The translations under genes were made by a program, and so were the position numbers. Positions 1 to 64,000 of a stretch of DNA of 64,000 bases are shown here, piece after piece (within the stretch, counting starts at the first letter, position 1; each line of letters begins with the position of its first letter). The stretch spans positions 186,001 through 250,000 of the forward strand of contig NZ_QZXA01000004.1 of the NCBI RefSeq assembly GCF_003601985.1, written 5' to 3'. The DNA is from Mesorhizobium jarvisii (GTDB lineage Bacteria; Pseudomonadota; Alphaproteobacteria; Rhizobiales; Rhizobiaceae). The notes under the pieces are model-generated. The model saw only the letters and a program-made list of their open reading frames with translations. It was not told the DNA's origin and ran no database searches.

Positions 1-1427
1 AGACGGCGGCACTGCCCGCCTTCACGCCGCCCGAAATCCTCGAAGCGGACCTTTCAGGCCTGCTGCTCGACTGTGCCGCCTTCGGTGTGGCCGATCCGAC
101 CGGCCTCGCTTTCCTCGATCCGCCGCCGGCGCCGGCGCTCAACGAGGCAAGGGTGCTGCTGCGCGCGCTCCATGCCATCGACGAGGCGGGGCGCCTGACG
201 GAAGCGGGCGCTTCGATGCGCAAGCTCGCTCTGCCGGTGCGGCTTGCACATATGGTCGCCGAAGCTGCGCGGAGCGGCCATGCGGGCGAGGCGGCCATGC
301 TGGCGGTGCTGCTCACCGAACGCGGCCTTGGTGGCGACGGCGCCGATCTGGAGCGGCGGCTGATGCGCTTTCGGGGGGAAAGATCGCCCCGCGCCACCGC
401 CGCGCGGCAACTCGCGGAGAGGCTGGCCAGGCAGGTGGGTGGGACGAAAAACAGCGAAGCCGCACCCGCGGGCTCTCTTCTCGTCAACGCCTGGCCGGAC
501 CGCGTCGCCAAGGCGCGTGGCGAGCGCGGCCGCTTCGTGCTGGCCAATGGCTCCGGCGCCATACTCGATGCCGCCGACCCGCTGGCCGGCGAGCCGTTTC
601 TGGTCGTCGCCGACCTGCAGGGCAAGGCGCAGAATGCCCGCATCGCGGCCGCCGCGGCAATAAGCGAGGACGATATCCGCGCCACGCTGGCCGACCGGAT
701 CGAAACACGCCGGCAAACCAGTTTCGATCGCGAGCGTCGCGCCGTGCGTGTGCGTGAGACGGTGCGCCTCGGCGCCATCACGCTCGCCGAACGCATGCTG
801 CCGGCTCCTTCAGGCGCCGATGCCGACCGCGCCATAACAGATGCGTTGCGCGAGCACGGCCTGTCACTGCTGAGCTGGAGCAAGGAGGCCGAGACGCTGC
901 GCCAGCGGCTGTCCTGGCTGCATCGTGGCCTTGGGTCCCCCTGGCCCGATATGTCGGACGAAGCGCTGATCGAGCGCCTCGACGACTGGCTGCTGCCCTT
1001 CCTGTCTGGGGCGGCTTCCCTGGCCGCCATCGATCCCGGTGTCGTCTCGGCTGGCCTCGCCTCGCTCGTGCCGCACGAACTGCAGCGCAAGGTCGATGCG
1101 CTGGCGCCGACGCATTTCGACGCCCCGTCCGGCAGCCATGTGCCGATCCGCTATGACGGCGAATGGCCTGTGCTTGCGGTGCGCGTGCAGGAACTGTTCG
1201 GCCTGGACCGCCACCCCTCGATTGCCAACGGCACCGTGCCGCTGACGCTCGAACTCTTGTCGCCGGCGCACCGGCCAATCCAGACGACGCGCGACCTGCC
1301 CGGCTTCTGGCGTGGCTCCTGGGCCGACGTGCGCGCCGACATGCGCGGGCGCTATCCCAAACATGTCTGGCCGGAGAATCCGCTGCTTGCCGCCGCTACC
1401 GCCCGTGCCAAGCCACGCGGGACCTAG
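1..1427 (+). CDS. hrpB: ATP-dependent helicase HrpB, C-terminal part (5' end outside window)
   Basis: The reading frame is open from base 3, so the gene starts upstream of the window. About 474 C-terminal residues are present. They lack the helicase motor motifs and cover the helicase-associated region and the HrpB-specific C-terminal domain, recognised by the run RPIQTTRDLPGFWRG and the terminal YPKHVWPENP typical of DEAH-box HrpB proteins. HrpB is a putative RNA/DNA helicase of the DExH family; its cellular role in rhizobia is poorly defined. The stop codon lies 26 bp before regB, an order common in rhizobia, so the genes may be co-transcribed. Confidence 0.93.
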   Translation, partial: TAALPAFTPPEILEADLSGLLLDCAAFGVADPTGLAFLDPPPAPALNEARVLLRALHAIDEAGRLTEAGASMRKLALPVRLAHMVAEAARSGHAGEAAMLAVLLTERGLGGDGADLERRLMRFRGERSPRATAARQLAERLARQVGGTKNSEAAPAGSLLVNAWPDRVAKARGERGRFVLANGSGAILDAADPLAGEPFLVVADLQGKAQNARIAAAAAISEDDIRATLADRIETRRQTSFDRERRAVRVRETVRLGAITLAERMLPAPSGADADRAITDALREHGLSLLSWSKEAETLRQRLSWLHRGLGSPWPDMSDEALIERLDDWLLPFLSGAASLAAIDPGVVSAGLASLVPHELQRKVDALAPTHFDAPSGSHVPIRYDGEWPVLAVRVQELFGLDRHPSIANGTVPLTLELLSPAHRPIQTTRDLPGFWRGSWADVRADMRGRYPKHVWPENPLLAAATARAKPRGT

Positions 1428-1453
1428 CGCTCCTCCTTTCCCGGCTGTAATCC

Positions 1454-2785
1454 ATGGCCATGATCAACATCCTGAACGCGCCCGATTTTCAGCAAAGCCA
1501 GCGGCTACGCCTCAACACGCTGATCCGGCTGCGCTGGCTGGCCATTGTCGGCCAGAGCGTTGCGGTGCTCGTCGTCGCCTATGGGTTGAAATTTCCGCTC
1601 CCGGTCAGCCTGTGTTTTGCGCTGATCGCCTGTTCGGCCTGGATGAACCTGTTCCTGGCCTTCAGGTTTCCGGCGGCGCACAGGCTCACGCCGTTCGCCG
1701 CCTTCGGCATCCTGATCTTCGACAGCCTGCAGCTTGCCGGCCTGCTCTATATGACCGGCGGCCTGACCAATCCGTTCTCGCTGCTGATGACCGTGCCTGT
1801 CGTCATTTCGGCGACGTCGCTGCCCCTGCGCCTCACCGCCATCCTCGGCGGGTTGGTGATGCTGGCGGCGACCTTGCTGGTGTTCTTCCATCTGCCGTTG
1901 CCCTGGTATGAAGGCGCGCCGCTGGCCATGCCTTTCATCTATGTCGCCGGCATGTGGATGGCGGTGCTGTCCTCGATCGCCTTCACCGCCATGTATGCCT
2001 TCCGGGTGGCCGCCGAAGCGCGGCTTTTGGCCAATGCGCTTGCCGCCACCGAACTGGTGCTGCAGCGCGAACAGCACCTTTCGGCGCTCGACGGCCTGGC
2101 GGCGGCGGCCGCGCATGAGCTCGGCACGCCGCTCGCCACCATCACGCTCGTCGCCAAGGAGATGGAAAAGGCGCTCGGCAGCGACCCGAAATACGGGGAG
2201 GACGTGAAGCTGCTGCGCTCGCAAAGCGAACGCTGCCGCGAAATCCTCAAGCGCCTGACCAGCCTGTCGTCGGAGGGCGAGGCGCATCTGTCCCGCTTGC
2301 CGCTGACCTCGCTGGTCGAGGAGGTAACCGCGCCGCATCGCGACTTCGGCATCTCGATCAAGCTCCGCCCGGGCGAACGCAGCGGGCCGGAGCCGGTCGG
2401 GCGGCGCAATCCGGGCGTCATCTACGGCCTCGGCAATCTGGTCGAGAACGCCGTCGATTTCGCCCGCAAGAGCGTCACCGTGCGCTGGAGCTGGGACGAG
2501 GCGGCCGTCACCTTCTCGATCATCGATGACGGGCCTGGTTTCCCACCTGAAATCATCGATCGCATCGGCGAGCCCTATATGTCGACGCGCCAGGGCACCG
2601 AGGCCGGCGGCGGGCTGGGACTCGGCCTGTTCATCGCCAAGACGCTGCTCGAACGCTCGGGCGCCACGCTCGACTTCCGCAATTCGAGCGGCCTTGGCGA
2701 GGGCGCCGTGGTGCAGATTTCGTGGCCGAGATCGGTCTTCCTGAACCCGGAAACGGCCCCGGCCACCATGTTTGACACTGCGTAA
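1454..2785 (+). CDS. regB: Redox sensor histidine kinase RegB/ActS/PrrB
   Basis: Membrane sensor kinase of the global redox two-component system that controls respiration, carbon and nitrogen metabolism in alphaproteobacteria. It has 443 residues. About six hydrophobic segments lie in residues 25-185, including the quinone-binding heptapeptide GGLTNPF (102-108). The H-box has the phospho-accepting His221 (AAHELGTPLA). Cys261 in the dimerisation helix corresponds to the redox-active cysteine of Rhodobacter RegB. The ATPase N, G1 and G2 boxes follow (GNLVENAVDFA, DDGPGFP, GGGLGLGLFIA). ATG 1460 is an alternative start. The cognate regulator begins 64 bp downstream. Confidence 0.95.
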   Translation: MAMINILNAPDFQQSQRLRLNTLIRLRWLAIVGQSVAVLVVAYGLKFPLPVSLCFALIACSAWMNLFLAFRFPAAHRLTPFAAFGILIFDSLQLAGLLYMTGGLTNPFSLLMTVPVVISATSLPLRLTAILGGLVMLAATLLVFFHLPLPWYEGAPLAMPFIYVAGMWMAVLSSIAFTAMYAFRVAAEARLLANALAATELVLQREQHLSALDGLAAAAAHELGTPLATITLVAKEMEKALGSDPKYGEDVKLLRSQSERCREILKRLTSLSSEGEAHLSRLPLTSLVEEVTAPHRDFGISIKLRPGERSGPEPVGRRNPGVIYGLGNLVENAVDFARKSVTVRWSWDEAAVTFSIIDDGPGFPPEIIDRIGEPYMSTRQGTEAGGGLGLGLFIAKTLLERSGATLDFRNSSGLGEGAVVQISWPRSVFLNPETAPATMFDTA

Positions 2786-2849
2786 ATTGGACAATAGCGG
2801 CGCAAAACTATATCTGCGTAAAATTAAGGCAGCAGGAATTCTTACGACG

Positions 2850-3413
2850 ATGACAGGCGATGAAAATATTGGCGCAATGGTTGAAGGCGAGGACACTTCG
2901 CTTCTGATCGTCGATGACGACAAGCCGTTCCTCACGCGTCTCGCCCGCGCCATGGAAGCCAGGGGTTTTGTGGTCGAGACCGCCGAGAGCGTCGAGGAGG
3001 CGGTGGGCAAGGCCCGCGCAAATCCGCCGGCCTACGCCGTGGTCGACATGCGGCTCGGCGACGGCAACGGCCTTGATGTCGTCGCCGCCATCCGCGAGAA
3101 GCGCGAGGATTCCCGCACCATCATCCTGACCGGCTACGGCAACATCGCCACCGCGGTGACGGCGGTGAAGCTCGGCGCCGTCGATTATCTGTCGAAGCCT
3201 GCCGACGCCGACGACATCTTCGCCGCCCTCACCCGCACCTCCGGCGAGCGCGCCGCACCGCCGGAAAACCCGATGTCGGCCGACCGCGTGCGCTGGGAGC
3301 ATATCCAGCGCGTCTACGAAATGTGCGAGCGCAACGTTTCCGAAACAGCGCGCCGGCTCAACATGCACCGCCGCACGCTGCAGCGGATACTGGCCAAGCG
3401 CGCCCCGCGATGA
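2850..3413 (+). CDS. regA: Response regulator RegA/ActR/PrrA
   Basis: Partner of RegB; a DNA-binding regulator of redox- and acid-responsive genes. From ATG 2850 the protein has 187 residues, the normal size. The frame is open back to a TTG at 2772 overlapping regB, but that extension has no family resemblance. Receiver domain: acidic pocket VDDD (21-24), phospho-acceptor Asp66 (VVDMRLGDG), and a K in the YLSKPA motif. A short linker leads to the Fis-type helix-turn-helix at about residues 145-183 (NVSETARRLNMHRRTLQRIL), nearly invariant in this family. Probably one operon with regB. Confidence 0.96.
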   Translation: MTGDENIGAMVEGEDTSLLIVDDDKPFLTRLARAMEARGFVVETAESVEEAVGKARANPPAYAVVDMRLGDGNGLDVVAAIREKREDSRTIILTGYGNIATAVTAVKLGAVDYLSKPADADDIFAALTRTSGERAAPPENPMSADRVRWEHIQRVYEMCERNVSETARRLNMHRRTLQRILAKRAPR

Positions 3414-3553
3414 GACTGTTTGGAAATTCTACTCTGGCGGCCATCTGATGGCGTTTTCTGCGCTTCCGGTGCTCACGGACCCGAACGTCCGCTCCGCTCC
3501 GGTTCTCGAAACCACCACCATATGACTCGCCAGAGCGAATTTCGAAACAGTCT
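3412..3553 (+). repeat. Long imperfect palindromic intergenic element
   Basis: The ends are inverted copies: bases 3412-3429 (starting GAGACTGTTT) and 3536-3553 (ending AAACAGTCTC) match at 17 of 18 positions. An inner pair (CTCTGGCG and CGCCAGAG) continues the fold, so most of the 142 bp could form one branched hairpin. The left arm overlaps the last base of the regA stop codon, so the element may act as transcription end or mRNA stabiliser. It looks like one of the short mosaic palindromes scattered in rhizobial genomes. Confidence 0.6.
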
Positions 3554-3637
3554 CTGAGACGCTCAAGCACGGTCGGATACTGTCCGGAGGCCGGAGTTTG
3601 AGCATCATCGCAAGTGACGCGGTTTAACGGAGGCGAC

Positions 3638-4834
3638 ATGCAGGATTTGAAGCAGCGGCCGATTTCCGTCTTCCGCGAATTCCTCGACAGCGAGGCGGCC
3701 GGCGGCATCATCCTGATGGTGGCGGCGGCCCTGGCCTTGATCGTCGCCAACTCACCGCTTGCCGAAACCTATTTCTCCGTTCTCCATGCCTATCTCGGCC
3801 CGCTCAGCGTGTCGCATTGGGTCAATGACGGGCTGATGGCGGTGTTCTTCCTGCTCGTCGGGCTGGAGATCAAGCGCGAGATGCTGGACGGCCAGCTGTC
3901 GACCTGGCCACGCCGCGTCCTGCCCGGCATCGCGGCGGCCGGCGGCATGGTGGTCCCGGCGCTGGTCTATGTCGCCATCAATCGCAACAATTCGGCGGCA
4001 CTCTCCGGCTGGGCGATCCCGACCGCCACCGACATCGCCTTCGCGCTTGGCGTGCTGTCGCTGCTCGGCAGCCGTGTGCCGGCTTCGCTGAAGGTCTTCC
4101 TGACCGCGCTCGCCATCATCGACGACCTCGGCGCCGTCATCATCATCGCCATCTTCTATACGAGCGGCCTGTCGCTCATCTATCTCGGCGCCGCCTTCGC
4201 CGTCATTGCGGTGCTTGTCGTGCTCAACCGCATGCGGGTGATGACGCTGGTGCCCTATCTCGTGCTCGGCGCAATCCTGTGGGTATTGGTGCTGAAATCG
4301 GGCGTCCACGCCACGCTTGCCGGCGTTGCGCTCGCGCTGACCATTCCGCTCGAGCGTTCCGCCGGGATCGGTCACGATCTCGACCATTCGCCGCTGCACC
4401 GGCTCGAGCACGGCCTGCGCAAAATCGTCCCCTTTTTCGTCATCCCGATCTTCGGCTTCGCCAATGCCGGCGTTTCGCTCGCCGGCCTGAGTTTTGGCGC
4501 GCTGATAGAGCCGCTGACGCTGGGCGTCGCCGCCGGCCTGGTGGTCGGCAAGCTGGTCGGCGTGTTCGGCTCCTCGGCACTTGCCATAAGGCTCGGCCTG
4601 GCCGACCTGCCGGCCCATGCCGGCTGGTCGCATATGATCGGCATCTCGCTGCTCTGCGGCATCGGCTTCACCATGAGCCTGTTCATCGGCCTGCTCGCCT
4701 TCGCCAGCGATGTGGCTCTGCAGGACGCGGTCAAGGTCGGCATCCTCGCCGGCTCCTTCATCGCCGCCATCATCGGCGCTGCCGTGCTGCTGATGGCGCC
4801 GGCCGCGGGTGGAGCGGAAGAAGAGACGGAGTAG
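3638..4834 (+). CDS. nhaA: Na+/H+ antiporter NhaA
   Basis: Inner-membrane antiporter that exports sodium in exchange for protons and supports pH and salt homeostasis. It has 398 residues from ATG 3638, which follows a good ribosome site (GGAGGCGAC). An in-frame GTG 24 bp upstream is less likely. The protein is strongly hydrophobic with about twelve membrane helices. The functional aspartates are present: Asp132 in ATDIAFALG, and Asp162-Asp163 in AIIDDLGAV, equivalent to D133, D163 and D164 of the E. coli enzyme. It stands alone; mmcB downstream is convergent. Confidence 0.96.
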
Positions 4835-4851
4835 GGGCGCGGTTCCGCGAA

Positions 4852-5364
4852 CTACTCGCTCTCCCCCTCGAGTGCCGGCACCGACACGCCGGCCAGCTCC
4901 GCCGCCAGCAGCCGCGCCGCGCCGGCGCGCGCGATCCGCAGCATCAGTGCCTTGCGTGTTGCCGCCGCCATGCGGTGCTCCGGCGCCTCGCGCAGGATTT
5001 CGGCGCCATAGCCGTCGGAGAGGATGAAGCCGCACTCCTCCGGAAAGATCTCCGCCGGCACGCCGGGGTGGGTGGCGAAGAAGAAGCGGTCGGAGTGCAG
5101 CCGGTAGTCGGGCCATTTGCGGTCGACCCGGAAATCCTCGATCGAGGATTTGATTTCGATGATCCAGATGTCGCCCTGGCGGGTCAGCGCCACGAGGTCG
5201 GCGCGACGGCCGGTGGCCAGCGACAGTTCAGGCAGCACATGCGCGCCCATCGCCATGAGCAGCCGCTGCACGCCGCGCCGCACCAGCATGGCGCGTTCCG
5301 ACTGGCGACCGTCGATGAGGGGGTTGATTGCGATGGGGGAAATGATTGGCATGGCAGGCACCAT
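4852..5364 (-). CDS. mmcB: MmcB-family DNA repair protein
   Basis: A 170-residue protein resembling MmcB, which in Caulobacter belongs to the DNA-damage response and affects mitomycin C tolerance. The core carries a PD-(D/E)XK-nuclease-like signature: RRADLVAL followed by WIIEIKSS at about residues 52-74, then a conserved DYRLHSDRFFFATHPGVP segment. Met5 (start 5352) is an alternative start, and neither start has a clear ribosome site. The 5' end lies 30 bp from the left target-site duplication of the transposon, so the insertion may have cut into or replaced its promoter region. Confidence 0.8.
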   Translation of the reverse strand: MVPAMPIISPIAINPLIDGRQSERAMLVRRGVQRLLMAMGAHVLPELSLATGRRADLVALTRQGDIWIIEIKSSIEDFRVDRKWPDYRLHSDRFFFATHPGVPAEIFPEECGFILSDGYGAEILREAPEHRMAAATRKALMLRIARAGAARLLAAELAGVSVPALEGESE

Positions 5365-5401
5365 GCCAGATTTTGTTCACGGTTTGAACCCGCCTTGTGA
5401 T

Positions 5402-5425
5402 GGCGATTCTATGGTTGACAAACCC
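5402..5425 (+). repeat. Left terminal inverted repeat of the IS1595-family element
   Basis: The 24-bp end begins GGCGATT and ends TTGACAAACCC. It differs from the reverse complement of the right end at only two positions. The TTGACA at 5415-5420 is an inward-facing consensus -35 hexamer that may serve the 99-residue gene at 5480. Confidence 0.9.
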
Positions 5426-5479
5426 AATCTTTTGTAGGAATATTTTCCTGTAAATTCTACAAACAGAGAGTGAACCAAA

Positions 5480-5779
5480 ATGATGATGGGCACTTTGAGT
5501 TGGATTAAGGGTGAGTGGGCTGCGAGTGGGAGAGCAGAAGTGGTTCTGCACTCAGACGATGATGCGGCTTTGATTCACGTCTACCCACGCGGTTTGAATC
5601 GCGCTGTTCCATTTCTTCTATCCCTTACGCCGGAAATAGAAGTCGCGCTTTACCGCTGGTTGGGTGAGCGCATTCGTAGACGTAAGAAGGCCAGAGAGCA
5701 GCGATACGTGGAAATGATGAGCCCCGTGTTTGACGCAATGTGGAAAGCTCACGCAACAGCGCACTTGAAGCCGCAATAA
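5480..5779 (+). CDS. Hypothetical passenger protein of the IS1595-family element (99 aa)
   Basis: I do not recognise this protein. It begins with three Met codons (MMMGTLSWIKGEW) and has an acidic-hydrophobic N-terminal half with predicted beta strands (AEVVLHSDDDAALIHVYP). A strongly basic helix around residues 62-75 (GERIRRRKKAREQRY) could bind nucleic acid. A purine-rich GAGAGTG lies 8 bp upstream, and a -35-like TTGACA lies in the left inverted repeat. A 9-bp stem hairpin with a short T tract follows 26 bp after the stop. Codon use resembles a real gene, and it is the only plus-strand gene in the element. Confidence 0.6.
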   Translation: MMMGTLSWIKGEWAASGRAEVVLHSDDDAALIHVYPRGLNRAVPFLLSLTPEIEVALYRWLGERIRRRKKAREQRYVEMMSPVFDAMWKAHATAHLKPQ

Positions 5780-5804
5780 TCGATTACAGGTGCTGTAGCG
5801 AGCC

Positions 5805-5834
5805 GATGGGCGGAATCGGCATCCGCCCATCTTT
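5805..5834 (+). terminator. Probable terminator of the 99-aa passenger gene
   Basis: GATGGGCGG (5805-5813) and CCGCCCATC (5823-5831) form a perfect 9-bp stem with a 9-base loop, followed by TTTC. It lies 26 bp after the stop codon at 5779. Confidence 0.55.
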
Positions 5835-5903
5835 CGTCACGAAATTTTGAGACGCTATTTTTGCGTCGAACGATCGAAACAGACCTCACGCTAGAGCTAA
5901 GAT

Positions 5904-5931
5904 CGACATACGTAAAAAATTTCGTATGTCG
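5904..5931. promoter_or_regulatory. 9-bp inverted repeat, possible operator or hairpin
   Basis: CGACATACG (5904-5912) and CGTATGTCG (5923-5931) are perfect inverted copies separated by ten A/T bases. They sit just upstream of the structured region at 5993-6112, so could be an operator for that transcript. No protein partner is assigned. Confidence 0.35.
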
Positions 5932-5992
5932 TTAACTCTTGCAAAGTTGGAACTGTGATAGTACCTAGACGTTGTAAATGCAGCGCTTCGAG

Positions 5993-6112
5993 GTGAGAAC
6001 GGCCTTCTCACGCACCTACCGGGTCGGTAGGTTAGTAGCCGAAAGGTGAAGAGATCCAGGGAGTTGGCATCCTGGCACGCGCTCCGAAAGCCCCGCACTC
6101 GCGGGGTTTTTT
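5993..6112 (+). ncRNA. Candidate structured RNA ending in an intrinsic terminator
   Basis: Three stems follow each other with no open frame: GTGAGAA/TTCTCAC (5993-5999 with 6005-6011), ACCTACC/GGTAGGT (6014-6020 with 6026-6032) and CCAGG/CCTGG (6056-6060 with 6071-6075). They are followed by a classical intrinsic terminator, CCCCGC-ACTC-GCGGGG (6091-6106) and six T (6107-6112). No gene lies upstream for the terminator to serve except the 5480 gene, which has its own hairpin. A short independent RNA is therefore the simplest reading; its 5' end is unknown. It faces the 3' end of the nuclease-like gene, so could alternatively be an antisense or tail RNA. Confidence 0.45.
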
Positions 6113-6116
6113 GGTT

Positions 6117-6500
6117 TTATGCGATGATTAAATGCCCCTTCCTAATTCGGCGCTCAAGCGTATCCCTCTTCAACGTATATGTACTCGTGGCTGCATAAAG
6201 CCCATCAGCATTGGGGATAAGAAGCACGGCGACAAGAACGATGATGCCCCCAGTGTCCCGCACGAGTTCAAACCCCTCGGGGTGGTGAGGGGACTGACCG
6301 ACATGCGTAGGGGTTGCCACCGCCTCTGGCAGATTGACTAAACAGTCCGCGTAGTCGGCTGCATGGCGAGCCATGGCGTGCTTCTGAGCCCTGATGGAGA
6401 ACCCCACATCACCATCAGCCAACACAATGCCGCCGGCCTTCAGGAGGTCGGTACGCAAAGGCCCCAGGATGATGGGCGATAGCTTGACGGGCTTCGTCAC
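6117..6500 (-). CDS. Probable BECR-fold nuclease (PBECR-like), passenger of the transposon
   Basis: 127 residues from a GTG start. The pattern fits the phage barnase/EndoU/colicin/RelE-like (BECR) nucleases: an early KH-x3-RH motif (KHAMARHAADY), a middle PxxV and HH segment, a hydrophobic strand (GGIIVLVAVLLIP), and an ending with STYTLKRDTLERRIRKGHLI, a basic C-terminal strand typical of these domains. Such proteins act as RNA-cleaving toxins or phage/mobile-element effectors. The assignment is by eye and weak at family level; function is inferred. It is last in a minus-strand cluster, 65 bp after the 59-residue gene, compatible with a toxin-antitoxin arrangement in which the small gene comes first. 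Confidence 0.5.
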   Translation of the reverse strand: MTKPVKLSPIILGPLRTDLLKAGGIVLADGDVGFSIRAQKHAMARHAADYADCLVNLPEAVATPTHVGQSPHHPEGFELVRDTGGIIVLVAVLLIPNADGLYAATSTYTLKRDTLERRIRKGHLIIA

Positions 6501-6565
6501 GAGATAGCTTCTTTTCCAGAGGGTCAGATCGATCCAAAGATATATAGGGTCGAAAGGTTGTTTTC

Positions 6566-6745
6566 TTATTCCGAACCGTGCTTCTTTTGCCTTACTAGTT
6601 CCTTTATTTTCTCGGCCGTTAATTTCGGCGCTTTTGCAATCTTGTTCATGGCGGCCTCGAAAGCCGCATCTGATTGATCGGTTTTCAGTTCGCGTGCCGC
6701 CTCACGGAATTTGTCGATTTGCGGCTTATCCTTTGGCCTAGACAT
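6566..6745 (-). CDS. Small charged protein (59 aa), possible antitoxin or partner
   Basis: From ATG 6745 the product is MSRPKDKPQIDKFREAARE and a further 40 residues, almost entirely charged and helical, ending in KELVRQKKHGSE. Small proteins of this look (a KFREAARELxxD motif, then an AAMNKIAKAPK segment) are widespread in alphaproteobacteria and have no firm function. An in-frame upstream ATG at 6799 would add 18 atypical residues and is rejected. A perfect CTCCGATTCGGAG palindrome (6757-6769) overlaps the probable Shine-Dalgarno sequence. Position upstream of a nuclease-like gene suggests an antitoxin, but this is inference from context. Confidence 0.6.
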   Translation of the reverse strand: MSRPKDKPQIDKFREAARELKTDQSDAAFEAAMNKIAKAPKLTAEKIKELVRQKKHGSE

Positions 6746-6756
6746 AGGAATATAGA

Positions 6757-6769
6757 CTCCGATTCGGAG
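6757..6769. promoter_or_regulatory. Perfect palindrome overlapping the ribosome site of the 59-aa gene
   Basis: CTCCGATTCGGAG has 6-bp arms around one base. On the minus strand it contains the GGAG that would serve as Shine-Dalgarno for ATG 6745. It could be an operator for autoregulation or a small RNA hairpin that hides the ribosome site. Confidence 0.4.
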
Positions 6770-6785
6770 GTGTGTTACAGCAAAT

Positions 6786-6809
6786 AGGGCGGGCCTCATG
6801 ACCCGCCCT
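6786..6809 (-). terminator. GC-rich hairpin between passenger genes (possible terminator or attenuator)
   Basis: AGGGCGGG (6786-6793) and CCCGCCCT (6802-6809) make a perfect 8-bp stem with an 8-base loop. On the minus strand it follows the 183-residue gene and the 12-codon frame, and precedes the 59-residue gene. The following bases (ATTTGC) lack a real T run, so termination may be partial. Confidence 0.45.
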
Positions 6810-6835
6810 GCCGTCTAAGGCATTTGCCGCAGCCC

Positions 6836-6874
6836 TCAAGCTACGGCGTCAGCTATTCTAACGGCTTGCCACAT
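6836..6874 (-). CDS. Possible 12-codon leader peptide
   Basis: A minus-strand ATG at 6874 is preceded by AAGGAG with 6-base spacing, the best ribosome site in the transposon. The frame encodes MWQAVRIADAVA and stops. The Shine-Dalgarno overlaps the TAA stop of the upstream 183-residue gene, so translational coupling is plausible. A GC-rich hairpin (6786-6809) and the 59-residue gene follow, an arrangement reminiscent of attenuation. It may equally be a chance frame. Confidence 0.3.
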   Translation of the reverse strand: MWQAVRIADAVA

Positions 6875-6884
6875 GGGATACTCC

Positions 6885-7436
6885 TTAATCAAAGACCGTG
6901 CCGGTCGGGTTGGGAGATTGAACAGGACGGGAATCCTGTTCGGCGTCTGAGCCACCCTCGGGTGGCTCATTCTCGTTAAGGAACCCAGGTTCCTCTTTTT
7001 CAAGCCTAAAAGCCAATGCAACAAGCATGTCCTTGCGGGCAATCGTCCCTGATTTCTTCAGGTCGGTCAAAGCTGGGCTGATGGAAGACATTCGAACGTC
7101 TTTCCCTGTCTCCTTGGCGAGATAGTCCCTGATTTGATTTGCGGTTTGCCAAAGCCCTCGCGGTTGAGTTAGCGCCTCTATGATAAGGGCGTTCTTCGTT
7201 TTCGCCTTTTGCGGGATCGAGATACCCGACACCAAAGGCGTAACAATAGGACGCTCGCGCACTCGCGCAACGGGCTCCGCATGGTCCTCCGCCGTCTTCC
7301 AAAGCGATTCCCATCGCTGCGCAAGCTTCAGGAGCCCTTCTTCGATAAAAGCAAGTTCGCGGTCTTCCTGCGCGATCTGCCGGCGTCGGGCGCGAACGTC
7401 TTCAAGGCTGGGATTCGGTTGGGTCATAACGCCCAT
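6885..7436 (-). CDS. Hypothetical passenger protein with coiled-coil and winged-helix-like region (183 aa)
   Basis: I do not recognise a named family. The N-terminus (from MTQPNPSLEDVRARRRQ; Met4, start 7427, is the likelier initiator) is a charged amphipathic helix likely to form a coiled coil to about residue 50. Residues about 78-150 look like a winged helix: KTKNALIIEAL, TANQIRDYLAKETG, MSSISPALTDLKKSG, and a wing with IARKDMLVALAF. The acidic, proline-rich tail is probably disordered. It could be a DNA-binding regulator of the cargo or an accessory transposition factor. It is first of the minus-strand passenger genes. Confidence 0.6.
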   Translation of the reverse strand: MGVMTQPNPSLEDVRARRRQIAQEDRELAFIEEGLLKLAQRWESLWKTAEDHAEPVARVRERPIVTPLVSGISIPQKAKTKNALIIEALTQPRGLWQTANQIRDYLAKETGKDVRMSSISPALTDLKKSGTIARKDMLVALAFRLEKEEPGFLNENEPPEGGSDAEQDSRPVQSPNPTGTVFD

Positions 7437-7554
7437 TAGTCCGAGTCTTGCCCATAAGGCAAGCGGAATCGTAATCTCGCTTCTATCTGTCGGAACAAAC
7501 CATGCTCAAAACAGAAGGCAGCTTGGGGAAAACTCAATCGGCCAGGATTAAGCA

Positions 7555-7579
7555 CATAAGCATATCGTTATGGCTTATG
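7555..7579. repeat. Short hairpin downstream of the transposase gene
   Basis: CATAAGC and GCTTATG form a 7-bp stem in the 207-bp gap between the transposase 3' end and the 183-residue gene. A second 6-bp stem, CTTGCC/GGCAAG, lies at 7447-7463. Neither has a T tract. Nothing else is visible in this gap. Confidence 0.35.
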
Positions 7580-7643
7580 CCGTGCATTCCGCCATAGCGG
7601 CAACTCTAGCTGAACCGGCTTTCGGAAGTGCGTCCGCTTTTCG

Positions 7644-8597
7644 TCAAGCAGGTCTATGATAGGTGAGGCGCTTACCAGAGGCACCCCTCAAGGCGATGAA
7701 AGCGCGGGTGCCGTCATCAACGCCAAGTGCGATGCGGTTCGAATACCGGAAATCGAACTCGGCAAGGTAGCGGTGCAGATGGTGTTCGGCGCAATGCTGG
7801 TAAACGCCCTTCATGCCGCGCTTGAAGACCGAATAGAAGCCTTCCACGGTATTCGTGTGGACGGTCTTTCCGCCTTCGTAGCGAACGTATTCATCCTTGG
7901 AATGCGTGACGACATCGTGAGAGGCGAATTCCTGGCCGGCGCGGCGATAGATGCCGCTCTCGTCGGTCATCAAGGCGCTTTCCTTGGCGATGTTGGCGCG
8001 AACGATCGGCATGACGTTGCCCATGCGGGCGGTATCGACGTGGAAGGAACGGGCGCGGCCACCACGCTCGACAAGCGTAACGACCGTGTTCTTGTGTGCG
8101 CCACCGCCCGACTTAACCGGGGTGCCCTTCAAGCGACCGATATACGTCTCGTCAACTTCAACGGTCTTGCCATTGCCGCCAAGCGGGGAGAAGTCGCCAG
8201 ATGCCATTGCAAGGCGGATGCGGTGGCACAGGAACCACGCGGCCTCATAGGTGCATTCGAGTATGCGGTGCATCTGGTGGGCGCTAATGCCCTTCTTAGA
8301 GGCGCACATGAGGTGGATAGCCTGAAGCCACTTGGTCAGCGGCAAATGGCTTTCCTCGAAAATGGATCCCATGCGAACCGTGAACTGCGAACGGCAAGCG
8401 CTGCACTTGTACAGGCCATGACGCTCGACGCCGTGAGGGTTCTTCTTAGAGGGCTTGGTGCGAACGCCCTTCAGAGCGTAATGGCGATCAACGCTACCGC
8501 ACTTGGGGCAAACGGGACCGTTCGGCCAGAGAATGCCCTCGACATGCTCGAAAGCCTTGGCTTCGTCGTGGAATTCGGGGCGGGACAAGACGGACAT
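7644..8597 (-). CDS. IS1595-family transposase (ISXO2-like domain)
   Basis: Intact 317-residue transposase that moves the surrounding element. The N-terminal zinc ribbon has CPKC (35-38) and CSAC cysteine pairs. The catalytic DDE/N-type core follows: VEVDETYIG (first Asp), MTDESGIY (second Asp), then HTNTVEGFYSVFKRG, with the Asn-rich third motif of this family, ending in YLAEFDFRYSNR. The ribosome site AAGGAG sits 9 bp before the ATG. The promoter (-35 TTGACA within the right inverted repeat) is described separately. There are no frameshifts, so it may be active. Confidence 0.94.
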   Translation of the reverse strand: MSVLSRPEFHDEAKAFEHVEGILWPNGPVCPKCGSVDRHYALKGVRTKPSKKNPHGVERHGLYKCSACRSQFTVRMGSIFEESHLPLTKWLQAIHLMCASKKGISAHQMHRILECTYEAAWFLCHRIRLAMASGDFSPLGGNGKTVEVDETYIGRLKGTPVKSGGGAHKNTVVTLVERGGRARSFHVDTARMGNVMPIVRANIAKESALMTDESGIYRRAGQEFASHDVVTHSKDEYVRYEGGKTVHTNTVEGFYSVFKRGMKGVYQHCAEHHLHRYLAEFDFRYSNRIALGVDDGTRAFIALRGASGKRLTYHRPA

Positions 8598-8598
8598 G

Positions 8599-8646
8599 GC
8601 GATAACTCCTTGGAATCGTTATCGCTCATCGACTTGGGTTTGTCAA
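8599..8646 (-). promoter_or_regulatory. Transposase promoter with ribosome site in a hairpin loop
   Basis: On the minus strand, TTGACA (8641-8646, inside the right inverted repeat), a 17-bp spacer and GATAAC (8618-8623) make a good sigma-70 promoter. Directly downstream GCGATAAC and GTTATCGC (8618-8625 with 8599-8606) can pair, placing the AAGGAG ribosome site in the loop. This may be an operator or an mRNA fold limiting transposase synthesis. Confidence 0.55.
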
Positions 8647-8659
8647 CCAGATAATCGCC
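8636..8659 (-). repeat. Right terminal inverted repeat of the IS1595-family element
   Basis: 24 bp; its reverse complement begins GGCGATTATC and ends TTGACAAACCC, matching the left end at 22 of 24 bases. The right target duplication CTTGTGAT follows immediately at 8660-8667. Confidence 0.9.
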
Positions 8660-8667
8660 CTTGTGAT

Positions 8668-8690
8668 GGCGATTATATATTTGATAACCC
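8668..8690 (+). repeat. Third, diverged copy of the transposon end outside the element
   Basis: Immediately after the right target duplication is a 23-bp sequence beginning GGCGATTATA and ending TTGATAACCC. It resembles the left inverted repeat in the same orientation. No matching opposite end was found in the following 2 kb. It is either the remnant of a related element or the feature that attracted insertion. Confidence 0.65.
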
Positions 8691-8752
8691 GGCCTGGTCC
8701 TCGACGGGCCGGCATATCCCCGCTGACAATTAGGCTTAGCTAATATATCATG

Positions 8753-8770
8753 CCCCTCAAAAGCGAGGGG
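8753..8770 (+). promoter_or_regulatory. Hairpin sequestering the ribosome site of the secreted protein gene
   Basis: CCCCTC (8753-8758) and GAGGGG (8765-8770) are perfectly complementary, and GAGGGG is the Shine-Dalgarno sequence 4 bp before ATG 8775. A folded leader would block translation. Confidence 0.4.
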
Positions 8771-8774
8771 TATC

Positions 8775-9161
8775 ATGAAACAGCCACGGGGATGGATCGC
8801 GCTGGCATGGCTTCTCTTGGCCGGCGACGCAGATGCCCACGATTGGTATACCGGCAAAAAAGACCCGGTTCTGCGCTATGATTGCTGCGGCAACAAAGAT
8901 TGCCATCCGATAGACTCTCGCGCCGTGAGAGAGACCAAAGACGGCTATTATGTGCGCCTGCCCCGCCCTGCCTATCTCAATGAGCCACAAGAGCCGGAGT
9001 GGTTTATCCCCAGGGAACGCGCCCAAGTCTCCATTGATGACCGCTACCATCTCTGTGAGCGTTTAATGACGTTCTATCGAACGATCATTCCCCATACGAA
9101 GTTCGAGGCCTACTACAGATTCAGATGGACGTGTTTCTTCGTGCCTAAGGGCACGAGTTAA
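8775..9161 (+). CDS. Small secreted Cys-containing protein of unknown function (128 aa)
   Basis: It begins with a clear signal peptide (MKQPRGWIALAWLLLAGDADA, cleavage probably after ADA). The mature part starts HDWYTGKKDP and holds CCGNKDCHPID, a paired-cysteine motif that recurs in small periplasmic proteins of rhizobia and their phages. Two further cysteines near the C-terminus (HLCERL, WTCFF) could complete disulfides. No enzymatic motif is visible. It lies alone between the transposon and the noncoding hairpin element and is probably accessory. Confidence 0.65.
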   Translation: MKQPRGWIALAWLLLAGDADAHDWYTGKKDPVLRYDCCGNKDCHPIDSRAVRETKDGYYVRLPRPAYLNEPQEPEWFIPRERAQVSIDDRYHLCERLMTFYRTIIPHTKFEAYYRFRWTCFFVPKGTS

Positions 9162-9234
9162 ATTCGATCTAGCCCTACCCAGCCGTAGGGGAATGGCTAC
9201 CACTGTAGGACCGGTGCGGCTCCTGCGCCGGGAA

Positions 9235-9402
9235 TCAGTTCGATTCGCGCTGACGAACGCGTTGTTTTTCGAGGAACCGCTTGGCGTGTTCCCCCCACTC
9301 CGCTGCCGTGGTTTTGTGCTCTTGAACGTACGTGTCGAAAGCCTTGCGCAGAGCGTCCAGGTCCAAAGCCCAAAACTGCTTGTCTTTTTCGTCGTTCAAC
9401 AT
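9235..9402 (-). CDS. Small hypothetical protein (55 aa)
   Basis: The minus-strand frame from ATG 9402 encodes MLNDEKDKQFWALDLDALRK and 35 more residues, ending KQRVRQRESN before TGA. The composition (amphipathic, charged, aromatic-rich helices) looks like a genuine small protein. The overlapping plus-strand frame has an unnatural hydrophobic and proline-rich composition. The ribosome site is weak (GGTG). No family is recognised. It belongs to the accessory block. Confidence 0.4.
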   Translation of the reverse strand: MLNDEKDKQFWALDLDALRKAFDTYVQEHKTTAAEWGEHAKRFLEKQRVRQRESN

Positions 9403-9640
9403 CGTGTCACCAAGCCCATTGGGCTGACGGTATGCCCTTCAAATCAAGCCTTCAAGAACCGATCCTGACTTCTTTTGGGTGTATCGGCCCTGTCAAACAT
9501 TCATCCCGTGATCCAGCACGGAACAGGTTCTGCTCTCTGCAGCTGGGTAATCCGTGGGCGGGACTTCAGTCTTAATTGAGCTGTGGCTAATATGCATATA
9601 GCTTAGGCAGTGCGGAGACGATCCCAAAAGCCTGACCCGC

Positions 9641-9692
9641 AACGACCCGGCACGACCCCATGTCCCCCCGACTGCGAGCGTGCCGGGTCGTT
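9641..9692. repeat. 14-bp perfect hairpin, left unit
   Basis: AACGACCCGGCACG and CGTGCCGGGTCGTT are perfect inverted copies with a 24-base loop. The counterpart at 10041-10091 keeps stem length and position relative to the conserved upstream block, but has different bases. Confidence 0.75.
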
Positions 9693-10040
9693 CCTACGGG
9701 GTGCGTTGCAAGCGGCGCATGCAAAGCACGATCGCTCGTGGAACAATGGTCGATTACGCAATCGCTCTCTGCCGGTCGATTGGGTTGGCGAACCCCAGCC
9801 CTAGGGGCCTTCCGTGATCGCGCAATATCCGGCTGGGGGCAGTCTGGTATTCATCTCTGTGGAGCCCTATGTCGTGGCGATCAACTTGCGCTCTTCACTA
9901 GAGGGCGGCAAGACTAAAGTCTTGCGTGCCGGTGTACAAAGGTCTGAGGGGACCTTTTAAGTTCCTCAAATGTCCATTGGACGTTCCGTTACTTTAGTTA
10001 GCCGACATATGAGGACTGACGTAAGGAATATGCCTGGCGG

Positions 10041-10091
10041 AATGGCCGGCGCAGTTTGGCTTTGGGTCTAAAGGGGGCTGCGCCGGCCATT
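10041..10091. repeat. 14-bp perfect hairpin, right unit
   Basis: AATGGCCGGCGCAG and CTGCGCCGGCCATT are perfect inverted copies with a 23-base loop. Compared with the left unit several stem bases differ on both sides in compensating fashion. Confidence 0.75.
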
Positions 10092-10204
10092 GCGGGTTTG
10101 GGCTTTGGGTGTGATTGTCCCCGCGCTGATTAACCTATATGTATATTAGCGATCGCGCAAATAAGACTGAAGTCCCTGGTTCCACCGGACCTGGCCGGAC
10201 GTTC

Positions 10205-10651
10205 TCATAATCTTGATTTTCGCCAGCCAGCCTTTCGAGCTTCTTGTTCCGAACAGAACCAGCGTTCGCCCTTCCACAGGCTGATCCGGGTCTCGTTGTG
10301 ATATTGCTGTCCGGGAACGTGATAGATGCGCTCGCCCGTATTGTAGCTGATATTTCCCTTGATATTGCAGCCCACGAGAGGCGGCCCGGCCTTGACGGCG
10401 ATCAGGCTGGCCAGGATGGCGATCGCCGCGGCAATCAATGTCCACCAGATGGTGTTGCGCGAGGGACGCCAATGCCGGCGACCCCTGGCACGCCTCCGCC
10501 AGCGGTCGAGACTTGTCCACTCCCCCTCCCGAGAGGAGAATGCCGCCGCTCTGGCGAGGAGTCTATAAGCATTGCCTAACTTAATGGCGCGCCGTCTTGG
10601 CCGGTAGAGGGCGAACAATGGCGCCCAATGCGGCGCATGACCGGAAGCCAT
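10205..10651 (-). CDS. Membrane-anchored protein with ExoI-like C-terminal domain (148 aa)
   Basis: The frame opens with TTG 10672, but ATG 10651 (MASGHAPHW) is a better start; the true start could be later. The first about 60 residues are Arg-rich. One membrane segment follows (WWTLIAAAIAILASLIAV). The C-terminal about 55 residues (GCNIKGNIS, GERIYHVPGQQYH, GERWFCSEQEARKAGWRKS) form the small domain found at the C-terminus of rhizobial ExoI and thermonuclease-like proteins, with its two conserved cysteines. The function of that domain is unknown; it is likely periplasmic here. Confidence 0.6.
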   Translation of the reverse strand: MASGHAPHWAPLFALYRPRRRAIKLGNAYRLLARAAAFSSREGEWTSLDRWRRRARGRRHWRPSRNTIWWTLIAAAIAILASLIAVKAGPPLVGCNIKGNISYNTGERIYHVPGQQYHNETRISLWKGERWFCSEQEARKAGWRKSRL

Positions 10652-10691
10652 CTCGCTGGGTGGTCTGCCCAAAATCCCTTGCTAGGGTCTG

Positions 10692-11114
10692 CTATGGTCT
10701 AGCTGAGACGGCCTTGTCGCCAGGCGCCGCAGCCCCTGCCATGTCATCCAGGATCGGGCAATCCGGCCGCTCGTCGCCATGGCAGGCGTGGATCAGTTTC
10801 TGCAGGGTCGAGCGCATCGACTGCAGCTCGCGCACCTTCTCCTCGATGGCCGTGACATGAGCGGCGGCGATCTCGCGCACGTCGGCGCTGGCGCGGCCGC
10901 GATCCTGGTACAGCGCCATCAGCTGGCGGCAATCGTCGATGGAAAAACCGAGGTTGCGCGCGCGGCGCAGGAAGGTCAGCCGATGGATGTCGTCACCGGA
11001 ATAGTCGCGGTAGCCGTTGGCGGCGCGCGCCGGCGCGATCAGACCGATCTCCTCATAGTAGCGAATGGTCTTGGCCGGCAGGCCTGAACGATGGGCGGCA
11101 TCGCCGACATTCAT
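10692..11114 (-). CDS. cueR: Copper-responsive MerR-family regulator CueR/HmrR
   Basis: 140 residues from ATG 11114; the frame extends further upstream without family resemblance. The N-terminal MerR helix-turn-helix (MNVGDAAHRSGLPAKTIRYY) is followed by the dimerisation helix. The metal-binding loop has Cys111 and Cys119 (CHGDERPDC), matching C112 and C120 of E. coli CueR. Ser76 is at the position typical of regulators of monovalent ions. It should activate copper export when Cu(I) rises. The probable target copA is 11 kb away and has a matching box (22392-22422). A 20-bp dyad lies upstream of the gene. Confidence 0.9.
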   Translation of the reverse strand: MNVGDAAHRSGLPAKTIRYYEEIGLIAPARAANGYRDYSGDDIHRLTFLRRARNLGFSIDDCRQLMALYQDRGRASADVREIAAAHVTAIEEKVRELQSMRSTLQKLIHACHGDERPDCPILDDMAGAAAPGDKAVSARP

Positions 11115-11163
11115 GGCGTGGTCCTCGATTTTGCCGGGCCTGCGAGTCAGGCCCATTGAATTT

Positions 11164-11183
11164 CCTTCACAATCCGGTGAAGG
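11164..11183. promoter_or_regulatory. MerR-type dyad upstream of cueR
   Basis: CCTTCACAATCCGGTGAAGG has perfect 7-bp arms around six bases, the geometry of MerR-family operators, and lies 50 bp before the cueR ATG. The arm sequence differs from the box at copA. Either cueR is autoregulated through a variant site or the dyad serves another regulator. Confidence 0.5.
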
Positions 11184-11340
11184 CTGTTGCTGAAATGCCA
11201 TACTGATACGCATACCAGCACGTAAGTCCCAGCATATAGGCATCGTGCGCTTGGCAAGCAAAGCAAATGCCAGCATGAATGATCGCAAGAAAGCGGCCGA
11301 CTCGTGCCGCTGACATTTGGGCAGGGCACCGGATCATCTC

Positions 11341-11958
11341 ATGCGCATGAAGTCGCTTGCAATAATTGCCGCATTGGCGCTGTCCACGGCCATCGCCGGC
11401 TGCAGCACCATCGGCGGGCAGATCTTCTCCAACGACTACGGCGCAGTGACCGATGCTGGCTACCAACTGCCGCGCATCCCGATCGAAAAGGTGCCGAGGC
11501 AGTATCACCGGCAGGAAGTGAACTACGACACCAAGGAAAAGCCAGGCACCATCATCGTCGATACGCAGAACAAGTATCTCTACTTCGTCGAGGGTGACGG
11601 GCTCGCGATCCGCTACGGCATCGGCGTTGGTCGCGAAGGCTTCGAATGGCACGGCACCGCCCATATCGCGCTGAAGCGCGAATGGCCGACCTGGACGCCG
11701 CCCCGCGAAATGATCAGGCGCCAGCCGGAACTGGCGAAGTTCGCCAATGGCATGGAGCCGGGCCTGAAGAACCCACTTGGCGCGCGCGCCATGTATCTCT
11801 TCAACAAGGGCGGCGACATGGGCTACCGCCTGCACGGCAGCCCGGAATGGAATTCAATCGGCAAGGCGATGTCGTCCGGCTGCATCAGGCTGATGAACCA
11901 GGACATCATCGATCTCTATGACCGCGCCTCGGTCGGCGCCAAGGTCATCGTGATGTAA
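11341..11958 (+). CDS. L,D-transpeptidase family lipoprotein (YkuD domain)
   Basis: 205 residues from ATG 11341 (ATG 11347 is possible). The N-terminus is a lipoprotein signal with lipobox AIAGC and Cys21 as the lipid site. The YkuD domain spans roughly residues 65-205. Catalytic His165 (LHGSPEW) and Cys181 within SSGCIRL fit the family motif HG-x(n)-S-x-GCIRM. Enzymes of this family crosslink peptidoglycan 3-3 or attach outer-membrane proteins to it. Rhizobiales carry many paralogues, so a specific name is not assigned. It is transcribed divergently from cueR and followed by a strong terminator. Confidence 0.88.
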   Translation: MRMKSLAIIAALALSTAIAGCSTIGGQIFSNDYGAVTDAGYQLPRIPIEKVPRQYHRQEVNYDTKEKPGTIIVDTQNKYLYFVEGDGLAIRYGIGVGREGFEWHGTAHIALKREWPTWTPPREMIRRQPELAKFANGMEPGLKNPLGARAMYLFNKGGDMGYRLHGSPEWNSIGKAMSSGCIRLMNQDIIDLYDRASVGAKVIVM

Positions 11959-12044
11959 GGACCAGGATCCCTCGCGGGATCATGGCCAACGAGAAGGCAA
12001 GTTCGTACGCGGACCGTCTAGGCAACAACGGACGTCCCAAACAG

Positions 12045-12077
12045 AAAACCGGGCAATTCGGCCCGGTTTTTTGTTTT
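12045..12077 (+). terminator. Intrinsic terminator after the L,D-transpeptidase gene
   Basis: AAAACCGGGC (12045-12054) and GCCCGGTTTT (12061-12070) form a 10-bp stem with loop AATTCG, followed by TTGTTTTTT. Confidence 0.9.
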
Positions 12078-12110
12078 TTACGACCGAAATCGTGCTGGCA
12101 ACGGGGGTGG

Positions 12111-12680
12111 TCAGGCGACCTGTTCGACCTGCTGCACTTCCGGCACGAAATGCCGAAGCAGGTTCTGGATGCCGTGCTTCAGCGTCGCCGTCGATGACGG
12201 GCAGCCGGCGCAGGCGCCCTTCATATGCAGGAACACCGTGCCGTTCTCGAAGCCGCGGAAGGTGATGTCGCCGCCATCCTGGGCCACCGCCGGGCGCACC
12301 CTGGTGTCGAGCAGTTCCTTGATGGTGATGACGAGTTCCTCGTCCGCCTTGTCGTAGAACTCGCCGGTCTGGCTGGTCTCTGCGGCCGGGCCGCTTTTCG
12401 CCATGACAGGCGCGCCGGACATGAAATGCTCCATGATGGCGCCAAGGATCGCCGGCTTCAGGTGCTGCCAGTCGGGGCCGTCCTTGGTCACCGTGATGAA
12501 ATCGTAGCCGAAGAAGACACCGGTGACACCGGGGATTTCGAACAGCCGGCCGGCCAGCGGCGAGGCCGTTGCCGCACTGTCGGCATCGCGGAAATCGGCG
12601 GTACCTTCCATCAGCACTTCCTTGCCGGGCAGGAATTTCAACGTCGCCGGATTGGGCGTCGATTCGGTCTGGATGAACAT
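12111..12680 (-). CDS. NFU-type iron-sulfur scaffold/carrier protein
   Basis: 189 residues with an N-terminal Nfu_N domain (about 1-87; opening MFIQTESTPNPATLKFLPG is diagnostic) and a C-terminal NifU-like domain (about 110-185). The latter carries the cluster-binding CAGC motif (Cys157, Cys160) inside KGACAGCPSSTATLKHGI. Such proteins receive [4Fe-4S] clusters from the assembly machinery and deliver them to apoproteins. It is a single gene with no isc/suf genes nearby, as is usual in rhizobia. Confidence 0.92.
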   Translation of the reverse strand: MFIQTESTPNPATLKFLPGKEVLMEGTADFRDADSAATASPLAGRLFEIPGVTGVFFGYDFITVTKDGPDWQHLKPAILGAIMEHFMSGAPVMAKSGPAAETSQTGEFYDKADEELVITIKELLDTRVRPAVAQDGGDITFRGFENGTVFLHMKGACAGCPSSTATLKHGIQNLLRHFVPEVQQVEQVA

Positions 12681-12826
12681 GGCCGTCTCCGTGCCCGTTA
12701 CGGGCAGATAGTTTGGAATAGTTCTAAATAGGCCTTATCGGCAGGACATTCAAGCGAAACGCATCGCCCGAACGGCTGGCTGGCGGAATGTTTTTGCTGG
12801 CGGGGGGACAGAATCCCGGGCGGGCT

Positions 12827-13318
12827 TCAAGCGAGGCTGTCGATCTCCTCGTCGGACAGATTCTGCGGCACCACCGTGACCGGAATGGGGAAGGCGGCGC
12901 CCTTGCCGGCCACGGCACCGACCAGCGGCCCGGGGCCTTCCTTGCCGGCGCCGGCCGCCAGCACCAGGATGGCGATGTCCTGGTCTTCCTCGATCAGTTT
13001 GTGGATCTCTTCCGTCGGCTTGCCTTCACGCACCACCATCTCCGGCTCGATGCCGAGCTTCTGGCGTACCTTGTTGGCATAGCCATCGAGAGCCGCGCGC
13101 GCCGTGGCGTTCGCCTCCTCGCGCATGATCTTCTCGACGCCCAGCCAATGCTGGAAATCGTCCGGTACTATGACATAGAGCAGCACCAACGTGCCGCTGG
13201 TGCTCTGCGCCCGCTTCGAGGCGTAGGCGACGGCGCGCTCGCACTCGGGCGTATCGTCGATGATCGTCAGGAATTTCCTGCGATGACCGGCTTCGCGGCT
13301 GAGGCGTTTGGAGACCAT
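12827..13318 (-). CDS. Universal stress protein (UspA family)
   Basis: 163 residues, one UspA domain. It shows the N-terminal strand FLTIIDDTPECERAVAYA and a C-terminal region with GxxAxxFPIPVTVVP, but the canonical ATP-binding G-2x-G-9x-G(S/T) motif is modified (AAGAGKEGPGPL), so nucleotide binding is uncertain. It is a cytosolic stress-associated protein of undefined target. The ATG is 11 bp from a palindromic repeat (13329-13405) that must lie within or upstream of its promoter. Confidence 0.85.
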   Translation of the reverse strand: MVSKRLSREAGHRRKFLTIIDDTPECERAVAYASKRAQSTSGTLVLLYVIVPDDFQHWLGVEKIMREEANATARAALDGYANKVRQKLGIEPEMVVREGKPTEEIHKLIEEDQDIAILVLAAGAGKEGPGPLVGAVAGKGAAFPIPVTVVPQNLSDEEIDSLA

Positions 13319-13328
13319 GTCTATCTAC

Positions 13329-13405
13329 CTAGTGTCGTGATTTCGAAGTTCGCCTGCTTTCGATATCGCGCTCCGAGCGAACTTCGAAATCAAAAACGAC
13401 ACTAG
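13329..13405. repeat. Palindromic intergenic element, 77 bp
   Basis: CTAGTGTCGT (13329-13338) and ACGACACTAG (13396-13405) form the base, continued by GATTTCGAAGTTCGC paired with GCGAACTTCGAAATC. The whole can fold into one hairpin upstream of the stress protein gene. Confidence 0.7.
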
Positions 13406-13426
13406 AAATCAATCGTTTGCTCGTGT

Positions 13427-13488
13427 CCCTGATTTTGAAATTCGCATTGCCCTTGATATCCAACTCTGGCTGATTTCAAAATCAGTGA
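13427..13488. repeat. Second palindromic element adjoining the first
   Basis: CTGATTTTGAAAT (13429-13441) and ATTTCAAAATCAG (13473-13485) are perfect inverted copies around about 31 bp. It shares the GATTT/AAATC style of the preceding palindrome and may be a related unit. Confidence 0.6.
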
Positions 13489-13599
13489 CGCGAGTGCGTT
13501 TTCGGCCGCAATCTGCCACCGCCGCCGACCGGCGGCAAGCCGCCGACCTTAGGCCAGGATGTCTTGTGCCGGAATGGTGCGCTGCACTGACGATGCGGA

Positions 13600-14667
13600 T
13601 CAGCTCTGAAGCAGCCCGATGATGTCGCGCACCGTCTTCATCGTCGTTTCGGCGAGCACGCCGGCGCGTTCGCCGCCGTCCCTGAGCACCGCGTCGACAT
13701 AGGCGCGGTCGCCTTCGATGCGGCGCATCTCGCCGGCGATCGGCGCCAGCTTCTCCACCGCAAGGTCGGCGAGTGCCGGCTTGAACACGGAAAACTGCTG
13801 GCCGCCGAATTCCTTCAGCACGTCGGCCTTCGACATCTCGGCCAGCCCGGCATAGATGCCGACAAGGTTTTCCGCTTCCGGCCGGCTTTCCAGCCCGTCG
13901 ACTTCGCTCGGCAAAGCCTCTGGATCGGTCTTGGCCTTGCGGATCTTTTTCGAGATGGTGTCGGCATCGTCGGTCAGGTTGATGCGCGACAGGTCCGACG
14001 GATCCGACTTCGACATCTTCTTCGAACCGTCGCGCAGGCTCATGATGCGCGCCGCCGGGCCGCCGATCACCGGCTCGGTGATCGGGAAGAAGCCGTTCAC
14101 CGTCTCCTCGCCGACCTGCATCTCGACGCCGACGCCAAGCCTGGCGATGCGGTCGGAAAAATCATTGTTGAATTTCTGGGCGATGTCGCGGGTCAGCTCG
14201 AGATGCTGCTTCTGGTCCTCGCCCACCGGCACATGCGTGGCGCGGTAGAGCAGGATGTCGGCAGCCATCAGCGAGGGATAGGCGAGCAGGCCCAGCGAGG
14301 CATTTTCGCGGTCCTTGCCGGCCTTGTCCTTGAACTGCGTCATCTTGTTCATCCAGCCGATGCGCGCGACGCAATTGAAGATCCAGGCGAGCTCGGCATG
14401 CTGCATCACCCGCGACTGGTTGAAGACGATGTGCTTCTTCGGGTCGATGCCCGAGGCAAGGAAGGCGGCGGTGATCGAGCGCGTCTGGTCTGCGAGGTCG
14501 TCATAAACGAGCTGCGCGGTCAGCGAATGCAGGTCGACGACGCAGTAGATGCAATCGGACGTTTCTTGCAGGGCGACGAATTTTTTGATGGCGCCGAGAT
14601 AGTTGCCGAGATGCAGATTGCCGGTCGGCTGGACGCCGGAGAAGACGAGTGGCTTGAAGGCGGACAT
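13600..14667 (-). CDS. trpS: Tryptophanyl-tRNA synthetase
   Basis: Class I aminoacyl-tRNA synthetase that charges tRNA-Trp. It has 355 residues from ATG 14667, which has a GAGGA ribosome site; the frame continues 15 codons upstream without homology. The HIGH-type motif is at residues 16-21 (GNLHLG) after SGVQPTG. The KMSKS motif is intact ([12 protein letters not shown], about residues 211-222). The length fits the bacterial enzyme. In many rhizobia trpS lies directly after murJ; here two polysaccharide-type genes lie between them. Confidence 0.97.
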
Positions 14668-14818
14668 AGGTTTCCTCATGGCTTGTGGAGGGCCGTAAAA
14701 GCGTGATTCCAAAAAGTTGCAGACTTTTTGGAGCCGATCATGCGGCTGGAAACCGCACGCGGCGAAAGTCTTGCGACGGCGCGCTTATGGACGAAGGGTG
14801 AAAAACCGGCAAGAGCTA

Positions 14819-16120
14819 TCAGCGGGTTGGACGGAACTTTGCCAGCAGCCGCGCGCCTTTTGCAACATTGCTTCGCCACCCCAACGGGGTCACCTCTATG
14901 TCGCCAACGCCGATGCCGTTGCGTGCCGCGGGTCTTTGCAATCTGGTGAGATGAAGCTCCAGGATCGTATGATCGTCCCTTCGCAGCGCCGTTTCAAACG
15001 TCGCTTGTGCGTTCCAGAGGTTGCCTTCTTGGCGCACGTTGCAAAGGCTTGCCACAGCCAGCTGGCCGTTTACGGACAATTTGAGCTTGGTCAGCGCCTC
15101 GCGTAGAGGGTGCCGGATGTCCAGGCGAATCCGCGCCTTGCCGGCATACTTGAACGGCACAAGCAGCTTTGGGCGCGGATTGCAGCCGACCCACAATACC
15201 CAGTCGCCGCCCGCTTGGAGTGGAAACCAATCGAGCGCTTTGGGCGAGTTGTCCTGCTTGATGACCTCACGCTGTCTGAGCTTGCGCAGATCCGGGCGGA
15301 CGACGCCCTTGGCCATCGCATTCTGACTCGAAACCTGACCATTTTCATAGCGCCCGTAATCCGGATGCACGACCACCATGTAGGCGCCGGCGGCCTTCGC
15401 CTTGGCCAGCTCGGACGCCAGAAAGCCGTTATATCCCGGCCGGGCCATTCGCCGGACCATTCGCTCCTGCTCGTCCGAAGTGTGGCTCGTATAACTCAGG
15501 TAGCGGTGGCCGGCCGCGAATTTGTGGACGGTGATCCGCTGTGTCGAGACAAAATTCATCCCGGACCCTGCCGCCCGCAAAAGGAAATCCGCGTCAACGG
15601 GCGCTGTGATCTCTTTGGGATGGCGCCATTTCCCAACTCGATCGGCGACGTCGCGTCGGTGACCGAAACTGGAAGGCGGGAAGAAGTGCCTGAGAGCGGT
15701 GTCCGATTCGTCGAAGATGCCGGTCACCCACCGGAAATTGCTTGCCCTGGGGCCATGAAATATCGCGCCGCTCACGACAAAGTCCGGCTGCGGGCTGTGC
15801 CCGAAAAGATCTGCCAGTGCCTGGAGATGGTCCGGAGCCCAGATATCGTCATGACCGAGATAGGCAATATATCGCCCGCACGACATCTCTATGCCCGCAT
15901 TGTTGGGGAAGGCTTGGCTGCCGCCGCGCTCGGGCAGGTTCAACCAGCGGATTTGCGGAGACGCGAGCGCCCGAACCACATCCGCGGTATCGTCAGTGCA
16001 GCAATCGCCTACCACCAACAGCTCGAAGTCCCGACAGGTCTGGCTCAGCACCGATTGGATCGACGGAAGAATATGCCTGCCGCGATTGTAGGTGGCCATG
16101 ATGACGGAAAACGTGGTCAT
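14819..16120 (-). CDS. Family 2 glycosyltransferase
   Basis: 433 residues from ATG 16120 (MTTFSVIMATYNRG); the longer frame upstream is rejected because it would overlap the preceding gene. The GT2 (GT-A fold) catalytic domain occupies about residues 1-230: ATYNRGRHILPSIQSVLSQ, VGDCCTDDTADVV, and the DxD-type metal site in YLGHDDIWAPDH. The C-terminal 190 residues are not recognised and may hold an acceptor or modification domain. It starts two bases after the stop of the cupin gene, so the two form one operon, probably adding a sugar to surface polysaccharide. Substrate unknown. Confidence 0.85.
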   Translation of the reverse strand: MTTFSVIMATYNRGRHILPSIQSVLSQTCRDFELLVVGDCCTDDTADVVRALASPQIRWLNLPERGGSQAFPNNAGIEMSCGRYIAYLGHDDIWAPDHLQALADLFGHSPQPDFVVSGAIFHGPRASNFRWVTGIFDESDTALRHFFPPSSFGHRRDVADRVGKWRHPKEITAPVDADFLLRAAGSGMNFVSTQRITVHKFAAGHRYLSYTSHTSDEQERMVRRMARPGYNGFLASELAKAKAAGAYMVVVHPDYGRYENGQVSSQNAMAKGVVRPDLRKLRQREVIKQDNSPKALDWFPLQAGGDWVLWVGCNPRPKLLVPFKYAGKARIRLDIRHPLREALTKLKLSVNGQLAVASLCNVRQEGNLWNAQATFETALRRDDHTILELHLTRLQRPAARNGIGVGDIEVTPLGWRSNVAKGARLLAKFRPTR

Positions 16121-16121
16121 G

Positions 16122-16652
16122 TTATCCGAATTTGTAAGGGATGCCCGGATGATCGAAGGGGATTCGTGATTTGTCCGGATGCTTAGGATCGTAGACGGTT
16201 GTCGGCATGTTGATGAATGTCGCGGTGCTCCTGCCCCGATTCTGAATCCCGTGAACGACATAGGGCGGAATCGTCAGCAGGATCTTGTTTGCCGCGCCGA
16301 CGTCGAGGACCTTCAGTTTTTCGTAGGTCGGACTATCCTCGCGCAGATCGTAGAGCACGACCCTCAGGTCGCCATTTGTATAGGCGAGCCGGTCGAACTG
16401 TCGCTTGTGATAGACCCACGCCCTGATCGATCCCGCCTCGGCCGATACCAGATAGACATGTGGCGGCGGGCTTATGGGCTCCACCAGTGCCGACATGAGG
16501 ACCGTAAGCTCGCCACGCTTGTCGCCCCTTGTAACCAGCCGCTGCATTCGCACGCCCGCTATCGGATTTTCACTGGAAATGTCTTCCAGAAGCGGAACGT
16601 CGTCTTCCCAAGGCTGGTCATCAACAAAATCTTCGAGTGACAGCCTGTCCAT
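16122..16652 (-). CDS. Cupin protein of the dTDP-4-dehydrorhamnose 3,5-epimerase (RmlC/WxcM-like) type
   Basis: 176 residues from ATG 16652, preceded by GGAGGG. The C-terminal half has the RfbC-like cupin elements: TIPPYVVHGIQNRG (metal/sugar pocket His) and FINMPTTVYDPKHPDKSRIP, close to the ending of NDP-sugar 3,5-epimerases and 3,4-ketoisomerases. The N-terminal acidic segment (SLEDFVDDQPWEDDVPLLED) is unusual. It probably modifies an NDP-linked deoxysugar for the adjacent GT2, but the exact reaction cannot be told from sequence. Confidence 0.7.
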   Translation of the reverse strand: MDRLSLEDFVDDQPWEDDVPLLEDISSENPIAGVRMQRLVTRGDKRGELTVLMSALVEPISPPPHVYLVSAEAGSIRAWVYHKRQFDRLAYTNGDLRVVLYDLREDSPTYEKLKVLDVGAANKILLTIPPYVVHGIQNRGRSTATFINMPTTVYDPKHPDKSRIPFDHPGIPYKFG

Positions 16653-16749
16653 CGAGCCCTCCAACGTTAGCGGCAAATGCAATCTAGGCTTGTCCTGCTG
16701 TCAGTCGGCGCCAAAGGCAATACACGAGGAGGCGATGGCGCCTCAGCGC

Positions 16750-16789
16750 TCGCATATCCACAGGGATTCTCGCATATCAACAGGGATTA
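16750..16789. repeat. Tandem duplication, 2 x 20 bp
   Basis: TCGCATATCCACAGGGATTC is followed directly by TCGCATATCAACAGGGATTA (18 of 20 identical). It lies in the 181-bp gap between murJ and the cupin gene. Function unknown. Confidence 0.8.
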
Positions 16790-16833
16790 AGGCGGTCGAA
16801 CGGCATCCGGTAGTATCAAGAGTCCGGGGATCG

Positions 16834-18414
16834 TCAGCCGACAGGCGGCGATCCCTTACGCCCGATGTTTCTCCGGATCATGCCGAAATCGGCGCCGCCG
16901 GTGGCAAAGGCGGTGACGAAGTAGAGCAACGCCCCGCCGGCCACCAACGCCAGCAGCGTCGTCGCCTTGACGACCAGCGGCGAGCCGGGACCGAGCCTGA
17001 CGGCCAGCCAGTGCTCGGCGAAATACAGCGCCACCGCCATCACCGCCGCCGACAGCACCAGCCGGGGAATGCGCTTCAGCAGCGGCACGTCGCGGCCCCA
17101 ATGGCCGCGCCGGATCAAGACCGCAAGCAGCATCAGCGCGTTGACCCAGCCGGCCACGGCCGAGGCCACCGCAATGCCGGGTGCGCCCATCCTGGGAAAC
17201 AGCGTCAGCGCGGTGGCGACGTTCACCGCCACCGAGATGGCGGCGAAGATCATCGGCGTGCGCGTGTCCTCGCGGGCGAAATAGCCCGGGGTGAAGGCCT
17301 TGATCAGCACGAAGGCCGGCAGGCCAAGGCCGAAGATCGCCAGGATCGCCGCCACGGTCGGGGTCGAATGGTTGGCGGCAAACGCGCCGCGCTCATAGAC
17401 CAGCCGCACGATCGGCTCCGACATCACCCAGAGCGCCGCCGCCGCCGGCAAGGTCATGAACAGAGTGAACTCGACGGAGCGGTTCTGCAGATTGGCGGCC
17501 TCGATGAGATTGCCCGATTTCAGCGCCCGCGACAGTTCGGGCAACAGCACGATCGCCACCGCCACGCCGACGACACCGAGCGGCAGCTGATAGACGCGGT
17601 CGGCATAGGCGAGCGAGGACACCGCACTGTCCTGCGCCGACGCGATTGCCGTGCCGATCAACTGGTTGATCTGGGTGATGCCGCCGGTGATCGCCGCCGG
17701 CAGGGCCAGGATCAGCAGGCGCTTGACGTTCGGCGTCATCTTCGGCCGGCGGAAGCCGATCGAGATGCCGGCATTGCGCACCGCCACCCAGACGATGGCG
17801 AGCTGCACCAGCCCCGCCGCCAGCACGCCCCAGGACAGGCTGAAGCCTACGGCATGCGCATCCAGCCCGTGATACCAGGCATAGCCAAGTACGCTGATCA
17901 GGATGATGTTGAGGAAAGCGGGCGCGATCGCCGCCGCGAAATAGCGGCGCAGCGAATTCAGCATGCCGGCCATCATGGCCGCGAGCGACATGCAGATGAG
18001 ATAGGGGAACATGATCGTCGCCAGCAGGACGGTCGTCTCGAATTTGCCCGGCGTGTCGGCAAAGCCCGGCGCCACCAGGTAGCGCACGATCAGCGGCATC
18101 GCCAGTTCCATGGCGATGGTCAGCGCCAGCAGCGCCGAGAACAGCACGCCGAACACTTCCTCGGAAAAACGCTTGGCGCCGTCGGTGCCGTGCGTTTCGA
18201 TCTCCTTGGCAAACAGCGGCACGAAGGCGGCGTTGAACGCGCCTTCGGCAAACAGCCGGCGAAAGGTGTTGGGGAACTGGAAGGCGGCGTTGAAGGCGTC
18301 GGCCACCGGTCCGGTGCCGAGCGCTGCCGCCATCAGCATCTCGCGGCCGAAACCAAGCGCGCGGCTCATCAGCGTGCCGGAAGCGACCGTTGCGAATTTC
18401 TTGACGAGGCTCAT
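16834..18414 (-). CDS. murJ: Lipid II flippase MurJ (MviN)
   Basis: Essential inner-membrane flippase of the MOP superfamily that moves lipid II outward for peptidoglycan synthesis. 526 residues with about 14 membrane helices. Family hallmarks include the opening SLVKKFATVASGTLMSRALGFGREM, the AFNAAFQFPNTFRRLFAEGAF block and the central PLSWGVLA-like helices. Length matches the family. It is transcribed after glnD (46-bp gap), a pairing conserved in rhizobia. Confidence 0.97.
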   Translation of the reverse strand: MSLVKKFATVASGTLMSRALGFGREMLMAAALGTGPVADAFNAAFQFPNTFRRLFAEGAFNAAFVPLFAKEIETHGTDGAKRFSEEVFGVLFSALLALTIAMELAMPLIVRYLVAPGFADTPGKFETTVLLATIMFPYLICMSLAAMMAGMLNSLRRYFAAAIAPAFLNIILISVLGYAWYHGLDAHAVGFSLSWGVLAAGLVQLAIVWVAVRNAGISIGFRRPKMTPNVKRLLILALPAAITGGITQINQLIGTAIASAQDSAVSSLAYADRVYQLPLGVVGVAVAIVLLPELSRALKSGNLIEAANLQNRSVEFTLFMTLPAAAALWVMSEPIVRLVYERGAFAANHSTPTVAAILAIFGLGLPAFVLIKAFTPGYFAREDTRTPMIFAAISVAVNVATALTLFPRMGAPGIAVASAVAGWVNALMLLAVLIRRGHWGRDVPLLKRIPRLVLSAAVMAVALYFAEHWLAVRLGPGSPLVVKATTLLALVAGGALLYFVTAFATGGADFGMIRRNIGRKGSPPVG

Positions 18415-18460
18415 GCTTTTGGGAACTGCCTGCGGAATTGGGACAAAGTGATGGAGGCTG

Positions 18461-21262
18461 TCACTCGGCCGCCGCCTTGGCCTTGCCGCCGCGTTCGGGC
18501 GCGATGCCTTCGAGCGCTGCCATCAGCCGGTTGCGGATGGTGGCGATGCGGGTCGGGTTGTCGATCTTCTGGCCGGTGAGGTCTGTCACATAGAAGGTGT
18601 CGATGACCTTTTCGCCGAAAGTGGTGATGTGCGCCGAGGCGATGTCGAGCGACAGGTCGGACAGCGTGCCGGTGATCTCAGACAGCAGGCCCGGGCGGTC
18701 GAGCCCCTCGACCTCGATGACCGAAAACCGGTTCGACAGCGCGTTGCGGATTTCGGCGCGAGGCGGGATCTTGAACACCTTGGCGCCGCGCTTTGGCTTG
18801 GTGCGCTTCTCGATCATCTCCGGCAGCCAGCTCTTGCCCGACAGCACGTCCTCGATCAGCCGGCCGACACGCTCGGCACGACGGCGTTCGTCCTCGTCAC
18901 GGTCGAATTCCCTCGAAATCAGGATGGTGTCGAGCGCGCGGCCGTCGGCGGTGGTGAAGATCTGCGCGTCGACGATATTGCCGCCGGCGCCGACGCATGC
19001 CCCGGCAATGACCGACAGAAGGCGGGGGTGGTCCTGCGCCAGCACGGTGATTTCGGTCACCGCCTCGAACTGGTGGGTCTTGACCATGGTGGCGAGCTTC
19101 TTGCCGGCCGCGTCGGCCTCGCGGACGAATTCGGCGTGGCGCAGCTGATCCGGCAGGTCGACCGTGAGCAGATAATTCTCGTAATGCAGCCCGACATAGC
19201 GCTTGCGGTCCTTGTCGGACCAGTCCGCGAGTGCCTCGGCCAGGCGTTCGCGCGCCGCCACCGTGCGCTGGGCGCGCGACACTTCCGAGAAACCGCCGGT
19301 CAGGAGCAGTTCGGTCTCGTAGTAGAGCGTGCGCAGCAACTGGCCCTTCCAGCCGTTCCACACACCCGGCCCGACGCCCCTGATGTCGCAGACAGTGAGG
19401 ATCAACAAGAGCTTCAGCCGCTCGACCGACTGCACGATCGAGGCGAAATCCTCGATGGTCTTACGGTCGTTGAGGTCGCGGGTCTGCGCCGTCATCGACA
19501 TGACGAGATGGTTCTCGACCAGCCAGGCGACGGTTTCCGTGTCCGCCGCCGACATCCCCATATGCGGGCAGATGCGCCGTGCGATGCGGGCGCCTGCCTC
19601 GGAATGGTCCTCCGGCCTGCCCTTGGCGATGTCGTGCAGCAAGACGGCGACATAAAGCGCCTCGCGGCTCTTCTTCAGGCCGGGCATAAGCGAATGCGAC
19701 AGCGGATGCACCTTTTCGCCATCGCCGCGCTCGATCTCGGCCAACACGCCGATGCAGCGGATCAGGTGCTCGTCGACCGTGTAGTGGTGGTACATCGAGA
19801 ACTGCATCATGGCGACGATCTTGCCGAAATCGGGGATCAGCCTGCCCAGCAGCCCCGCCTCGTTCATGCGCCGCAGATTGAGTTCGGCATTGCGGTCGGA
19901 GGTCAATATGTCGAGGAACAGCCGGTTGGCCTCTTCGTCGCGCCGCAGCGATTTGTTGACCAGGCCGAGCGAGCGGGTGAGCAGCTTCAGCGCATCGGGG
20001 TGGAATTCCAGCCCGTGCTTGTCTGCGAACCAGAACAGCCTGAGCAGATTGACCGGATCGCGCTCGAACACCTGGTCGTCGGCGATGTTGATGCGGTGGT
20101 TGTCGACAATGAAATCGGACGTGCCGGCAAGCTTGCGCTTGCGGCGCTGGAAGGTGAGGAAGATGCGATTGAAGCCGGGAACGTGCTTGGCCTGTTCCTC
20201 CTCGAGCGCCGCGCAAAAGATGCGGGTCAGGTCGCCGACATCCTTGGCGACAAGGAAATAGTGTTTCATGAAGCGCTCGACCGCCGACAGGCCGGGATGG
20301 GTGGTGTAGCCGAGCCGCTCGGCGATCTCGCGCTGGATGTCGAAATGCAGCCGCTCTTCGGCCTTGCCGGTGAGGAAATGCATGTGGCAGCGCACCGCCC
20401 ACAGGAAGTCCTCGGCCTTCTGGAACTCGCGGTACTCGGCCTCGGTGAAGACGCCCTTTTCGACCAGTTCCTCGCCGGTGCGCACCCGGTAGAAGTATTT
20501 GCCGATCCAGAACAGCGTCTGCAGGTCGCGCAGGCCGCCCTTGCCGTCCTTGACGTTGGGTTCGACCAGGTAGCGGCTTTCGCCGGCCTTGGCATGGCGC
20601 TCGTCGCGCTCGGCGAGCTTGGCCTGGACATATTCCGGGCCGGTCGTGCGCACCACCTCGTGGTCGAAGCGCAGCATCAACTCGTCATAGAGCTTGCGTT
20701 CGCCCCACAGGAAGCGCGCTTCCAGGATCGAGGTGCGGATGGTGATGTCGGTGCGCGACAGCCGCAGGCACTCGTCGATGTTGCGGGTGGCGTGGCCGAC
20801 CTTTAGGCCGAGATCCCACAGCATGTAGAGCATGTATTCGACGGTCTGCTCGCCCCATGGTGTCTGCTTGTAGGGCAAGAGGAACAGAAGATCGATGTCG
20901 GATCCCGGCGCCAGCGTGCCGCGGCCATAGCCGCCGACCGCCACGACGGCCATGCGTTCGGCCGACGAACGGTTCTTCACGCGGTACACATGCGTCGCCG
21001 CGAAATCGTAAAGCGCCCGGATCAGCTCATCCATCAGATGCGACAATCGCTCGGCGCAGGCATTGCCGCCGCCATCCTCCTTCAGCATGGCCTCGGCAAT
21101 CCTCCGGCCTTCGGCGAGCCGGGCCTTGAGAAGCTGCAGCACACCGGCGCGGGCGGCGGCTCCCGAACCGTCACCCGCCGTGGCCGTCGTCAGCGCGGTC
21201 ATCTCGCGGCGCAAGGCTTCGCCGTCGATCAGTTCATCCAGCTTCAGGGAGATTTTCGCCAT
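18461..21262 (-). CDS. glnD: PII uridylyltransferase / uridylyl-removing enzyme GlnD
   Basis: Glutamine sensor that uridylylates and deuridylylates PII proteins, setting nitrogen status. 933 residues. The N-terminal nucleotidyltransferase domain has [19 protein letters not shown] (catalytic G-S and DxD, about residues 108-128). The GlnD linker domain follows, then the HD phosphohydrolase domain ([15 protein letters not shown]) responsible for UMP removal. Two C-terminal ACT domains bind glutamine (about 725-800 and 840-915; second one with [17 protein letters not shown]). Length is typical of Rhizobiales. Confidence 0.97.
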
Positions 21263-21352
21263 AGGTATCAGTCGGCCTTGCCATTTGGGCGGCGTCTATA
21301 GCGTGTTTTCGCGGCGCTGGGTATGGGGCCTTCTGGTGGCCCGGCAAGCGGG

Positions 21353-22150
21353 CTAGTCCGTTGCCTCGATCGGATCGATGGGAACGACGATCCGTTGCCG
21401 GAATCTGCAGAAATCGGCGATCCACCGTGCGGTTCGCCCGGCCTCTCTGCTGATTCTCACGGTCATCGGCTTCCTCTGCCTTGTCATAAGCCCGCTAGCG
21501 GTCCGCGCGGCATCGCGTTCGTGGTCAAGCAGGCTTGGCAGCCTTCCGTCGACGAATTGATCCTGTGCGCAGAGCGCCGGAACAAGTTGGTAGATGGTCT
21601 TGCCGGCCGACATGACGGGGTTGAAGATGAGATCATCGGTAGCAATGCTGACCTGCGCCGTTGCCTCCAGAAAGTCGCGCGCCGTCCGCCGCGAGAGCAG
21701 ATAACCACCGGCCCCCGGATGGCCCTTGCGGAGCCGGGCCATGGAAAAACCATGTCCGGCAGAGGTCCTTCTCCTCTGGATCACGGTTGTGGAGAAGAAT
21801 GTCTCGAGCTTCACGACATCGGCGTCCGCCGGCACCCAACTCGTATCGCCCAGCAACGCCCCGGCCCTACTGGAGAAGACCATGTCGTCCTCGAACACGG
21901 CGCCGTATGGGGCCTCATCCTGGGCAATGATCGTCCAGCAGGCTCGATGACTGTGCAGGCAGGCGATTTCGCTGCCGGAGAGCGGCCGGGTGGCGTGTAT
22001 TGCGTGCTGCGGCTGCAGAATCAGGTCGGGATGTTCCTTGCCATCGACCCCCGCGACCCGTTCGAACCCAACGCCGATGCGGGCGAATTCCCTCGACATG
22101 TGGGCAAGCCGCTCGGGAGATCGATCGAGGTTGATGACCAGACGCTTCAT
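21353..22150 (-). CDS. Family 25 glycosyltransferase (LPS/surface glycan)
   Basis: 265 residues from ATG 22150; upstream TTG and GTG codons in frame are alternatives and no ribosome site settles it. GT25 features: MKRLVINLDRSPERLAHM at the N-terminus, LSGSEIACLHSHRACW, the acidic metal site FEDDMVF, and a C-terminal GAGGYLLSRRTARDFLE. These enzymes usually transfer galactose or glucose in lipopolysaccharide core synthesis. It follows divergently from the copper promoter and precedes glnD on the same strand by 90 bp. The region upstream contains a short similar-looking fragment. Confidence 0.85.
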   Translation of the reverse strand: MKRLVINLDRSPERLAHMSREFARIGVGFERVAGVDGKEHPDLILQPQHAIHATRPLSGSEIACLHSHRACWTIIAQDEAPYGAVFEDDMVFSSRAGALLGDTSWVPADADVVKLETFFSTTVIQRRRTSAGHGFSMARLRKGHPGAGGYLLSRRTARDFLEATAQVSIATDDLIFNPVMSAGKTIYQLVPALCAQDQFVDGRLPSLLDHERDAARTASGLMTRQRKPMTVRISREAGRTARWIADFCRFRQRIVVPIDPIEATD

Positions 22151-22391
22151 TTTCACGAGATATTTTTTCAAAACCCTTGCTTCCAGCGAACCGGCGGGAA
22201 CCGCCAAGCACCGCGGGAGCCTTCAAGCACAGGTGATGCTATGGTTTGTTGATCTTTCTCGGGTGGATATCATGCCGCAATGGCAGAGCCAACAGAGGAC
22301 GTCGCGTGCCATTTGCTTCGACACGATGTAGCCACCTGGTACAGGGTGAGCGGCCAATGCCGGGCCAGAAACGAAAAAATCGGAACAGCCC

Positions 22392-22422
22392 TTGACCTTC
22401 CAGTTACTGGAAGCACTACCTC
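22392..22422 (+). promoter_or_regulatory. CueR-type copper-responsive promoter of copA
   Basis: -35 TTGACC (22392-22397) and -10-like TACCTC (22417-22422) are separated by 19 bp, the extended spacing required for MerR-family activation. The spacer holds the perfect dyad CTTCCAGTTACTGGAAG (22397-22413), closely matching the E. coli copA box. ATG of copA is 34 bp downstream. CueR is encoded at 10692-11114. Confidence 0.88.
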
Positions 22423-22455
22423 CGCGATCAGGCAGAGGCATAGAGGCATTTTGGA

Positions 22456-24975
<2,520 letters not shown>

Positions 24976-25018
24976 TCCAAACCCCCAAATACGAAACTCA
25001 ACCAACAGGAGACCATGA

Positions 25019-25408
25019 ATGACCTTGGCCAAGAAACTCGTGCTTTTGCTGATGGCGGCGGGAATGCTGCTCGCCGTCTTCCTCGAAAGCGTTCCGGCGC
25101 AGAGCGAAGAGATGAAACACGACATGGCTGGCATGTCGATGGGTGCGCAAAGCCCTGCCACCGTTGGCTACAAGAAGGCGATGGACAAGATGCACAAGGA
25201 CGTGATGGTCAAATACACCGGCAATGCCGATGTCGATTTCGTCCGCGGCATGATCCCGCACCACCAGGGCGCCATCGACATGGCCAAGGTCGAGCTTGCC
25301 AACGGTAAGGACCCGGAAATCCGCAAGCTCGCCGAAGGCGTCATCGCCGCGCAGGAAGCCGAGATCAAGCAGATGCAGGATTGGCTCGCCGCGCATCCAG
25401 TGAAGTGA
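25019..25408 (+). CDS. DUF305 periplasmic protein, probable copper binder
   Basis: 129 residues with an N-terminal signal/anchor ([23 protein letters not shown]). A Met/His-rich stretch ([12 protein letters not shown]) is followed by the DUF305 core: [23 protein letters not shown] and [14 protein letters not shown]. The HH and neighbouring Met residues are typical metal ligands in copper-binding DUF305 proteins. Start at ATG 25019 follows CAGGAG. It is almost certainly co-transcribed with copA and acts as a periplasmic copper sponge or donor. Confidence 0.88.
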
Positions 25409-25497
25409 GCCTTTCGCGACGGGGAGATTTGGGCGAGAACGCCTCTGGATTCTCTCGCCCGCCCTGTGATGCGATTCGGCCTCAAACGGAGCCTGCC

Positions 25498-26343
25498 ATG
25501 CCATCCACCATCAGAACCACCACGCTGCCTTCTGGCGAAGCCATTCAAGTGCTCGGCCAGGGCACGTGGAAGATGGGTGAGGATTCGCGTCGCCGTGCCG
25601 ATGAGGTCAACGCTCTCAAACTCGGCCTCGATCTTGGCCTCACGCTGATCGACACCGCCGAAATGTATGCCAGCGGCGGCGCCGAGGAAGTGGTGGCGCA
25701 AGCCATTGCCGGGCGCCGCGCCGAGGTCTTCGTGGTCTCGAAAGTTCTGCCATCGAACGCGTCGCGCGCTGGCGTGCAGCGCGCCTGCGAGAACAGCCTG
25801 AAGCGCCTGCGCACCGACCGCATCGATCTCTATCTCCTGCATTGGCCGGGCAGCGTGCCTTTGGCGGAGACGGTCGAAGCCTTCGAGGCCTTGAGGAGGG
25901 CCGGCAAGATCCGCCATTGGGGCGTCAGCAATTTCGACACCGAGGACATGGAGGACCTGGCCGGTTTGCCCGACGGTGGCAACGTCCAGACCAACCAGGT
26001 GCTTTACAATCTGGTCCGACGTGGCCCCGAATTCGATCTGGCGCCCTGGAGCCGCAAGCGCGGCATCCCTTTGATGGCCTATTCGCCGGTCGAGCAGGGC
26101 GCGCTGGCACGCAATACTGGGCTTGACGCCGTCGCCGCCCGCCACAATGCGACCGCGGCACAAATCGCGCTGGCCTGGGTGATGCATCAGGACGGCATCA
26201 TCGCCATTCCAAAGGCCAGCAGCCAGGAACATGTCCGCCAGAATTTTGCGGCGCTCGACATAAAGCTCACAGCTGGGGATCTCGCCGATCTCGACCGTGC
26301 GTTCCCGCCACCGACGCGCAAGCGTGGGCTGGAGATGATCTAA
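25498..26343 (+). CDS. Aldo/keto reductase
   Basis: 281 residues from ATG 25498 (GGAG 8 bp upstream). NADPH-dependent oxidoreductase with the TIM-barrel catalytic set: Asp-Tyr in LIDTAEMYASGGAEE, Lys in VVSKVLPSN, and His in LLHWPGSVPL. The C-terminal cofactor segment IPKASSQEHVRQNF is present. It is closest in style to the small prokaryotic AKR subgroup acting on methylglyoxal-like and other aldehydes. Its stop codon abuts the mutS stop with no base between them. Possibly read through from the copper operon, but a 89-bp gap separates them. Confidence 0.92.
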   Translation: MPSTIRTTTLPSGEAIQVLGQGTWKMGEDSRRRADEVNALKLGLDLGLTLIDTAEMYASGGAEEVVAQAIAGRRAEVFVVSKVLPSNASRAGVQRACENSLKRLRTDRIDLYLLHWPGSVPLAETVEAFEALRRAGKIRHWGVSNFDTEDMEDLAGLPDGGNVQTNQVLYNLVRRGPEFDLAPWSRKRGIPLMAYSPVEQGALARNTGLDAVAARHNATAAQIALAWVMHQDGIIAIPKASSQEHVRQNFAALDIKLTAGDLADLDRAFPPPTRKRGLEMI

Positions 26344-29070
26344 TTACTTCCCCGCCAGTCCCTTCAGCCGGTAAAGCGCTTCCAGCGCTTCCCTCGGCGT
26401 CATCTCGTCGGGGTTGATCTCGCCCAGCGCGGCGCCGAGCGCGTCGCTCTTCACCGGCTTCGGCGCCTCCCGCTTCATGGCCACGGAAAACAGCGGCAGG
26501 TCGTCGACCAGCCGGTTGGTCTTGCCGGAAACCTCGCCTTCCTCCAACTGGTGCAGCACCTGCTTGGCCCGGTCGACCACCGCTTCCGGCAGGCCGGCGA
26601 GCCGCGCCACCTGCACGCCATAGGAGCGGTCGGCGGCACCCTTGCCGACCTCGTGCAGGAAGACGACGTCGCCTTCCCATTCCTTGACCCGCATGGTGAC
26701 GTTGTGGAGCCGCGCCAGCTTGCCGGCGAGCGAGGTCATTTCGTGGAAATGGGTGGCGAAGATCGCCCTGCAGCGGTTCTTCTCATGCAGGTATTCCACC
26801 GCCGCCCAGGCGATCGACAGGCCGTCGAAGGTGGCGGTGCCGCGGCCGATCTCGTCGAGGATCACCAGCGCCCGTTCGCCGGCCTGGTTGAGGATCGCCG
26901 CCGTCTCGACCATCTCGACCATGAAGGTCGAACGGCCGCGCGCCAGATCGTCCGAGGCGCCGACTCGCGAGAACAGCCGGTCGACGACGCCGATATGGGC
27001 CGATGTTGCCGGCACGAAGGAGCCGGTCTGGGCCAGGATGGCGATCAGCGCGTTCTGCCGCAGGAACGTCGATTTACCGCCCATGTTCGGGCCGGTCAGC
27101 AGCCAGATCGCGCCGTTCTTGGCGTTCCCCTCCGGCGACAGGTCGCAATCATTGGCGACGAACGGCCCGTCGCCGGAACGGCGCAAGGCCTGCTCGACAA
27201 CCGGATGCCGGCCGCCGGAGATTTCGAAGGCCAGGCTGGAATCCACGACCGGCCGGCACCAGGCTTCGCTTTCCGAAAGCAGCGCCAGTGCCGCCGAGAC
27301 ATCGATCGCTGCCAGCGCATCGGCGCCGGCACGGATCTTTTCCGCCTCGCCGACGGCTTGCGCCGTCAGCGCATCGAACGCCGCCAGTTCGATGCTGAGC
27401 GCCCGGTCTGCCGCGTTGGCGATCTTGGTCTCGAGTTCGGCAAGCTCCGTCGTGGTGAAGCGCATGGCATTGGCCATGGTCTGGCGGTGGATGAAGCGCG
27501 CCTTGGCGCCATCGCTGCCGGTCATGATCGCATGATGGTTGGCGGTCACCTCGATGTAGTAACCCAGCACATTGTTGTGCCGAATCTTCAGCGAGCGGAT
27601 GCCGGTCTCCTCGATCAGCGAGCGCTCCAGCCCGGCAATCACTTTTCGCGATTCGTCGCGCAGCGCCCGCATCTCGTCGAGTTCCGGGTGGTAACCGCCG
27701 CGCAGGAAGCCACCGTCGCGCTTGAGCAGCGGCAATTCCTCGCCGAGCGCCTGCGTCAGATGCTGGGCAAGCGCCTGCGGCAGCGCCTGGATGGCGGCCA
27801 TCGCCTCAGCCAATTCCTGGGGCAGGGCGGTTGCGGCGAAGATCTCGACGATGGCGCCGGCCGCCTCGAAACCGGCGCGCAACGCGCCAAGGTCGCGCGG
27901 GCCGCCGCGGTTGAGCGCCAGCCGCGACAGCGCGCGCGGCATGTCGGCGACGCTTTTCAGGCTCGTCCGCACCGCCTGGCAAAGCCGGGTTTCGGAGCGG
28001 AAGAACGACACCGAATCCAGGCGCGCGCCAATCGCCGCCGGGTCGGTCAGCGGCGCCATCAACCGGTCGGCGAGCAGCCTTGCGCCGCCGCCGGTCACCG
28101 TGCGGTCGATCGCCTTGAACAGCGAGCCCTCGCGGCTGCCGGACAGCGTGCGTAAGAGTTCGAGATTGCCGCGCGTCGCCGGATCGATGAACAGGGTCGA
28201 GCCCTGCTCCTCGCGCTCCGGCCGCGACAAAGGCGGGCGCTCGGCTTTTTGCGTCTTCTCGACATAGGCGATGGCGCCCGAGATCGCCGACAGTTCGGCG
28301 CGCGAGAACGTGCCGAAACTGTCCGGTGTCGCCACCTCGAAGAAGCGGGCGATGCGGCCCGTGGCCGAGGCCGAATCGAACAGCGATGGCGGCTGCGGGT
28401 TGGCGACGCGGCCGAGCACGTCGAACACCGGCCTCAGTTCGGGATCGTGGAACACCGGCTCGGCGACGATCAGCTCGCGCGGATCGACACGGAAGATGTC
28501 GGCCAGCAGCCGGTCGGCGGTGGTCTCGGCAACACGGAAGGCGCCGGTCGAGATATCGATCCAGGCAATCGCGAAGGAATGGTCGCTGCCGCCCTTCACC
28601 CGGCCCAGCGCCATCAGGAAGCTCGATTCCGACGGCGCCAGCAATTTGTCCTCGGTGATGGTGCCCGGCGTCACCAGCCGCACCACGTCGCGGCGCACCA
28701 CCGATTTGGAGCCGCGCTTCTTGGCTTCGGCCGGATCCTCGATCTGCTCGCAGACGGCGACGCGGAATCCCTGGCCGATCAGCTTCTGCAGATAATCGTC
28801 GGCCGCATGCACCGGCACGCCGCACATTGGGATATCGTGGCCCTGGTGCTTGCCGCGCTTGGTCAGGACGATGCCCAGCGCCCGGCTCGCCTTTTCGGCG
28901 TCGTCGAAGAACAGCTCGTAGAAATCGCCCATGCGGTAGAACAAGAGCGAATCCGGGTTCGCCGCCTTGATCTCGATAAACTGCTCCATCATCGGCGTGA
29001 CGGCGGCCGTGCCGGGCGGCGGCGTCATCACCTCGGGGGCGTCGGGCTCATTCGCTAGGTGCATGTTCAT
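26344..29070 (-). CDS. mutS: DNA mismatch repair protein MutS
   Basis: Recognises base mismatches and starts mismatch repair with MutL. 908 residues, typical of Rhizobiales. Mismatch-binding domain I contains the Phe-x-Glu motif ([21 protein letters not shown]). Connector, lever and clamp domains follow. The ATPase domain holds Walker [10 protein letters not shown], Walker B-type [16 protein letters not shown] and the FATHFHEM switch. The C-terminal dimerisation tail ends [13 protein letters not shown]. It is divergent from maeB with a 214-bp shared promoter region. Confidence 0.98.
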
Positions 29071-29284
29071 GGCGCGGCACGCTAGCAGATGTGTTGGCCG
29101 GGTTTAATGCCGGAGCTTCGAAAAGCAGGGGAAGACCGAGGCGATCGTTTGCACGCAATTGTCCTTCGGCCTGCGATTCCCGCGCGCTGGCGGTTTACAC
29201 GCGGCGGCGCGTGGTCTTAATTCGGACCGAAACAAAGCACCCGCTTCAAGGAGGTGCTGCACCGGCGAGGAAATCAAAAGCATC

Positions 29285-31564
<2,280 letters not shown>

Positions 31565-31741
31565 AGGCCGGTCCGCGTCGAAGGCGGAAGCCAACGATCC
31601 GGCTCTTCGAACCCGGCGGCGCTCGAAACGCCGTCGGCTCCCCATAACAGATTGATAAGATTCACCTGATATACGGAAACTCTTGCCGCATGCCGTAACG
31701 GCATCCACGGCGCGCTCAGACCGCCAAATGGGGGTGCGGCC

Positions 31742-32827
31742 ATGAAGCATGACGGAGTTTCCGTACCCACGGCCGGCCCGGGGGTCTACCACGACGAGCG
31801 GCTGGACGCCTTGCTCAGCATTACCGGCCGCATGGACGGTTATCTGTACCGCTGCCGCAACGACGCGTCCTACACCATGCTCTATATCAGCGACGGCATC
31901 TTCACCGTCAGCGGTTATCGGCCGAGCGATTTCATCCACAATGCGGTGCGCGACTATGTCTCGGCCATCCATCCGGATGACCTGCCATCGGTCTATGCCG
32001 CCGTCGACGCCGCGCTCGAGGCGCGCTGCAACTGGAACGTCGACTACCGTATCGTGCCCAGGGTCGGCGAACCGCTCTGGGTCCGCGAGATCGGCGGCGG
32101 TGTCTGGGACAAAGCCGGCGAACTCGAATTCCTGGAGGGCTTCGTCGTCGACATCAGCGACCGCAAGGTCGTCGAGGACCTCAACGCCCAGCTGGTACTG
32201 GATCTGAAGACCGCCAACGAGGAACTCTCCGCGCAAAAGCGCGAGATCGAGGTGGCGAAGCAGCAGAGCGACCATTCGGCCAACCACGATGCCTTGACCG
32301 ACCTGCCCAACCGGCGTGCGTTCCACAACGAGCTCAAATCGGTGGTCGCCCGCTGCGGCGCCACCGGCGAGGCGGCCGGGCTGCTGTTCATCGACCTCGA
32401 CCGGTTCAAGGAAGTCAATGACACGCTCGGCCACGAGGCCGGCGATGCGCTGCTGCAGCGTGTGTCGAGCCAGCTTCGCTCGATCCTGCGCAGCGCAGAT
32501 TTCGTCGCCCGGCTCGGCGGCGACGAGTTCGCCTTCCTGTTCTCGGCCGACACCGAGCTGGCACGGCAGAAGGCCGTGCGCGTCGCCGAACGCATCCTGG
32601 AAAGGTTGCGAATCAAGGTCCCCGCGCCCAATGGCGCCATCCAGGTCGGTTGCACCGTTGGCGTGGCGATGTATCCGGCGGAAGCCGGCGACTCCGAAGC
32701 GCTGATCGCGCTCGCCGACCGGCTGATGTACATCGGCAAAAAGAGCGGCCGAAACCGGCTCGTCACCGCGAGCGAAATGGCGCCACAACAGCCATCGCCC
32801 AGGCCTCGTCTTCGCAAGACGGCGTAG
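31742..32827 (+). CDS. Diguanylate cyclase with PAS sensor domain
   Basis: 361 residues without membrane helices. A PAS domain of the PAS_3 type (about residues 25-145; YISDGIFTVSGYRPSDF, WVREIGGGVWD) is joined by a coiled coil (LKTANEELSAQKREIEVAKQQ) to a GGDEF domain (about 185-350). The active site RLGGDEFAFLF is intact, and an RxxD inhibitory site (RSAD) sits five residues before it, so product inhibition by c-di-GMP is expected. It makes c-di-GMP in response to an unknown signal. Preceded by a 177-bp gap after maeB. Confidence 0.93.
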   Translation: MKHDGVSVPTAGPGVYHDERLDALLSITGRMDGYLYRCRNDASYTMLYISDGIFTVSGYRPSDFIHNAVRDYVSAIHPDDLPSVYAAVDAALEARCNWNVDYRIVPRVGEPLWVREIGGGVWDKAGELEFLEGFVVDISDRKVVEDLNAQLVLDLKTANEELSAQKREIEVAKQQSDHSANHDALTDLPNRRAFHNELKSVVARCGATGEAAGLLFIDLDRFKEVNDTLGHEAGDALLQRVSSQLRSILRSADFVARLGGDEFAFLFSADTELARQKAVRVAERILERLRIKVPAPNGAIQVGCTVGVAMYPAEAGDSEALIALADRLMYIGKKSGRNRLVTASEMAPQQPSPRPRLRKTA

Positions 32828-32839
32828 CTATCGCCGGCT

Positions 32840-33538
32840 TCAGCCCGGCGCGAACGCCCGTGCCGCTTCGACGACCTCCTCGATCTGGTCCTGCCGCAGC
32901 AGGTCGATCGGAACGCGGCCGTCGAGCTGTGCCGCCGGGCGCGTCAGCCACAGCCAGGCAAGTCTCGGATTGCCTATCAGCGACTGCACGTTGCTTATGC
33001 CGGCGACCGGCCTGCCGTCGACGAACTGCGCCAGCGGGAAAACGTGCTTGCGGCCGCCCTTGCGCAAGGCGATGACGTCGCCGCGCCTCTGCCAGCGGTG
33101 CAGGGTCGAGCGGGCGATGCGCAGGTTTTCCTCCAGATAGGTCGAGCCGGCGACGCGGCCGGCCCAGTCCTCGATCAGCATCGATTCGAGGTCGTCGGAC
33201 CGTGGCGGCGGGGCAAGCGTTTCATCGGCCGGCAACGCCCTCGGCATATCGGTGACGCCGGCTTCGCTGCGGCGCGCGGCTTCGGCCGCCAGCGCGCGCA
33301 CGAATTTCGAGGCAAGGCCGGGAAGGTCGGCATGGATGGCGTCGATGGCGCGCTGGTGCTTTGGCGACAGCAAGGTGACGGCGGATGCTATGCTGCCGGC
33401 GATCTTGCCGACCGAGACCACGGTGGACTGGTTTATCGCTTCGTCATAATGGGCAAGCGCACGTTCGACGTCCTCCGCGACCATCTCCGCGAAGTCGTCC
33501 TGTCCAAGACCGGTTGTCTGAAATCTGCTCATGCACAT
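32840..33538 (-). CDS. MbcA/ParS/Xre antitoxin-like protein without adjacent toxin
   Basis: 232 residues. The C-terminal about 50 residues (NPRLAWLWLTRPAAQLDGRVPIDLL and QIEEVVEAARAF) match the toxin-binding domain shared by MbcA, ParS and Xre antitoxins (DUF2384 type). The middle (STYLEENLRIARSTLHRWQRRGDVIALRKGGRKHVFPLAQF, about 132-172) looks like a helix-turn-helix. The N-terminal 110 residues are unrecognised. No RES-domain or other toxin gene is next to it. Met3 (33532) is an alternative start. It may be a solitary transcription regulator derived from an antitoxin. Confidence 0.65.
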   Translation of the reverse strand: MCMSRFQTTGLGQDDFAEMVAEDVERALAHYDEAINQSTVVSVGKIAGSIASAVTLLSPKHQRAIDAIHADLPGLASKFVRALAAEAARRSEAGVTDMPRALPADETLAPPPRSDDLESMLIEDWAGRVAGSTYLEENLRIARSTLHRWQRRGDVIALRKGGRKHVFPLAQFVDGRPVAGISNVQSLIGNPRLAWLWLTRPAAQLDGRVPIDLLRQDQIEEVVEAARAFAPG

Positions 33539-33770
33539 GTCTTCCGGCCGCGTGCGCTCCTCCCTCAGCCGCGGCCGATTGCTGAATATCTACTGCGGAA
33601 AACGGAAATCATGGCGGCAACGGATCGCGCCGCCCGACAGCTTGCTGTCTTGCATCTTTTCAACATCCCATCTGACTGCGGGCGCCCCGAAATGTCAGTC
33701 ACGGGACGCTCTCGATTTCGTGTAGGAGCGATATGTGACAACTGCGCGACGGTGAGAAGCGGTCCGCTTT
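33539..33770. other. Gap upstream of the antitoxin-like gene
   Basis: With the repeat that follows, the gene-free stretch between 33539 and 33925 is 387 bp. Apart from the palindromic element at 33771-33918, no gene, RNA or clear promoter could be identified here. Confidence 0.5.
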
Positions 33771-33918
33771 TCCTTCTCCCCTTGTGGGAGAAGGTGGATT
33801 GGCGCGTAGCGCCAAGACGGATGAGGGGTGTTCCAGCGGAGTGAGACGTTGGCGTTCCCTGGAACACCCCTCATCCGTCGCCTGCGGCGACACCTTCTCC
33901 CACAAGGGGAGAAGGGAA
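33771..33918. repeat. RIME-like palindromic element, copy 1 (inverted orientation)
   Basis: About 148 bp. Outer arms CCTTCTCCCCTTGTGGGAG and its complement, inner arms GGATGAGGGGTGTTCCAG and CTGGAACACCCCTCATCC. Its 30-bp centre is the exact reverse complement of the centre of copy 2 (47797-47943). It lies 7 bp beyond the stop codon of the PfkB kinase gene. Confidence 0.85.
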
Positions 33919-33925
33919 AGGAGCT

Positions 33926-34918
33926 CTACAGCAACCCAGCCTGTTCCGCCTCGCGGCGCAGGTTCTGCCTTGGCCTTGGGCCGATCTGCTGGATCACCAG
34001 GCCGGCGGCCAGTGAGCCAAGGTCGCCGCAGGTCTTGAGGTCGCGGCCTTGCGTATAGCCATGCAGGAAGCCGGCGGCGTAGAGATCGCCGGCGCCCGTC
34101 GTGTCGACCAGTTCCCGGATCGCCGTCGCCTGGATCACCACGGTCTCGTCGCCGCGCACGATGACCGAGCCTTTTTCCGAGCGGGTGACGGCGGCTATTC
34201 TGCAGTCCTTGCGGATCTTGGCCAGCGCCTCGTCGAAGGACGATGTCTGGTAGAGCGACTTGATCTCGTGGCTGTTGGCAAAGACGATGTCGACCGTGCC
34301 CGAGCGCATCAGCTCGAGGAATTCGTCGCGGTAGCGGTCGACGCAGAACGAATCCGACAGCGTCATGGAGACTTCGCGGCCTGCCGCATGCGCCAGCCTG
34401 GCCGTCTGCCGGATCGCCTCCTTGGCGCGCGGCGGGTCCCACAGATAGCCTTCGAAATAGGTGACCTTGGCGCCCGATGCCTTGTCGGCCTCGACATCCT
34501 CCGGCCCAAGCTCGACGCAGGCGCCGAGATAGGTGTTCATCGAGCGTTCGCCGTCGGGTGTGACGAAGATCATCGAGCGCGCCGTCGGCGGCTCGCCCGT
34601 GAGCGGCTTGGTGTCGAAGGCGACGCCCTGCGCGCGGATGTCGTGGGCGTAGATTTCGCCCAGCCCATCATTGGAGACCTTGCCGAAGAAGGCGGCGCGG
34701 CCGCCGAAAGAGGCAACGCCGGCCGCCGTGTTGCCGGCGCTGCCGCCCGAGGCTTCGATCGCCGGACCCATGCGGCTGTAGAGCAGTTCCGCGCGGTGGG
34801 TGTCGATGAGGTTCATCGCGCCCTTGATGATGCCGTTGGTTTCGAGGAATGCCTCCTCGCACTGGGCGATGATGTCGACAATGGCATTGCCGATGCAAAG
34901 CACGTCATAATCCGGCAT
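33926..34918 (-). CDS. PfkB-family sugar/nucleoside kinase (adenosine-kinase-like)
   Basis: 330 residues from ATG 34918 (ribosome site GGCGGAG); the 13-codon extension upstream is rejected. PfkB/ribokinase fold: N-terminal strand YDVLCIGNAIVDI, substrate motif GGSAGNTAAGVASFGG (di-Gly), and C-terminal signature DTTGAGDLYAAGFLHG with the catalytic Asp in GAGD. Alphaproteobacterial members with this length and N-terminus are usually annotated as adenosine kinase. Substrate is not proven. It stands alone. Confidence 0.85.
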   Translation of the reverse strand: MPDYDVLCIGNAIVDIIAQCEEAFLETNGIIKGAMNLIDTHRAELLYSRMGPAIEASGGSAGNTAAGVASFGGRAAFFGKVSNDGLGEIYAHDIRAQGVAFDTKPLTGEPPTARSMIFVTPDGERSMNTYLGACVELGPEDVEADKASGAKVTYFEGYLWDPPRAKEAIRQTARLAHAAGREVSMTLSDSFCVDRYRDEFLELMRSGTVDIVFANSHEIKSLYQTSSFDEALAKIRKDCRIAAVTRSEKGSVIVRGDETVVIQATAIRELVDTTGAGDLYAAGFLHGYTQGRDLKTCGDLGSLAAGLVIQQIGPRPRQNLRREAEQAGLL

Positions 34919-35000
34919 CAATGTCTCCGCCAAAAACCCGAGCCGGCTCCTTGCCACGCTGGCCGGGCGCGGGTTTAGCGATTCGCGGCGGCTTTGCCTA

Positions 35001-35052
35001 GGGCATGTTGCTATTCAGGTGATGCCGGCCTGACCTGAATTGCAACGAACCC
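35001..35052. repeat. Imperfect inverted repeat, 20-bp arms
   Basis: GGGCATGTTGCTATTCAGGT and the complement of ACCTGAATTGCAACGAACCC match at 16 of 20 bases around a 12-base loop. The inner eight pairs (ATTCAGGT/ACCTGAAT) are perfect. It lies between the kinase 5' end and the permease gene. Confidence 0.6.
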
Positions 35053-35161
35053 TGGAGCGCGACACGCCAGGCGCTACGACAATTCGACCGTGGACGAAGC
35101 ATTTCTTCGCGGCGTTGCCTACAAGTCAGCCCGATCGATCACATCGGAAGACGGCAGGCAC

Positions 35162-36064
35162 ATGTCCGCAAAGAACGACACGACAACCGACCTGGCATTG
35201 CTCGGTGTGCTGGCTGTGCTGTGGGGTGCTTCCTACACTTTCATCAAGATCGGCGTCGAAACCATCCCTCCGGTGACTTTCATCGCCGCCCGCACCTTGA
35301 TCGCCGGCGGCATCCTGTTCGCCGTCATCCGTTGGCGCGGACTTGCGATGCCGCACGACCTGGCCATCTGGCGCCGCTTCGCCTTCCAGGCCTGCCTCAA
35401 CAGCGTCATACCGTTCACGCTGATCGCCGCGGCCGAGCGCTCGGTCGATGCGGGCCTCGCCACCATCCTCAACGCGACCTCGCCGATCTTCACCTTCCTG
35501 CTGACGGCGCTCATCACCCGCCACGAGCCGGTCACGGTGCGCAAGCTGATCGGTGTCGGTGCCGGCATAGCCGGCATCTGCCTTATTGTCGGCACCGAGG
35601 CGCTGGGTGGTCTCGGCCACGAGCTGTGGGCGCAGGTCGCCATCGTCGTGGCGACGATCTGCTATGCCGGGGCCGCCATTTTCGGCCGCAGCTTCAAGGG
35701 TCTCGATCCGATGCTGCCGGCGGCAGGCTCGATGCTGTGCGGCGCGGTCATGCTGGTGCCGCTCAGCCTGGTGGTCGACCAGCCCTGGGCGCTCGCGCCA
35801 TCGACGGCGTCGATCCTGGCCTTGCTCGGCCTGTCGGTGTTTTCGACCGCACTTGCCTTCGTCATCTATTTCCGCCTCATCCACACGCTGGGTTCCGTCG
35901 GCACCACGTCGCAGGCCTATCTGCGCGTGCCGATCGGCGTCGGCATCGGCGCCGTCTTCCTCGGCGAAAGCCTGGGGCCGACGGCGTGGCTCGGCATGGC
36001 TTTTGTCGTGGCCGGCGTCGCGGCCATGACCATTCCGGTCCGTAACCCGGCCTTCGCCCGTTAG
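35162..36064 (+). CDS. DMT-family permease (EamA domains)
   Basis: 300 residues from ATG 35162. About ten hydrophobic helices arranged as two EamA repeats (first: LLGVLAVLWGASYTFIKIGVE; second begins around LWAQVAIVVATICYAGAAIFGRS). Family members export or import small metabolites such as amino acids; substrate cannot be read from sequence. The frame extends upstream to 35090, but that part is not hydrophobic and unlike the family. Not obviously in an operon. Confidence 0.88.
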   Translation: MSAKNDTTTDLALLGVLAVLWGASYTFIKIGVETIPPVTFIAARTLIAGGILFAVIRWRGLAMPHDLAIWRRFAFQACLNSVIPFTLIAAAERSVDAGLATILNATSPIFTFLLTALITRHEPVTVRKLIGVGAGIAGICLIVGTEALGGLGHELWAQVAIVVATICYAGAAIFGRSFKGLDPMLPAAGSMLCGAVMLVPLSLVVDQPWALAPSTASILALLGLSVFSTALAFVIYFRLIHTLGSVGTTSQAYLRVPIGVGIGAVFLGESLGPTAWLGMAFVVAGVAAMTIPVRNPAFAR

Positions 36065-36158
36065 ACGCCCCGATTTACTTGTGCTCGCGGCCCGCGCTGC
36101 CTATCTCGGAAGCGTCCCGCCTTCCGGCGGTGTCCTGCGACCCGGGGGGTGAAACACG

Positions 36159-36857
36159 GTGATTTTCGACGCTGCCCGCATCGCGGTCTTCGAGCTGCTC
36201 TCGCCGCCGTTTCGTGCCGTGTTCATCAAGACGCTCGGCCTGACCGTGCTGGCGCTGGTCGCCTTGTGGTTCGGCCTGACCAGCCTTGTCGAGTGGCTGG
36301 CTTTACCATGGCTCCAGACCTTGTTGCCGGGCATACCGTCCTGGGCCGGCTGGCTTGGCGGCATCATCGCGGCCATCGCCCTTGCCTTCGGCATGGCACT
36401 GCTCGTCGCGCCGGTCACGGCGGTGATCGCCGGCTTGTTCCTCGACGATGTCGCCGAAGTGGTCGAGCGCACCGATTATCCCCGCGACCCGGTCGGGCGC
36501 GCCATGCCGGCGCTGCGGTCGCTGGTGCTGGCGATAAAGTTCTTCGGCGTCGTCATCCTCGGCAACATCGTGGCGCTCATGCTCCTGCTGGTGCCGGGTA
36601 TCAACATCGCCGCCTTCTTCATCGTCAACGGCTATCTGCTCGGCCGCGAATTCTTCGAATTCGCCGCGATGCGCTTTCGCCCTGAGGATGAAGCCAGGGC
36701 CTTGCGCCGGCAGTATGCCGGCACGGTGTTTCTCGCCGGGCTGGTCATAGCGGCCTTCCTTGCCGTGCCGCTGCTCAATTTGCTGACGCCGCTCTTCGCC
36801 GCCGCCATGATGGTGCATCTGCACAAGGCGGTTTCGGCGCGGGAAAGCCGTCGCTGA
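36159..36857 (+). CDS. EI24-domain membrane protein (CysZ-like)
   Basis: 232 residues from a GTG start with a purine-rich leader (GGGGGGTGAAACACG). About five membrane segments, and the family pattern with the central VERTDYPRDPVGRAMP loop and GYLLGREFFEFAAMRF, which recurs in EI24/CysZ proteins. E. coli CysZ is a sulfate channel; rhizobial EI24 proteins of this type have no demonstrated substrate and no cys genes lie nearby. No operon partner. Confidence 0.82.
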   Translation: MIFDAARIAVFELLSPPFRAVFIKTLGLTVLALVALWFGLTSLVEWLALPWLQTLLPGIPSWAGWLGGIIAAIALAFGMALLVAPVTAVIAGLFLDDVAEVVERTDYPRDPVGRAMPALRSLVLAIKFFGVVILGNIVALMLLLVPGINIAAFFIVNGYLLGREFFEFAAMRFRPEDEARALRRQYAGTVFLAGLVIAAFLAVPLLNLLTPLFAAAMMVHLHKAVSARESRR

Positions 36858-36884
36858 CCACGGTCGCCTTATGACGGCCGCCGT

Positions 36885-37688
36885 TTAATCCGGGGATTTG
36901 CCGAACAGCGCCTGCAATTTGCCGAACGGCATGGCGGCGCGGGTGAAGCCGAACGTGCCGTCCTGCTGGATTTCGCGCGTCGCCGTCTCCAGCATGCCAT
37001 AGGCGAAATTGGTCAGCCACGGCCCGAGCGAAATGCGCTTCACTCCGGCCTTTGAGAGATCGGCGATGGTGAAGCCCGGTTTCGCCATGACGTTGACCGG
37101 CTTGCTGAGCGCCGAACACAACGTTCGCACCATCTCGACGTCGCCGATCCCAGGCGCATAGAGCACGTCGGCGCCGGCCTTCTCGAAGGCCTGCAGCCGC
37201 TTGATGGTGTCGTCGAGATCGGACTTGCCCCACAGAAAATTCTCGGCCCGCGCCGTGAAGACGAAATCGCGTCTTAAGGCCCGCGCCGCCTCCGCCGCCG
37301 CCGCGACGCGCTCGACCGCGTGGGAGAAATCATAGATCGGCCTGTCGGGATCGCCGGTGTGGTCCTCGATCGAGCAGCCGGCAAGGCCGGCGGCTTCCGC
37401 CGCGAAGATGGTTTCGGCGGCCCGCTCGGCGCTGTCGCCCTTGCCTTTCTCGAGATCGGCGGAGACCGGCAGGTCGGTGGCCGCCGTCACCTCGCGGCAG
37501 TGATGGATCATCTGCTCGAAGGTCACCGCGCCGTCCGGCAGGCCGCGCGAAAAGGCAAAGCCGGCGCTTGTCGTCGCCAGCGCCCTGAAACCGAAGGATC
37601 CGAGCAGCTTGGTCGTGCCCGGATCCCAGGGATTGGGCATGACGAAAGTCGAGGCATGCAGGTCACGAAAGATCTTGCCCTTGTCCAT
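36885..37688 (-). CDS. Isocitrate lyase/phosphoenolpyruvate mutase superfamily protein
   Basis: 267 residues with the PEP mutase/ICL barrel: MPNPWDPGTTKLLGSFGFRALATTSAGFAFS, the metal-binding acidic triad region (VSADLEKGKGD, SIEDHTGDPDRP) and a FTARAENFLWG motif. It lacks the KKCGH active-site motif of true isocitrate lyases, so is closer to the small 2-methylisocitrate lyase/oxaloacetate hydrolase-like group. Likely cleaves or rearranges a carbon-carbon or phosphonate bond in a small acid; substrate unknown. Confidence 0.85.
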   Translation of the reverse strand: MDKGKIFRDLHASTFVMPNPWDPGTTKLLGSFGFRALATTSAGFAFSRGLPDGAVTFEQMIHHCREVTAATDLPVSADLEKGKGDSAERAAETIFAAEAAGLAGCSIEDHTGDPDRPIYDFSHAVERVAAAAEAARALRRDFVFTARAENFLWGKSDLDDTIKRLQAFEKAGADVLYAPGIGDVEMVRTLCSALSKPVNVMAKPGFTIADLSKAGVKRISLGPWLTNFAYGMLETATREIQQDGTFGFTRAAMPFGKLQALFGKSPD

Positions 37689-37764
37689 GAATGCTCCCCA
37701 TCACAAGTGTTTGGGGGCGGATGCTATCGCGCCGTCTTCGGCCGGGCAAATAAATGCGCTTGGT

Positions 37765-38619
37765 TCAGAAGCGTTTCTCGTTCTCTGCTGCCAATTTCTC
37801 GAACGCGTCGGAATCCTTGACGTAGCGCGATGTCTTCTTGTCCCAATGATAGGTGACGGAAATGTCGTGCGACGACGCTTCGGGCGGCGCGTCATCGCAG
37901 CTTTCATCGCTTGGCACGGTGCTGTCGGTGACCGTCACCTTGACGGCGGCATAGGGCTGGCCGTCGGCGATGGTCTGGAAGGTCACATCCTGCTTGCGGC
38001 TGTAGGCGCAGAGCCTTTCGTCGAACGTGTAGATCATGTCGACCAGCTCGAATTTGTCGTCGCGGACCATGATCAGCGGCGTGATCACATAGCCCTGGCT
38101 CGAATTGAAATGCGTGCTCATGGTGATCAGCATGTCGTCGCCGGCGCCGATCGAGAGCTTGTTCGGCTCGCGAAAATAGGTGCTGCGGTCGACCGCGACA
38201 TTGGCCGCATCGAGCAGTTTCGGCTTGGCCGTGACGTCGTAGAGCGCCAGCACAGCATAGCCCTCTGCACTGTCGGGAGAGTCGCCAAGGTCGAACAGCA
38301 TCGCCAGTCGGTCCTGGCCGCCGGCCCTGATGGCAAGCACGGCGGCATTGGGGAAGCTGGATGTCTCTGGCGGCGAGCCGCCGCTATCCGGTCCCTCGAT
38401 ATGGCGCATCTCGATCGGCAATCCGCCCTTGTAGAAACCATTCCCGTCCGAGGCGAGGCTCGGGATGACCAATTTGGCCAGGTCGAGATAGGTGACATCG
38501 CTGCGGCCGGGCAGGGCGCTGCCGAGATCCGGGAAGCTGACGGTTTGCGCGCCGGCCGCGGTCCACAAGAGCGGCAGCAGCATCACGGCGAGGATGAAGC
38601 GGAAAAGGTTCGTTGGCAT
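37765..38619 (-). CDS. Secreted hypothetical protein (284 aa)
   Basis: Not recognised. It has a good signal peptide (MPTNLFRFILAVMLLPLLWTAAGA, cut probably before QTVSFPD). The mature protein is beta-rich with Asp/Ser-rich loops and two pairs of cysteines (LCAYSRK; DESCDDAP), with no enzyme signature or anchor. The C-terminus (DISVTYHWDKKTSRYVKDSDAFEKL) resembles lysozyme-inhibitor-neighbouring or stress-associated periplasmic proteins only in general style. It lies alone, 3' to a repeat region. Confidence 0.7.
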   Translation of the reverse strand: MPTNLFRFILAVMLLPLLWTAAGAQTVSFPDLGSALPGRSDVTYLDLAKLVIPSLASDGNGFYKGGLPIEMRHIEGPDSGGSPPETSSFPNAAVLAIRAGGQDRLAMLFDLGDSPDSAEGYAVLALYDVTAKPKLLDAANVAVDRSTYFREPNKLSIGAGDDMLITMSTHFNSSQGYVITPLIMVRDDKFELVDMIYTFDERLCAYSRKQDVTFQTIADGQPYAAVKVTVTDSTVPSDESCDDAPPEASSHDISVTYHWDKKTSRYVKDSDAFEKLAAENEKRF

Positions 38620-38649
38620 GAGCGCCCCCCAAGATCAGGCCACTCACGC

Positions 38650-38751
38650 TAGAGCAGTTCCAGGAAAAGTGTGAGCGGTTTTCCGCCTGGAATTGCGTCA
38701 AAACAAAGAGTTAGAGCGGTTCGCCGTTTCCATGAAACGGTGAAACGCTCT
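38650..38751. repeat. Mosaic of two short palindromic repeats
   Basis: First unit (38650-38712): TTCCAGG paired with CCTGGAA around AAAAGTGTGAGCGG, continuing AATTGCGTCAAAACAAAG. A related unit is at 55848-55911. Second unit (38713-38751): AGAGCGGTTCGCCGTTTC with an almost perfect inverted copy ending CGCTCT. It lies between the secreted protein gene and the HAD gene. Confidence 0.7.
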
Positions 38752-38791
38752 AGCACGGGTTCCAGCATCGTGCAGCCGTGCCGGAACCGGA

Positions 38792-39451
38792 TCAGTGGAT
38801 CGGCACCATCCCGGCCAGCTCGCGCATGTCGTCGAACAGGATGCCGCCGGCCTCGATCAGGCCATCTCGGTCGGAATAGGGGTCGCCATGATAGGAAAAC
38901 ACCCGCATGCCGGCGGCGATACCGGCCTGCGTCCCGGCGACGCTGTCCTCGATGACGATGCAGTCGACGGGCGCGAAGCCCATGGTCTTGGCCGCATGCA
39001 GGAACAGGTCGGGGAACGGCTTGCCGCGCCCGACCATGGTCGAGGAAAACATCGCATGTTCGAACAATGGCAACAGCCCGGTCTGGCCGAGCGTGATGTG
39101 CATCTTCGAAATCCTGGCCGAGGTGGCCACGCAATAGGGGATGCCGGCCGCGCGGACCGTCTCAATGAATTCCCGGACATAGGGGATCGCCTCGACGCCA
39201 TGGGAAAACAGGTCCGGCAGGCCGGCATTCCAGCGCTCGACGAAATCGGCGCCAAGCCGGACCTCGGTCGCCGCCTCGATCTCTTTCTGCACCGAAGCCA
39301 TGCTGCGGCCGGAGAAATTCTTGCGGCAATATTCGAAGCTTGTCGGATAGCCGGCAGCCGCCAACCATTCGGCGAGGCGTCGATTGGCGAGATTCTCCGT
39401 ATCGACGAGGATGCCGTCGCAGTCGAAGATAACCAGCTTTGGTATTTGCAT
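38792..39451 (-). CDS. HAD-family hydrolase (beta-phosphoglucomutase-like)
   Basis: 219 residues, subfamily IA. Motif I FDCDGILVDTE (Asp nucleophile and acid), motif II in YCVATSARIS, Lys motif III in GRGKPFPDLFLHAA, motif IV VIEDSVAG. The small helical cap is present. Such proteins hydrolyse or isomerise small phosphorylated sugars. Its ATG overlaps the dut stop codon (ATGA), so it is translated from the same message and might help clear nucleotide or sugar phosphates; that link is inferred. Confidence 0.92.
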   Translation of the reverse strand: MQIPKLVIFDCDGILVDTENLANRRLAEWLAAAGYPTSFEYCRKNFSGRSMASVQKEIEAATEVRLGADFVERWNAGLPDLFSHGVEAIPYVREFIETVRAAGIPYCVATSARISKMHITLGQTGLLPLFEHAMFSSTMVGRGKPFPDLFLHAAKTMGFAPVDCIVIEDSVAGTQAGIAAGMRVFSYHGDPYSDRDGLIEAGGILFDDMRELAGMVPIH

Positions 39452-39936
39452 CAGGCGGTGCCGGTCGATCCGAACCCGCCCGCACCACGCGCCGTGCCGC
39501 CAGCCAGCGAACGCTCTTCGACGGCCACCTGCGTCACCGCGGCGAAAACGATCTGGGCGATGCGCATGCCGCGCGTCACGGCAAAATCCTCGTCGCCGAG
39601 GTTGATCAAAAGCACCTTCACCTCGCCGCGATAGTCGCTGTCGACCGTGCCGGGGGAGTTGAGCACGGTGAGGCCATGCTTGAAGGCAAGGCCGGAGCGC
39701 GGCCGCACCTGGCCTTCCATGCCTTCGGGAATCTCCAGGATCAGCCCGGTCGGCACCAAAGCCCGTTTTCCCGGCAGGATCAGCAGCGGCCGGTCGTCGG
39801 GTACCGCCGCGCGAAGATCCATGCCGGCGGCGCCGGTGCTTTCGTAGGCGGGGAGGGGAAGTCCTTCAGCATGCGGCAATCTGACGAAGCCGACGGTCGG
39901 ACCGATGACGGAGGAGTTTTGGAGGGCTGCGCGCAT
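39451..39936 (-). CDS. dut: Deoxyuridine triphosphatase
   Basis: Hydrolyses dUTP to dUMP, preventing uracil incorporation into DNA. 161 residues, trimeric type. All five motifs are visible: AGMDLRA (1), RPRSGLA (2), [10 protein letters not shown] (3), [10 protein letters not shown] (4) and the C-terminal [11 protein letters not shown] (5). N-terminus [22 protein letters not shown]. First gene of a two-gene unit with the HAD hydrolase. Confidence 0.97.
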
Positions 39937-40032
39937 AAAATCGATCCTATCGGCGCGATTGCCGATTCGGTCAATTCGCCCGCGCCGCTATCAACGGCTT
40001 TCTTTCAGGCATCACTGTGACCTGAGCACGCT

Positions 40033-40503
40033 TTAGCGCACTTCCATTGGAACAATTGTCGTCTCTTTGATCTCCTCCATGACGAAGGAGGCGGACACAT
40101 CGGACAGCGCCACCTTGGCGATCAGCCGCTGGTAGAGCCGGTCATAAGCCTTAACGTCGGCAACACGGGCACGCAGGACATAGTCGAGGTCGCCGGACAT
40201 GCGGTAGACGCCGGTGATCTCGGGAAGGCTGGTCACCGCCGCCCGAAACTTCTGCAACCAGTCGGGATCATGGTTGGACGTACGGACCAGGATGAACACC
40301 GAAAGGCCAAGCCCGAGCTTGTCGGCATCGACCAGCGCCACGCGGCCGGTGATGACGCCATCCTCCTCCAGCCGCTTGACGCGCCGCCAGCAGGCATTGC
40401 GCGACAACGCCACCCGTTCCGACAGCTGGTCGACCGACAACGTGCCGTCGCGTTGCAATTCGGCAAGCAGTTTTCGGTCTATTTCATCGATATCCAGCGC
40501 CAT
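40033..40503 (-). CDS. Lrp/AsnC-family transcriptional regulator
   Basis: 156 residues from ATG 40503; the frame runs upstream but lacks homology. N-terminal AsnC-type helix-turn-helix (LDEIDRKLLAELQRDGTLSVDQLSERVALSRNACWRRVKRLEEDGVI in outline) and C-terminal RAM/ligand-binding domain (about 70-150; DLDYVLRARVADVKAYDRL). Feast/famine regulators of this kind control amino-acid genes. It is divergent from the DUF6356 and amidotransferase genes, which are candidate targets. Confidence 0.93.
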   Translation of the reverse strand: MALDIDEIDRKLLAELQRDGTLSVDQLSERVALSRNACWRRVKRLEEDGVITGRVALVDADKLGLGLSVFILVRTSNHDPDWLQKFRAAVTSLPEITGVYRMSGDLDYVLRARVADVKAYDRLYQRLIAKVALSDVSASFVMEEIKETTIVPMEVR

Positions 40504-40616
40504 ATTGGGATTTTTGTCCCACGGAATGACAAAACACAAGGACATTTTGGGACCGATGAACCGACGAAGCGTGTCAGGATACTCATATCGGAACGCAAGC
40601 GCTGAAGGGGATCTCA

Positions 40617-40865
40617 ATGTCGGTCGCAAGCATGTTCACTTCTCACCCCGCCAAGGTCGGCGAAACCTATTTCGGCCATATGGCCTTTGCCGCCTGGTTC
40701 TCCTCGCGCCTGCTGCTGGCGGCGGGCGCCGCGCTCGTTCACGCTTTCTTGCCATTTCTCTTCGAGACTACCGCCAGCCGAATCGTCCGCGAGCTCTACG
40801 AACGGACGCACAACAGAGGCACACACGCGACCAAGGAGCCGGCGGGTCTCATGGATCGCGCCTAG
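40617..40865 (+). CDS. DUF6356-type small membrane protein (82 aa)
   Basis: MSVASMFTSHPAKVGETYFGH and a hydrophobic middle (FAAWFSSRLLLAAGAALVHAFLPFLF) are typical of a small conserved rhizobial family with one or two membrane helices and a basic tail. No function is known. It is 15 bp from the amidotransferase gene, likely the same message. Confidence 0.7.
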   Translation: MSVASMFTSHPAKVGETYFGHMAFAAWFSSRLLLAAGAALVHAFLPFLFETTASRIVRELYERTHNRGTHATKEPAGLMDRA

Positions 40866-40880
40866 AGGACGACAGAAGCG

Positions 40881-41681
40881 ATGTGCCGGTGGGCGGCCTA
40901 TCTCGGTGAAGCGGTCTTTCTTGAAGACATTCTCACGGCGCCCTGCCACTCGCTGATCGCCCAGAGCCATTGCGCCCAGGAAGCCAAGTCGCCGACCAAT
41001 GGCGACGGTTTCGGCCTCGCCTGGTATGGCGACCGGCCGCAGCCCGGCCTCTACCGCGACATCCTGCCGGCCTGGTCCGATCCCAATCTGAAGAGCCTGT
41101 GCCGGCAGATCAAATCCGGCCTGTTCCTCGCCCATGTGCGGGCCTCGACCGGCGGCGCCACCAGCCGCATGAACTGCCATCCCTTCATCTCCGGTCCCTG
41201 GTCGTTCATGCACAACGGCCAGATCGGCGGCTTTGAAAAGATCCGCCGCGCGCTGGAGAATTCGCTGTCCGACGCCGTCTTCGACCAGCGCGAAGGCACC
41301 ACCGATTCCGAACTGTTCTTCCTGCTGATGATCGACGAGGGATTGGCTGGCGACCCGCAAGGCGCGGTCTCGCGCGCCACTGCCCGTGTGCTCGACGCCT
41401 CGCGCCGCGCCGGCCTCGAACCGGCACTGAAACTCACCGCCGCCTTCTCGGACGGGCAGGCGCTGCACGCGGTGCGCTATGCCACCGACGCCCATGCACC
41501 GACGCTCTACACCTCCTCCTTGCGCAAAGGCGGCGGCCGCTGCATCGTCTCCGAACCTTTCGATCGCGAGGGTGGAGACTGGCAGGCGATCCCGCCGTCG
41601 AGCTTCGTCACCATGACTGGGGATGGCATGGCCATCCGTCCTTTCGCGCCCGCATCGGCCAGGCTGGCTGTGGCCGTCTAG
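40881..41681 (+). CDS. Class II glutamine amidotransferase (EgtC-like)
   Basis: 266 residues. The N-terminal nucleophile Cys2 follows the initiator Met (MCRWAAYLGE). Amidotransferase motifs: NGDGFGLAWYG, LAHVRASTGG, HPFISGPWSFMHNGQI, and TDSELFFLLM. The whole protein is the glutaminase-fold domain, without a synthetase partner domain. EgtC in ergothioneine synthesis is similar, but no egt genes are nearby, so a gamma-glutamyl hydrolase role on another substrate is equally possible. Confidence 0.87.
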   Translation: MCRWAAYLGEAVFLEDILTAPCHSLIAQSHCAQEAKSPTNGDGFGLAWYGDRPQPGLYRDILPAWSDPNLKSLCRQIKSGLFLAHVRASTGGATSRMNCHPFISGPWSFMHNGQIGGFEKIRRALENSLSDAVFDQREGTTDSELFFLLMIDEGLAGDPQGAVSRATARVLDASRRAGLEPALKLTAAFSDGQALHAVRYATDAHAPTLYTSSLRKGGGRCIVSEPFDREGGDWQAIPPSSFVTMTGDGMAIRPFAPASARLAVAV

Positions 41682-41708
41682 TCGCACTTGCAGCTACGCC
41701 GGGGGCCA

Positions 41709-41868
41709 GCGCCCCCCCTCTGTCCTCCCGGACATCTTCCCCACGGGGGGAGATCGGATGTCGCGACGGCTTTCGCCAATCTCCAACGTTGCAAGACTGA
41801 GCGAAGCGCCGAAGCTGCTAATCTCCCACTTGTGGGGTAGATGTCCGGCAGGACAGAGGGGGGGCGCC
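41709..41868. repeat. Palindromic intergenic element, about 160 bp
   Basis: The arms are near-perfect inverted copies: GCGCCCCCCCTCTGTCCT then CCGGACATCT on the left, AGATGTCCGG then AGGACAGAGG on the right. A central CTTTCGCC/TGAGCGAAGC part differs from the three RIME-like copies, so this is another repeat family. It fills most of the 321-bp gap between the amidotransferase and the amidase; nothing else is visible there. Confidence 0.8.
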
Positions 41869-42002
41869 GTAGAGTACCGACCTCAACAGACGGCCGGCGC
41901 AATTCCGATCAAACGCAGCCAAGCTCCGAATGCTCAACTCCGCTTGAAGTCGTGCCGCTGTCCGCCATTTTCCAACCAAGCGGCCAAGCCGGAGCCTTGA
42001 TC

Positions 42003-43376
42003 ATGAATCCCGTCTTCTCCTCAACCGTCGAACTCGCCGCCGCCATCGCTCGGCGCAAAATCTCCGCCGTCGAAGCACTCGATGCCCATCTGGCGCAGAT
42101 CGACCGGCACAATGAAGGCGTCAACGCAGTCATCTCGCTCGACAGGGAGGGCGCGTGCGAACGCGCAAAGAAGGCCGACGCGGCACTCGCGCGCGGCGCC
42201 ACGCCCGGGCCGCTGCATGGCGTTCCCTTCACGCTGAAGGACATGCACAAAACCGTCGGCATGAAAACCACGGTCGGCTTCCCGCCCTTCGCCGACTATG
42301 TCGCGAGCCACGACAGCCCGGTCGTTGCGAGACTGAAGGCGGCCGGCGGTGTGCTGATGGCCAAGACCAATGTCGCCACCATGCTGTCGGACTGGCAGTC
42401 GGACAATCCGCTGTTCGGGCGCACCAGCAATCCATGGAACCTTGAGCGTACGGCGGGCGGCTCCAGCGGCGGCGCCGCGGCGGCGGTCGCGGCCGGCATG
42501 ACGCCGTTCGATGTCGGCACCGACATGCAGGATTCAATCCGGCTGCCGGCCGCCTTCTGCGGCGTCTATGGCCTGAAGCCGACCGAACACCGCGTCTCGC
42601 TGGCCGGCGCCTTCCCAAATCCTGGCAATGCCGAACGCAGCGTGCGGCTGATGTCCTGCCTCGGCCCGCTGGCGCGCGGCGTGGATGACCTGTCGCTGGT
42701 CTATCAAATCATCGCCGGGCCGGATGGGCGTGACGCCGATCTGGCGCCGGTGCCGATCGAGACCACGCCGAAGCTCGACCTGAAGACATTGCGCATTGCC
42801 TTCGCGCCGTCCTTCTCCGGCTTGCCGGTAGCCGGCGCTATCGGCGTCGCGGTCGAAAACCTCGCAAGTCAGTTGCAATCGGCCGGCGCCCTCGTCGCGG
42901 AAGCGAAACTGCATAAGCTCGACCTGCACGACGATCTCGCACAGGGCGGCGCGCTGATCGGCATGATGATGGAGGCCGCACAGCCGGAGCCGCCGGAGCG
43001 ACCGACACCGATCTCGCGCTGGTTCAAAGCGCTCGCCCGCCGCGACACATCCATTCTCGCCTGGGATCGGTTTTTCGACGACTGGGATGCGCTGCTTTGC
43101 CCGGTGGCCATGACCGCGGCCTTCTCGCATTGCGAGCCGGGCACGCCGATCAAGGTCGACGGCAAGGATCAGGACTACTGGATGCTGCCGGCCTATGGCG
43201 CCGTTTTCAACTACAGCGGCCATCCGGCGCTTTCCATGCCATGCGGAGAAGATCGCGACGGCCTGCCGATCGGCCTGCAACTGGTCGGCAAACGCTGGTC
43301 GGAGGCGCGGCTGCTTGGTGTCGCTGCGGCCATTGAGCCGCTTACCGGGGGCTTTCGCCGCCCGCCGGCTTATTGA
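42003..43376 (+). CDS. Amidase (amidase signature family)
   Basis: 457 residues from ATG 42003; a longer frame begins inside the repeat and is rejected. Catalytic Ser-Ser-Lys triad: Lys79 (GVPFTLKDMHKT), Ser154 (AGGSSGG), and nucleophile Ser178 (DMQDSIRLPA). The two residues before Ser178 are Gln-Asp instead of the usual Gly-Gly or Gly. The family hydrolyses aryl- or aliphatic amides. The 3' end overlaps the convergent oxidase gene by 7 bp. Confidence 0.88.
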   Translation: MNPVFSSTVELAAAIARRKISAVEALDAHLAQIDRHNEGVNAVISLDREGACERAKKADAALARGATPGPLHGVPFTLKDMHKTVGMKTTVGFPPFADYVASHDSPVVARLKAAGGVLMAKTNVATMLSDWQSDNPLFGRTSNPWNLERTAGGSSGGAAAAVAAGMTPFDVGTDMQDSIRLPAAFCGVYGLKPTEHRVSLAGAFPNPGNAERSVRLMSCLGPLARGVDDLSLVYQIIAGPDGRDADLAPVPIETTPKLDLKTLRIAFAPSFSGLPVAGAIGVAVENLASQLQSAGALVAEAKLHKLDLHDDLAQGGALIGMMMEAAQPEPPERPTPISRWFKALARRDTSILAWDRFFDDWDALLCPVAMTAAFSHCEPGTPIKVDGKDQDYWMLPAYGAVFNYSGHPALSMPCGEDRDGLPIGLQLVGKRWSEARLLGVAAAIEPLTGGFRRPPAY

Positions 43377-44443
43377 GCAAAGCGCGACAGCCCATAGGGC
43401 GCCAGCAGCGGGTCGCGCTCGCCGTCGAGGATTTCCCTGGCCGCAAACAGGCCGACGGCCGGCGCCAGCGTGATGCCCGAATGCATGACCGCGACATAGA
43501 GCCCGCCCATGCCCTCGGCGCGGCCGATGATCGGAAAGCCGTCGATCGGATGGGGGCGGTAGCCGATGGTGTGGAAATCGAGTTCCAGTCCCTCGGCGCC
43601 GCGCAACGCCGCCTTCGTCACCGCGAACAGGTCGCGCGCCGTCGCTTCGGGGTTCTGGCCGGGATCGCCGCCGGCGAAATCCGAGCCGGCGATGATGCGG
43701 CCCTCGGCCGTCTGGCGCACATGCAGCCTCTCGGCGTGCACCAGGCCGTTGAGCAGCTTCTTGTGGGGCCGCGAATGGACGATCAGGCCGGGCGGCGTTT
43801 CGATCGGCAGCTTGATGCCGGCCGTCGCGGCGATGTCGGGAGAGCCGACGCCAGCGGCGATCACCACCTCGTCGGCGGCAATCAGCCCATGCGACGTGTC
43901 CACGCCGGTCGTCCTGCCGTTGGCCTGGGCCAGCGCCGAGACCGTGCTGGCAATGACCCCCGCGCCATGCCGTTCGGCATCCGCCAGCAAGGCCCTGGCC
44001 GTCGCAACCGGCTCGGCCACGCCTTCCTCCGCGACATAAACAGCGAATTCAGGAGGCTCGACGAGGTTGGGTTCGATTTGCGCCGCCCGCTCGCGGCCAA
44101 CGCGTTCGATGCCGTAGCCCCATGAAGAATGTTCGGCCGCGTAGGCTTCGAGCCGGTCGGCCGGCAGGTCCCAGCATAGCCCGCCGCACCAGGCGAGCGG
44201 CAGCCCAGGCAACTCGTTCGCCAGTCGCCTCCACTCGGCCATGGCGCGGGTGCGCAGCCGGAAATAGATTTCGGGGTTACCCCAGCTGGCGTTGATCCAG
44301 GCAAACGAATTGGGCGTCGCGACACCACCCGCGCCGCTTTCGGAAATGACCGTGACCTGCGCTCCTGCCCTGGTCAGATGCCAGGCGATCGAGGCGCCGA
44401 TAATGCCGGCGCCTATGACGATCACTTGTTTCACCGCAGCCAT
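43370..44443 (-). CDS. FAD-dependent oxidoreductase, D-amino-acid-oxidase/glycine-oxidase type
   Basis: 357 residues from ATG 44443 with ribosome site AAAGGAG. N-terminal Rossmann dinucleotide motif VIVIGAGIIGASIAWHLTRAGAQV (GxGxxG), DAO fold throughout, and C-terminal FIGRAEGM-type flavin segment (FPIIGRAEGMGGLYVAVMH, about 318-336). It probably oxidises an amine or amino acid. It is transcribed away from the TetR gene, and the 126-bp shared gap holds a perfect TetR-type palindrome, so both genes may be repressed together. Confidence 0.88.
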   Translation of the reverse strand: MAAVKQVIVIGAGIIGASIAWHLTRAGAQVTVISESGAGGVATPNSFAWINASWGNPEIYFRLRTRAMAEWRRLANELPGLPLAWCGGLCWDLPADRLEAYAAEHSSWGYGIERVGRERAAQIEPNLVEPPEFAVYVAEEGVAEPVATARALLADAERHGAGVIASTVSALAQANGRTTGVDTSHGLIAADEVVIAAGVGSPDIAATAGIKLPIETPPGLIVHSRPHKKLLNGLVHAERLHVRQTAEGRIIAGSDFAGGDPGQNPEATARDLFAVTKAALRGAEGLELDFHTIGYRPHPIDGFPIIGRAEGMGGLYVAVMHSGITLAPAVGLFAAREILDGERDPLLAPYGLSRFAQ

Positions 44444-44535
44444 GTTCACTCCTTTACCTGTTGTCCGCCGAGGACGCTCTTGCAGTGCCACCCCATTCGT
44501 CGCTTGCCAACATCGGACACGGTAAAAATATGCGC

Positions 44536-44563
44536 TTGACATCAATACGTACGTACGTATTAT
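44536..44563 (+). promoter_or_regulatory. TetR gene promoter overlapping an 18-bp perfect operator
   Basis: -35 TTGACA (44536-44541), 16-bp spacer, -10 TATTAT (44558-44563). The spacer and -10 are covered by the perfect palindrome AATACGTACGTACGTATT (44544-44561), a textbook repressor site. The predicted transcript start is at or within a base or two of ATG 44570, so the mRNA may be leaderless. Confidence 0.75.
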
Positions 44564-44569
44564 TTGAAC

Positions 44570-45166
44570 ATGGCTAGACAATCACTCCGCGAAAAACTTC
44601 TCGACGCCGGTTTCCGGACCATCTGGAATTCAGGTTATGCCGCCGCTGGCGTGCGCGACATCGTTGCCGCCGCCGACGCCCGGCCGGGATCCTTCACCAA
44701 CCATTTCGCCTCCAAGGAGGCGTTCGTCGGCGAAGTGCTGGACCGCTACTTCACCTATGTCAGCGGGCTGGTCGAGGCTGCGCTGGCGCAGGACGGCACG
44801 CCGCCCATAGGCAGGCTGCGCCGCTACCTCGACGTCATCACCTCGAAGCTCGAGGCGCATGACTGGGCGCGCGGCTGCATGATCGGCAATCTCAGCCTTG
44901 AGACAGCCGTGCACAGCGAGCCGTTGCGTTTGCAGCTCGTCGCCATCTTCGAGCGCTGGCGCCAGCCATTCGCCGTCTGCATCGCCGAAGGCCAGGCGGC
45001 CGGCGACATCGCCAAGACCTTCGAGGCCGAGGACCTCGCCGACTTCCTGCTGTCGTCCTGGCAGGGCGCCATGCTGCGCATGAAGGTTGAGCGCAGCCCC
45101 GAACCGCTCGAGCGGTTCAAGAAAGTCATCTTCAGCACGGTGTTTGCAAAGGAGCCGACCCCATGA
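44570..45166 (+). CDS. TetR-family transcriptional regulator
   Basis: 198 residues from ATG 44570. N-terminal TetR helix-turn-helix (REKLLDAGFRTIWNSGYAAAGVRDIVAAADARPGSFTNHFASKEAF in outline, about 6-50) followed by an all-helical ligand domain. No Shine-Dalgarno precedes the ATG. Its TGA overlaps the ATG of the dehalogenase gene (ATGA), so the two are translationally coupled. It likely represses its own operon through the palindrome upstream, responding to a halogenated or related effector. Confidence 0.93.
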   Translation: MARQSLREKLLDAGFRTIWNSGYAAAGVRDIVAAADARPGSFTNHFASKEAFVGEVLDRYFTYVSGLVEAALAQDGTPPIGRLRRYLDVITSKLEAHDWARGCMIGNLSLETAVHSEPLRLQLVAIFERWRQPFAVCIAEGQAAGDIAKTFEAEDLADFLLSSWQGAMLRMKVERSPEPLERFKKVIFSTVFAKEPTP

Positions 45167-46092
45167 GTTCGAAAGCCAACCCGCCTCAGCCGGTCGCCAC
45201 CGCGCCGAGACGCTTGCAGATTCCCGCACTCGATTCGACCATGTCCTATGTCGAGGCGGGAGCGTCCGGCCCGACCGTGCTGTTCCTGCACGGCAACCCG
45301 ACCTCGTCCCATATCTGGCGCAACATCATCCCGCATGTCGCCCCGTTCGGCCGCTGCATCGCGCCTGACCTGATCGGCTATGGCCAGTCCGGCAAGCCCG
45401 ATATCGACTATCGCTTCTTCGACCATGTCCGCTATCTCGATGCTTTCCTCGACGCGCTCGACATCAGGGATGTTGTGCTGGTCGCGCAGGATTGGGGCAC
45501 GGCCCTTGCCTTCCATCTCGCGGCAAGGCGGCCGCAGCGCATCCTCGGCCTCGCCTTCATGGAATTCATCCGGCCCTTCGAGCGCTGGGAGGATTTTCAC
45601 CAGCGCCCGCAAGCCCGCGAAATGTTCAAGGCGCTCCGCACGCCCGGCGTCGGCGAAAAGCTGGTCCTGGAAGACAATGTCTTCGTCGAGAAAGTGCTGC
45701 CGGCCTCGGTGCTGCGCACGATGAGTGACGACGAGATGGACGCTTACCGGGCACCGTTCCCGACGCTGCAATCGCGCAAGCCGGTGCTGCGCCTGCCCCG
45801 GGAAATGCCCATCGAAGGCCGGCCCGCCGACGTTGCTGCCATCAGCCAGCACGACCATCGCGCGCTGCGGCTGTCCACCTATCCGAAACTGCTGTTCGCG
45901 GGCGATCCGGGCGCGCTGATCGGGCCGCAGGCCGCGCGCGAATTCGCGGCCGGTTTGAAGAACTGCGGTTTCATCAATCTCGGGCCTGGTGCGCACTATC
46001 TGCAGGAGGATCATGCCGACGCGATAGGCGGCGCCATCGCCAGCTGGCTTCCGGAGGTCGTTTTGGCGAACCGGATGGGCGAGCTGGCCTGA
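45163..46092 (+). CDS. dhaA: Haloalkane dehalogenase (DmlA/DhaA type)
   Basis: 309-residue alpha/beta hydrolase that replaces a halide by hydroxyl. Catalytic residues: oxyanion/halide Asn45 (HGNPTSSHIWRN), nucleophile Asp110 and halide-binding Trp111 (VAQDWGTA), acid Glu134 (MEFIRPF), base His278 (GAHYLQED). The Asp-His-Glu arrangement marks the HLD-II subfamily, to which the characterised Mesorhizobium loti enzyme DmlA belongs. Cap domain about residues 140-215. Second gene of the TetR operon. Confidence 0.93.
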   Translation: MSSKANPPQPVATAPRRLQIPALDSTMSYVEAGASGPTVLFLHGNPTSSHIWRNIIPHVAPFGRCIAPDLIGYGQSGKPDIDYRFFDHVRYLDAFLDALDIRDVVLVAQDWGTALAFHLAARRPQRILGLAFMEFIRPFERWEDFHQRPQAREMFKALRTPGVGEKLVLEDNVFVEKVLPASVLRTMSDDEMDAYRAPFPTLQSRKPVLRLPREMPIEGRPADVAAISQHDHRALRLSTYPKLLFAGDPGALIGPQAAREFAAGLKNCGFINLGPGAHYLQEDHADAIGGAIASWLPEVVLANRMGELA

Positions 46093-46192
46093 GGCAAGCC
46101 ATGGCATCCGGGGGCGTCCGCGCCGCCGGACCGGTCGACAGCCCGGCACTACGCTGCTAGAAGCCCGGCCTGTCACACGGAAATCCCAGAGA

Positions 46193-47785
46193 ATGCCCGA
46201 AACAATACCAGAGGAAGTGGCGCGCCGCCGCACCTTCGCGATCATCGCGCACCCCGACGCCGGCAAGACGACGCTCACCGAAAAGCTGCTGCTGTTCGGC
46301 GGTGCCATTCAGCTTGCCGGCGAGGTCAAGGCCAAGAAGGACAAGATCCAGACCCGGTCCGACTGGATGAAGATCGAGCGCGAGCGCGGCATTTCGGTCG
46401 TCACCTCGGTGATGACCTTCGAGTATGAAGACAATGTCTTCAACCTGCTCGACACGCCTGGCCACGAGGATTTCGCCGACGATACCTACCGCACGCTGTC
46501 GGCGGTCGACTCGGCCGTCATGGTCATCGACGCCGCCAAGGGCATCGAGCCGCGCACGCTGAAACTGTTCGAAGTCTGCCGGCTGCGCGACATTCCGATC
46601 ATCACCTTCGTCAACAAGATGGACCGCGAAAGCCGCGACCCGTTCGAGATTCTGGACGAGATCGAGCAGAAGCTGGCGCTGGACACCGCACCTATCACCT
46701 GGCCGATCGGCCGCGGCAGGACGTTTTCCGGAACCTATCACCTGGCGTTGAACGCAGTGCGCAAGGGCGACGACGAGAAGGAACGTACGCCGGTCAACGG
46801 CCCCGATTCCAACCGCGTCGCCGGGCTGCTGCCGGAAAACGAGCGCGAGGCCTTCATCGAGGAACTGGAACTCGCGCGGGAAGCGTGCCGCCCCCTCGAC
46901 ATCGATGCCTTCCGCGAGGGCCATCTGACGCCGGTCTATTTTGGCTCGGCGCTGCGCAATTACGGCGTGCGCGACCTGATCGAGGCGCTCGGCGCCTTCG
47001 GCCCGCCGCCGCGCGCGCAGGAGGCCGACACCCGCAAGGTCGAGGCCACCGAGGACAAGATGACCTCCTTCGTCTTCAAGATCCAGGCCAACATGGACCC
47101 CAACCACCGCGACCGTATCGCTTTCGTGCGCGTCTGCTCGGGCAAGCTCGAGCGCGGCATGAAGGCCAAGCTGGTGCGCACCGGCAAGCCGATGAGCCTG
47201 TCGGCGCCGCAATTCTTCTTCGCCCGCACCCGCGTCACGGCGGATGAAGCCTTTGCCGGCGACGTCGTCGGCATTCCCAACCACGGCACGCTGCGCATCG
47301 GCGACACGCTGACCGAGGGCGAGGAAATTCTTTTCAGGGGCGTGCCGAACTTCGCCCCGGAAATCCTGCGCCGCGTGCGCCTCGGCGACGCCATGAAGGC
47401 GAAGAAACTCAAGGAAGCGCTGCACCAGATGGCCGAGGAAGGCGTCGTGCAGTTGTTCTCGCCCGAGGACGGCTCACCGGCCATCGTCGGCGTCGTCGGC
47501 GCCCTGCAGCTCGACGTGTTGAAGGAGCGGCTGAACTTCGAATACACGCTGCCGGTCGAGTTCGAAATGTCGCGCTTTTCCGTCTGCCGCTGGATCTCGG
47601 CCGACGACAAGGCCGAGACGCTTCGCTTTATCGAGGCGCATCGCGGCGACATCGCCAGGGACCTCGATAACGACCCGGTGTTCCTGGCCCAGCACGCTTT
47701 CTCGCTGAACTACGAAGCCGAGCGCTGGAAAGCGATCCGCTTCGCCACCATCAAGGACTACCAGGTCCGCGACAAGGCGGCGTGA
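46193..47785 (+). CDS. prfC: Peptide chain release factor 3
   Basis: GTPase that recycles class I release factors from the ribosome. 530 residues. G1 AHPDAGKTTLTEKLL, G2 region RGISVVTSVMTF, G3 DTPGHEDF, G4 NKMDRESRDP, then domain II (SFVFKIQANMDPNHRDRIAFVRVCSG) and domain III (RFSVCRWISADD). All motifs intact. A RIME-like repeat starts 12 bp after the stop and probably ends the transcript. Confidence 0.97.
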   Translation: MPETIPEEVARRRTFAIIAHPDAGKTTLTEKLLLFGGAIQLAGEVKAKKDKIQTRSDWMKIERERGISVVTSVMTFEYEDNVFNLLDTPGHEDFADDTYRTLSAVDSAVMVIDAAKGIEPRTLKLFEVCRLRDIPIITFVNKMDRESRDPFEILDEIEQKLALDTAPITWPIGRGRTFSGTYHLALNAVRKGDDEKERTPVNGPDSNRVAGLLPENEREAFIEELELAREACRPLDIDAFREGHLTPVYFGSALRNYGVRDLIEALGAFGPPPRAQEADTRKVEATEDKMTSFVFKIQANMDPNHRDRIAFVRVCSGKLERGMKAKLVRTGKPMSLSAPQFFFARTRVTADEAFAGDVVGIPNHGTLRIGDTLTEGEEILFRGVPNFAPEILRRVRLGDAMKAKKLKEALHQMAEEGVVQLFSPEDGSPAIVGVVGALQLDVLKERLNFEYTLPVEFEMSRFSVCRWISADDKAETLRFIEAHRGDIARDLDNDPVFLAQHAFSLNYEAERWKAIRFATIKDYQVRDKAA

Positions 47786-47796
47786 GCTGTGTTTCT

Positions 47797-47943
47797 TCCT
47801 TCTCCCCTTGTGGGAGAAGGTATCGCCGAAGGCGAACGGATGAGGGGTGTTCCAGGGAACGCCAACGTCTCACTCCGCTGGAACACCCCTCATCCGTCTC
47901 GGCGCTGCGCGCCGATCCACCTTCTCCCTCAGGGGGAGAAGGA
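47797..47943. repeat. RIME-like palindromic element, copy 2
   Basis: About 147 bp between the convergent prfC and VOC genes. Outer arms CCTTCTCCCCTTGTGGGAG and GGGGGAGAAGG; inner arms GGATGAGGGGTGTTCCAG and CTGGAACACCCCTCATCC. Its centre is identical to the reversed centre of copy 1 and nearly identical to copy 3. Confidence 0.88.
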
Positions 47944-47958
47944 AAGATCGCGCGCTTC

Positions 47959-48429
47959 TCACCCCTTCGCCGCCTCTTCGAGCTTGGCGATGTCGATCTT
48001 GCCCATCTGCATCATCGCATTCATCGCCCGGCCGGCCTTGGCGCGGTCCGCATCCCCGAGCAGGCGCGGCAGCTGCTCCGGCACGACCTGCCAGGAAACG
48101 CCGAATTTGTCCTTCAGCCAGCCACAGGGTCCTGGTTCGCCGCCACCCTCCGTGAGCCTGGTCCAGAAATGATCGACTTCTTCCTGCGTCTTGCAGTCGA
48201 TCGACAGTGAGATCGCCTCGGTGAACTTGTATTGTGGTCCGCCATTGAGCGCCAGGAACGGGACACCGTCGAGTTCGAACGAGGCCACCAGCACCTTGCC
48301 CTCATCAGCGTGGCCCTTGGGCCAACGCGTCACGCTCAGCTCCTTCGAATTCTTGAAGATGGACATGTAATGGTTCATCGCCTCCTCGGCCTGTCCGTCG
48401 AACCACAGGAAGGTGGTGATCTTCTGCAT
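47959..48429 (-). CDS. VOC-family protein (PhnB/3-demethylubiquinone methyltransferase-like fold)
   Basis: 156 residues. Glyoxalase/VOC fold with the opening KITTFLWFDGQAEEAMNHYMSIF, ALNGGPQYKFTEAISLSIDC, and WGVSWQ-type ending (KFGVSWQVVPEQL). Members with this start are widespread in rhizobia next to ArsR and SRPBCC genes; no activity is established. Its 5' end is 47 bp from the SRPBCC stop on the same strand, so the three minus-strand genes form a probable operon led by ArsR. Confidence 0.87.
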   Translation of the reverse strand: MQKITTFLWFDGQAEEAMNHYMSIFKNSKELSVTRWPKGHADEGKVLVASFELDGVPFLALNGGPQYKFTEAISLSIDCKTQEEVDHFWTRLTEGGGEPGPCGWLKDKFGVSWQVVPEQLPRLLGDADRAKAGRAMNAMMQMGKIDIAKLEEAAKG

Positions 48430-48476
48430 GCGTTTCTCCTCGTTTTCTCTTCGGGGTGCTTGGGGTGAAGGAAGCG

Positions 48477-49004
48477 TCAGGCGGCGCCCTTGGCAGCGTC
48501 CTGCAGGGAAGCAAGGTAGGCGTCGAGCTGGGCATAGCTCTCGCCCATGCCGCGAGTCATGCCGGTGCCGAGCGCGCCGTCGCGGGCCGCTTGCGAGGCG
48601 TAAAGCACCGTCTGCGTCAGCAGCGTTTTTCCGGCCTGTTCGGTGAAGACCACGGTCCCTATGGTTTCGCCACCCGTCCAGTCCTCGTCGAACAGTTCGG
48701 TGGCGACGATCCTGGCTGGCCGCACGATTTCGCGATAGGCGCCGCTCATGCCCATGCTGCGGCCATCGCGGTGCTGCCAGACGTAGCGCGTGGCGCCGCC
48801 AACCCTGAGGTCGATTTCACAGATCGCCAGCCTCCAGCCATCGGGGCCGTGCAGCCAGCCCTTCAGCAACTCGGGTACCGTCCAGCAGTCGAAGACCATC
48901 GGCCGCGACGCGTCGAAGATGCGGGTGATCTGGACCTCGCGGTCGCTAGGCGTTGTCACCGTCAGCGTGGCGACGGTCGAACCCGGCAAGGTTGTGGTGC
49001 TCAT
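48477..49004 (-). CDS. SRPBCC/AHSA1-domain protein
   Basis: 175 residues from ATG 49004, which follows a very strong ribosome site (AGGAGGA). START-like lipid/small-ligand-binding fold: REVQITRIFDASRPMVFDCWT, GGATRYVWQHRDGRSMGMSG, ARIVATELFDEDWTGGE, and C-terminal MGESYAQLDAYL. The pairing with an ArsR repressor is common, suggesting a ligand sequestered or sensed by this protein, but the ligand is unknown. Confidence 0.88.
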   Translation of the reverse strand: MSTTTLPGSTVATLTVTTPSDREVQITRIFDASRPMVFDCWTVPELLKGWLHGPDGWRLAICEIDLRVGGATRYVWQHRDGRSMGMSGAYREIVRPARIVATELFDEDWTGGETIGTVVFTEQAGKTLLTQTVLYASQAARDGALGTGMTRGMGESYAQLDAYLASLQDAAKGAA

Positions 49005-49077
49005 GATGGTCCTCCTCCTATTTGCCAAAGGACGTGCGGCAGGCCGGTGACCCGACACAGGCCGCGATTCTTTCTGG

Positions 49078-49422
49078 CTATTGGTCGGTACTGTCGGGGG
49101 CTTTCTCGGCCTTCATCGCGCCGAGCAACGCGTCGAGGCGCTGGAAGTTGCCTTCCCAGATCTTGCGATACCGCTCCAGCCAGTCATTGGCCTCTGCCAA
49201 CGGTTTTGCTTCCAACCGGCACGGCCGGCGCTGCGCGTCGCGGCCGCGTGAAATCAGCCCGGCGTTTTCCAGCACCTTTAGATGCTTGGAAATCGAGGGC
49301 TGGCTCATCGCGAAGGGCTCGGCGAGTTCCATCACGGATGCTTCGCCCTGGATGAGCCGGGCAAGAATGGCGCGGCGCGTCGGATCGGCGAGTGCGGCAA
49401 AAGTGGCGTCCAGCTGGTCCAT
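49078..49422 (-). CDS. ArsR-family transcriptional repressor
   Basis: 114 residues from ATG 49422; the frame upstream of it contains the operator-like repeats and is not coding. Winged helix: DATFAALADPTRRAILARLIQGEASVMELAEPFAMSQPSISKHLKVLENAGLI in outline. It has no Cys-Cys metal site (no ELCVCDL-type motif), as in the aromatic- or stress-responsive subgroup paired with SRPBCC proteins. It should repress its own operon (SRPBCC, VOC). Confidence 0.92.
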   Translation of the reverse strand: MDQLDATFAALADPTRRAILARLIQGEASVMELAEPFAMSQPSISKHLKVLENAGLISRGRDAQRRPCRLEAKPLAEANDWLERYRKIWEGNFQRLDALLGAMKAEKAPDSTDQ

Positions 49423-49441
49423 CGGATGTCCATAGCCAAAA

Positions 49442-49466
49442 GGGTATATACCCGATTGGATATATA
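49442..49466 (-). promoter_or_regulatory. Probable ArsR operator
   Basis: The 12-bp palindrome GGGTATATACCC (49442-49453) and the wider dyad GTATATA/TATATAC (49444-49450, 49460-49466) lie 20 bp upstream of the arsR-type ATG. AT-rich dyads of this kind are usual ArsR sites. Confidence 0.6.
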
Positions 49467-49618
49467 CAGGCGAGCTCCGCTCGTCAACCGCCCATTCGGA
49501 TTTCGTGGCGCATTGCAAAAATGTGGCCAGACCATACTTGCGCGTCTATAAAGCCAGCGATCCGAATTCAGCTCCGCCGCGCCATTCCCGGGCCGAGGCC
49601 AGCCACCAAGGAAAAAAC

Positions 49619-51463
49619 ATGCCTGCCTATCGCTCCCGCACCACCACCCATGGCCGCAACATGGCCGGCGCACGCGGCCTTTGGCGCGCCACCGGCATGA
49701 AGGATTCCGATTTCGGCAAGCCGATTATCGCCGTGGTCAATTCCTTCACCCAGTTCGTGCCGGGCCATGTGCATTTGAAGGACCTCGGCCAACTGGTGGC
49801 GCGCGAGATCGAGAAGGCCGGCGGCGTTGCCAAGGAATTCAACACCATCGCGGTCGATGACGGCATCGCCATGGGCCATGACGGCATGCTCTATTCTCTG
49901 CCGTCGCGCGAGCTGATCGCCGATTCCGTCGAATACATGGTCAATGCGCACTGCGCCGACGCCATGGTCTGCATCTCCAATTGCGACAAGATCACCCCCG
50001 GCATGCTGATGGCGTCGCTGCGCCTCAATATTCCGACCGTCTTCGTCTCCGGCGGGCCGATGGAAGCCGGCAAGGTGGTGCTGGCCGGCAAGACGCAGGC
50101 GCTCGACCTGGTCGACGCCATGGTCGCGGCCGCCGACGACAAGATCTCCGACGAGGACGTCAAGGTCATCGAGCGCTCGGCCTGTCCGACTTGCGGCTCC
50201 TGCTCGGGCATGTTCACCGCCAATTCCATGAACTGCCTGACCGAGGCGCTTGGACTGTCGCTGCCGGGCAACGGCTCGACATTGGCCACGCATGCCGACC
50301 GCAAGCGGCTGTTCGTCGAGGCTGGCCATCTCGTCGTCGATCTCGCCCAGCGCTATTACGAGCAGGATGACGAGACGGCACTGCCGCGCAGCATCGCGTC
50401 GAAGGGCGCCTTCGAAAACGCCATGACGCTCGACATCGCCATGGGCGGCTCGACCAACACCGTGCTGCACATTTTGGCGGCCGCCCATGAGGGCGAGGTC
50501 GATTTCACGATGGAGGACATCGACCGGCTGTCGCGGCGGGTTCCGGTGCTCTGCAAGGTGGCGCCGGCCAAGTCCGACGTCCACATGGAAGACGTTCATC
50601 GCGCCGGCGGCATCATGGCCATCCTCGGCCAGCTCGATAATGCCGGGCTGATCAACCGCGACCTGCCGACCGTGCACACATCAAGCCTCGGCGAGGCGCT
50701 CGACCATTGGGATATTTCCCGCACCTCCAGCCAGAATGTCCGCGACTTCTTCCTTGCCGCGCCCGGCGGCGTGCCGACACAGGTCGCCTTCAGTCAGGAC
50801 CGCCGCTGGGACGATCTCGATCTCGATCGTGAAAAGGGTGTCATCCGTTCGGCGGAAACGCCGTTCTCTAGGGATGGCGGCCTTGCGGTGCTGAAAGGCA
50901 ATCTGGCGCTCGACGGCTGCATCGTGAAGACGGCCGGCGTCGATGAGTCGATCCTGAAGTTCACCGGCCCGGCCCGGGTGTTCGAAAGCCAGGACGCTTC
51001 GGTCAAGGCAATCCTCTCCAACGAGATCAAGGCCGGCGACGTCGTCGTCATCCGCTATGAAGGCCCGCGTGGCGGCCCCGGCATGCAGGAGATGCTCTAC
51101 CCGACCAGCTATCTGAAGTCGAAGGGCCTCGGCAAGGCCTGCGCGCTGGTCACCGACGGCCGCTTCTCCGGCGGCACGTCGGGCCTGTCGATCGGCCATG
51201 CGTCGCCGGAAGCCGCCGAAGGCGGCACGATCGGACTGGTGCAGGAGGGCGACACGATCGAGATCGACATCCCCAACCGCACCATCCGCCTCGCCGTCAG
51301 CGACGCCGAACTCGACAGCCGCCGGGCGGCGATGGAAGCCAAGGGCGCCCTGGCCTGGAAGCCCGAGGAAAAGCGCAAGCGCAAGGTGACGACCGCATTG
51401 CGCGCCTACGCCGCCTTCGCCACCAGCGCCGACAAGGGCGCGGTGCGGCACGTGCCGGAGTAG
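49619..51463 (+). CDS. ilvD: Dihydroxy-acid dehydratase
   Basis: Third enzyme of valine/isoleucine synthesis, dehydrating dihydroxy acids with an iron-sulfur cluster. 614 residues from ATG 49619 (AAGGA ribosome site), equal to the E. coli length. Cluster cysteines Cys122 (NCDKITPGM) and Cys195 in [11 protein letters not shown] (189-199), plus GGSTNTVLH and the C-terminal [14 protein letters not shown] loop. The upstream frame extension overlaps the ArsR operator and is rejected. Confidence 0.97.
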
Positions 51464-51472
51464 CGCGGTTCT

Positions 51473-51618
51473 TCCTTCTCCCCTTGTGGGAGAAGGTGTC
51501 GCCGAAGGCGACGGATGAGGGGTGTTCCAGGGAACGCTAACGCCTCACTCCGCTGGAACACCCCTCATCCGTCTCGGCGCTGCGCGCCGATCCACCTTCC
51601 CCCACAAGGGGGGAAGGA
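51473..51618. repeat. RIME-like palindromic element, copy 3
   Basis: About 146 bp between convergent ilvD and the ABC transporter gene, starting 10 bp after the ilvD stop. Same orientation as copy 2, with identical inner arms and two base changes in the centre. Confidence 0.88.
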
Positions 51619-51628
51619 AGAGGCGGCA

Positions 51629-53482
51629 CTATGGCATCAGCTGATATTCATAAAGCTTCTGGTAAAGCCCGCCCTGCGTGAGCAGAGCACGATGCGGCCC
51701 GCTCTCCACCACCTTGCCGCCCTCCAGCACGACGATCGTGTCGGCCTGGTGCACGGTCGACAGGCGGTGCGCGATGACGATCGTCGTGCGGCCTTGGGTC
51801 AGCTGCTGCAGCGCGTCGCGGAACAGCGCTTCGGATTCGGCGTCGAGCGCGCTGGTCGCCTCGTCCAGCAGCAGTATTTCGGCATTGCGCAGCATGGCGC
51901 GCGCGATCGAGATGCGTTGGCGCTGGCCGCCCGACAAGAGGCCGCCATTCTCGCCGACATCGGTCTCGAAGCCCTTCGCCTGCGCCATGATGAAGTCATG
52001 CGCGTTGGCGGCCTTGGCCGCGGCGATCACCTCATCATCGGTCGCGTCCTGCCGCCCAAGCCGGATGTTGTGCATGATGGTGCCGGCAAACAGGAACGTG
52101 TCCTGGCTGACATAGGCGATCTTTTCCCGCAGTGAAGCGAGCGTGGCATGGGAAATGTCCTGGCCGTCGAGCAAGACCTTGCCGCTGTTCGGGTCATACA
52201 TGCGCATGATCAGGTTCAGGATCGTCGACTTGCCGCCGCCGGAAGGCCCGACCAGCGCCGTCATCTTGCCCGCTTCAAGGGTCAGGTCGAACCGGTCGAG
52301 CACCGGCGGACCGTTCTGATAGGCGAAGCTGACGGCATCGAACCGGATCTCGCCCGGTCCAGTCCGAAGCGGCTTTGCATCGGGCTTCTCGGCCAGTGAC
52401 AGCGGCTCGTCGGCGAGCTGGAACATCATGCGCACGCCGACAATGCCGCTTTCCAGTGAGATGCGCACGCGCGCCAGGCGCTTTGCCGGTTCATAGGCGA
52501 GCAGCAGCGCCGCGATGAACGCCATGATGTTGCCAGGCATCTGGCCGCCCTGCAGAACCAGCAAGCCGCTGACCATGACGGCGCCGGCGATCGCCAGCCC
52601 GGCCAGCGTCTCCATCACCGGGCTGGTCACCGCTTCCAGCGCGGCAATGTTGTTGGCCCGATCCTCGACGTCTGCCACCGCCTTGTACATGCGCTTGCGC
52701 ATCAAGCTTTCGAGGTTGAAGGATTTGACTACGCGCACGCCGATAGCGGTTTCCTGCATCACCTGAATGATCTGGCCAACCGAGCGGAACTCCATGGCAG
52801 CGAACTTGCGCACACGCTTCAGGATGCGGTTGACGCCATAGATGGCCACAGGCCCGGCGACGAAGCAGATCAGCGACAGCACCGGCTGCTGCCAGACCAT
52901 GACACCAATCAAGGCAAGCAGGGTCACCAGATCGCGCACATAGGAGGTGACGATCAGGTCGAGCACGTTGCGTGCCGCCTGGGCATTGTTGGTCATGCGG
53001 GTGATCAGATCGGATGACGAGGTCGAATGGTAGAATTCGATGCCTTGCGCCAGGATGCGGTCGTAGATCTTGCGCTGCCGGTCGGCGATGATGGCATTGC
53101 CGACGCGGCTCATGAAATAGGCCTGGACGAAATTGGCGAGGCCCTTGAGGATGAAGATCCCGGCGACCGCCGCCGCAATCATGTTGACGCGGTCGACCCG
53201 CTTGTCGATCACGAATTCATTGGTGATTTCGCGCAGGATCCAGGCGCTGGCGGCGGTCATGCCGGCCACCACCAGCATCGAAAGAATGGCCGCGCCATAT
53301 CCGAACATATGCTCCCGGAACGATTCCCTGACCAGCCTTGCGACGAGGCGCTGGTTTTCCGTCGAGCGGAAGAAACGAAACAAAGGCCGATCCTTGGTGG
53401 CGGAATGACGAAGGCGGCTTATAGAGGGAGTTGTCCCCGGATGGAACCATTGGAGGCTTCTGGAAAGAAACCGCTGCGTCAT
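51629..53482 (-). CDS. ABC exporter, fused permease and ATPase (MsbA-like)
   Basis: 617 residues as drawn. Six membrane helices in the first 330 residues, then the ATPase: Walker A GPSGGGKST, Q-loop YVSQDTFLF, signature LSGGQRQR, Walker B ILLLDEATSALD, H-loop IVIAHRLST. It is a half transporter working as a homodimer, resembling lipid/multidrug exporters. Only 53 bp separate this start from the divergent deaminase gene, and the first about 40 residues look unlike the family, so the true start is probably further in. Confidence 0.92.
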   Translation of the reverse strand: MTQRFLSRSLQWFHPGTTPSISRLRHSATKDRPLFRFFRSTENQRLVARLVRESFREHMFGYGAAILSMLVVAGMTAASAWILREITNEFVIDKRVDRVNMIAAAVAGIFILKGLANFVQAYFMSRVGNAIIADRQRKIYDRILAQGIEFYHSTSSSDLITRMTNNAQAARNVLDLIVTSYVRDLVTLLALIGVMVWQQPVLSLICFVAGPVAIYGVNRILKRVRKFAAMEFRSVGQIIQVMQETAIGVRVVKSFNLESLMRKRMYKAVADVEDRANNIAALEAVTSPVMETLAGLAIAGAVMVSGLLVLQGGQMPGNIMAFIAALLLAYEPAKRLARVRISLESGIVGVRMMFQLADEPLSLAEKPDAKPLRTGPGEIRFDAVSFAYQNGPPVLDRFDLTLEAGKMTALVGPSGGGKSTILNLIMRMYDPNSGKVLLDGQDISHATLASLREKIAYVSQDTFLFAGTIMHNIRLGRQDATDDEVIAAAKAANAHDFIMAQAKGFETDVGENGGLLSGGQRQRISIARAMLRNAEILLLDEATSALDAESEALFRDALQQLTQGRTTIVIAHRLSTVHQADTIVVLEGGKVVESGPHRALLTQGGLYQKLYEYQLMP

Positions 53483-53535
53483 GCGGTCTTTTGGGACACC
53501 ATGGCAAAGTGATTCTTCAGGCGAGATGACGACAG

Positions 53536-54816
53536 ATGGATTTCGACCTTATCGTTCGTGGTGGCACGCTGCCGGATGGCAGGATTGCCGATATCGGCAT
53601 TAGCGACGAGACGATCGCGGCGATCGAGCCCGAATTGCAGGGTTCCGCCCGGATCGAGGTCGATGCCAGCGGGAATCTGGTCTCGCCCCCCTTTGTCGAT
53701 CCGCATTTCCACATGGATGCCACGCTGTCCTATGGCATTCCGCGCATCAACGCCTCGGGCACGCTGCTGGAAGGCATTGCGCTATGGGGTGAGCTGAAGC
53801 CGCTTTTGACGCATGAGGCGGTGCGCGACCGGGCGCTCGCCTATTGCGACTGGGCGGTGTCGATGGGCCTGCTGGCCATCCGCACCCATGTCGACGTCTG
53901 CGACGACAGGCTGCTGGCGGTCGAGGCCCTGCTCGACGTCAAGAAAACGATCGCGCCCTATATCGACCTCCAGCTCGTGGCCTTTCCGCAGGACGGTTTC
54001 TACCGCTCGCCGAAGGCGCGTGAAAACACCATCCGTGCGCTGGACATGGGCGTCGATATCGTCGGCGGCATTCCGCATTTCGAGCGTACCATGGCCGACG
54101 GCACGCGCTCGGTGACAGAACTGTGCGAGATCGCGGCCAAACGTGGCCTGATGGTCGACCTGCATTGCGACGAGACCGACGACCCGCTGTCGCGCCACAT
54201 CGAGCAACTGGCCTATGAAACGCAGCGCCTTGGCCTGCAGGGCAAGGTGGCCGGCTCGCACCTCACCTCGATGCATTCGATGGACAATTACTATGTCTCG
54301 AAGCTGCTGCCGCTGATCGCCGAGGCCGGCGTTTCGGCTATCCCCAATCCGCTGATCAACATCATGCTTCAGGGCCGCCACGATACATTCCCGAAGCGCC
54401 GCGGCCTGACCCGGGTCAAGGAGATGCAGGCGATCGGCATCCGTGTCGGCTGGGGTCAGGATTGCGTGCTCGATCCCTGGTATTCGCTGGGCACCGCCGA
54501 CATGCTCGACGTCGCCTTCATGGGCCTGCACGTCGCGCAGATGTCGAGCCCGGCCGACATGGCGCGCTGCTTCGACATGGTCACCAACGTCAACGCCGCC
54601 ATCATGGGTCTCGACCACCTCGGCCTCGCCGTCGGCAAGCGCGCCAGCCTTGTCATCCTCGACGCCGGCAATCCGATCGAGGCCCTGCGCCTGCGCGCCG
54701 AGCGCATCTGCGTCATCGCCAGGGGCAAGGTGGTGGCGGAACGGACGCGGCAGGATACAAGGCTTTCCATCCCGGGCCGGCCGGCGCTGGTCAACCGCAG
54801 GCACAAAGCCACGTAG
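53536..54816 (+). CDS. codA: Cytosine-deaminase-like amidohydrolase
   Basis: 426 residues of the metal-dependent amidohydrolase superfamily. Metal ligands: HxH in PPFVDPHFHMDATLS, His in DLHCDETDDP, His in SHLTSMHSMDN, and Asp in GWGQDCVLDPWYSLG. This set is that of the CodA cytosine/isoguanine deaminase group rather than dihydroorotase. The substrate may be cytosine or another N-heterocycle. The DMT permease gene follows by 107 bp and could be its transporter. Confidence 0.85.
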   Translation: MDFDLIVRGGTLPDGRIADIGISDETIAAIEPELQGSARIEVDASGNLVSPPFVDPHFHMDATLSYGIPRINASGTLLEGIALWGELKPLLTHEAVRDRALAYCDWAVSMGLLAIRTHVDVCDDRLLAVEALLDVKKTIAPYIDLQLVAFPQDGFYRSPKARENTIRALDMGVDIVGGIPHFERTMADGTRSVTELCEIAAKRGLMVDLHCDETDDPLSRHIEQLAYETQRLGLQGKVAGSHLTSMHSMDNYYVSKLLPLIAEAGVSAIPNPLINIMLQGRHDTFPKRRGLTRVKEMQAIGIRVGWGQDCVLDPWYSLGTADMLDVAFMGLHVAQMSSPADMARCFDMVTNVNAAIMGLDHLGLAVGKRASLVILDAGNPIEALRLRAERICVIARGKVVAERTRQDTRLSIPGRPALVNRRHKAT

Positions 54817-54923
54817 GCCCAGCCGATTCCCGGTCCTGGTCTCGCGATTTCCCGGATTCTTCTCGTCAAAGCCGCCGCTTCCGTCTACGACGCGACTTAG
54901 GCGAGGGAGGAATCGGGATCGGC

Positions 54924-55847
54924 ATGACGCAACCCGTTGCGCAGAATTCCACGATCAGGAACGTGCTTCTGGCCGGCATTCTGCTGATGCTGGCCGGCGA
55001 CTTCCTGTTTGCGCTGAACGATGCGATGGGCAAGTGGCTGGTCGCCAGCTTTTCCGTCGGCCAGGTGGTGCTGATCCGCTCCATAGGCGCCTTCTTCGTT
55101 CTCGGGCCGATGATTGCGCATCAGGGTGCGGCCAAGCTGTTTCGCATGGAACGCCCTGAACTGCAGATCTTGCGTGTCGTCATGACCACGCTCGACACCG
55201 CACTTTTCTATGCCGCGGTCGTCTATCTGCCGCTTGCCGACGTCATGAGTTTCTACATGGCGGGACCGATCTATGTCGCGGCGCTCTCGCACCTGTTGCT
55301 CGGCGAAAAGGTCGGCTGGCGCCGCTGGGTGGCGATCCTGCTCGGCTTCTGCGGCGTGGTGATCATGCTGAAGCCGTCCTCTGCGGCGTTCTCGCTGTCG
55401 TCGAGCTTCGCGCTCGCCGGCAGCATCGCCTTTGCCTTCGCCATCATCCTCAACCGGCGCCTGCGCGGCACCAGCGACACCAATCTGGTGACATGGCAGA
55501 CGATCGGCACGCTGCTGGTCGGCGGCGTGCTGACCATCGGCGCCTGGCAAACGCCGTCGGCGCTCGATTTCGGCGCCATGCTGCTGCTCGGCATCGTTTC
55601 CTGCAGTGCCCATCTGATGATCACGCGGGCGCTCAAGCTGGCCCCGGCCTCGACACTGGCGCCGCTGCACTACACGCTGCTCCTGTGGGCCGTGGTGTTC
55701 GGGCTGGTGTTCTTCGGCGACGTTCCCAGTCCGCGCATCCTGATCGGCTCGGGCATCATCGTTCTGGCCGGCCTGTTCATTTTCCACCGCCAGAAGGTGG
55801 TCGACACCACGGTGCCGCCCGAGAACGTGCCGAAGGGCGTGAATTAA
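54924..55847 (+). CDS. DMT-family permease (EamA domains)
   Basis: 307 residues from ATG 54924; the frame is open far upstream into codA in another register, but only this part is hydrophobic. Two EamA repeats of five helices each (LLAGILLMLAGDFLFALNDAMGKWLV; LAGSIAFAFAIILNRRL). Closer to the RhaT/S-adenosylmethionine-uptake-like group than to the permease at 35162. It may import or export the product or substrate of the adjacent deaminase. Confidence 0.88.
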   Translation: MTQPVAQNSTIRNVLLAGILLMLAGDFLFALNDAMGKWLVASFSVGQVVLIRSIGAFFVLGPMIAHQGAAKLFRMERPELQILRVVMTTLDTALFYAAVVYLPLADVMSFYMAGPIYVAALSHLLLGEKVGWRRWVAILLGFCGVVIMLKPSSAAFSLSSSFALAGSIAFAFAIILNRRLRGTSDTNLVTWQTIGTLLVGGVLTIGAWQTPSALDFGAMLLLGIVSCSAHLMITRALKLAPASTLAPLHYTLLLWAVVFGLVFFGDVPSPRILIGSGIIVLAGLFIFHRQKVVDTTVPPENVPKGVN

Positions 55848-55911
55848 AGCGGTTCCAGGAAAGTGTGAGAAGGCTTTCCGTCCGCGATTGCAGCCAAGCA
55901 AAGCATACGGC
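55848..55911 (+). repeat. Diverged copy of the 38650-type repeat
   Basis: AAGCGGTTCCAGGAAAGTGTG followed by TTTCCG and GATTGCAGCCAAGCAAAG parallels the unit at 38650-38712. It starts right after the permease stop codon. The rest of the gap up to 56111 shows nothing recognisable. Confidence 0.55.
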
Positions 55912-56111
55912 ACGTCACACGCAGCCTTTTCAAAGCTCCGCATCTAGCGGCCGAAGGCTATCATCCGGAATTGTTAGAGTTTCCGGTCAGAAAATCCGAT
56001 ATTTACATCGATACTTTGCCGTGTACGTTGCCTTTCGGGCGCAATACGGGATTGATTCTTGCCTGGGAGAGGCTGGATCAACATCTCAAGAAAACTGCGA
56101 CAGAGGGGGTG

Positions 56112-56588
56112 ATGATGGGAAGTTTTTCCATATGGCATTGGCTGATCGTTTTGATCCTGATCGGCTTGCCGCTGGTGTTTGTTCTAAGAGCAGCGCCAGC
56201 CGGTGCGAACCGATTCGGAGAAATGCCGCCTTCGATGAATTTCGGTGAAGCAGTTTCAAGCTTCTTTCGAAATTATGTGAATTTTTCCGGCAGGGCCAGC
56301 CGCTCGGAGTTCTGGTATTCCTACCTCTTCATTTTCATTGTCGGTATCGTTCTTGTCATAGTCGATGCCATCGTGAAGAATGAAATCATCTCATCGATCT
56401 GGAATCTTGCCATCCTTCTGCCGACGCTTGCCATGACCGCTCGCCGGCTGCATGACATCAACAGAAGCGGTTGGCATCAACTCCTTGCTGGATTGTTCCC
56501 CATCGGTCCCATCGCGCTGATCATTTGGTATTGCAAAAGGTCTGACGACACGGTGACTTTGACTGAAATAGAGAGGGTTTTCAGGTAG
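56112..56588 (+). CDS. DUF805 membrane protein
   Basis: 158 residues from ATG 56112 (or 56115), preceded by AGAGGGGG. An N-terminal membrane helix (SIWHWLIVLILIGLPLVFVL) is followed by the DUF805 core with NFSGRASRSEFWYSYLF, further helices and the signature ARRLHDINRSGWHQLL, ending with a hydrophobic helix and WYCKRSDD. Function unknown; the family is frequent near mobile and stress genes. Base composition is more A+T rich than its neighbours, hinting at transfer. Confidence 0.85.
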   Translation: MMGSFSIWHWLIVLILIGLPLVFVLRAAPAGANRFGEMPPSMNFGEAVSSFFRNYVNFSGRASRSEFWYSYLFIFIVGIVLVIVDAIVKNEIISSIWNLAILLPTLAMTARRLHDINRSGWHQLLAGLFPIGPIALIIWYCKRSDDTVTLTEIERVFR

Positions 56589-56616
56589 GCTGGAGCCCCT
56601 GCCGCATGGAATTGAT

Positions 56617-57519
56617 TTAACCCGTACGCACAGCCGCCAGGTGCCGTGAAAACTCCGGCGTCTCCATCAACGCCTTGCAGCGGGCGAAGCGGCCGTCGGC
56701 ATAGGCCCGGAAATCGTCGACGGGATTTTCGTTGGCAAGCTGGATCAGCCCCCACAGCGTCCAGAGCAGATCGCACATGGCCTTGTAGATGACGACGCGG
56801 CCGCGCTCCGCCGGCCGCGCCTCGCCGCCGAAATAGGCGCGCATCAGCTCTTCGTCCTGGTCCGCATCGAACTTGCCTTCCACGCTGAGGTCGCCGAGAT
56901 CCCAGAGCGGGTCGTTCATCCCCGAATATTCCCAGTCGACGATCCACATCCGCTCGCCCGTATCGAGGAAGTTCTCGCACAGCGGATCGCAGTGGCAAGC
57001 GACGAGGGGGAGCGGATGGGCGGCAAGCGCCGAGCGCACGCTGCCGGCCTCGCGCACCACGTCGTGATAGCCGGCAGGCAGGGTGACGTCCTTGGTCGAC
57101 AGCACCTTGAGATAGTCGTCGATCATCGAAAACAGTTCGAAGCGGAAGGGGAACACCGCACCGGACGCGTGCAGCTTGCGGAAGGCTTCGCCGGCCCGGG
57201 CGGGGCTGCCCGCCCTCTCCCTGAATTTCTCCGGCGACATGGTCTGCGCGCCCGCGATGAAGCGCGTCACCATCACGCCGGTATCGGCGTCGGCATGCAG
57301 CACTTGCGGGCTGACGCCGGCTTTAGCCGCCTCGCGCGCGGCCACCGCTTCGTTGGCGCGGTTAATGTATTCCTCAGTACCTTTGCCTGGAATGCGCAGG
57401 CAGAGATCGCCGGCCCTGAAGACGAGATTGGTGAGGCCGCCAAGTCGCTCCAGCGGCCCGGTATAGTCGGCAAGCATGGGAATGGCGGCCAGCTTTGCCC
57501 GCGCTTCGTCTGTCACCAT
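56617..57519 (-). CDS. Choline/aminoglycoside-kinase-family phosphotransferase
   Basis: 300 residues. Protein-kinase-like APH fold: N-lobe GGLTNLVFRAGDLCLRIPGKG, catalytic loop Brenner motif LVACHCDPLCENFL (His-x-Asp, Asn), and metal Asp in MWIVDWEYSG. Closest in pattern to choline kinases (LicA type), like the paralogue at 60702-61589. It likely phosphorylates an amino alcohol. It is divergent from the methyltransferase, with the start regions overlapping by about 100 bp of shared leader. Confidence 0.87.
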   Translation of the reverse strand: MVTDEARAKLAAIPMLADYTGPLERLGGLTNLVFRAGDLCLRIPGKGTEEYINRANEAVAAREAAKAGVSPQVLHADADTGVMVTRFIAGAQTMSPEKFRERAGSPARAGEAFRKLHASGAVFPFRFELFSMIDDYLKVLSTKDVTLPAGYHDVVREAGSVRSALAAHPLPLVACHCDPLCENFLDTGERMWIVDWEYSGMNDPLWDLGDLSVEGKFDADQDEELMRAYFGGEARPAERGRVVIYKAMCDLLWTLWGLIQLANENPVDDFRAYADGRFARCKALMETPEFSRHLAAVRTG

Positions 57520-57622
57520 GCCCGCGCCCCCACGCCGTTATTTCTCTCTGCAACGGTTCCACAATTTTCGTCGTTTGGCTATCATCCGATCAAAGGCAAC
57601 TCGATCAGGCGACACAGCAGCG

Positions 57623-58255
57623 ATGACGGACGGTAAACATTTGGACGCGCTCAGCGCGGCCTACGCAGCCAAACGCCCGGAGGAGGTGGCCGCACTCTAT
57701 GACCGCTGGTCGCAGACCTATGACGCCGACATGTCGGCCGCCGGTTATCGTCATCCGACGATCTGTCTGGCTCTGCTGACCCGCCATCTGCCGCGCGGCG
57801 CGACGCCGTTGCTCGATGCAGGCGCGGGCACCGGGCTCATCGGCGAATGGCTCGATATATCAGGCTATCCTGAAGTCGAGGCGCTGGACATCTCGCAAGG
57901 CATGCTGGACCAGGCCGCCCGCAAGGGTGTCTATTCCGCGCTGCATTGCCTCGCGCTCGGCGGCACGCTGCCCTTTGCCGACGATGCTTATGCCGGGATC
58001 GTCTCGGCCGGTGTCTTCACTTCAGGCCATGTCGGCGTCGAAGGGCTGGATGAGCTGATCCGTATCTGCCGCCCCGGCGGAATCATCGTGCTGACGGTCA
58101 AGAACACGCTGTGGGATCAGGGTTTTGCCGCACGCATCGCCGAACTCGAAGCACAAGGCGTCGTCACCCGTGCCGAGGAAACGCGCCCTTACGTCTCGAT
58201 GCCGGGCGAAGCCGACACCGTGCCCAGCCGCGGCCTCGCCTTGCGGGTGAACTAG
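57623..58255 (+). CDS. Class I SAM-dependent methyltransferase
   Basis: 210 residues from ATG 57623; the upstream frame overlaps the divergent kinase start and is rejected. Rossmann motif I LLDAGAGTGLIGEWL, then VEALDISQGMLDQAARKG and ICRPGGIIVLTVKN, typical of the Methyltransf_25/11 family. Target unknown; an amine or a small acid is suggested by its neighbours. The 3' end overlaps the FAD dehydrogenase gene by 4 bp (convergent). Confidence 0.88.
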   Translation: MTDGKHLDALSAAYAAKRPEEVAALYDRWSQTYDADMSAAGYRHPTICLALLTRHLPRGATPLLDAGAGTGLIGEWLDISGYPEVEALDISQGMLDQAARKGVYSALHCLALGGTLPFADDAYAGIVSAGVFTSGHVGVEGLDELIRICRPGGIIVLTVKNTLWDQGFAARIAELEAQGVVTRAEETRPYVSMPGEADTVPSRGLALRVN

Positions 58256-60705
58256 GCTTTTACCCTCCCCGCTGTCGGGTCGAACATCGGCTCGAGATGG
58301 ATTCTGGCGGGCGTCCGCTCCATTGCGACAACCAGCTCGTAGTCGCCCGCGGCGAGGAAATCGTCGCTCACCCCGTCGCCGTTGCGCACATAGCCGTAGC
58401 CGATGTTCTTGCCCAGCGTGTAGCCATAGCCGCCGCTGGTCAGATAGCCGACCGGCTCGCCATTGCGCAGGATGGTCTCCCGGCCGAGCAGCACGATCTC
58501 CGGATTGTCGACCGTGAAGCCGGCAAAGCGCTTCTTCAACGGCGCGCCGACAACCTTCTCCAGTGCGCGTCGTCCGACGAAATCGGTGTTCTTCCTGAGT
58601 TTGACCGCCCAGCCGAGCCCGGCTTCCTGCGGCGTGTCGTTGGGTGTGATGTCGGATCCCCAGGCGCGGTAGCCCTTTTCCAACCGCAGCGATTCCAGCG
58701 CCCGGTAGCCGACCGGGCGGATGCCGTGCGTCTTGCCGGCCGCCATCAGCGCGTCGAAGACTTCGCCTGTCGCGGCGATCGGCACATGCAGTTCCCAGCC
58801 GAGTTCGCCGACATAGGTGACACGCAGCGCCCGAATCGTGTGGCCGGCGATGGCGATCTCGCGCACATGGCCGAACGGGAACGAAGCATTCGACACATCG
58901 GCATCGGTCACCGCGGCGAGCACGTCGCGCGCCTGCGGACCCATCAGCGACAGCGTGCCGAAATCCTCGGTGACATCGGTCAACTCCGCATCGTGACCCT
59001 CACCGATATGGTCGCTGATCCACGAGGCATCATGCGTGCGGAAGCCGGTGCCTGTGACGATGTAGAATTTCTCCTCGGCCAGCCGCGCCACGGTCAGGTC
59101 GGCCTCGATGCCGCCGCGCGTGTTGAGAAGCTGCGTGTAGGTCAGCCTCCCGACCGGCTTGCTGACGTCGTTGGCACAGATCCAGTCGAGCGCCTTGGCC
59201 GCGTCGGGTCCGCTCAATTCGTACTTGGCGAAGGACGACTGGTCGAAGATGCCGACCTTCTCGCGCACATGCCTGTGCTCGTCGCCGACCGCCGAAAACC
59301 AGTTCTGCCGGCCCATGGAATAGAGGTCGCGCGGCTCGACGCCTTGCGGCGCGAACCAGTTCGGCCGCTCCCAGCCGAGCTTCGAGCCGAACACGGCGCG
59401 CTGCTGCTTCAGCCTGCCGTAAAGCGGCGAGACGATGCGCGGCCGTCCGCTGGCATATTCCTCATGCGGGAAGCCGATCGTGTAATGCTTGCCATAGGCT
59501 TCCAGCGTGCGCTCGCGCACCCATTGGCGGTCGCGATGCAGGTTGGAAAAGCGCCGGATGTCGACCACCCACAGGTCGAGCGGCGCCTCGCCGTCGACCA
59601 CCCATTGTGCCAGCACCCAGCCGGCGCCGCCGCCAGAGGCGATGCCGAAGGCGTTGAAGCCGGCGCCGACGAACATGTTGGCGCATTCGGGCGCCGTGCC
59701 GAGGATGAAATTGCCGTCCGGCGTGAAGCTTTCCGGCCCGTTGATCATCTGCTTGACGCCGACGGTTTCCAGCGCCGGCACACGCGCGATCGCCTGTGTC
59801 ATATGCTGCTCGAAATGGTCGTAGTCGTCGTCGAACAGCCGGAACTCCCAGTCATTGGGCACGTCGCCTCCTGGGAGATCGGTCGCCCATGCCTGCGGGT
59901 TCGGCTCATAGCCGCCCATCACCAGTCCGCCGACCTCCTCCTTGAAATAGGTACGCCGGTCGGGGTCGCGCAGCGTCGGCGCGTCCGTCGCCAGTCCATC
60001 GATCTTCTCGGTGATGATGTATTGGTGCTTCACCGGCTGCAGCGGCACGTTGATGCCGGCCATGGCGCCAACCTGCCGCGCCCATTGTCCCCCGCAGTTC
60101 ACCACCTTGTCGCAGGCGATGTCGCCTTGATCGGTCTTCACCGCCGTGATGCAGCCGCCCTTCATCTCGAAGCCAATGACGCGGACATTCTCATAAAGCT
60201 TCGCGCCATGCATCCGCGCGCCCTTGGCCAGTGACTGCGTGATGTCGGAGGGGCTGGCCTGGCCGTCGGTCGGCAGCCAGGAAGCACCGACCAGATCGCC
60301 GGTTTCCATCAGCGGCCACATCGCCTTGACCTCGGCCGGGGACAAAAGATGCATGTCCATGCCGAAACTCTTCGCCGTCGTCGCCAGCCTTTTGTACTCG
60401 GTCCAGCGGTCGGCATTGGTGGCGAGCCGCAGGCAGCCGGTCATTTTCCAGCCGGTGGCAAGGCCGGTTTCGGCCTCCAGCCCCTTATAGAGGTCGACCG
60501 AGTATTTGAGCACCCGGGTGATCGAGGCGGACGAGCGCAATTGCCCGACCAGGCCGGCGGCGTGCCAGGTCGAGCCCGAGGTCAGCTTGCCTTGTTCGAG
60601 CAGAACGACGTCGGCCTTATGGTCGCGCGCCAGATGATAGGCTGTCGAGCAGCCGATAATGCCGCCGCCGATGACGACGATGGCGGCCTGGCTGGGCAAG
60701 GTCAT
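58252..60705 (-). CDS. FAD-dependent dimethylglycine/sarcosine-dehydrogenase-like protein with GcvT domain
   Basis: 817 residues from ATG 60705. The N-terminal DAO domain (VIGGGIIGCSTAYHLA, about 12-400) with the FAD-attachment-region motif STWHAAGLVGQLRSS is followed by the linker (FAO_M), then a folate-binding GcvT domain and C-terminal barrel (about 430-815; YKWWGS-like GYRAWGSDITPNDTP). Such enzymes oxidatively demethylate N-methyl amines and pass the formaldehyde to tetrahydrofolate. The start overlaps the phosphotransferase stop (ATGA), so the two form an operon. Confidence 0.9.
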   Translation of the reverse strand: MTLPSQAAIVVIGGGIIGCSTAYHLARDHKADVVLLEQGKLTSGSTWHAAGLVGQLRSSASITRVLKYSVDLYKGLEAETGLATGWKMTGCLRLATNADRWTEYKRLATTAKSFGMDMHLLSPAEVKAMWPLMETGDLVGASWLPTDGQASPSDITQSLAKGARMHGAKLYENVRVIGFEMKGGCITAVKTDQGDIACDKVVNCGGQWARQVGAMAGINVPLQPVKHQYIITEKIDGLATDAPTLRDPDRRTYFKEEVGGLVMGGYEPNPQAWATDLPGGDVPNDWEFRLFDDDYDHFEQHMTQAIARVPALETVGVKQMINGPESFTPDGNFILGTAPECANMFVGAGFNAFGIASGGGAGWVLAQWVVDGEAPLDLWVVDIRRFSNLHRDRQWVRERTLEAYGKHYTIGFPHEEYASGRPRIVSPLYGRLKQQRAVFGSKLGWERPNWFAPQGVEPRDLYSMGRQNWFSAVGDEHRHVREKVGIFDQSSFAKYELSGPDAAKALDWICANDVSKPVGRLTYTQLLNTRGGIEADLTVARLAEEKFYIVTGTGFRTHDASWISDHIGEGHDAELTDVTEDFGTLSLMGPQARDVLAAVTDADVSNASFPFGHVREIAIAGHTIRALRVTYVGELGWELHVPIAATGEVFDALMAAGKTHGIRPVGYRALESLRLEKGYRAWGSDITPNDTPQEAGLGWAVKLRKNTDFVGRRALEKVVGAPLKKRFAGFTVDNPEIVLLGRETILRNGEPVGYLTSGGYGYTLGKNIGYGYVRNGDGVSDDFLAAGDYELVVAMERTPARIHLEPMFDPTAGRVKA

Positions 60706-61589
60706 GATTTCAGGATCCCGTATTTTGTCCGGTAGTTTTCCAGCGCCGCGTCGAGTCGCACCAGATTTTCCTCGGTGTAGGCGACGTAGTCGATGCCGGG
60801 CGCGTCCAGATAGAGTTCCGACACCATGCTCCACATCGCCTCGCGCAGCAGCGAGGCGCATTGCATGGCAGCGTGCGAGCGGCGGATCGCCGCGTCCGGT
60901 TCCTTCATGAAATAGGCGGTCAGGAAGGCGAAGGATTCCTCGTCGCTCATGCCGGCATTCGAGGCGACGCCGGCAAGGTCGAACATTGCCGTGTTGAAGC
61001 CGGCATATTCGAAATCGATCAGCCACAGCCTGTTGCCGTCGTCGAGAATGTTGGCCGGCAAAAGATCGTTATGGCCGAAGACGATCGGCAGCAGCTTCTG
61101 CGCCCGCTCCAACTCGTCGGCCAGCGTCAGCAGGCGCGGCAAGTCGCTGCGCTTGCGGCTGTTGCCTTCCTCGAGCGTGCGCGCATAGTCGCGGATGACG
61201 TGGAACACCCAGAACATGAAGCCGGCGCCGGAGACATGGTTCGGCATCTCGCGATGGAAGGATCGCAGCAGAGCCGCCACACGGCCGAGATTGGCGCGCA
61301 CGTCTTCGGCGAGGAAGGTCCTGGCGCCGAGAAACTGCGTCACCAGGATACCGGGTTCGGAATAGTGCACGGCAGGTGCGAAGCCGGCGGCATGGGCAGC
61401 CCGCGCGGTCATCACCTCGCGCTCGCGGAAGACATGGTGGAAGGGGTAGTCCTGGCCGAAGCGCACGACATGTTTGCCGGCAGCGTCACTGACCACATAA
61501 TTGGCATTGCTCAGGCCGCCGGGCAGGGGGGCGATCTCGATGGCGCCGGTCCAGCACGGCAGGGCGCGGATGCGATCTTCGGCAATCAC
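60702..61589 (-). CDS. Choline-kinase-like phosphotransferase
   Basis: 295 residues from GTG 61589, chosen because the ribosome site AGGGA precedes it and homology begins there. An ATG-started frame reaching 61943 would add 118 unrelated residues. Kinase features: PLPGGLSNANYVVSDAAGKHVVRFG, Brenner motif IVFGHNDLLPANIL, LWLIDFEYAGFN. It is a paralogue of 56617-57519. First gene of the operon with the demethylating dehydrogenase. Confidence 0.87.
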   Translation of the reverse strand: MIAEDRIRALPCWTGAIEIAPLPGGLSNANYVVSDAAGKHVVRFGQDYPFHHVFREREVMTARAAHAAGFAPAVHYSEPGILVTQFLGARTFLAEDVRANLGRVAALLRSFHREMPNHVSGAGFMFWVFHVIRDYARTLEEGNSRKRSDLPRLLTLADELERAQKLLPIVFGHNDLLPANILDDGNRLWLIDFEYAGFNTAMFDLAGVASNAGMSDEESFAFLTAYFMKEPDAAIRRSHAAMQCASLLREAMWSMVSELYLDAPGIDYVAYTEENLVRLDAALENYRTKYGILKS

Positions 61590-62011
61590 GGGATTATCCC
61601 TGGTTTGCTGGCCTGGTTTGCTGGGCTTCGACAAGGCGCCATGGACAGCGCGACGAGAGCGGGGAGAAACGCAAATAATCTCGTCGGTGCGGGACGCCAG
61701 GATCGGTATCCCGCACCGCACCGACGAGCCCCTTGGCCAGGATTCTGATCCCGGCATCCGCCCCCGCGGATCTGAAAATTCCTTGCGCCAGACGCGTTCA
61801 AGACCGCCTGGCCAGTGAGTTGCGGCTCTGCCATCGCCCTCCCGTTGCAGCTCCGAACCTCTGCTGCCCTGGATTTCACGCCAGGGTTGCCCGGTTGTCA
61901 ATAAAGAGATGTGACTTTTTTTGGGTGTTTTGCCCGAAACCAAGGGGCGATATCTTTAAAAGTGCTTGAATTACCTTAAAACCGGTCAAAAGGCGAAGCT
62001 TGGGAAACCCA
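61590..62011. other. Divergent promoter region between phosphotransferase and DeoR genes
   Basis: 422 bp without a gene. An A+T-rich stretch (about 61880-61990) with TTTTTTTGGG and TCTTTAAAAG probably holds promoters and operators for both directions. No palindrome stood out clearly enough to call an operator. No RNA gene was recognised. Confidence 0.5.
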
Positions 62012-62788
62012 ATGATCCATTCAAAACGCCATGGCGAGATCCTGCGTCTGCTGCAGGAAGAAGGAACCGTCACCATCGCCAGCCTGGCCGATCGGCTGGG
62101 TGTTTCATTGGAAACCGTGCGTCGCGACGTCAAGCCACTCACCAGCGACGGGTCGGTTCTGAAGATGCATGGCGCCATCGGCCTGCCATCCATGGTCGGC
62201 GAGGCGCCGTTCGAACGGCGCATGCGCGAGAATGCCGATGCCAAGCGCATCATTGCCCGCATGGTCGCCGCCACCATCCGCGACGGGGAATCGGTCATGC
62301 TGGACACCGGCACCACGACCTCATTCCTGGCCCGGGAACTGCTCGGCCACCGGCGCCTGACGGTCGTCACCAACTCTTCCGATATCGCCCGCACGCTAGC
62401 CACCATCAACGGCAACAAGGTCTACATGGCCGGCGGCGAATTGCGCAGCGATTCAGGTGCCGCGTTCGGCACTTCGGCCATCGAGTTCGTCAGCCGCTTC
62501 TCCGTCAGCCATGCCATCATCTCCACCGGCGCCGTCGATGCGGTGACTGGGGTCATGGACTACGATCTGGAAGAGGCCGAATTCGCCCGCATGGTGCTGT
62601 CGCGTGGCCAGCGTTCGCTCGTCATCACCGACCACACCAAGTTCGGCCGCCAGGGCCTGGTCCAGGTCTGTGGCTTCGACGGCTTTTCCGAACTCGCCAC
62701 CGACCGTTCGCCGCCGCACGACATAGCCGCGGCGCTGGCGCAGGCCGGCGCGCGGCTCAGCATCGCCGGCGGCGAAGCCGGATTTTAG
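62012..62788 (+). CDS. DeoR-family transcriptional regulator
   Basis: 258 residues from ATG 62012 (a TTG 12 bp upstream is also in frame). The DeoR helix-turn-helix (HGEILRLLQEEGTVTIASLADRLGVSLETVRRDVKPL in outline, about 6-42) is followed by the DeoRC sugar-phosphate-binding domain (MLDTGTTTSFLARELL, TNSSDIARTL, ISTGAVD, ITDHTKFGR). These regulators usually sense a phosphorylated intermediate, which fits the neighbouring kinase operon. Its stop overlaps the convergent reductase stop by four bases. Confidence 0.93.
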   Translation: MIHSKRHGEILRLLQEEGTVTIASLADRLGVSLETVRRDVKPLTSDGSVLKMHGAIGLPSMVGEAPFERRMRENADAKRIIARMVAATIRDGESVMLDTGTTTSFLARELLGHRRLTVVTNSSDIARTLATINGNKVYMAGGELRSDSGAAFGTSAIEFVSRFSVSHAIISTGAVDAVTGVMDYDLEEAEFARMVLSRGQRSLVITDHTKFGRQGLVQVCGFDGFSELATDRSPPHDIAAALAQAGARLSIAGGEAGF

Positions 62789-63684
62789 CCGAACACCAGC
62801 GACTGGTGGGCGCATACGCCGGCAAAAGTCCCGCCCGATACAGCGAAGGCGATGTTGTGCATCGCGCGTGCTGCGTCTCCGGCGGCATAGACGCCGGGAA
62901 TTGTCGTCTGCTGCCGGTCATCGACAGATATCATCGGGCCGAGCAGGCCGTCCTTGAGGCCGCAGCCGAGTTGCTCGGCCAGCGGGCTCGTCATCGTGTT
63001 GCGCGGCGCGGTGAACATCGCCCTGACGCCGGCCGTCCGGCCGCCGTCGAGGTGGACGATCAAACCGCCGGAGCTGTCTTCCCTGAGTTCGCTGACGGTC
63101 GCGGGTTCGAACCTGACTTTCTTGCCATCCAAAGCGAGCATCTGCTCGGCGTCAGGCTCGATCTGGCCGTTTCCGAACAGCGTGACGTCGCCCCAATCGG
63201 CGATCAGCTGCGCCTGATGCATGGACATCGGGCCGGTCGCGAGCACGCCAAGCTGCCCGCCGGAGACCTCGTAGCCGTGGCAATAGGGGCAGTGCAACAC
63301 GGTCTTGCCCCATTGCTCGGCAAGCCCGTGAACCTCCGGCAGGATGTCGCGCACGCCGGTGGCCAGCACCAGCCGCGCCGCGCCGAATGTCTCGCCGTCA
63401 TCGGTGGTGATCTCGAAATCGCTGCTGCTGTTGGCGACGGCTCTGTCCGCACGGGCATCGACAAGTCTGGCTGTGGGATAGGCCAGCAATTGCCGCCTTG
63501 CATCGTCGAGGATGGCGCCTGGCGTGCGCCCGTCCTGGCCGAGAAAGCCATGCGAATGCGCGGCGAAACGGTTGCGCGGCTGGCCGGCGTCGATCACCAG
63601 CACGTTGCGCCGCGCCCGCGCCGCCTGGGTGGCGGCGGACAGGCCGGCAAAGCTGCCGCCGATGACGGCGAGATCATACTGCAT
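62785..63684 (-). CDS. NAD(P)/FAD-dependent oxidoreductase, thioredoxin-reductase-like
   Basis: 299 residues from ATG 63684. FAD-binding DLAVIGGSFAGLSAATQAARA, redox-active pair CPYC in TVLHCPYCHGYEV, and C-terminal FAD motif GVYAAGDAA. Short size and CPYC place it in the group of thioredoxin-reductase homologues that often lack a thioredoxin partner. Its start lies inside the 3' end of the Rrf2 gene (11-bp overlap), so the pair is one operon. Confidence 0.9.
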   Translation of the reverse strand: MQYDLAVIGGSFAGLSAATQAARARRNVLVIDAGQPRNRFAAHSHGFLGQDGRTPGAILDDARRQLLAYPTARLVDARADRAVANSSSDFEITTDDGETFGAARLVLATGVRDILPEVHGLAEQWGKTVLHCPYCHGYEVSGGQLGVLATGPMSMHQAQLIADWGDVTLFGNGQIEPDAEQMLALDGKKVRFEPATVSELREDSSGGLIVHLDGGRTAGVRAMFTAPRNTMTSPLAEQLGCGLKDGLLGPMISVDDRQQTTIPGVYAAGDAARAMHNIAFAVSGGTFAGVCAHQSLVFG

Positions 63685-64000
63685 GGCTGGAGACTCCGAT
63701 GAGGTCATAACGGCGGCGGAAATCGGCGGTCAGGTCGGCCAGCGTGATGCGGCTTAGCTTCTCCGCCAGCAGCTTTTCGGCCGCAACGCGAAAATCGTCG
63801 AGCACGGCGATCACCGCTTGTTCGACAAGGCAGCCCGGGCTTTCCGGCGCGGTGCTGAACGGCAGCAGCGTCTCGCCAAGCGCGGTGCTGATCTCGGCCA
63901 GCGAGATGTTTTCGGGCGCGCGCCCGAGCAGCCAGCCGCCACCATGCCCGCGCGACGAGGTGACGATGCCGGCGTCTCGCAAGCCGGCGATGGTGCGACG
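63674..64000 (-). CDS. Rrf2-family transcriptional regulator, 3' part (5' end outside window)
   Basis: The frame stays open to the window edge. The visible part starts RRTIAGLRDAGIVTSSRGHGGGWLLG, the end of the Rrf2 winged helix and its wing, then ISLAEISTALGE and the C-terminal helix ADLTADFRRRYDL. Only one Cys (PGCLVEQ) is present, so an iron-sulfur cluster of the IscR/NsrR type is unlikely. Rrf2 genes beside thioredoxin-reductase-like genes are common and suggest redox control. Confidence 0.88.
   Translation of the reverse strand, partial: RRTIAGLRDAGIVTSSRGHGGGWLLGRAPENISLAEISTALGETLLPFSTAPESPGCLVEQAVIAVLDDFRVAAEKLLAEKLSRITLADLTADFRRRYDLIGVSSHAV

Follow-up and report, generated by a model that had tools for sequence, protein, structure and literature searches.

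A site-directed transposon beside mmcB carries a skipping-rope RNA and a putative PBECR3-type nuclease that may form a toxin-antitoxin module

The window analysed here, a 64,000-nt stretch of the Mesorhizobium jarvisii genome (contig NZ_QZXA01000004.1, positions 186,001 to 250,000), contains an element of 3258 bp next to mmcB, a DNA-repair gene (Table 1). The element is bounded by inverted ends of 26 nt that are 92% complementary, with 22 identical bases among the outermost 24, and by an 8-bp perfect direct repeat, CTTGTGAT. The end pattern has two matches in the window and none in 100 shuffles. A looser pattern (up to two mismatches) occurs three times in the whole 6.6-Mb genome, always at this locus, and the third occurrence is an older IS1595-type end directly after the right copy of CTTGTGAT, which goes unmentioned in a preliminary description of this DNA. 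The transposase frame matches PF12762 (8e-31) and PF12760 (7.4e-13), both above the cut-offs, and thus has the Zn-ribbon and ISXO2-like DDE transposase domains of the IS1595 family. Terminal inverted repeats of this type, 8-bp target duplications and passenger genes are further traits of that family, and the inverted repeats and 8-bp duplication are present here. We conclude that the unit is a real IS1595-family transposon with an intact transposase and cargo. The preliminary description had reported both ends, the repeat, the transposase, the length and the cargo frames, and all of these were found again; the frames measure 99, 127, 77 (or 59, counted from an internal ATG) and 183 aa. Its interpretation as a whole is partly supported.

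Table 1 Features of the transposon and its insertion site (positions in the window).
Feature	Position	Strand	Basis
mmcB, insertion-site neighbour outside the element	4852..5364	-	PF06319 4.8e-72
GGTTTGAACC anchor	5381..5390	.	IS1595-type end begins 11 nt further on, in the window and elsewhere in the genus
Left copy of CTTGTGAT	5394..5401	.	8-bp direct repeat
Left terminal inverted repeat	5402..5427	+	end pattern, inverted-repeat match
99-aa ORF, cargo or accessory gene	5480..5779	+	without family match above cut-off
Skipping-rope RNA (RF02924), proposed RNA antitoxin	5982..6083	+	45.5 bits, gathering 36.7, E 1e-8
Terminator-like hairpin between RNA and convergent nuclease gene	6086..6111	+	consensus scan
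127-aa ORF facing the RNA, putative solo PBECR3-type RNase and proposed toxin	6117..6500	-	homologues match PF18812; BECR-like model
77-aa ORF (59 aa from inner ATG), backbone accessory protein of the transposon group	6566..6799	-	homologues adjoin IS1595 transposases
183-aa ORF, possible winged-helix DNA-binding protein	6885..7436	-	weak matches only
IS1595-family transposase, 317 aa	7644..8597	-	PF12762 and PF12760
Right terminal inverted repeat	8634..8659	-	end pattern, inverted-repeat match
Right copy of CTTGTGAT	8660..8667	.	8-bp direct repeat
Older IS1595-type insertion end	8668..8690	+	stacked directly behind right repeat; same layout in sibling loci

The same position is occupied elsewhere in the genus. 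Of the 20 genomes opened beside mmcB, 11 have an IS1595-type end exactly 11 nt beyond GGTTTGAACC, and this arrangement, searched as a pattern with fixed spacing and up to three mismatches, is present in 75 of 146 genomes of the genus. Four siblings in other genomes share the site and the kind of ends, and their transposases are 81-93% identical, with other cargo. The five complete elements that we opened at mmcB differ in cargo. No two of them share an 8-bp repeat, and in every element the two copies of the repeat match perfectly. Both transposase orientations occur, and 65 distinct 8-mers precede the 75 ends. Stacked ends are also found in sibling loci and suggest that later insertions landed in front of older ones. 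One genome (G016) has a clean empty site that matches the insertion of a sibling (G020). These siblings and this empty site bear out the earlier claim that an intact transposon moves its cargo as a unit; the proposed check for an empty site came out clean for that sibling and not for the CTTGTGAT of the window, where the joined flanks can be aligned to one genome (G011) at 75% identity, yet a relic of an end is still present there. By computation, the position is recurrent; insertion at mmcB is site-directed. The occurrence of ends at the same base in 11 of the 20 genomes could also stem from one old insertion with its cargo swapped by recombination, which we regard as very unlikely, as the different yet perfect repeats, the variety of 8-mers, the two orientations, the clean empty site and the stacked ends all argue against it. 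Members of the transposase group also occur away from mmcB: in five elements located elsewhere (L024, L029, L030, L174 and L177), GGTTTGAACC was not seen within the 55 nt preceding the ends. We note that site-directed insertion had been missed in the preliminary description.

In the siblings, proteins of 206-280 aa stand in a place similar to that of the 183-aa frame, and one of them contains HARE-HTH. The 59-aa (or 77-aa) protein had been described as a partner of the nuclease. We rejected this assignment in favour of a backbone protein of the transposon, because proteins homologous to it adjoin complete or partial IS1595 transposases (L024, L025, L029, L030 and, by eye, the G020 sibling), and a tblastn search of the 47 RNA-pattern loci (L031-L077) gave no match at E ≤ 0.01.

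What had been listed as a possible RNA is a skipping-rope RNA, a member of RF02924 by covariance-model score (45.5 bits, where the gathering score is 36.7). Neither the known family nor its pairing with the nuclease-like gene had been recognised. Matches to RsmY, CC0196, RNAI and isrK fell far below their gathering scores and were rejected as identities of the RNA. The Rfam model consists of a closing stem and three arms. An alignment of 40 skipping-rope RNAs contains covariation, and among the helices expected RNAalifold recovered only two, without the closing stem. A simple scan found no consensus promoter for the RNA, and the scan that placed the terminator-like hairpin behind it gave 7 sites where 3.4 were expected. 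The presence of skipping-rope RNA in phages has been noted (PMC8501573). The accessible parts of PMC7779021 and PMC8501573 give no partner or function, and the original family description may say more; our literature search found no paper linking this RNA to PBECR.

The convergent gene encodes a protein that itself has no Pfam match. Seven of eight aligned family members match PF18812 at E ≤ 1 (best 2.3e-22), and the window nuclease is 49-54% identical to three of these seven. Its structure model is BECR-like (pLDDT 92.3). The best rows of VIA-align were BECR-type RNases, among them colicin D tRNase, CdiA-CT, BrnT and RelE, with colicin E5 also among the best-aligned folds; every Z is below 8, and the colicin D alignment has a Z of 6.8 and an rmsd of 2.8 over 87. 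Foldseek against the PDB gave no match at E ≤ 0.001 (best row E 0.22), and its list was not used. H41 is invariant in all 20 alignment rows, H46 is found in at least 90%, and a Ser/Thr lies, by eye, two residues before a conserved Tyr; these are candidate catalytic residues. PADLOC had no model for the four PBECR proteins tested. A ToxN model is absent among the five Pfam families matched by the eight members, where PBECR3 and PBECR2 lead, and the nuclease is therefore not filed as a ToxIN-type member.

The RNA and the nuclease gene also lie side by side outside this element. Searching from the protein, we found the RNA beside the gene in 17 of 17 evaluable solo PBECR loci, which span Pseudomonadota, Bacillota, Fusobacteriota and Spirochaetota. 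The queries, except PF18812, were proteins already known beside the RNA, so this count speaks for their clade and not for all PBECR domains. The protein search matched 27 distinct records; 14 of them were retrieved and used, and the 13 others are mostly additional records for the same species. Two loci score under the gathering score of 36.7 (L086, 34.0 bits; L096, 30.9 bits). A frame open from the contig edge (L082, no RNA) and a gene whose record ends at its stop codon (L100) were left out of the count, and a 604-aa frame (L088) was left out of the RNA scan. A 211-aa frame (L087) scores 22.5 bits with PF18812, where the cut-off is 30; it lacks an RNA at E ≤ 0.05 and counts against the reading. 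For large PBECR3 proteins, the RNA was found in none of six when roughly 1.5 kb was scanned on each side of the domain.

Searching from the RNA pattern, we obtained 32 genomic loci and dropped six below the gathering score (L035, L037, L039, L040, L055 and L058), and the protein lies within 2 kb in 21 of the 26 confirmed loci. Some loci are duplicate places (L054 and L007; L056 and L006) or close relatives (L052, L068, L076 and L077), and the L011 match, which has no conserved core and falls within a long coding frame, was treated as false. The protein is common to 29 of 31 paired loci. The remaining recurrent clusters consist of frames that overlap, of genes in synteny among close relatives and, in one mixed cluster, of proteins that include ABC ATPases. 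These searches show by computation that the adjacency of RNA and protein is conserved. The pair is also found in prophages and plasmids. An IS1595 transposase that is 29% identical lies near the pair in L046, where no matching ends were found, and a short transposase-like relic lies near it in L010, with only a weak end; we do not claim that the pair is generally IS1595-borne. Cargo genes without the ends had been named as evidence that would speak against the transposon. The RNA and the nuclease do occur in this way in many loci, which does not undo the transposon itself, and the pair is, to judge from where it is found, an independent module picked up by it.

A single RNA is located 3' of the gene, and its strand varies: it is convergent with the gene in alphaproteobacteria and on the same strand in 9 of 11 Bacillota loci. 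Since the orientation differs between phyla, the RNA need not act as antisense, and cis-antisense control of the nuclease is not required. Same-strand RNAs start shortly behind the gene (in L091, the gene ends at 2851 and the RNA starts at 2870), as would be expected if the pair were merely a gene and a regulatory sRNA from its 3' region, with no toxin function. We find this hardly credible, as the RNA is outside the gene's transcript in the convergent alphaproteobacterial cases and occurs alone in phage genomes.

Orphan RNAs were found in 11 of 15 viral loci and 5 of 26 genomic loci, whereas no evaluable solo PBECR protein was found without the RNA. No protein remnants were detected in the 18 orphan loci scanned, a set that leaves out L074. 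The RNA occurs without the protein in phage Jenst of Brevibacillus laterosporus, and a plasmid of this species bears the complete pair. Several orphan loci have little DNA on one side of the RNA, including L066 (about 250 nt) and L074 (about 190 nt), and the same places are covered more fully by L089 and L064, respectively; the RNAs of L064 and L074 are identical. L062 and L063 are one place, on a contig that is no plain phage and has conjugation-type genes. The asymmetry between RNA and protein fits a protein-RNA toxin-antitoxin system, a function suggested by the sequences. The orphan phage RNAs could equally be read as RNAs with an independent job.

Conserved adjacency and the presence of the pair in prophages and plasmids would also be expected if the RNA were a cofactor or guide of the RNase and the two together formed an active ribonucleoprotein directed against the RNA of phages or competitors, rather than a restrained toxin. 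We consider this unlikely. The variable stretch between the two conserved RNA cores resembles, by eye, hairpins of varying length and not a fixed-length guide, and the viral RNAs without protein (11 of 15 loci) would have nothing to guide unless the protein of the host is used. The RNA may instead be a substrate or tRNA-like decoy that soaks up a colicin-D-like tRNase, which would also be why phages keep it in their tRNA arrays. The presence of colicin D and colicin E5 among the best-aligned folds, the orphan RNAs inside tRNA arrays (L065, L070 and L090) and the closing stem with three arms in the Rfam model agree with such a decoy, but Rfam called no tRNA at the RNA position (E up to 10), and we give this reading little weight. 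We note that a decoy is a special form of antitoxin.

Among these readings, we favour a toxin-antitoxin module, and we think it probable, with some reserve, that a site-directed IS1595 transposon brings such a module, made of a skipping-rope RNA and a solo PBECR3-type RNase, to mmcB. The transposon would insert a short way downstream of mmcB, always at the same position, and deliver both parts. The RNase, whose nearest solved folds include colicin D tRNase, may be a toxin that cleaves an essential RNA. The RNA would fold, bind the RNase and hold it inactive, by analogy with type III toxin-antitoxin systems. When the module is lost or a phage shuts off host transcription, the RNA would disappear first and free the RNase. 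In this way the mobile element would be maintained in the population and phage growth halted. Where phages have the RNA alone, they may use it as an antidote. More tentatively, we propose that skipping-rope RNA is the dedicated antitoxin of a widespread solo PBECR clade, a class distinct from ToxIN; that many phages have it alone for counter-defence; and that in this genus a site-directed, stackable IS1595 transposon shuttles exchangeable nuclease or defence cassettes to one site at mmcB. The near-constant protein partner makes the function of skipping-rope RNA, an RNA known also from phages, directly testable. If the antitoxin reading is true, it would explain how solo BECR-type RNases can do without a protein antidote and why the RNA is retained in the tRNA clusters of some phages. 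At mmcB, a fixed landing place, exchangeable nuclease cassettes can be collected from one locus per genome of the genus.

Type III toxin-antitoxin systems such as ToxIN and CptIN, of which TenpIN is a further example, likewise have a small RNase adjoining a structured, pseudoknotted RNA, on plasmids and phages. Their RNA antitoxin is as a rule upstream of the toxin and co-transcribed with it, and the fold of ToxN differs from the PBECR/BECR-like RNase family. In the pair described here, the RNase is PBECR/BECR-like and the RNA belongs to an unrelated family; instead of a tandem-repeat RNA upstream in one operon, a single RNA lies 3' of the gene, on either strand and often the opposite one. Type III RNA antitoxins are described as tandem repeats (PMC8860590). 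Phage phiTE carries pseudo-ToxI, an antitoxin-like RNA (PMC3475682), and phages with an antitoxin-like RNA would thus be common to type III systems and the skipping-rope case. The toxic protein AbiF is neutralised by direct contact with RCd22 RNA, which is encoded in a prophage and is active in trans (PMC12373285); that system has an Abi_2 protein structurally linked to Cas13 and an unrelated RNA, whereas the skipping-rope pair is known from bioinformatics only. PBECR domains are found in phage polyvalent proteins, and solo versions in phages and mobile elements have been noted (Iyer et al. 2017, PMC5512222); these are the same kind of predicted RNase domain, and no RNA partner is mentioned in the accessible part of that paper. 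That our RNA and nuclease are neighbours in distantly related bacteria, on plasmids and in prophages suggests a toxin-antidote pair not recognised before. As for its carrier, the window element shares its transposase, ends and 8-bp repeats with IS1595 elements that carry passenger genes, and differs from them in its fixed site beside mmcB, its stacked ends and its exchanged nuclease-type cargo, which makes it Tn7-like in outcome only.

The IS1595-family transposon that the preliminary description placed beside mmcB is borne out by its inverted ends, its 8-bp direct repeats and its transposase, and the unit spans 3258 bp. Its ends are not a chance occurrence; the end pattern is found twice in the window and not once in 100 shuffles. 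Elsewhere in the 6.6-Mb genome, the pattern recurs only at a third, older end directly after the right 8-bp repeat, which is a relic of an earlier IS1595-type insertion. The G+C content of the element is 54.4%, compared with 63.9% for the window outside 5394-9200. Downstream of the element lies a 128-aa gene without a match in a Pfam search; the genome has a 92% identical stretch on a second contig, and in another genome, G011, a relative stands right behind mmcB.

Features of the element and its surroundings (window positions)
Feature	Position	Strand	Remark
Anchor GGTTTGAACC	5381-5390		just downstream of mmcB
8-bp direct repeats CTTGTGAT	5394-5401 and 8660-8667		
Inverted ends	5402-5427 and 8634-8659		
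Skipping-rope RNA (RF02924)	5982-6083	+	
Terminator-like hairpin	6086-6111		directly after the RNA
127-aa gene	6117-6500	-	convergent with the skipping-rope RNA
IS1595 transposase	7644-8597	-	both family domains matched
Third, older end	8668-8690		
128-aa gene	8775-9161		

The possible RNA noted earlier in the cargo proved to be a skipping-rope RNA (45.5 bits; the gathering score is 36.7). When 40 RNAs, both paired with a PBECR gene and orphan, were aligned, RNAalifold predicted 9 base pairs in two helices. For seven of the nine, at least one sequence has changes on both sides that preserve the pair, so at least these two helices are under selection. Skipping-rope is cited as a pseudoknot example in the Rfam 14 paper (PMC7779021) and is counted among phage RNAs (PMC8501573); the passages of these two papers that mention it give no function.

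The 127-aa protein had no match of its own in the Pfam search. Of 8 aligned members of its family, 7 matched PBECR3 (PF18812; E <= 1, best 2.3e-22), a domain of phage polyvalent proteins that is predicted to be an RNase (PMC5512222), and 7 matched phrog_29609, a phage family without a name. AlphaFold modelled the 127-aa protein with confidence (pLDDT 92.3, pTM 0.85). In VIA-align comparisons with PDB chains, the top matches were the colicin D tRNase domain (1tfo_A, Z 6.8, rmsd 2.8 over 87; 1v74_A, Z 6.6), followed by CdiA-CT (7m5f_C, 6.3) and BrnT (3u97, 6.3), with RelE and colicin E5 (3ao9_B, 4.6) lower. Every Z was below 8 and Foldseek alone gave no match at E <= 0.001, so the fold assignment rests on the VIA-align rows together with the homologues' Pfam matches. 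H41 is the same in all 20 aligned rows, and H46 in nearly all.

Small stand-alone PBECR3-type RNases (solo PBECRs) are found beside the RNA almost without exception. Protein searches of plasmids and phages returned 27 distinct records, 14 of which were fetched, and the RNA lies directly beside the gene in 13 (L026, L027, L028, L091-L099 and L101; the L096 RNA, at 30.9 bits, is under the gathering score). The fourteenth, L100, ends at the stop codon of the gene and was left out of the count. A PF18812 class survey of genomes added two loci with the RNA beside the gene, L085 (the same place as L007) and L086 (34.0 bits), and two further surveys, one of 398 genomes and one of 297, each gave a single genome besides our own, with the RNA present at both loci (L103 and L105). 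Altogether, the RNA adjoins the gene in 17 of 17 evaluable solo PBECR loci, a count that speaks for the clade of the queries, since, PF18812 apart, these were proteins whose place beside the RNA was already established. These loci span Sinorhizobium, Azospirillum and other alphaproteobacteria, Brevibacillus, Priestia, Sporosarcina, Macrococcus, Planococcus, Bacillus, a Streptococcus prophage, Fusobacterium and Treponema. Within ~1.5 kb on each side of the domain, none of six large PBECR3 frames (668-1995 aa) has the RNA, and none was found at L087, a weak 211-aa frame below the cut-off; L082 lies at a contig edge.

The search was also made from the RNA side. A DNA pattern of the RNA core matched genome contigs at 32 places, 26 of them confirmed by Rfam, and viral contigs at 15, all confirmed. 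A protein HMM match within 2 kb (E <= 1e-5) accompanies 21 of the 26 genome loci and 4 of the 15 viral loci. An RNA-family class survey gave matches in 6 of 385 genomes, 3 of them above the cut-off; the protein adjoins the RNA in G000, G165, G200 and G355, and the RNA at L008 has no protein beside it. A further match in this survey, L011, was judged false. Among 61 relatives, the RNA occurs only in our own genome and G006, both with the protein. The PBECR protein cluster is common to 29 of 31 paired loci (BLASTP, 1e-6). The other clusters in at least 3 of the 31 consist of frames that overlap the RNA or the gene, or of genes syntenic among close relatives, apart from one mixed cluster (8 loci) with ABC ATPases among its members. 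Orientation varies. In alphaproteobacteria the two are convergent, with the 3' end of the gene 14-46 nt beyond that of the RNA (exception, L053); in Brevibacillus and in one MAG each of Clostridia and Gemmatimonadetes the RNA follows the gene on the same strand. Among the plasmid and phage records, L091-L095, L097 and L101 have both on the same strand, and L096, L098 and L099 on opposite strands.

The RNA occurs without the protein at 11 of 15 viral and 5 of 26 genome loci, plus L008, counts that include some duplicates. A tblastn search for protein remnants found none at 18 orphan loci, and two paired control loci gave 33 and 20 hits. Orphan RNAs stand inside tRNA arrays at L065 (7873-7972), L070 (1724-1817) and in Lactococcus phage 949 (L090, 1994-2072). 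Another orphan RNA is that of Brevibacillus phage Jenst (L066), whose host is B. laterosporus, with six tRNA genes upstream in the stretch examined; a complete RNA and PBECR pair is found on a B. laterosporus plasmid. In the viral contig L075 (7076-7510), a skipping-rope RNA immediately precedes a permuted tmRNA, and in L071 one lies near a DUF3800-VIII RNA. In L045, a genome contig that lacks a PBECR gene, two skipping-rope RNAs lie ~500 nt apart (2855-2933 and 3363-3441).

The mmcB site was opened in 20 genomes, our own included, and ends were scanned at any distance from the anchor. An IS1595-type end stands at exactly +11 in 11 of the 20, at +10 in G014 and at +1 in G015; the other 7 have none beside mmcB at the threshold used. 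Anchor, 11 nt and end pattern, searched with up to 3 mismatches and with the spacing fixed by the pattern itself, were found in 75 of the 146 genomes searched within the genus (76 places, the second in G002 lying elsewhere), and a backward-pattern control gave no match in the 146. The 8-mers ahead of the end comprise 65 distinct sequences among 75 strings, one per genome. The right end was also found in five of the opened genomes (our own, G003, G004, G012 and G020), whose elements have perfect 8-bp repeats of five different sequences. The sibling transposases are 81-93% identical to that of the window, and transposase orientation and cargo differ among the five complete elements, as does the DNA behind the end in the genomes opened. 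Where the window has the RNA and RNase pair, G012 carries an NYN-domain protein (L150 16197-16865; PF01936, 24.9 bits against a cut-off of 24.2; PADLOC HEC-09, 1.3e-24), G004 a DUF3800 protein (L158 895-1716), and G003 and G020 small proteins without clear family. The mmcB site is a collection site for nuclease-type cassettes. An empty site, proposed earlier as a check, was found in clean form for the G020 insertion (in G016); across the window's own insertion only G011 aligns, with an end relic kept.

In both the window and G012, the newer right end is followed after 8 bp by an older one. Nine further genomes, counted by eye, have back-to-back ends with this spacing of 32 nt, and one has them at 33 nt; those in G1049, G1082 and G1103 lie away from the places found by the anchor-plus-11 pattern. 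Most simply, elements would have inserted repeatedly at a position that the mmcB side determines, the newest lying nearest mmcB. Five elements elsewhere (L024, L029, L030, L174 and L177) show no such anchor over the 55 nt ahead of their ends, so the preference is strong and not absolute, or only part of the group has it.

IS1595 elements with passenger genes are already known, as are PBECR domains, the skipping-rope RNA family and the logic of RNA antitoxins. As far as literature searches reach, two things are new, the near-constant pairing of solo PBECR RNases with skipping-rope RNA and a fixed landing site at which the cargo is exchangeable; no PBECR paper was found among those naming skipping-rope RNA. 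The pair is carried by plasmids, prophages and a transposon. We consider it rather probable that RNA and RNase form a protein-RNA toxin-antitoxin system, for which we infer toxicity, inhibition and a target RNA, because the RNase gene was not seen alone here, the RNA is often alone, the strand is variable and carriage is mobile. The predicted RNase would be the toxin and the skipping-rope RNA its antidote, working as in type III systems. This likeness would lie in the way of working, an RNA antidote to a protein toxin; neither the repeat-RNA operon layout nor membership of the ToxN family was found, so the pair is not filed as type III. The closest experimental precedent for the pair is AbiF with RCd22 (PMC12373285), and phiTE provides a precedent for antidote mimicry by a phage (PMC3475682).
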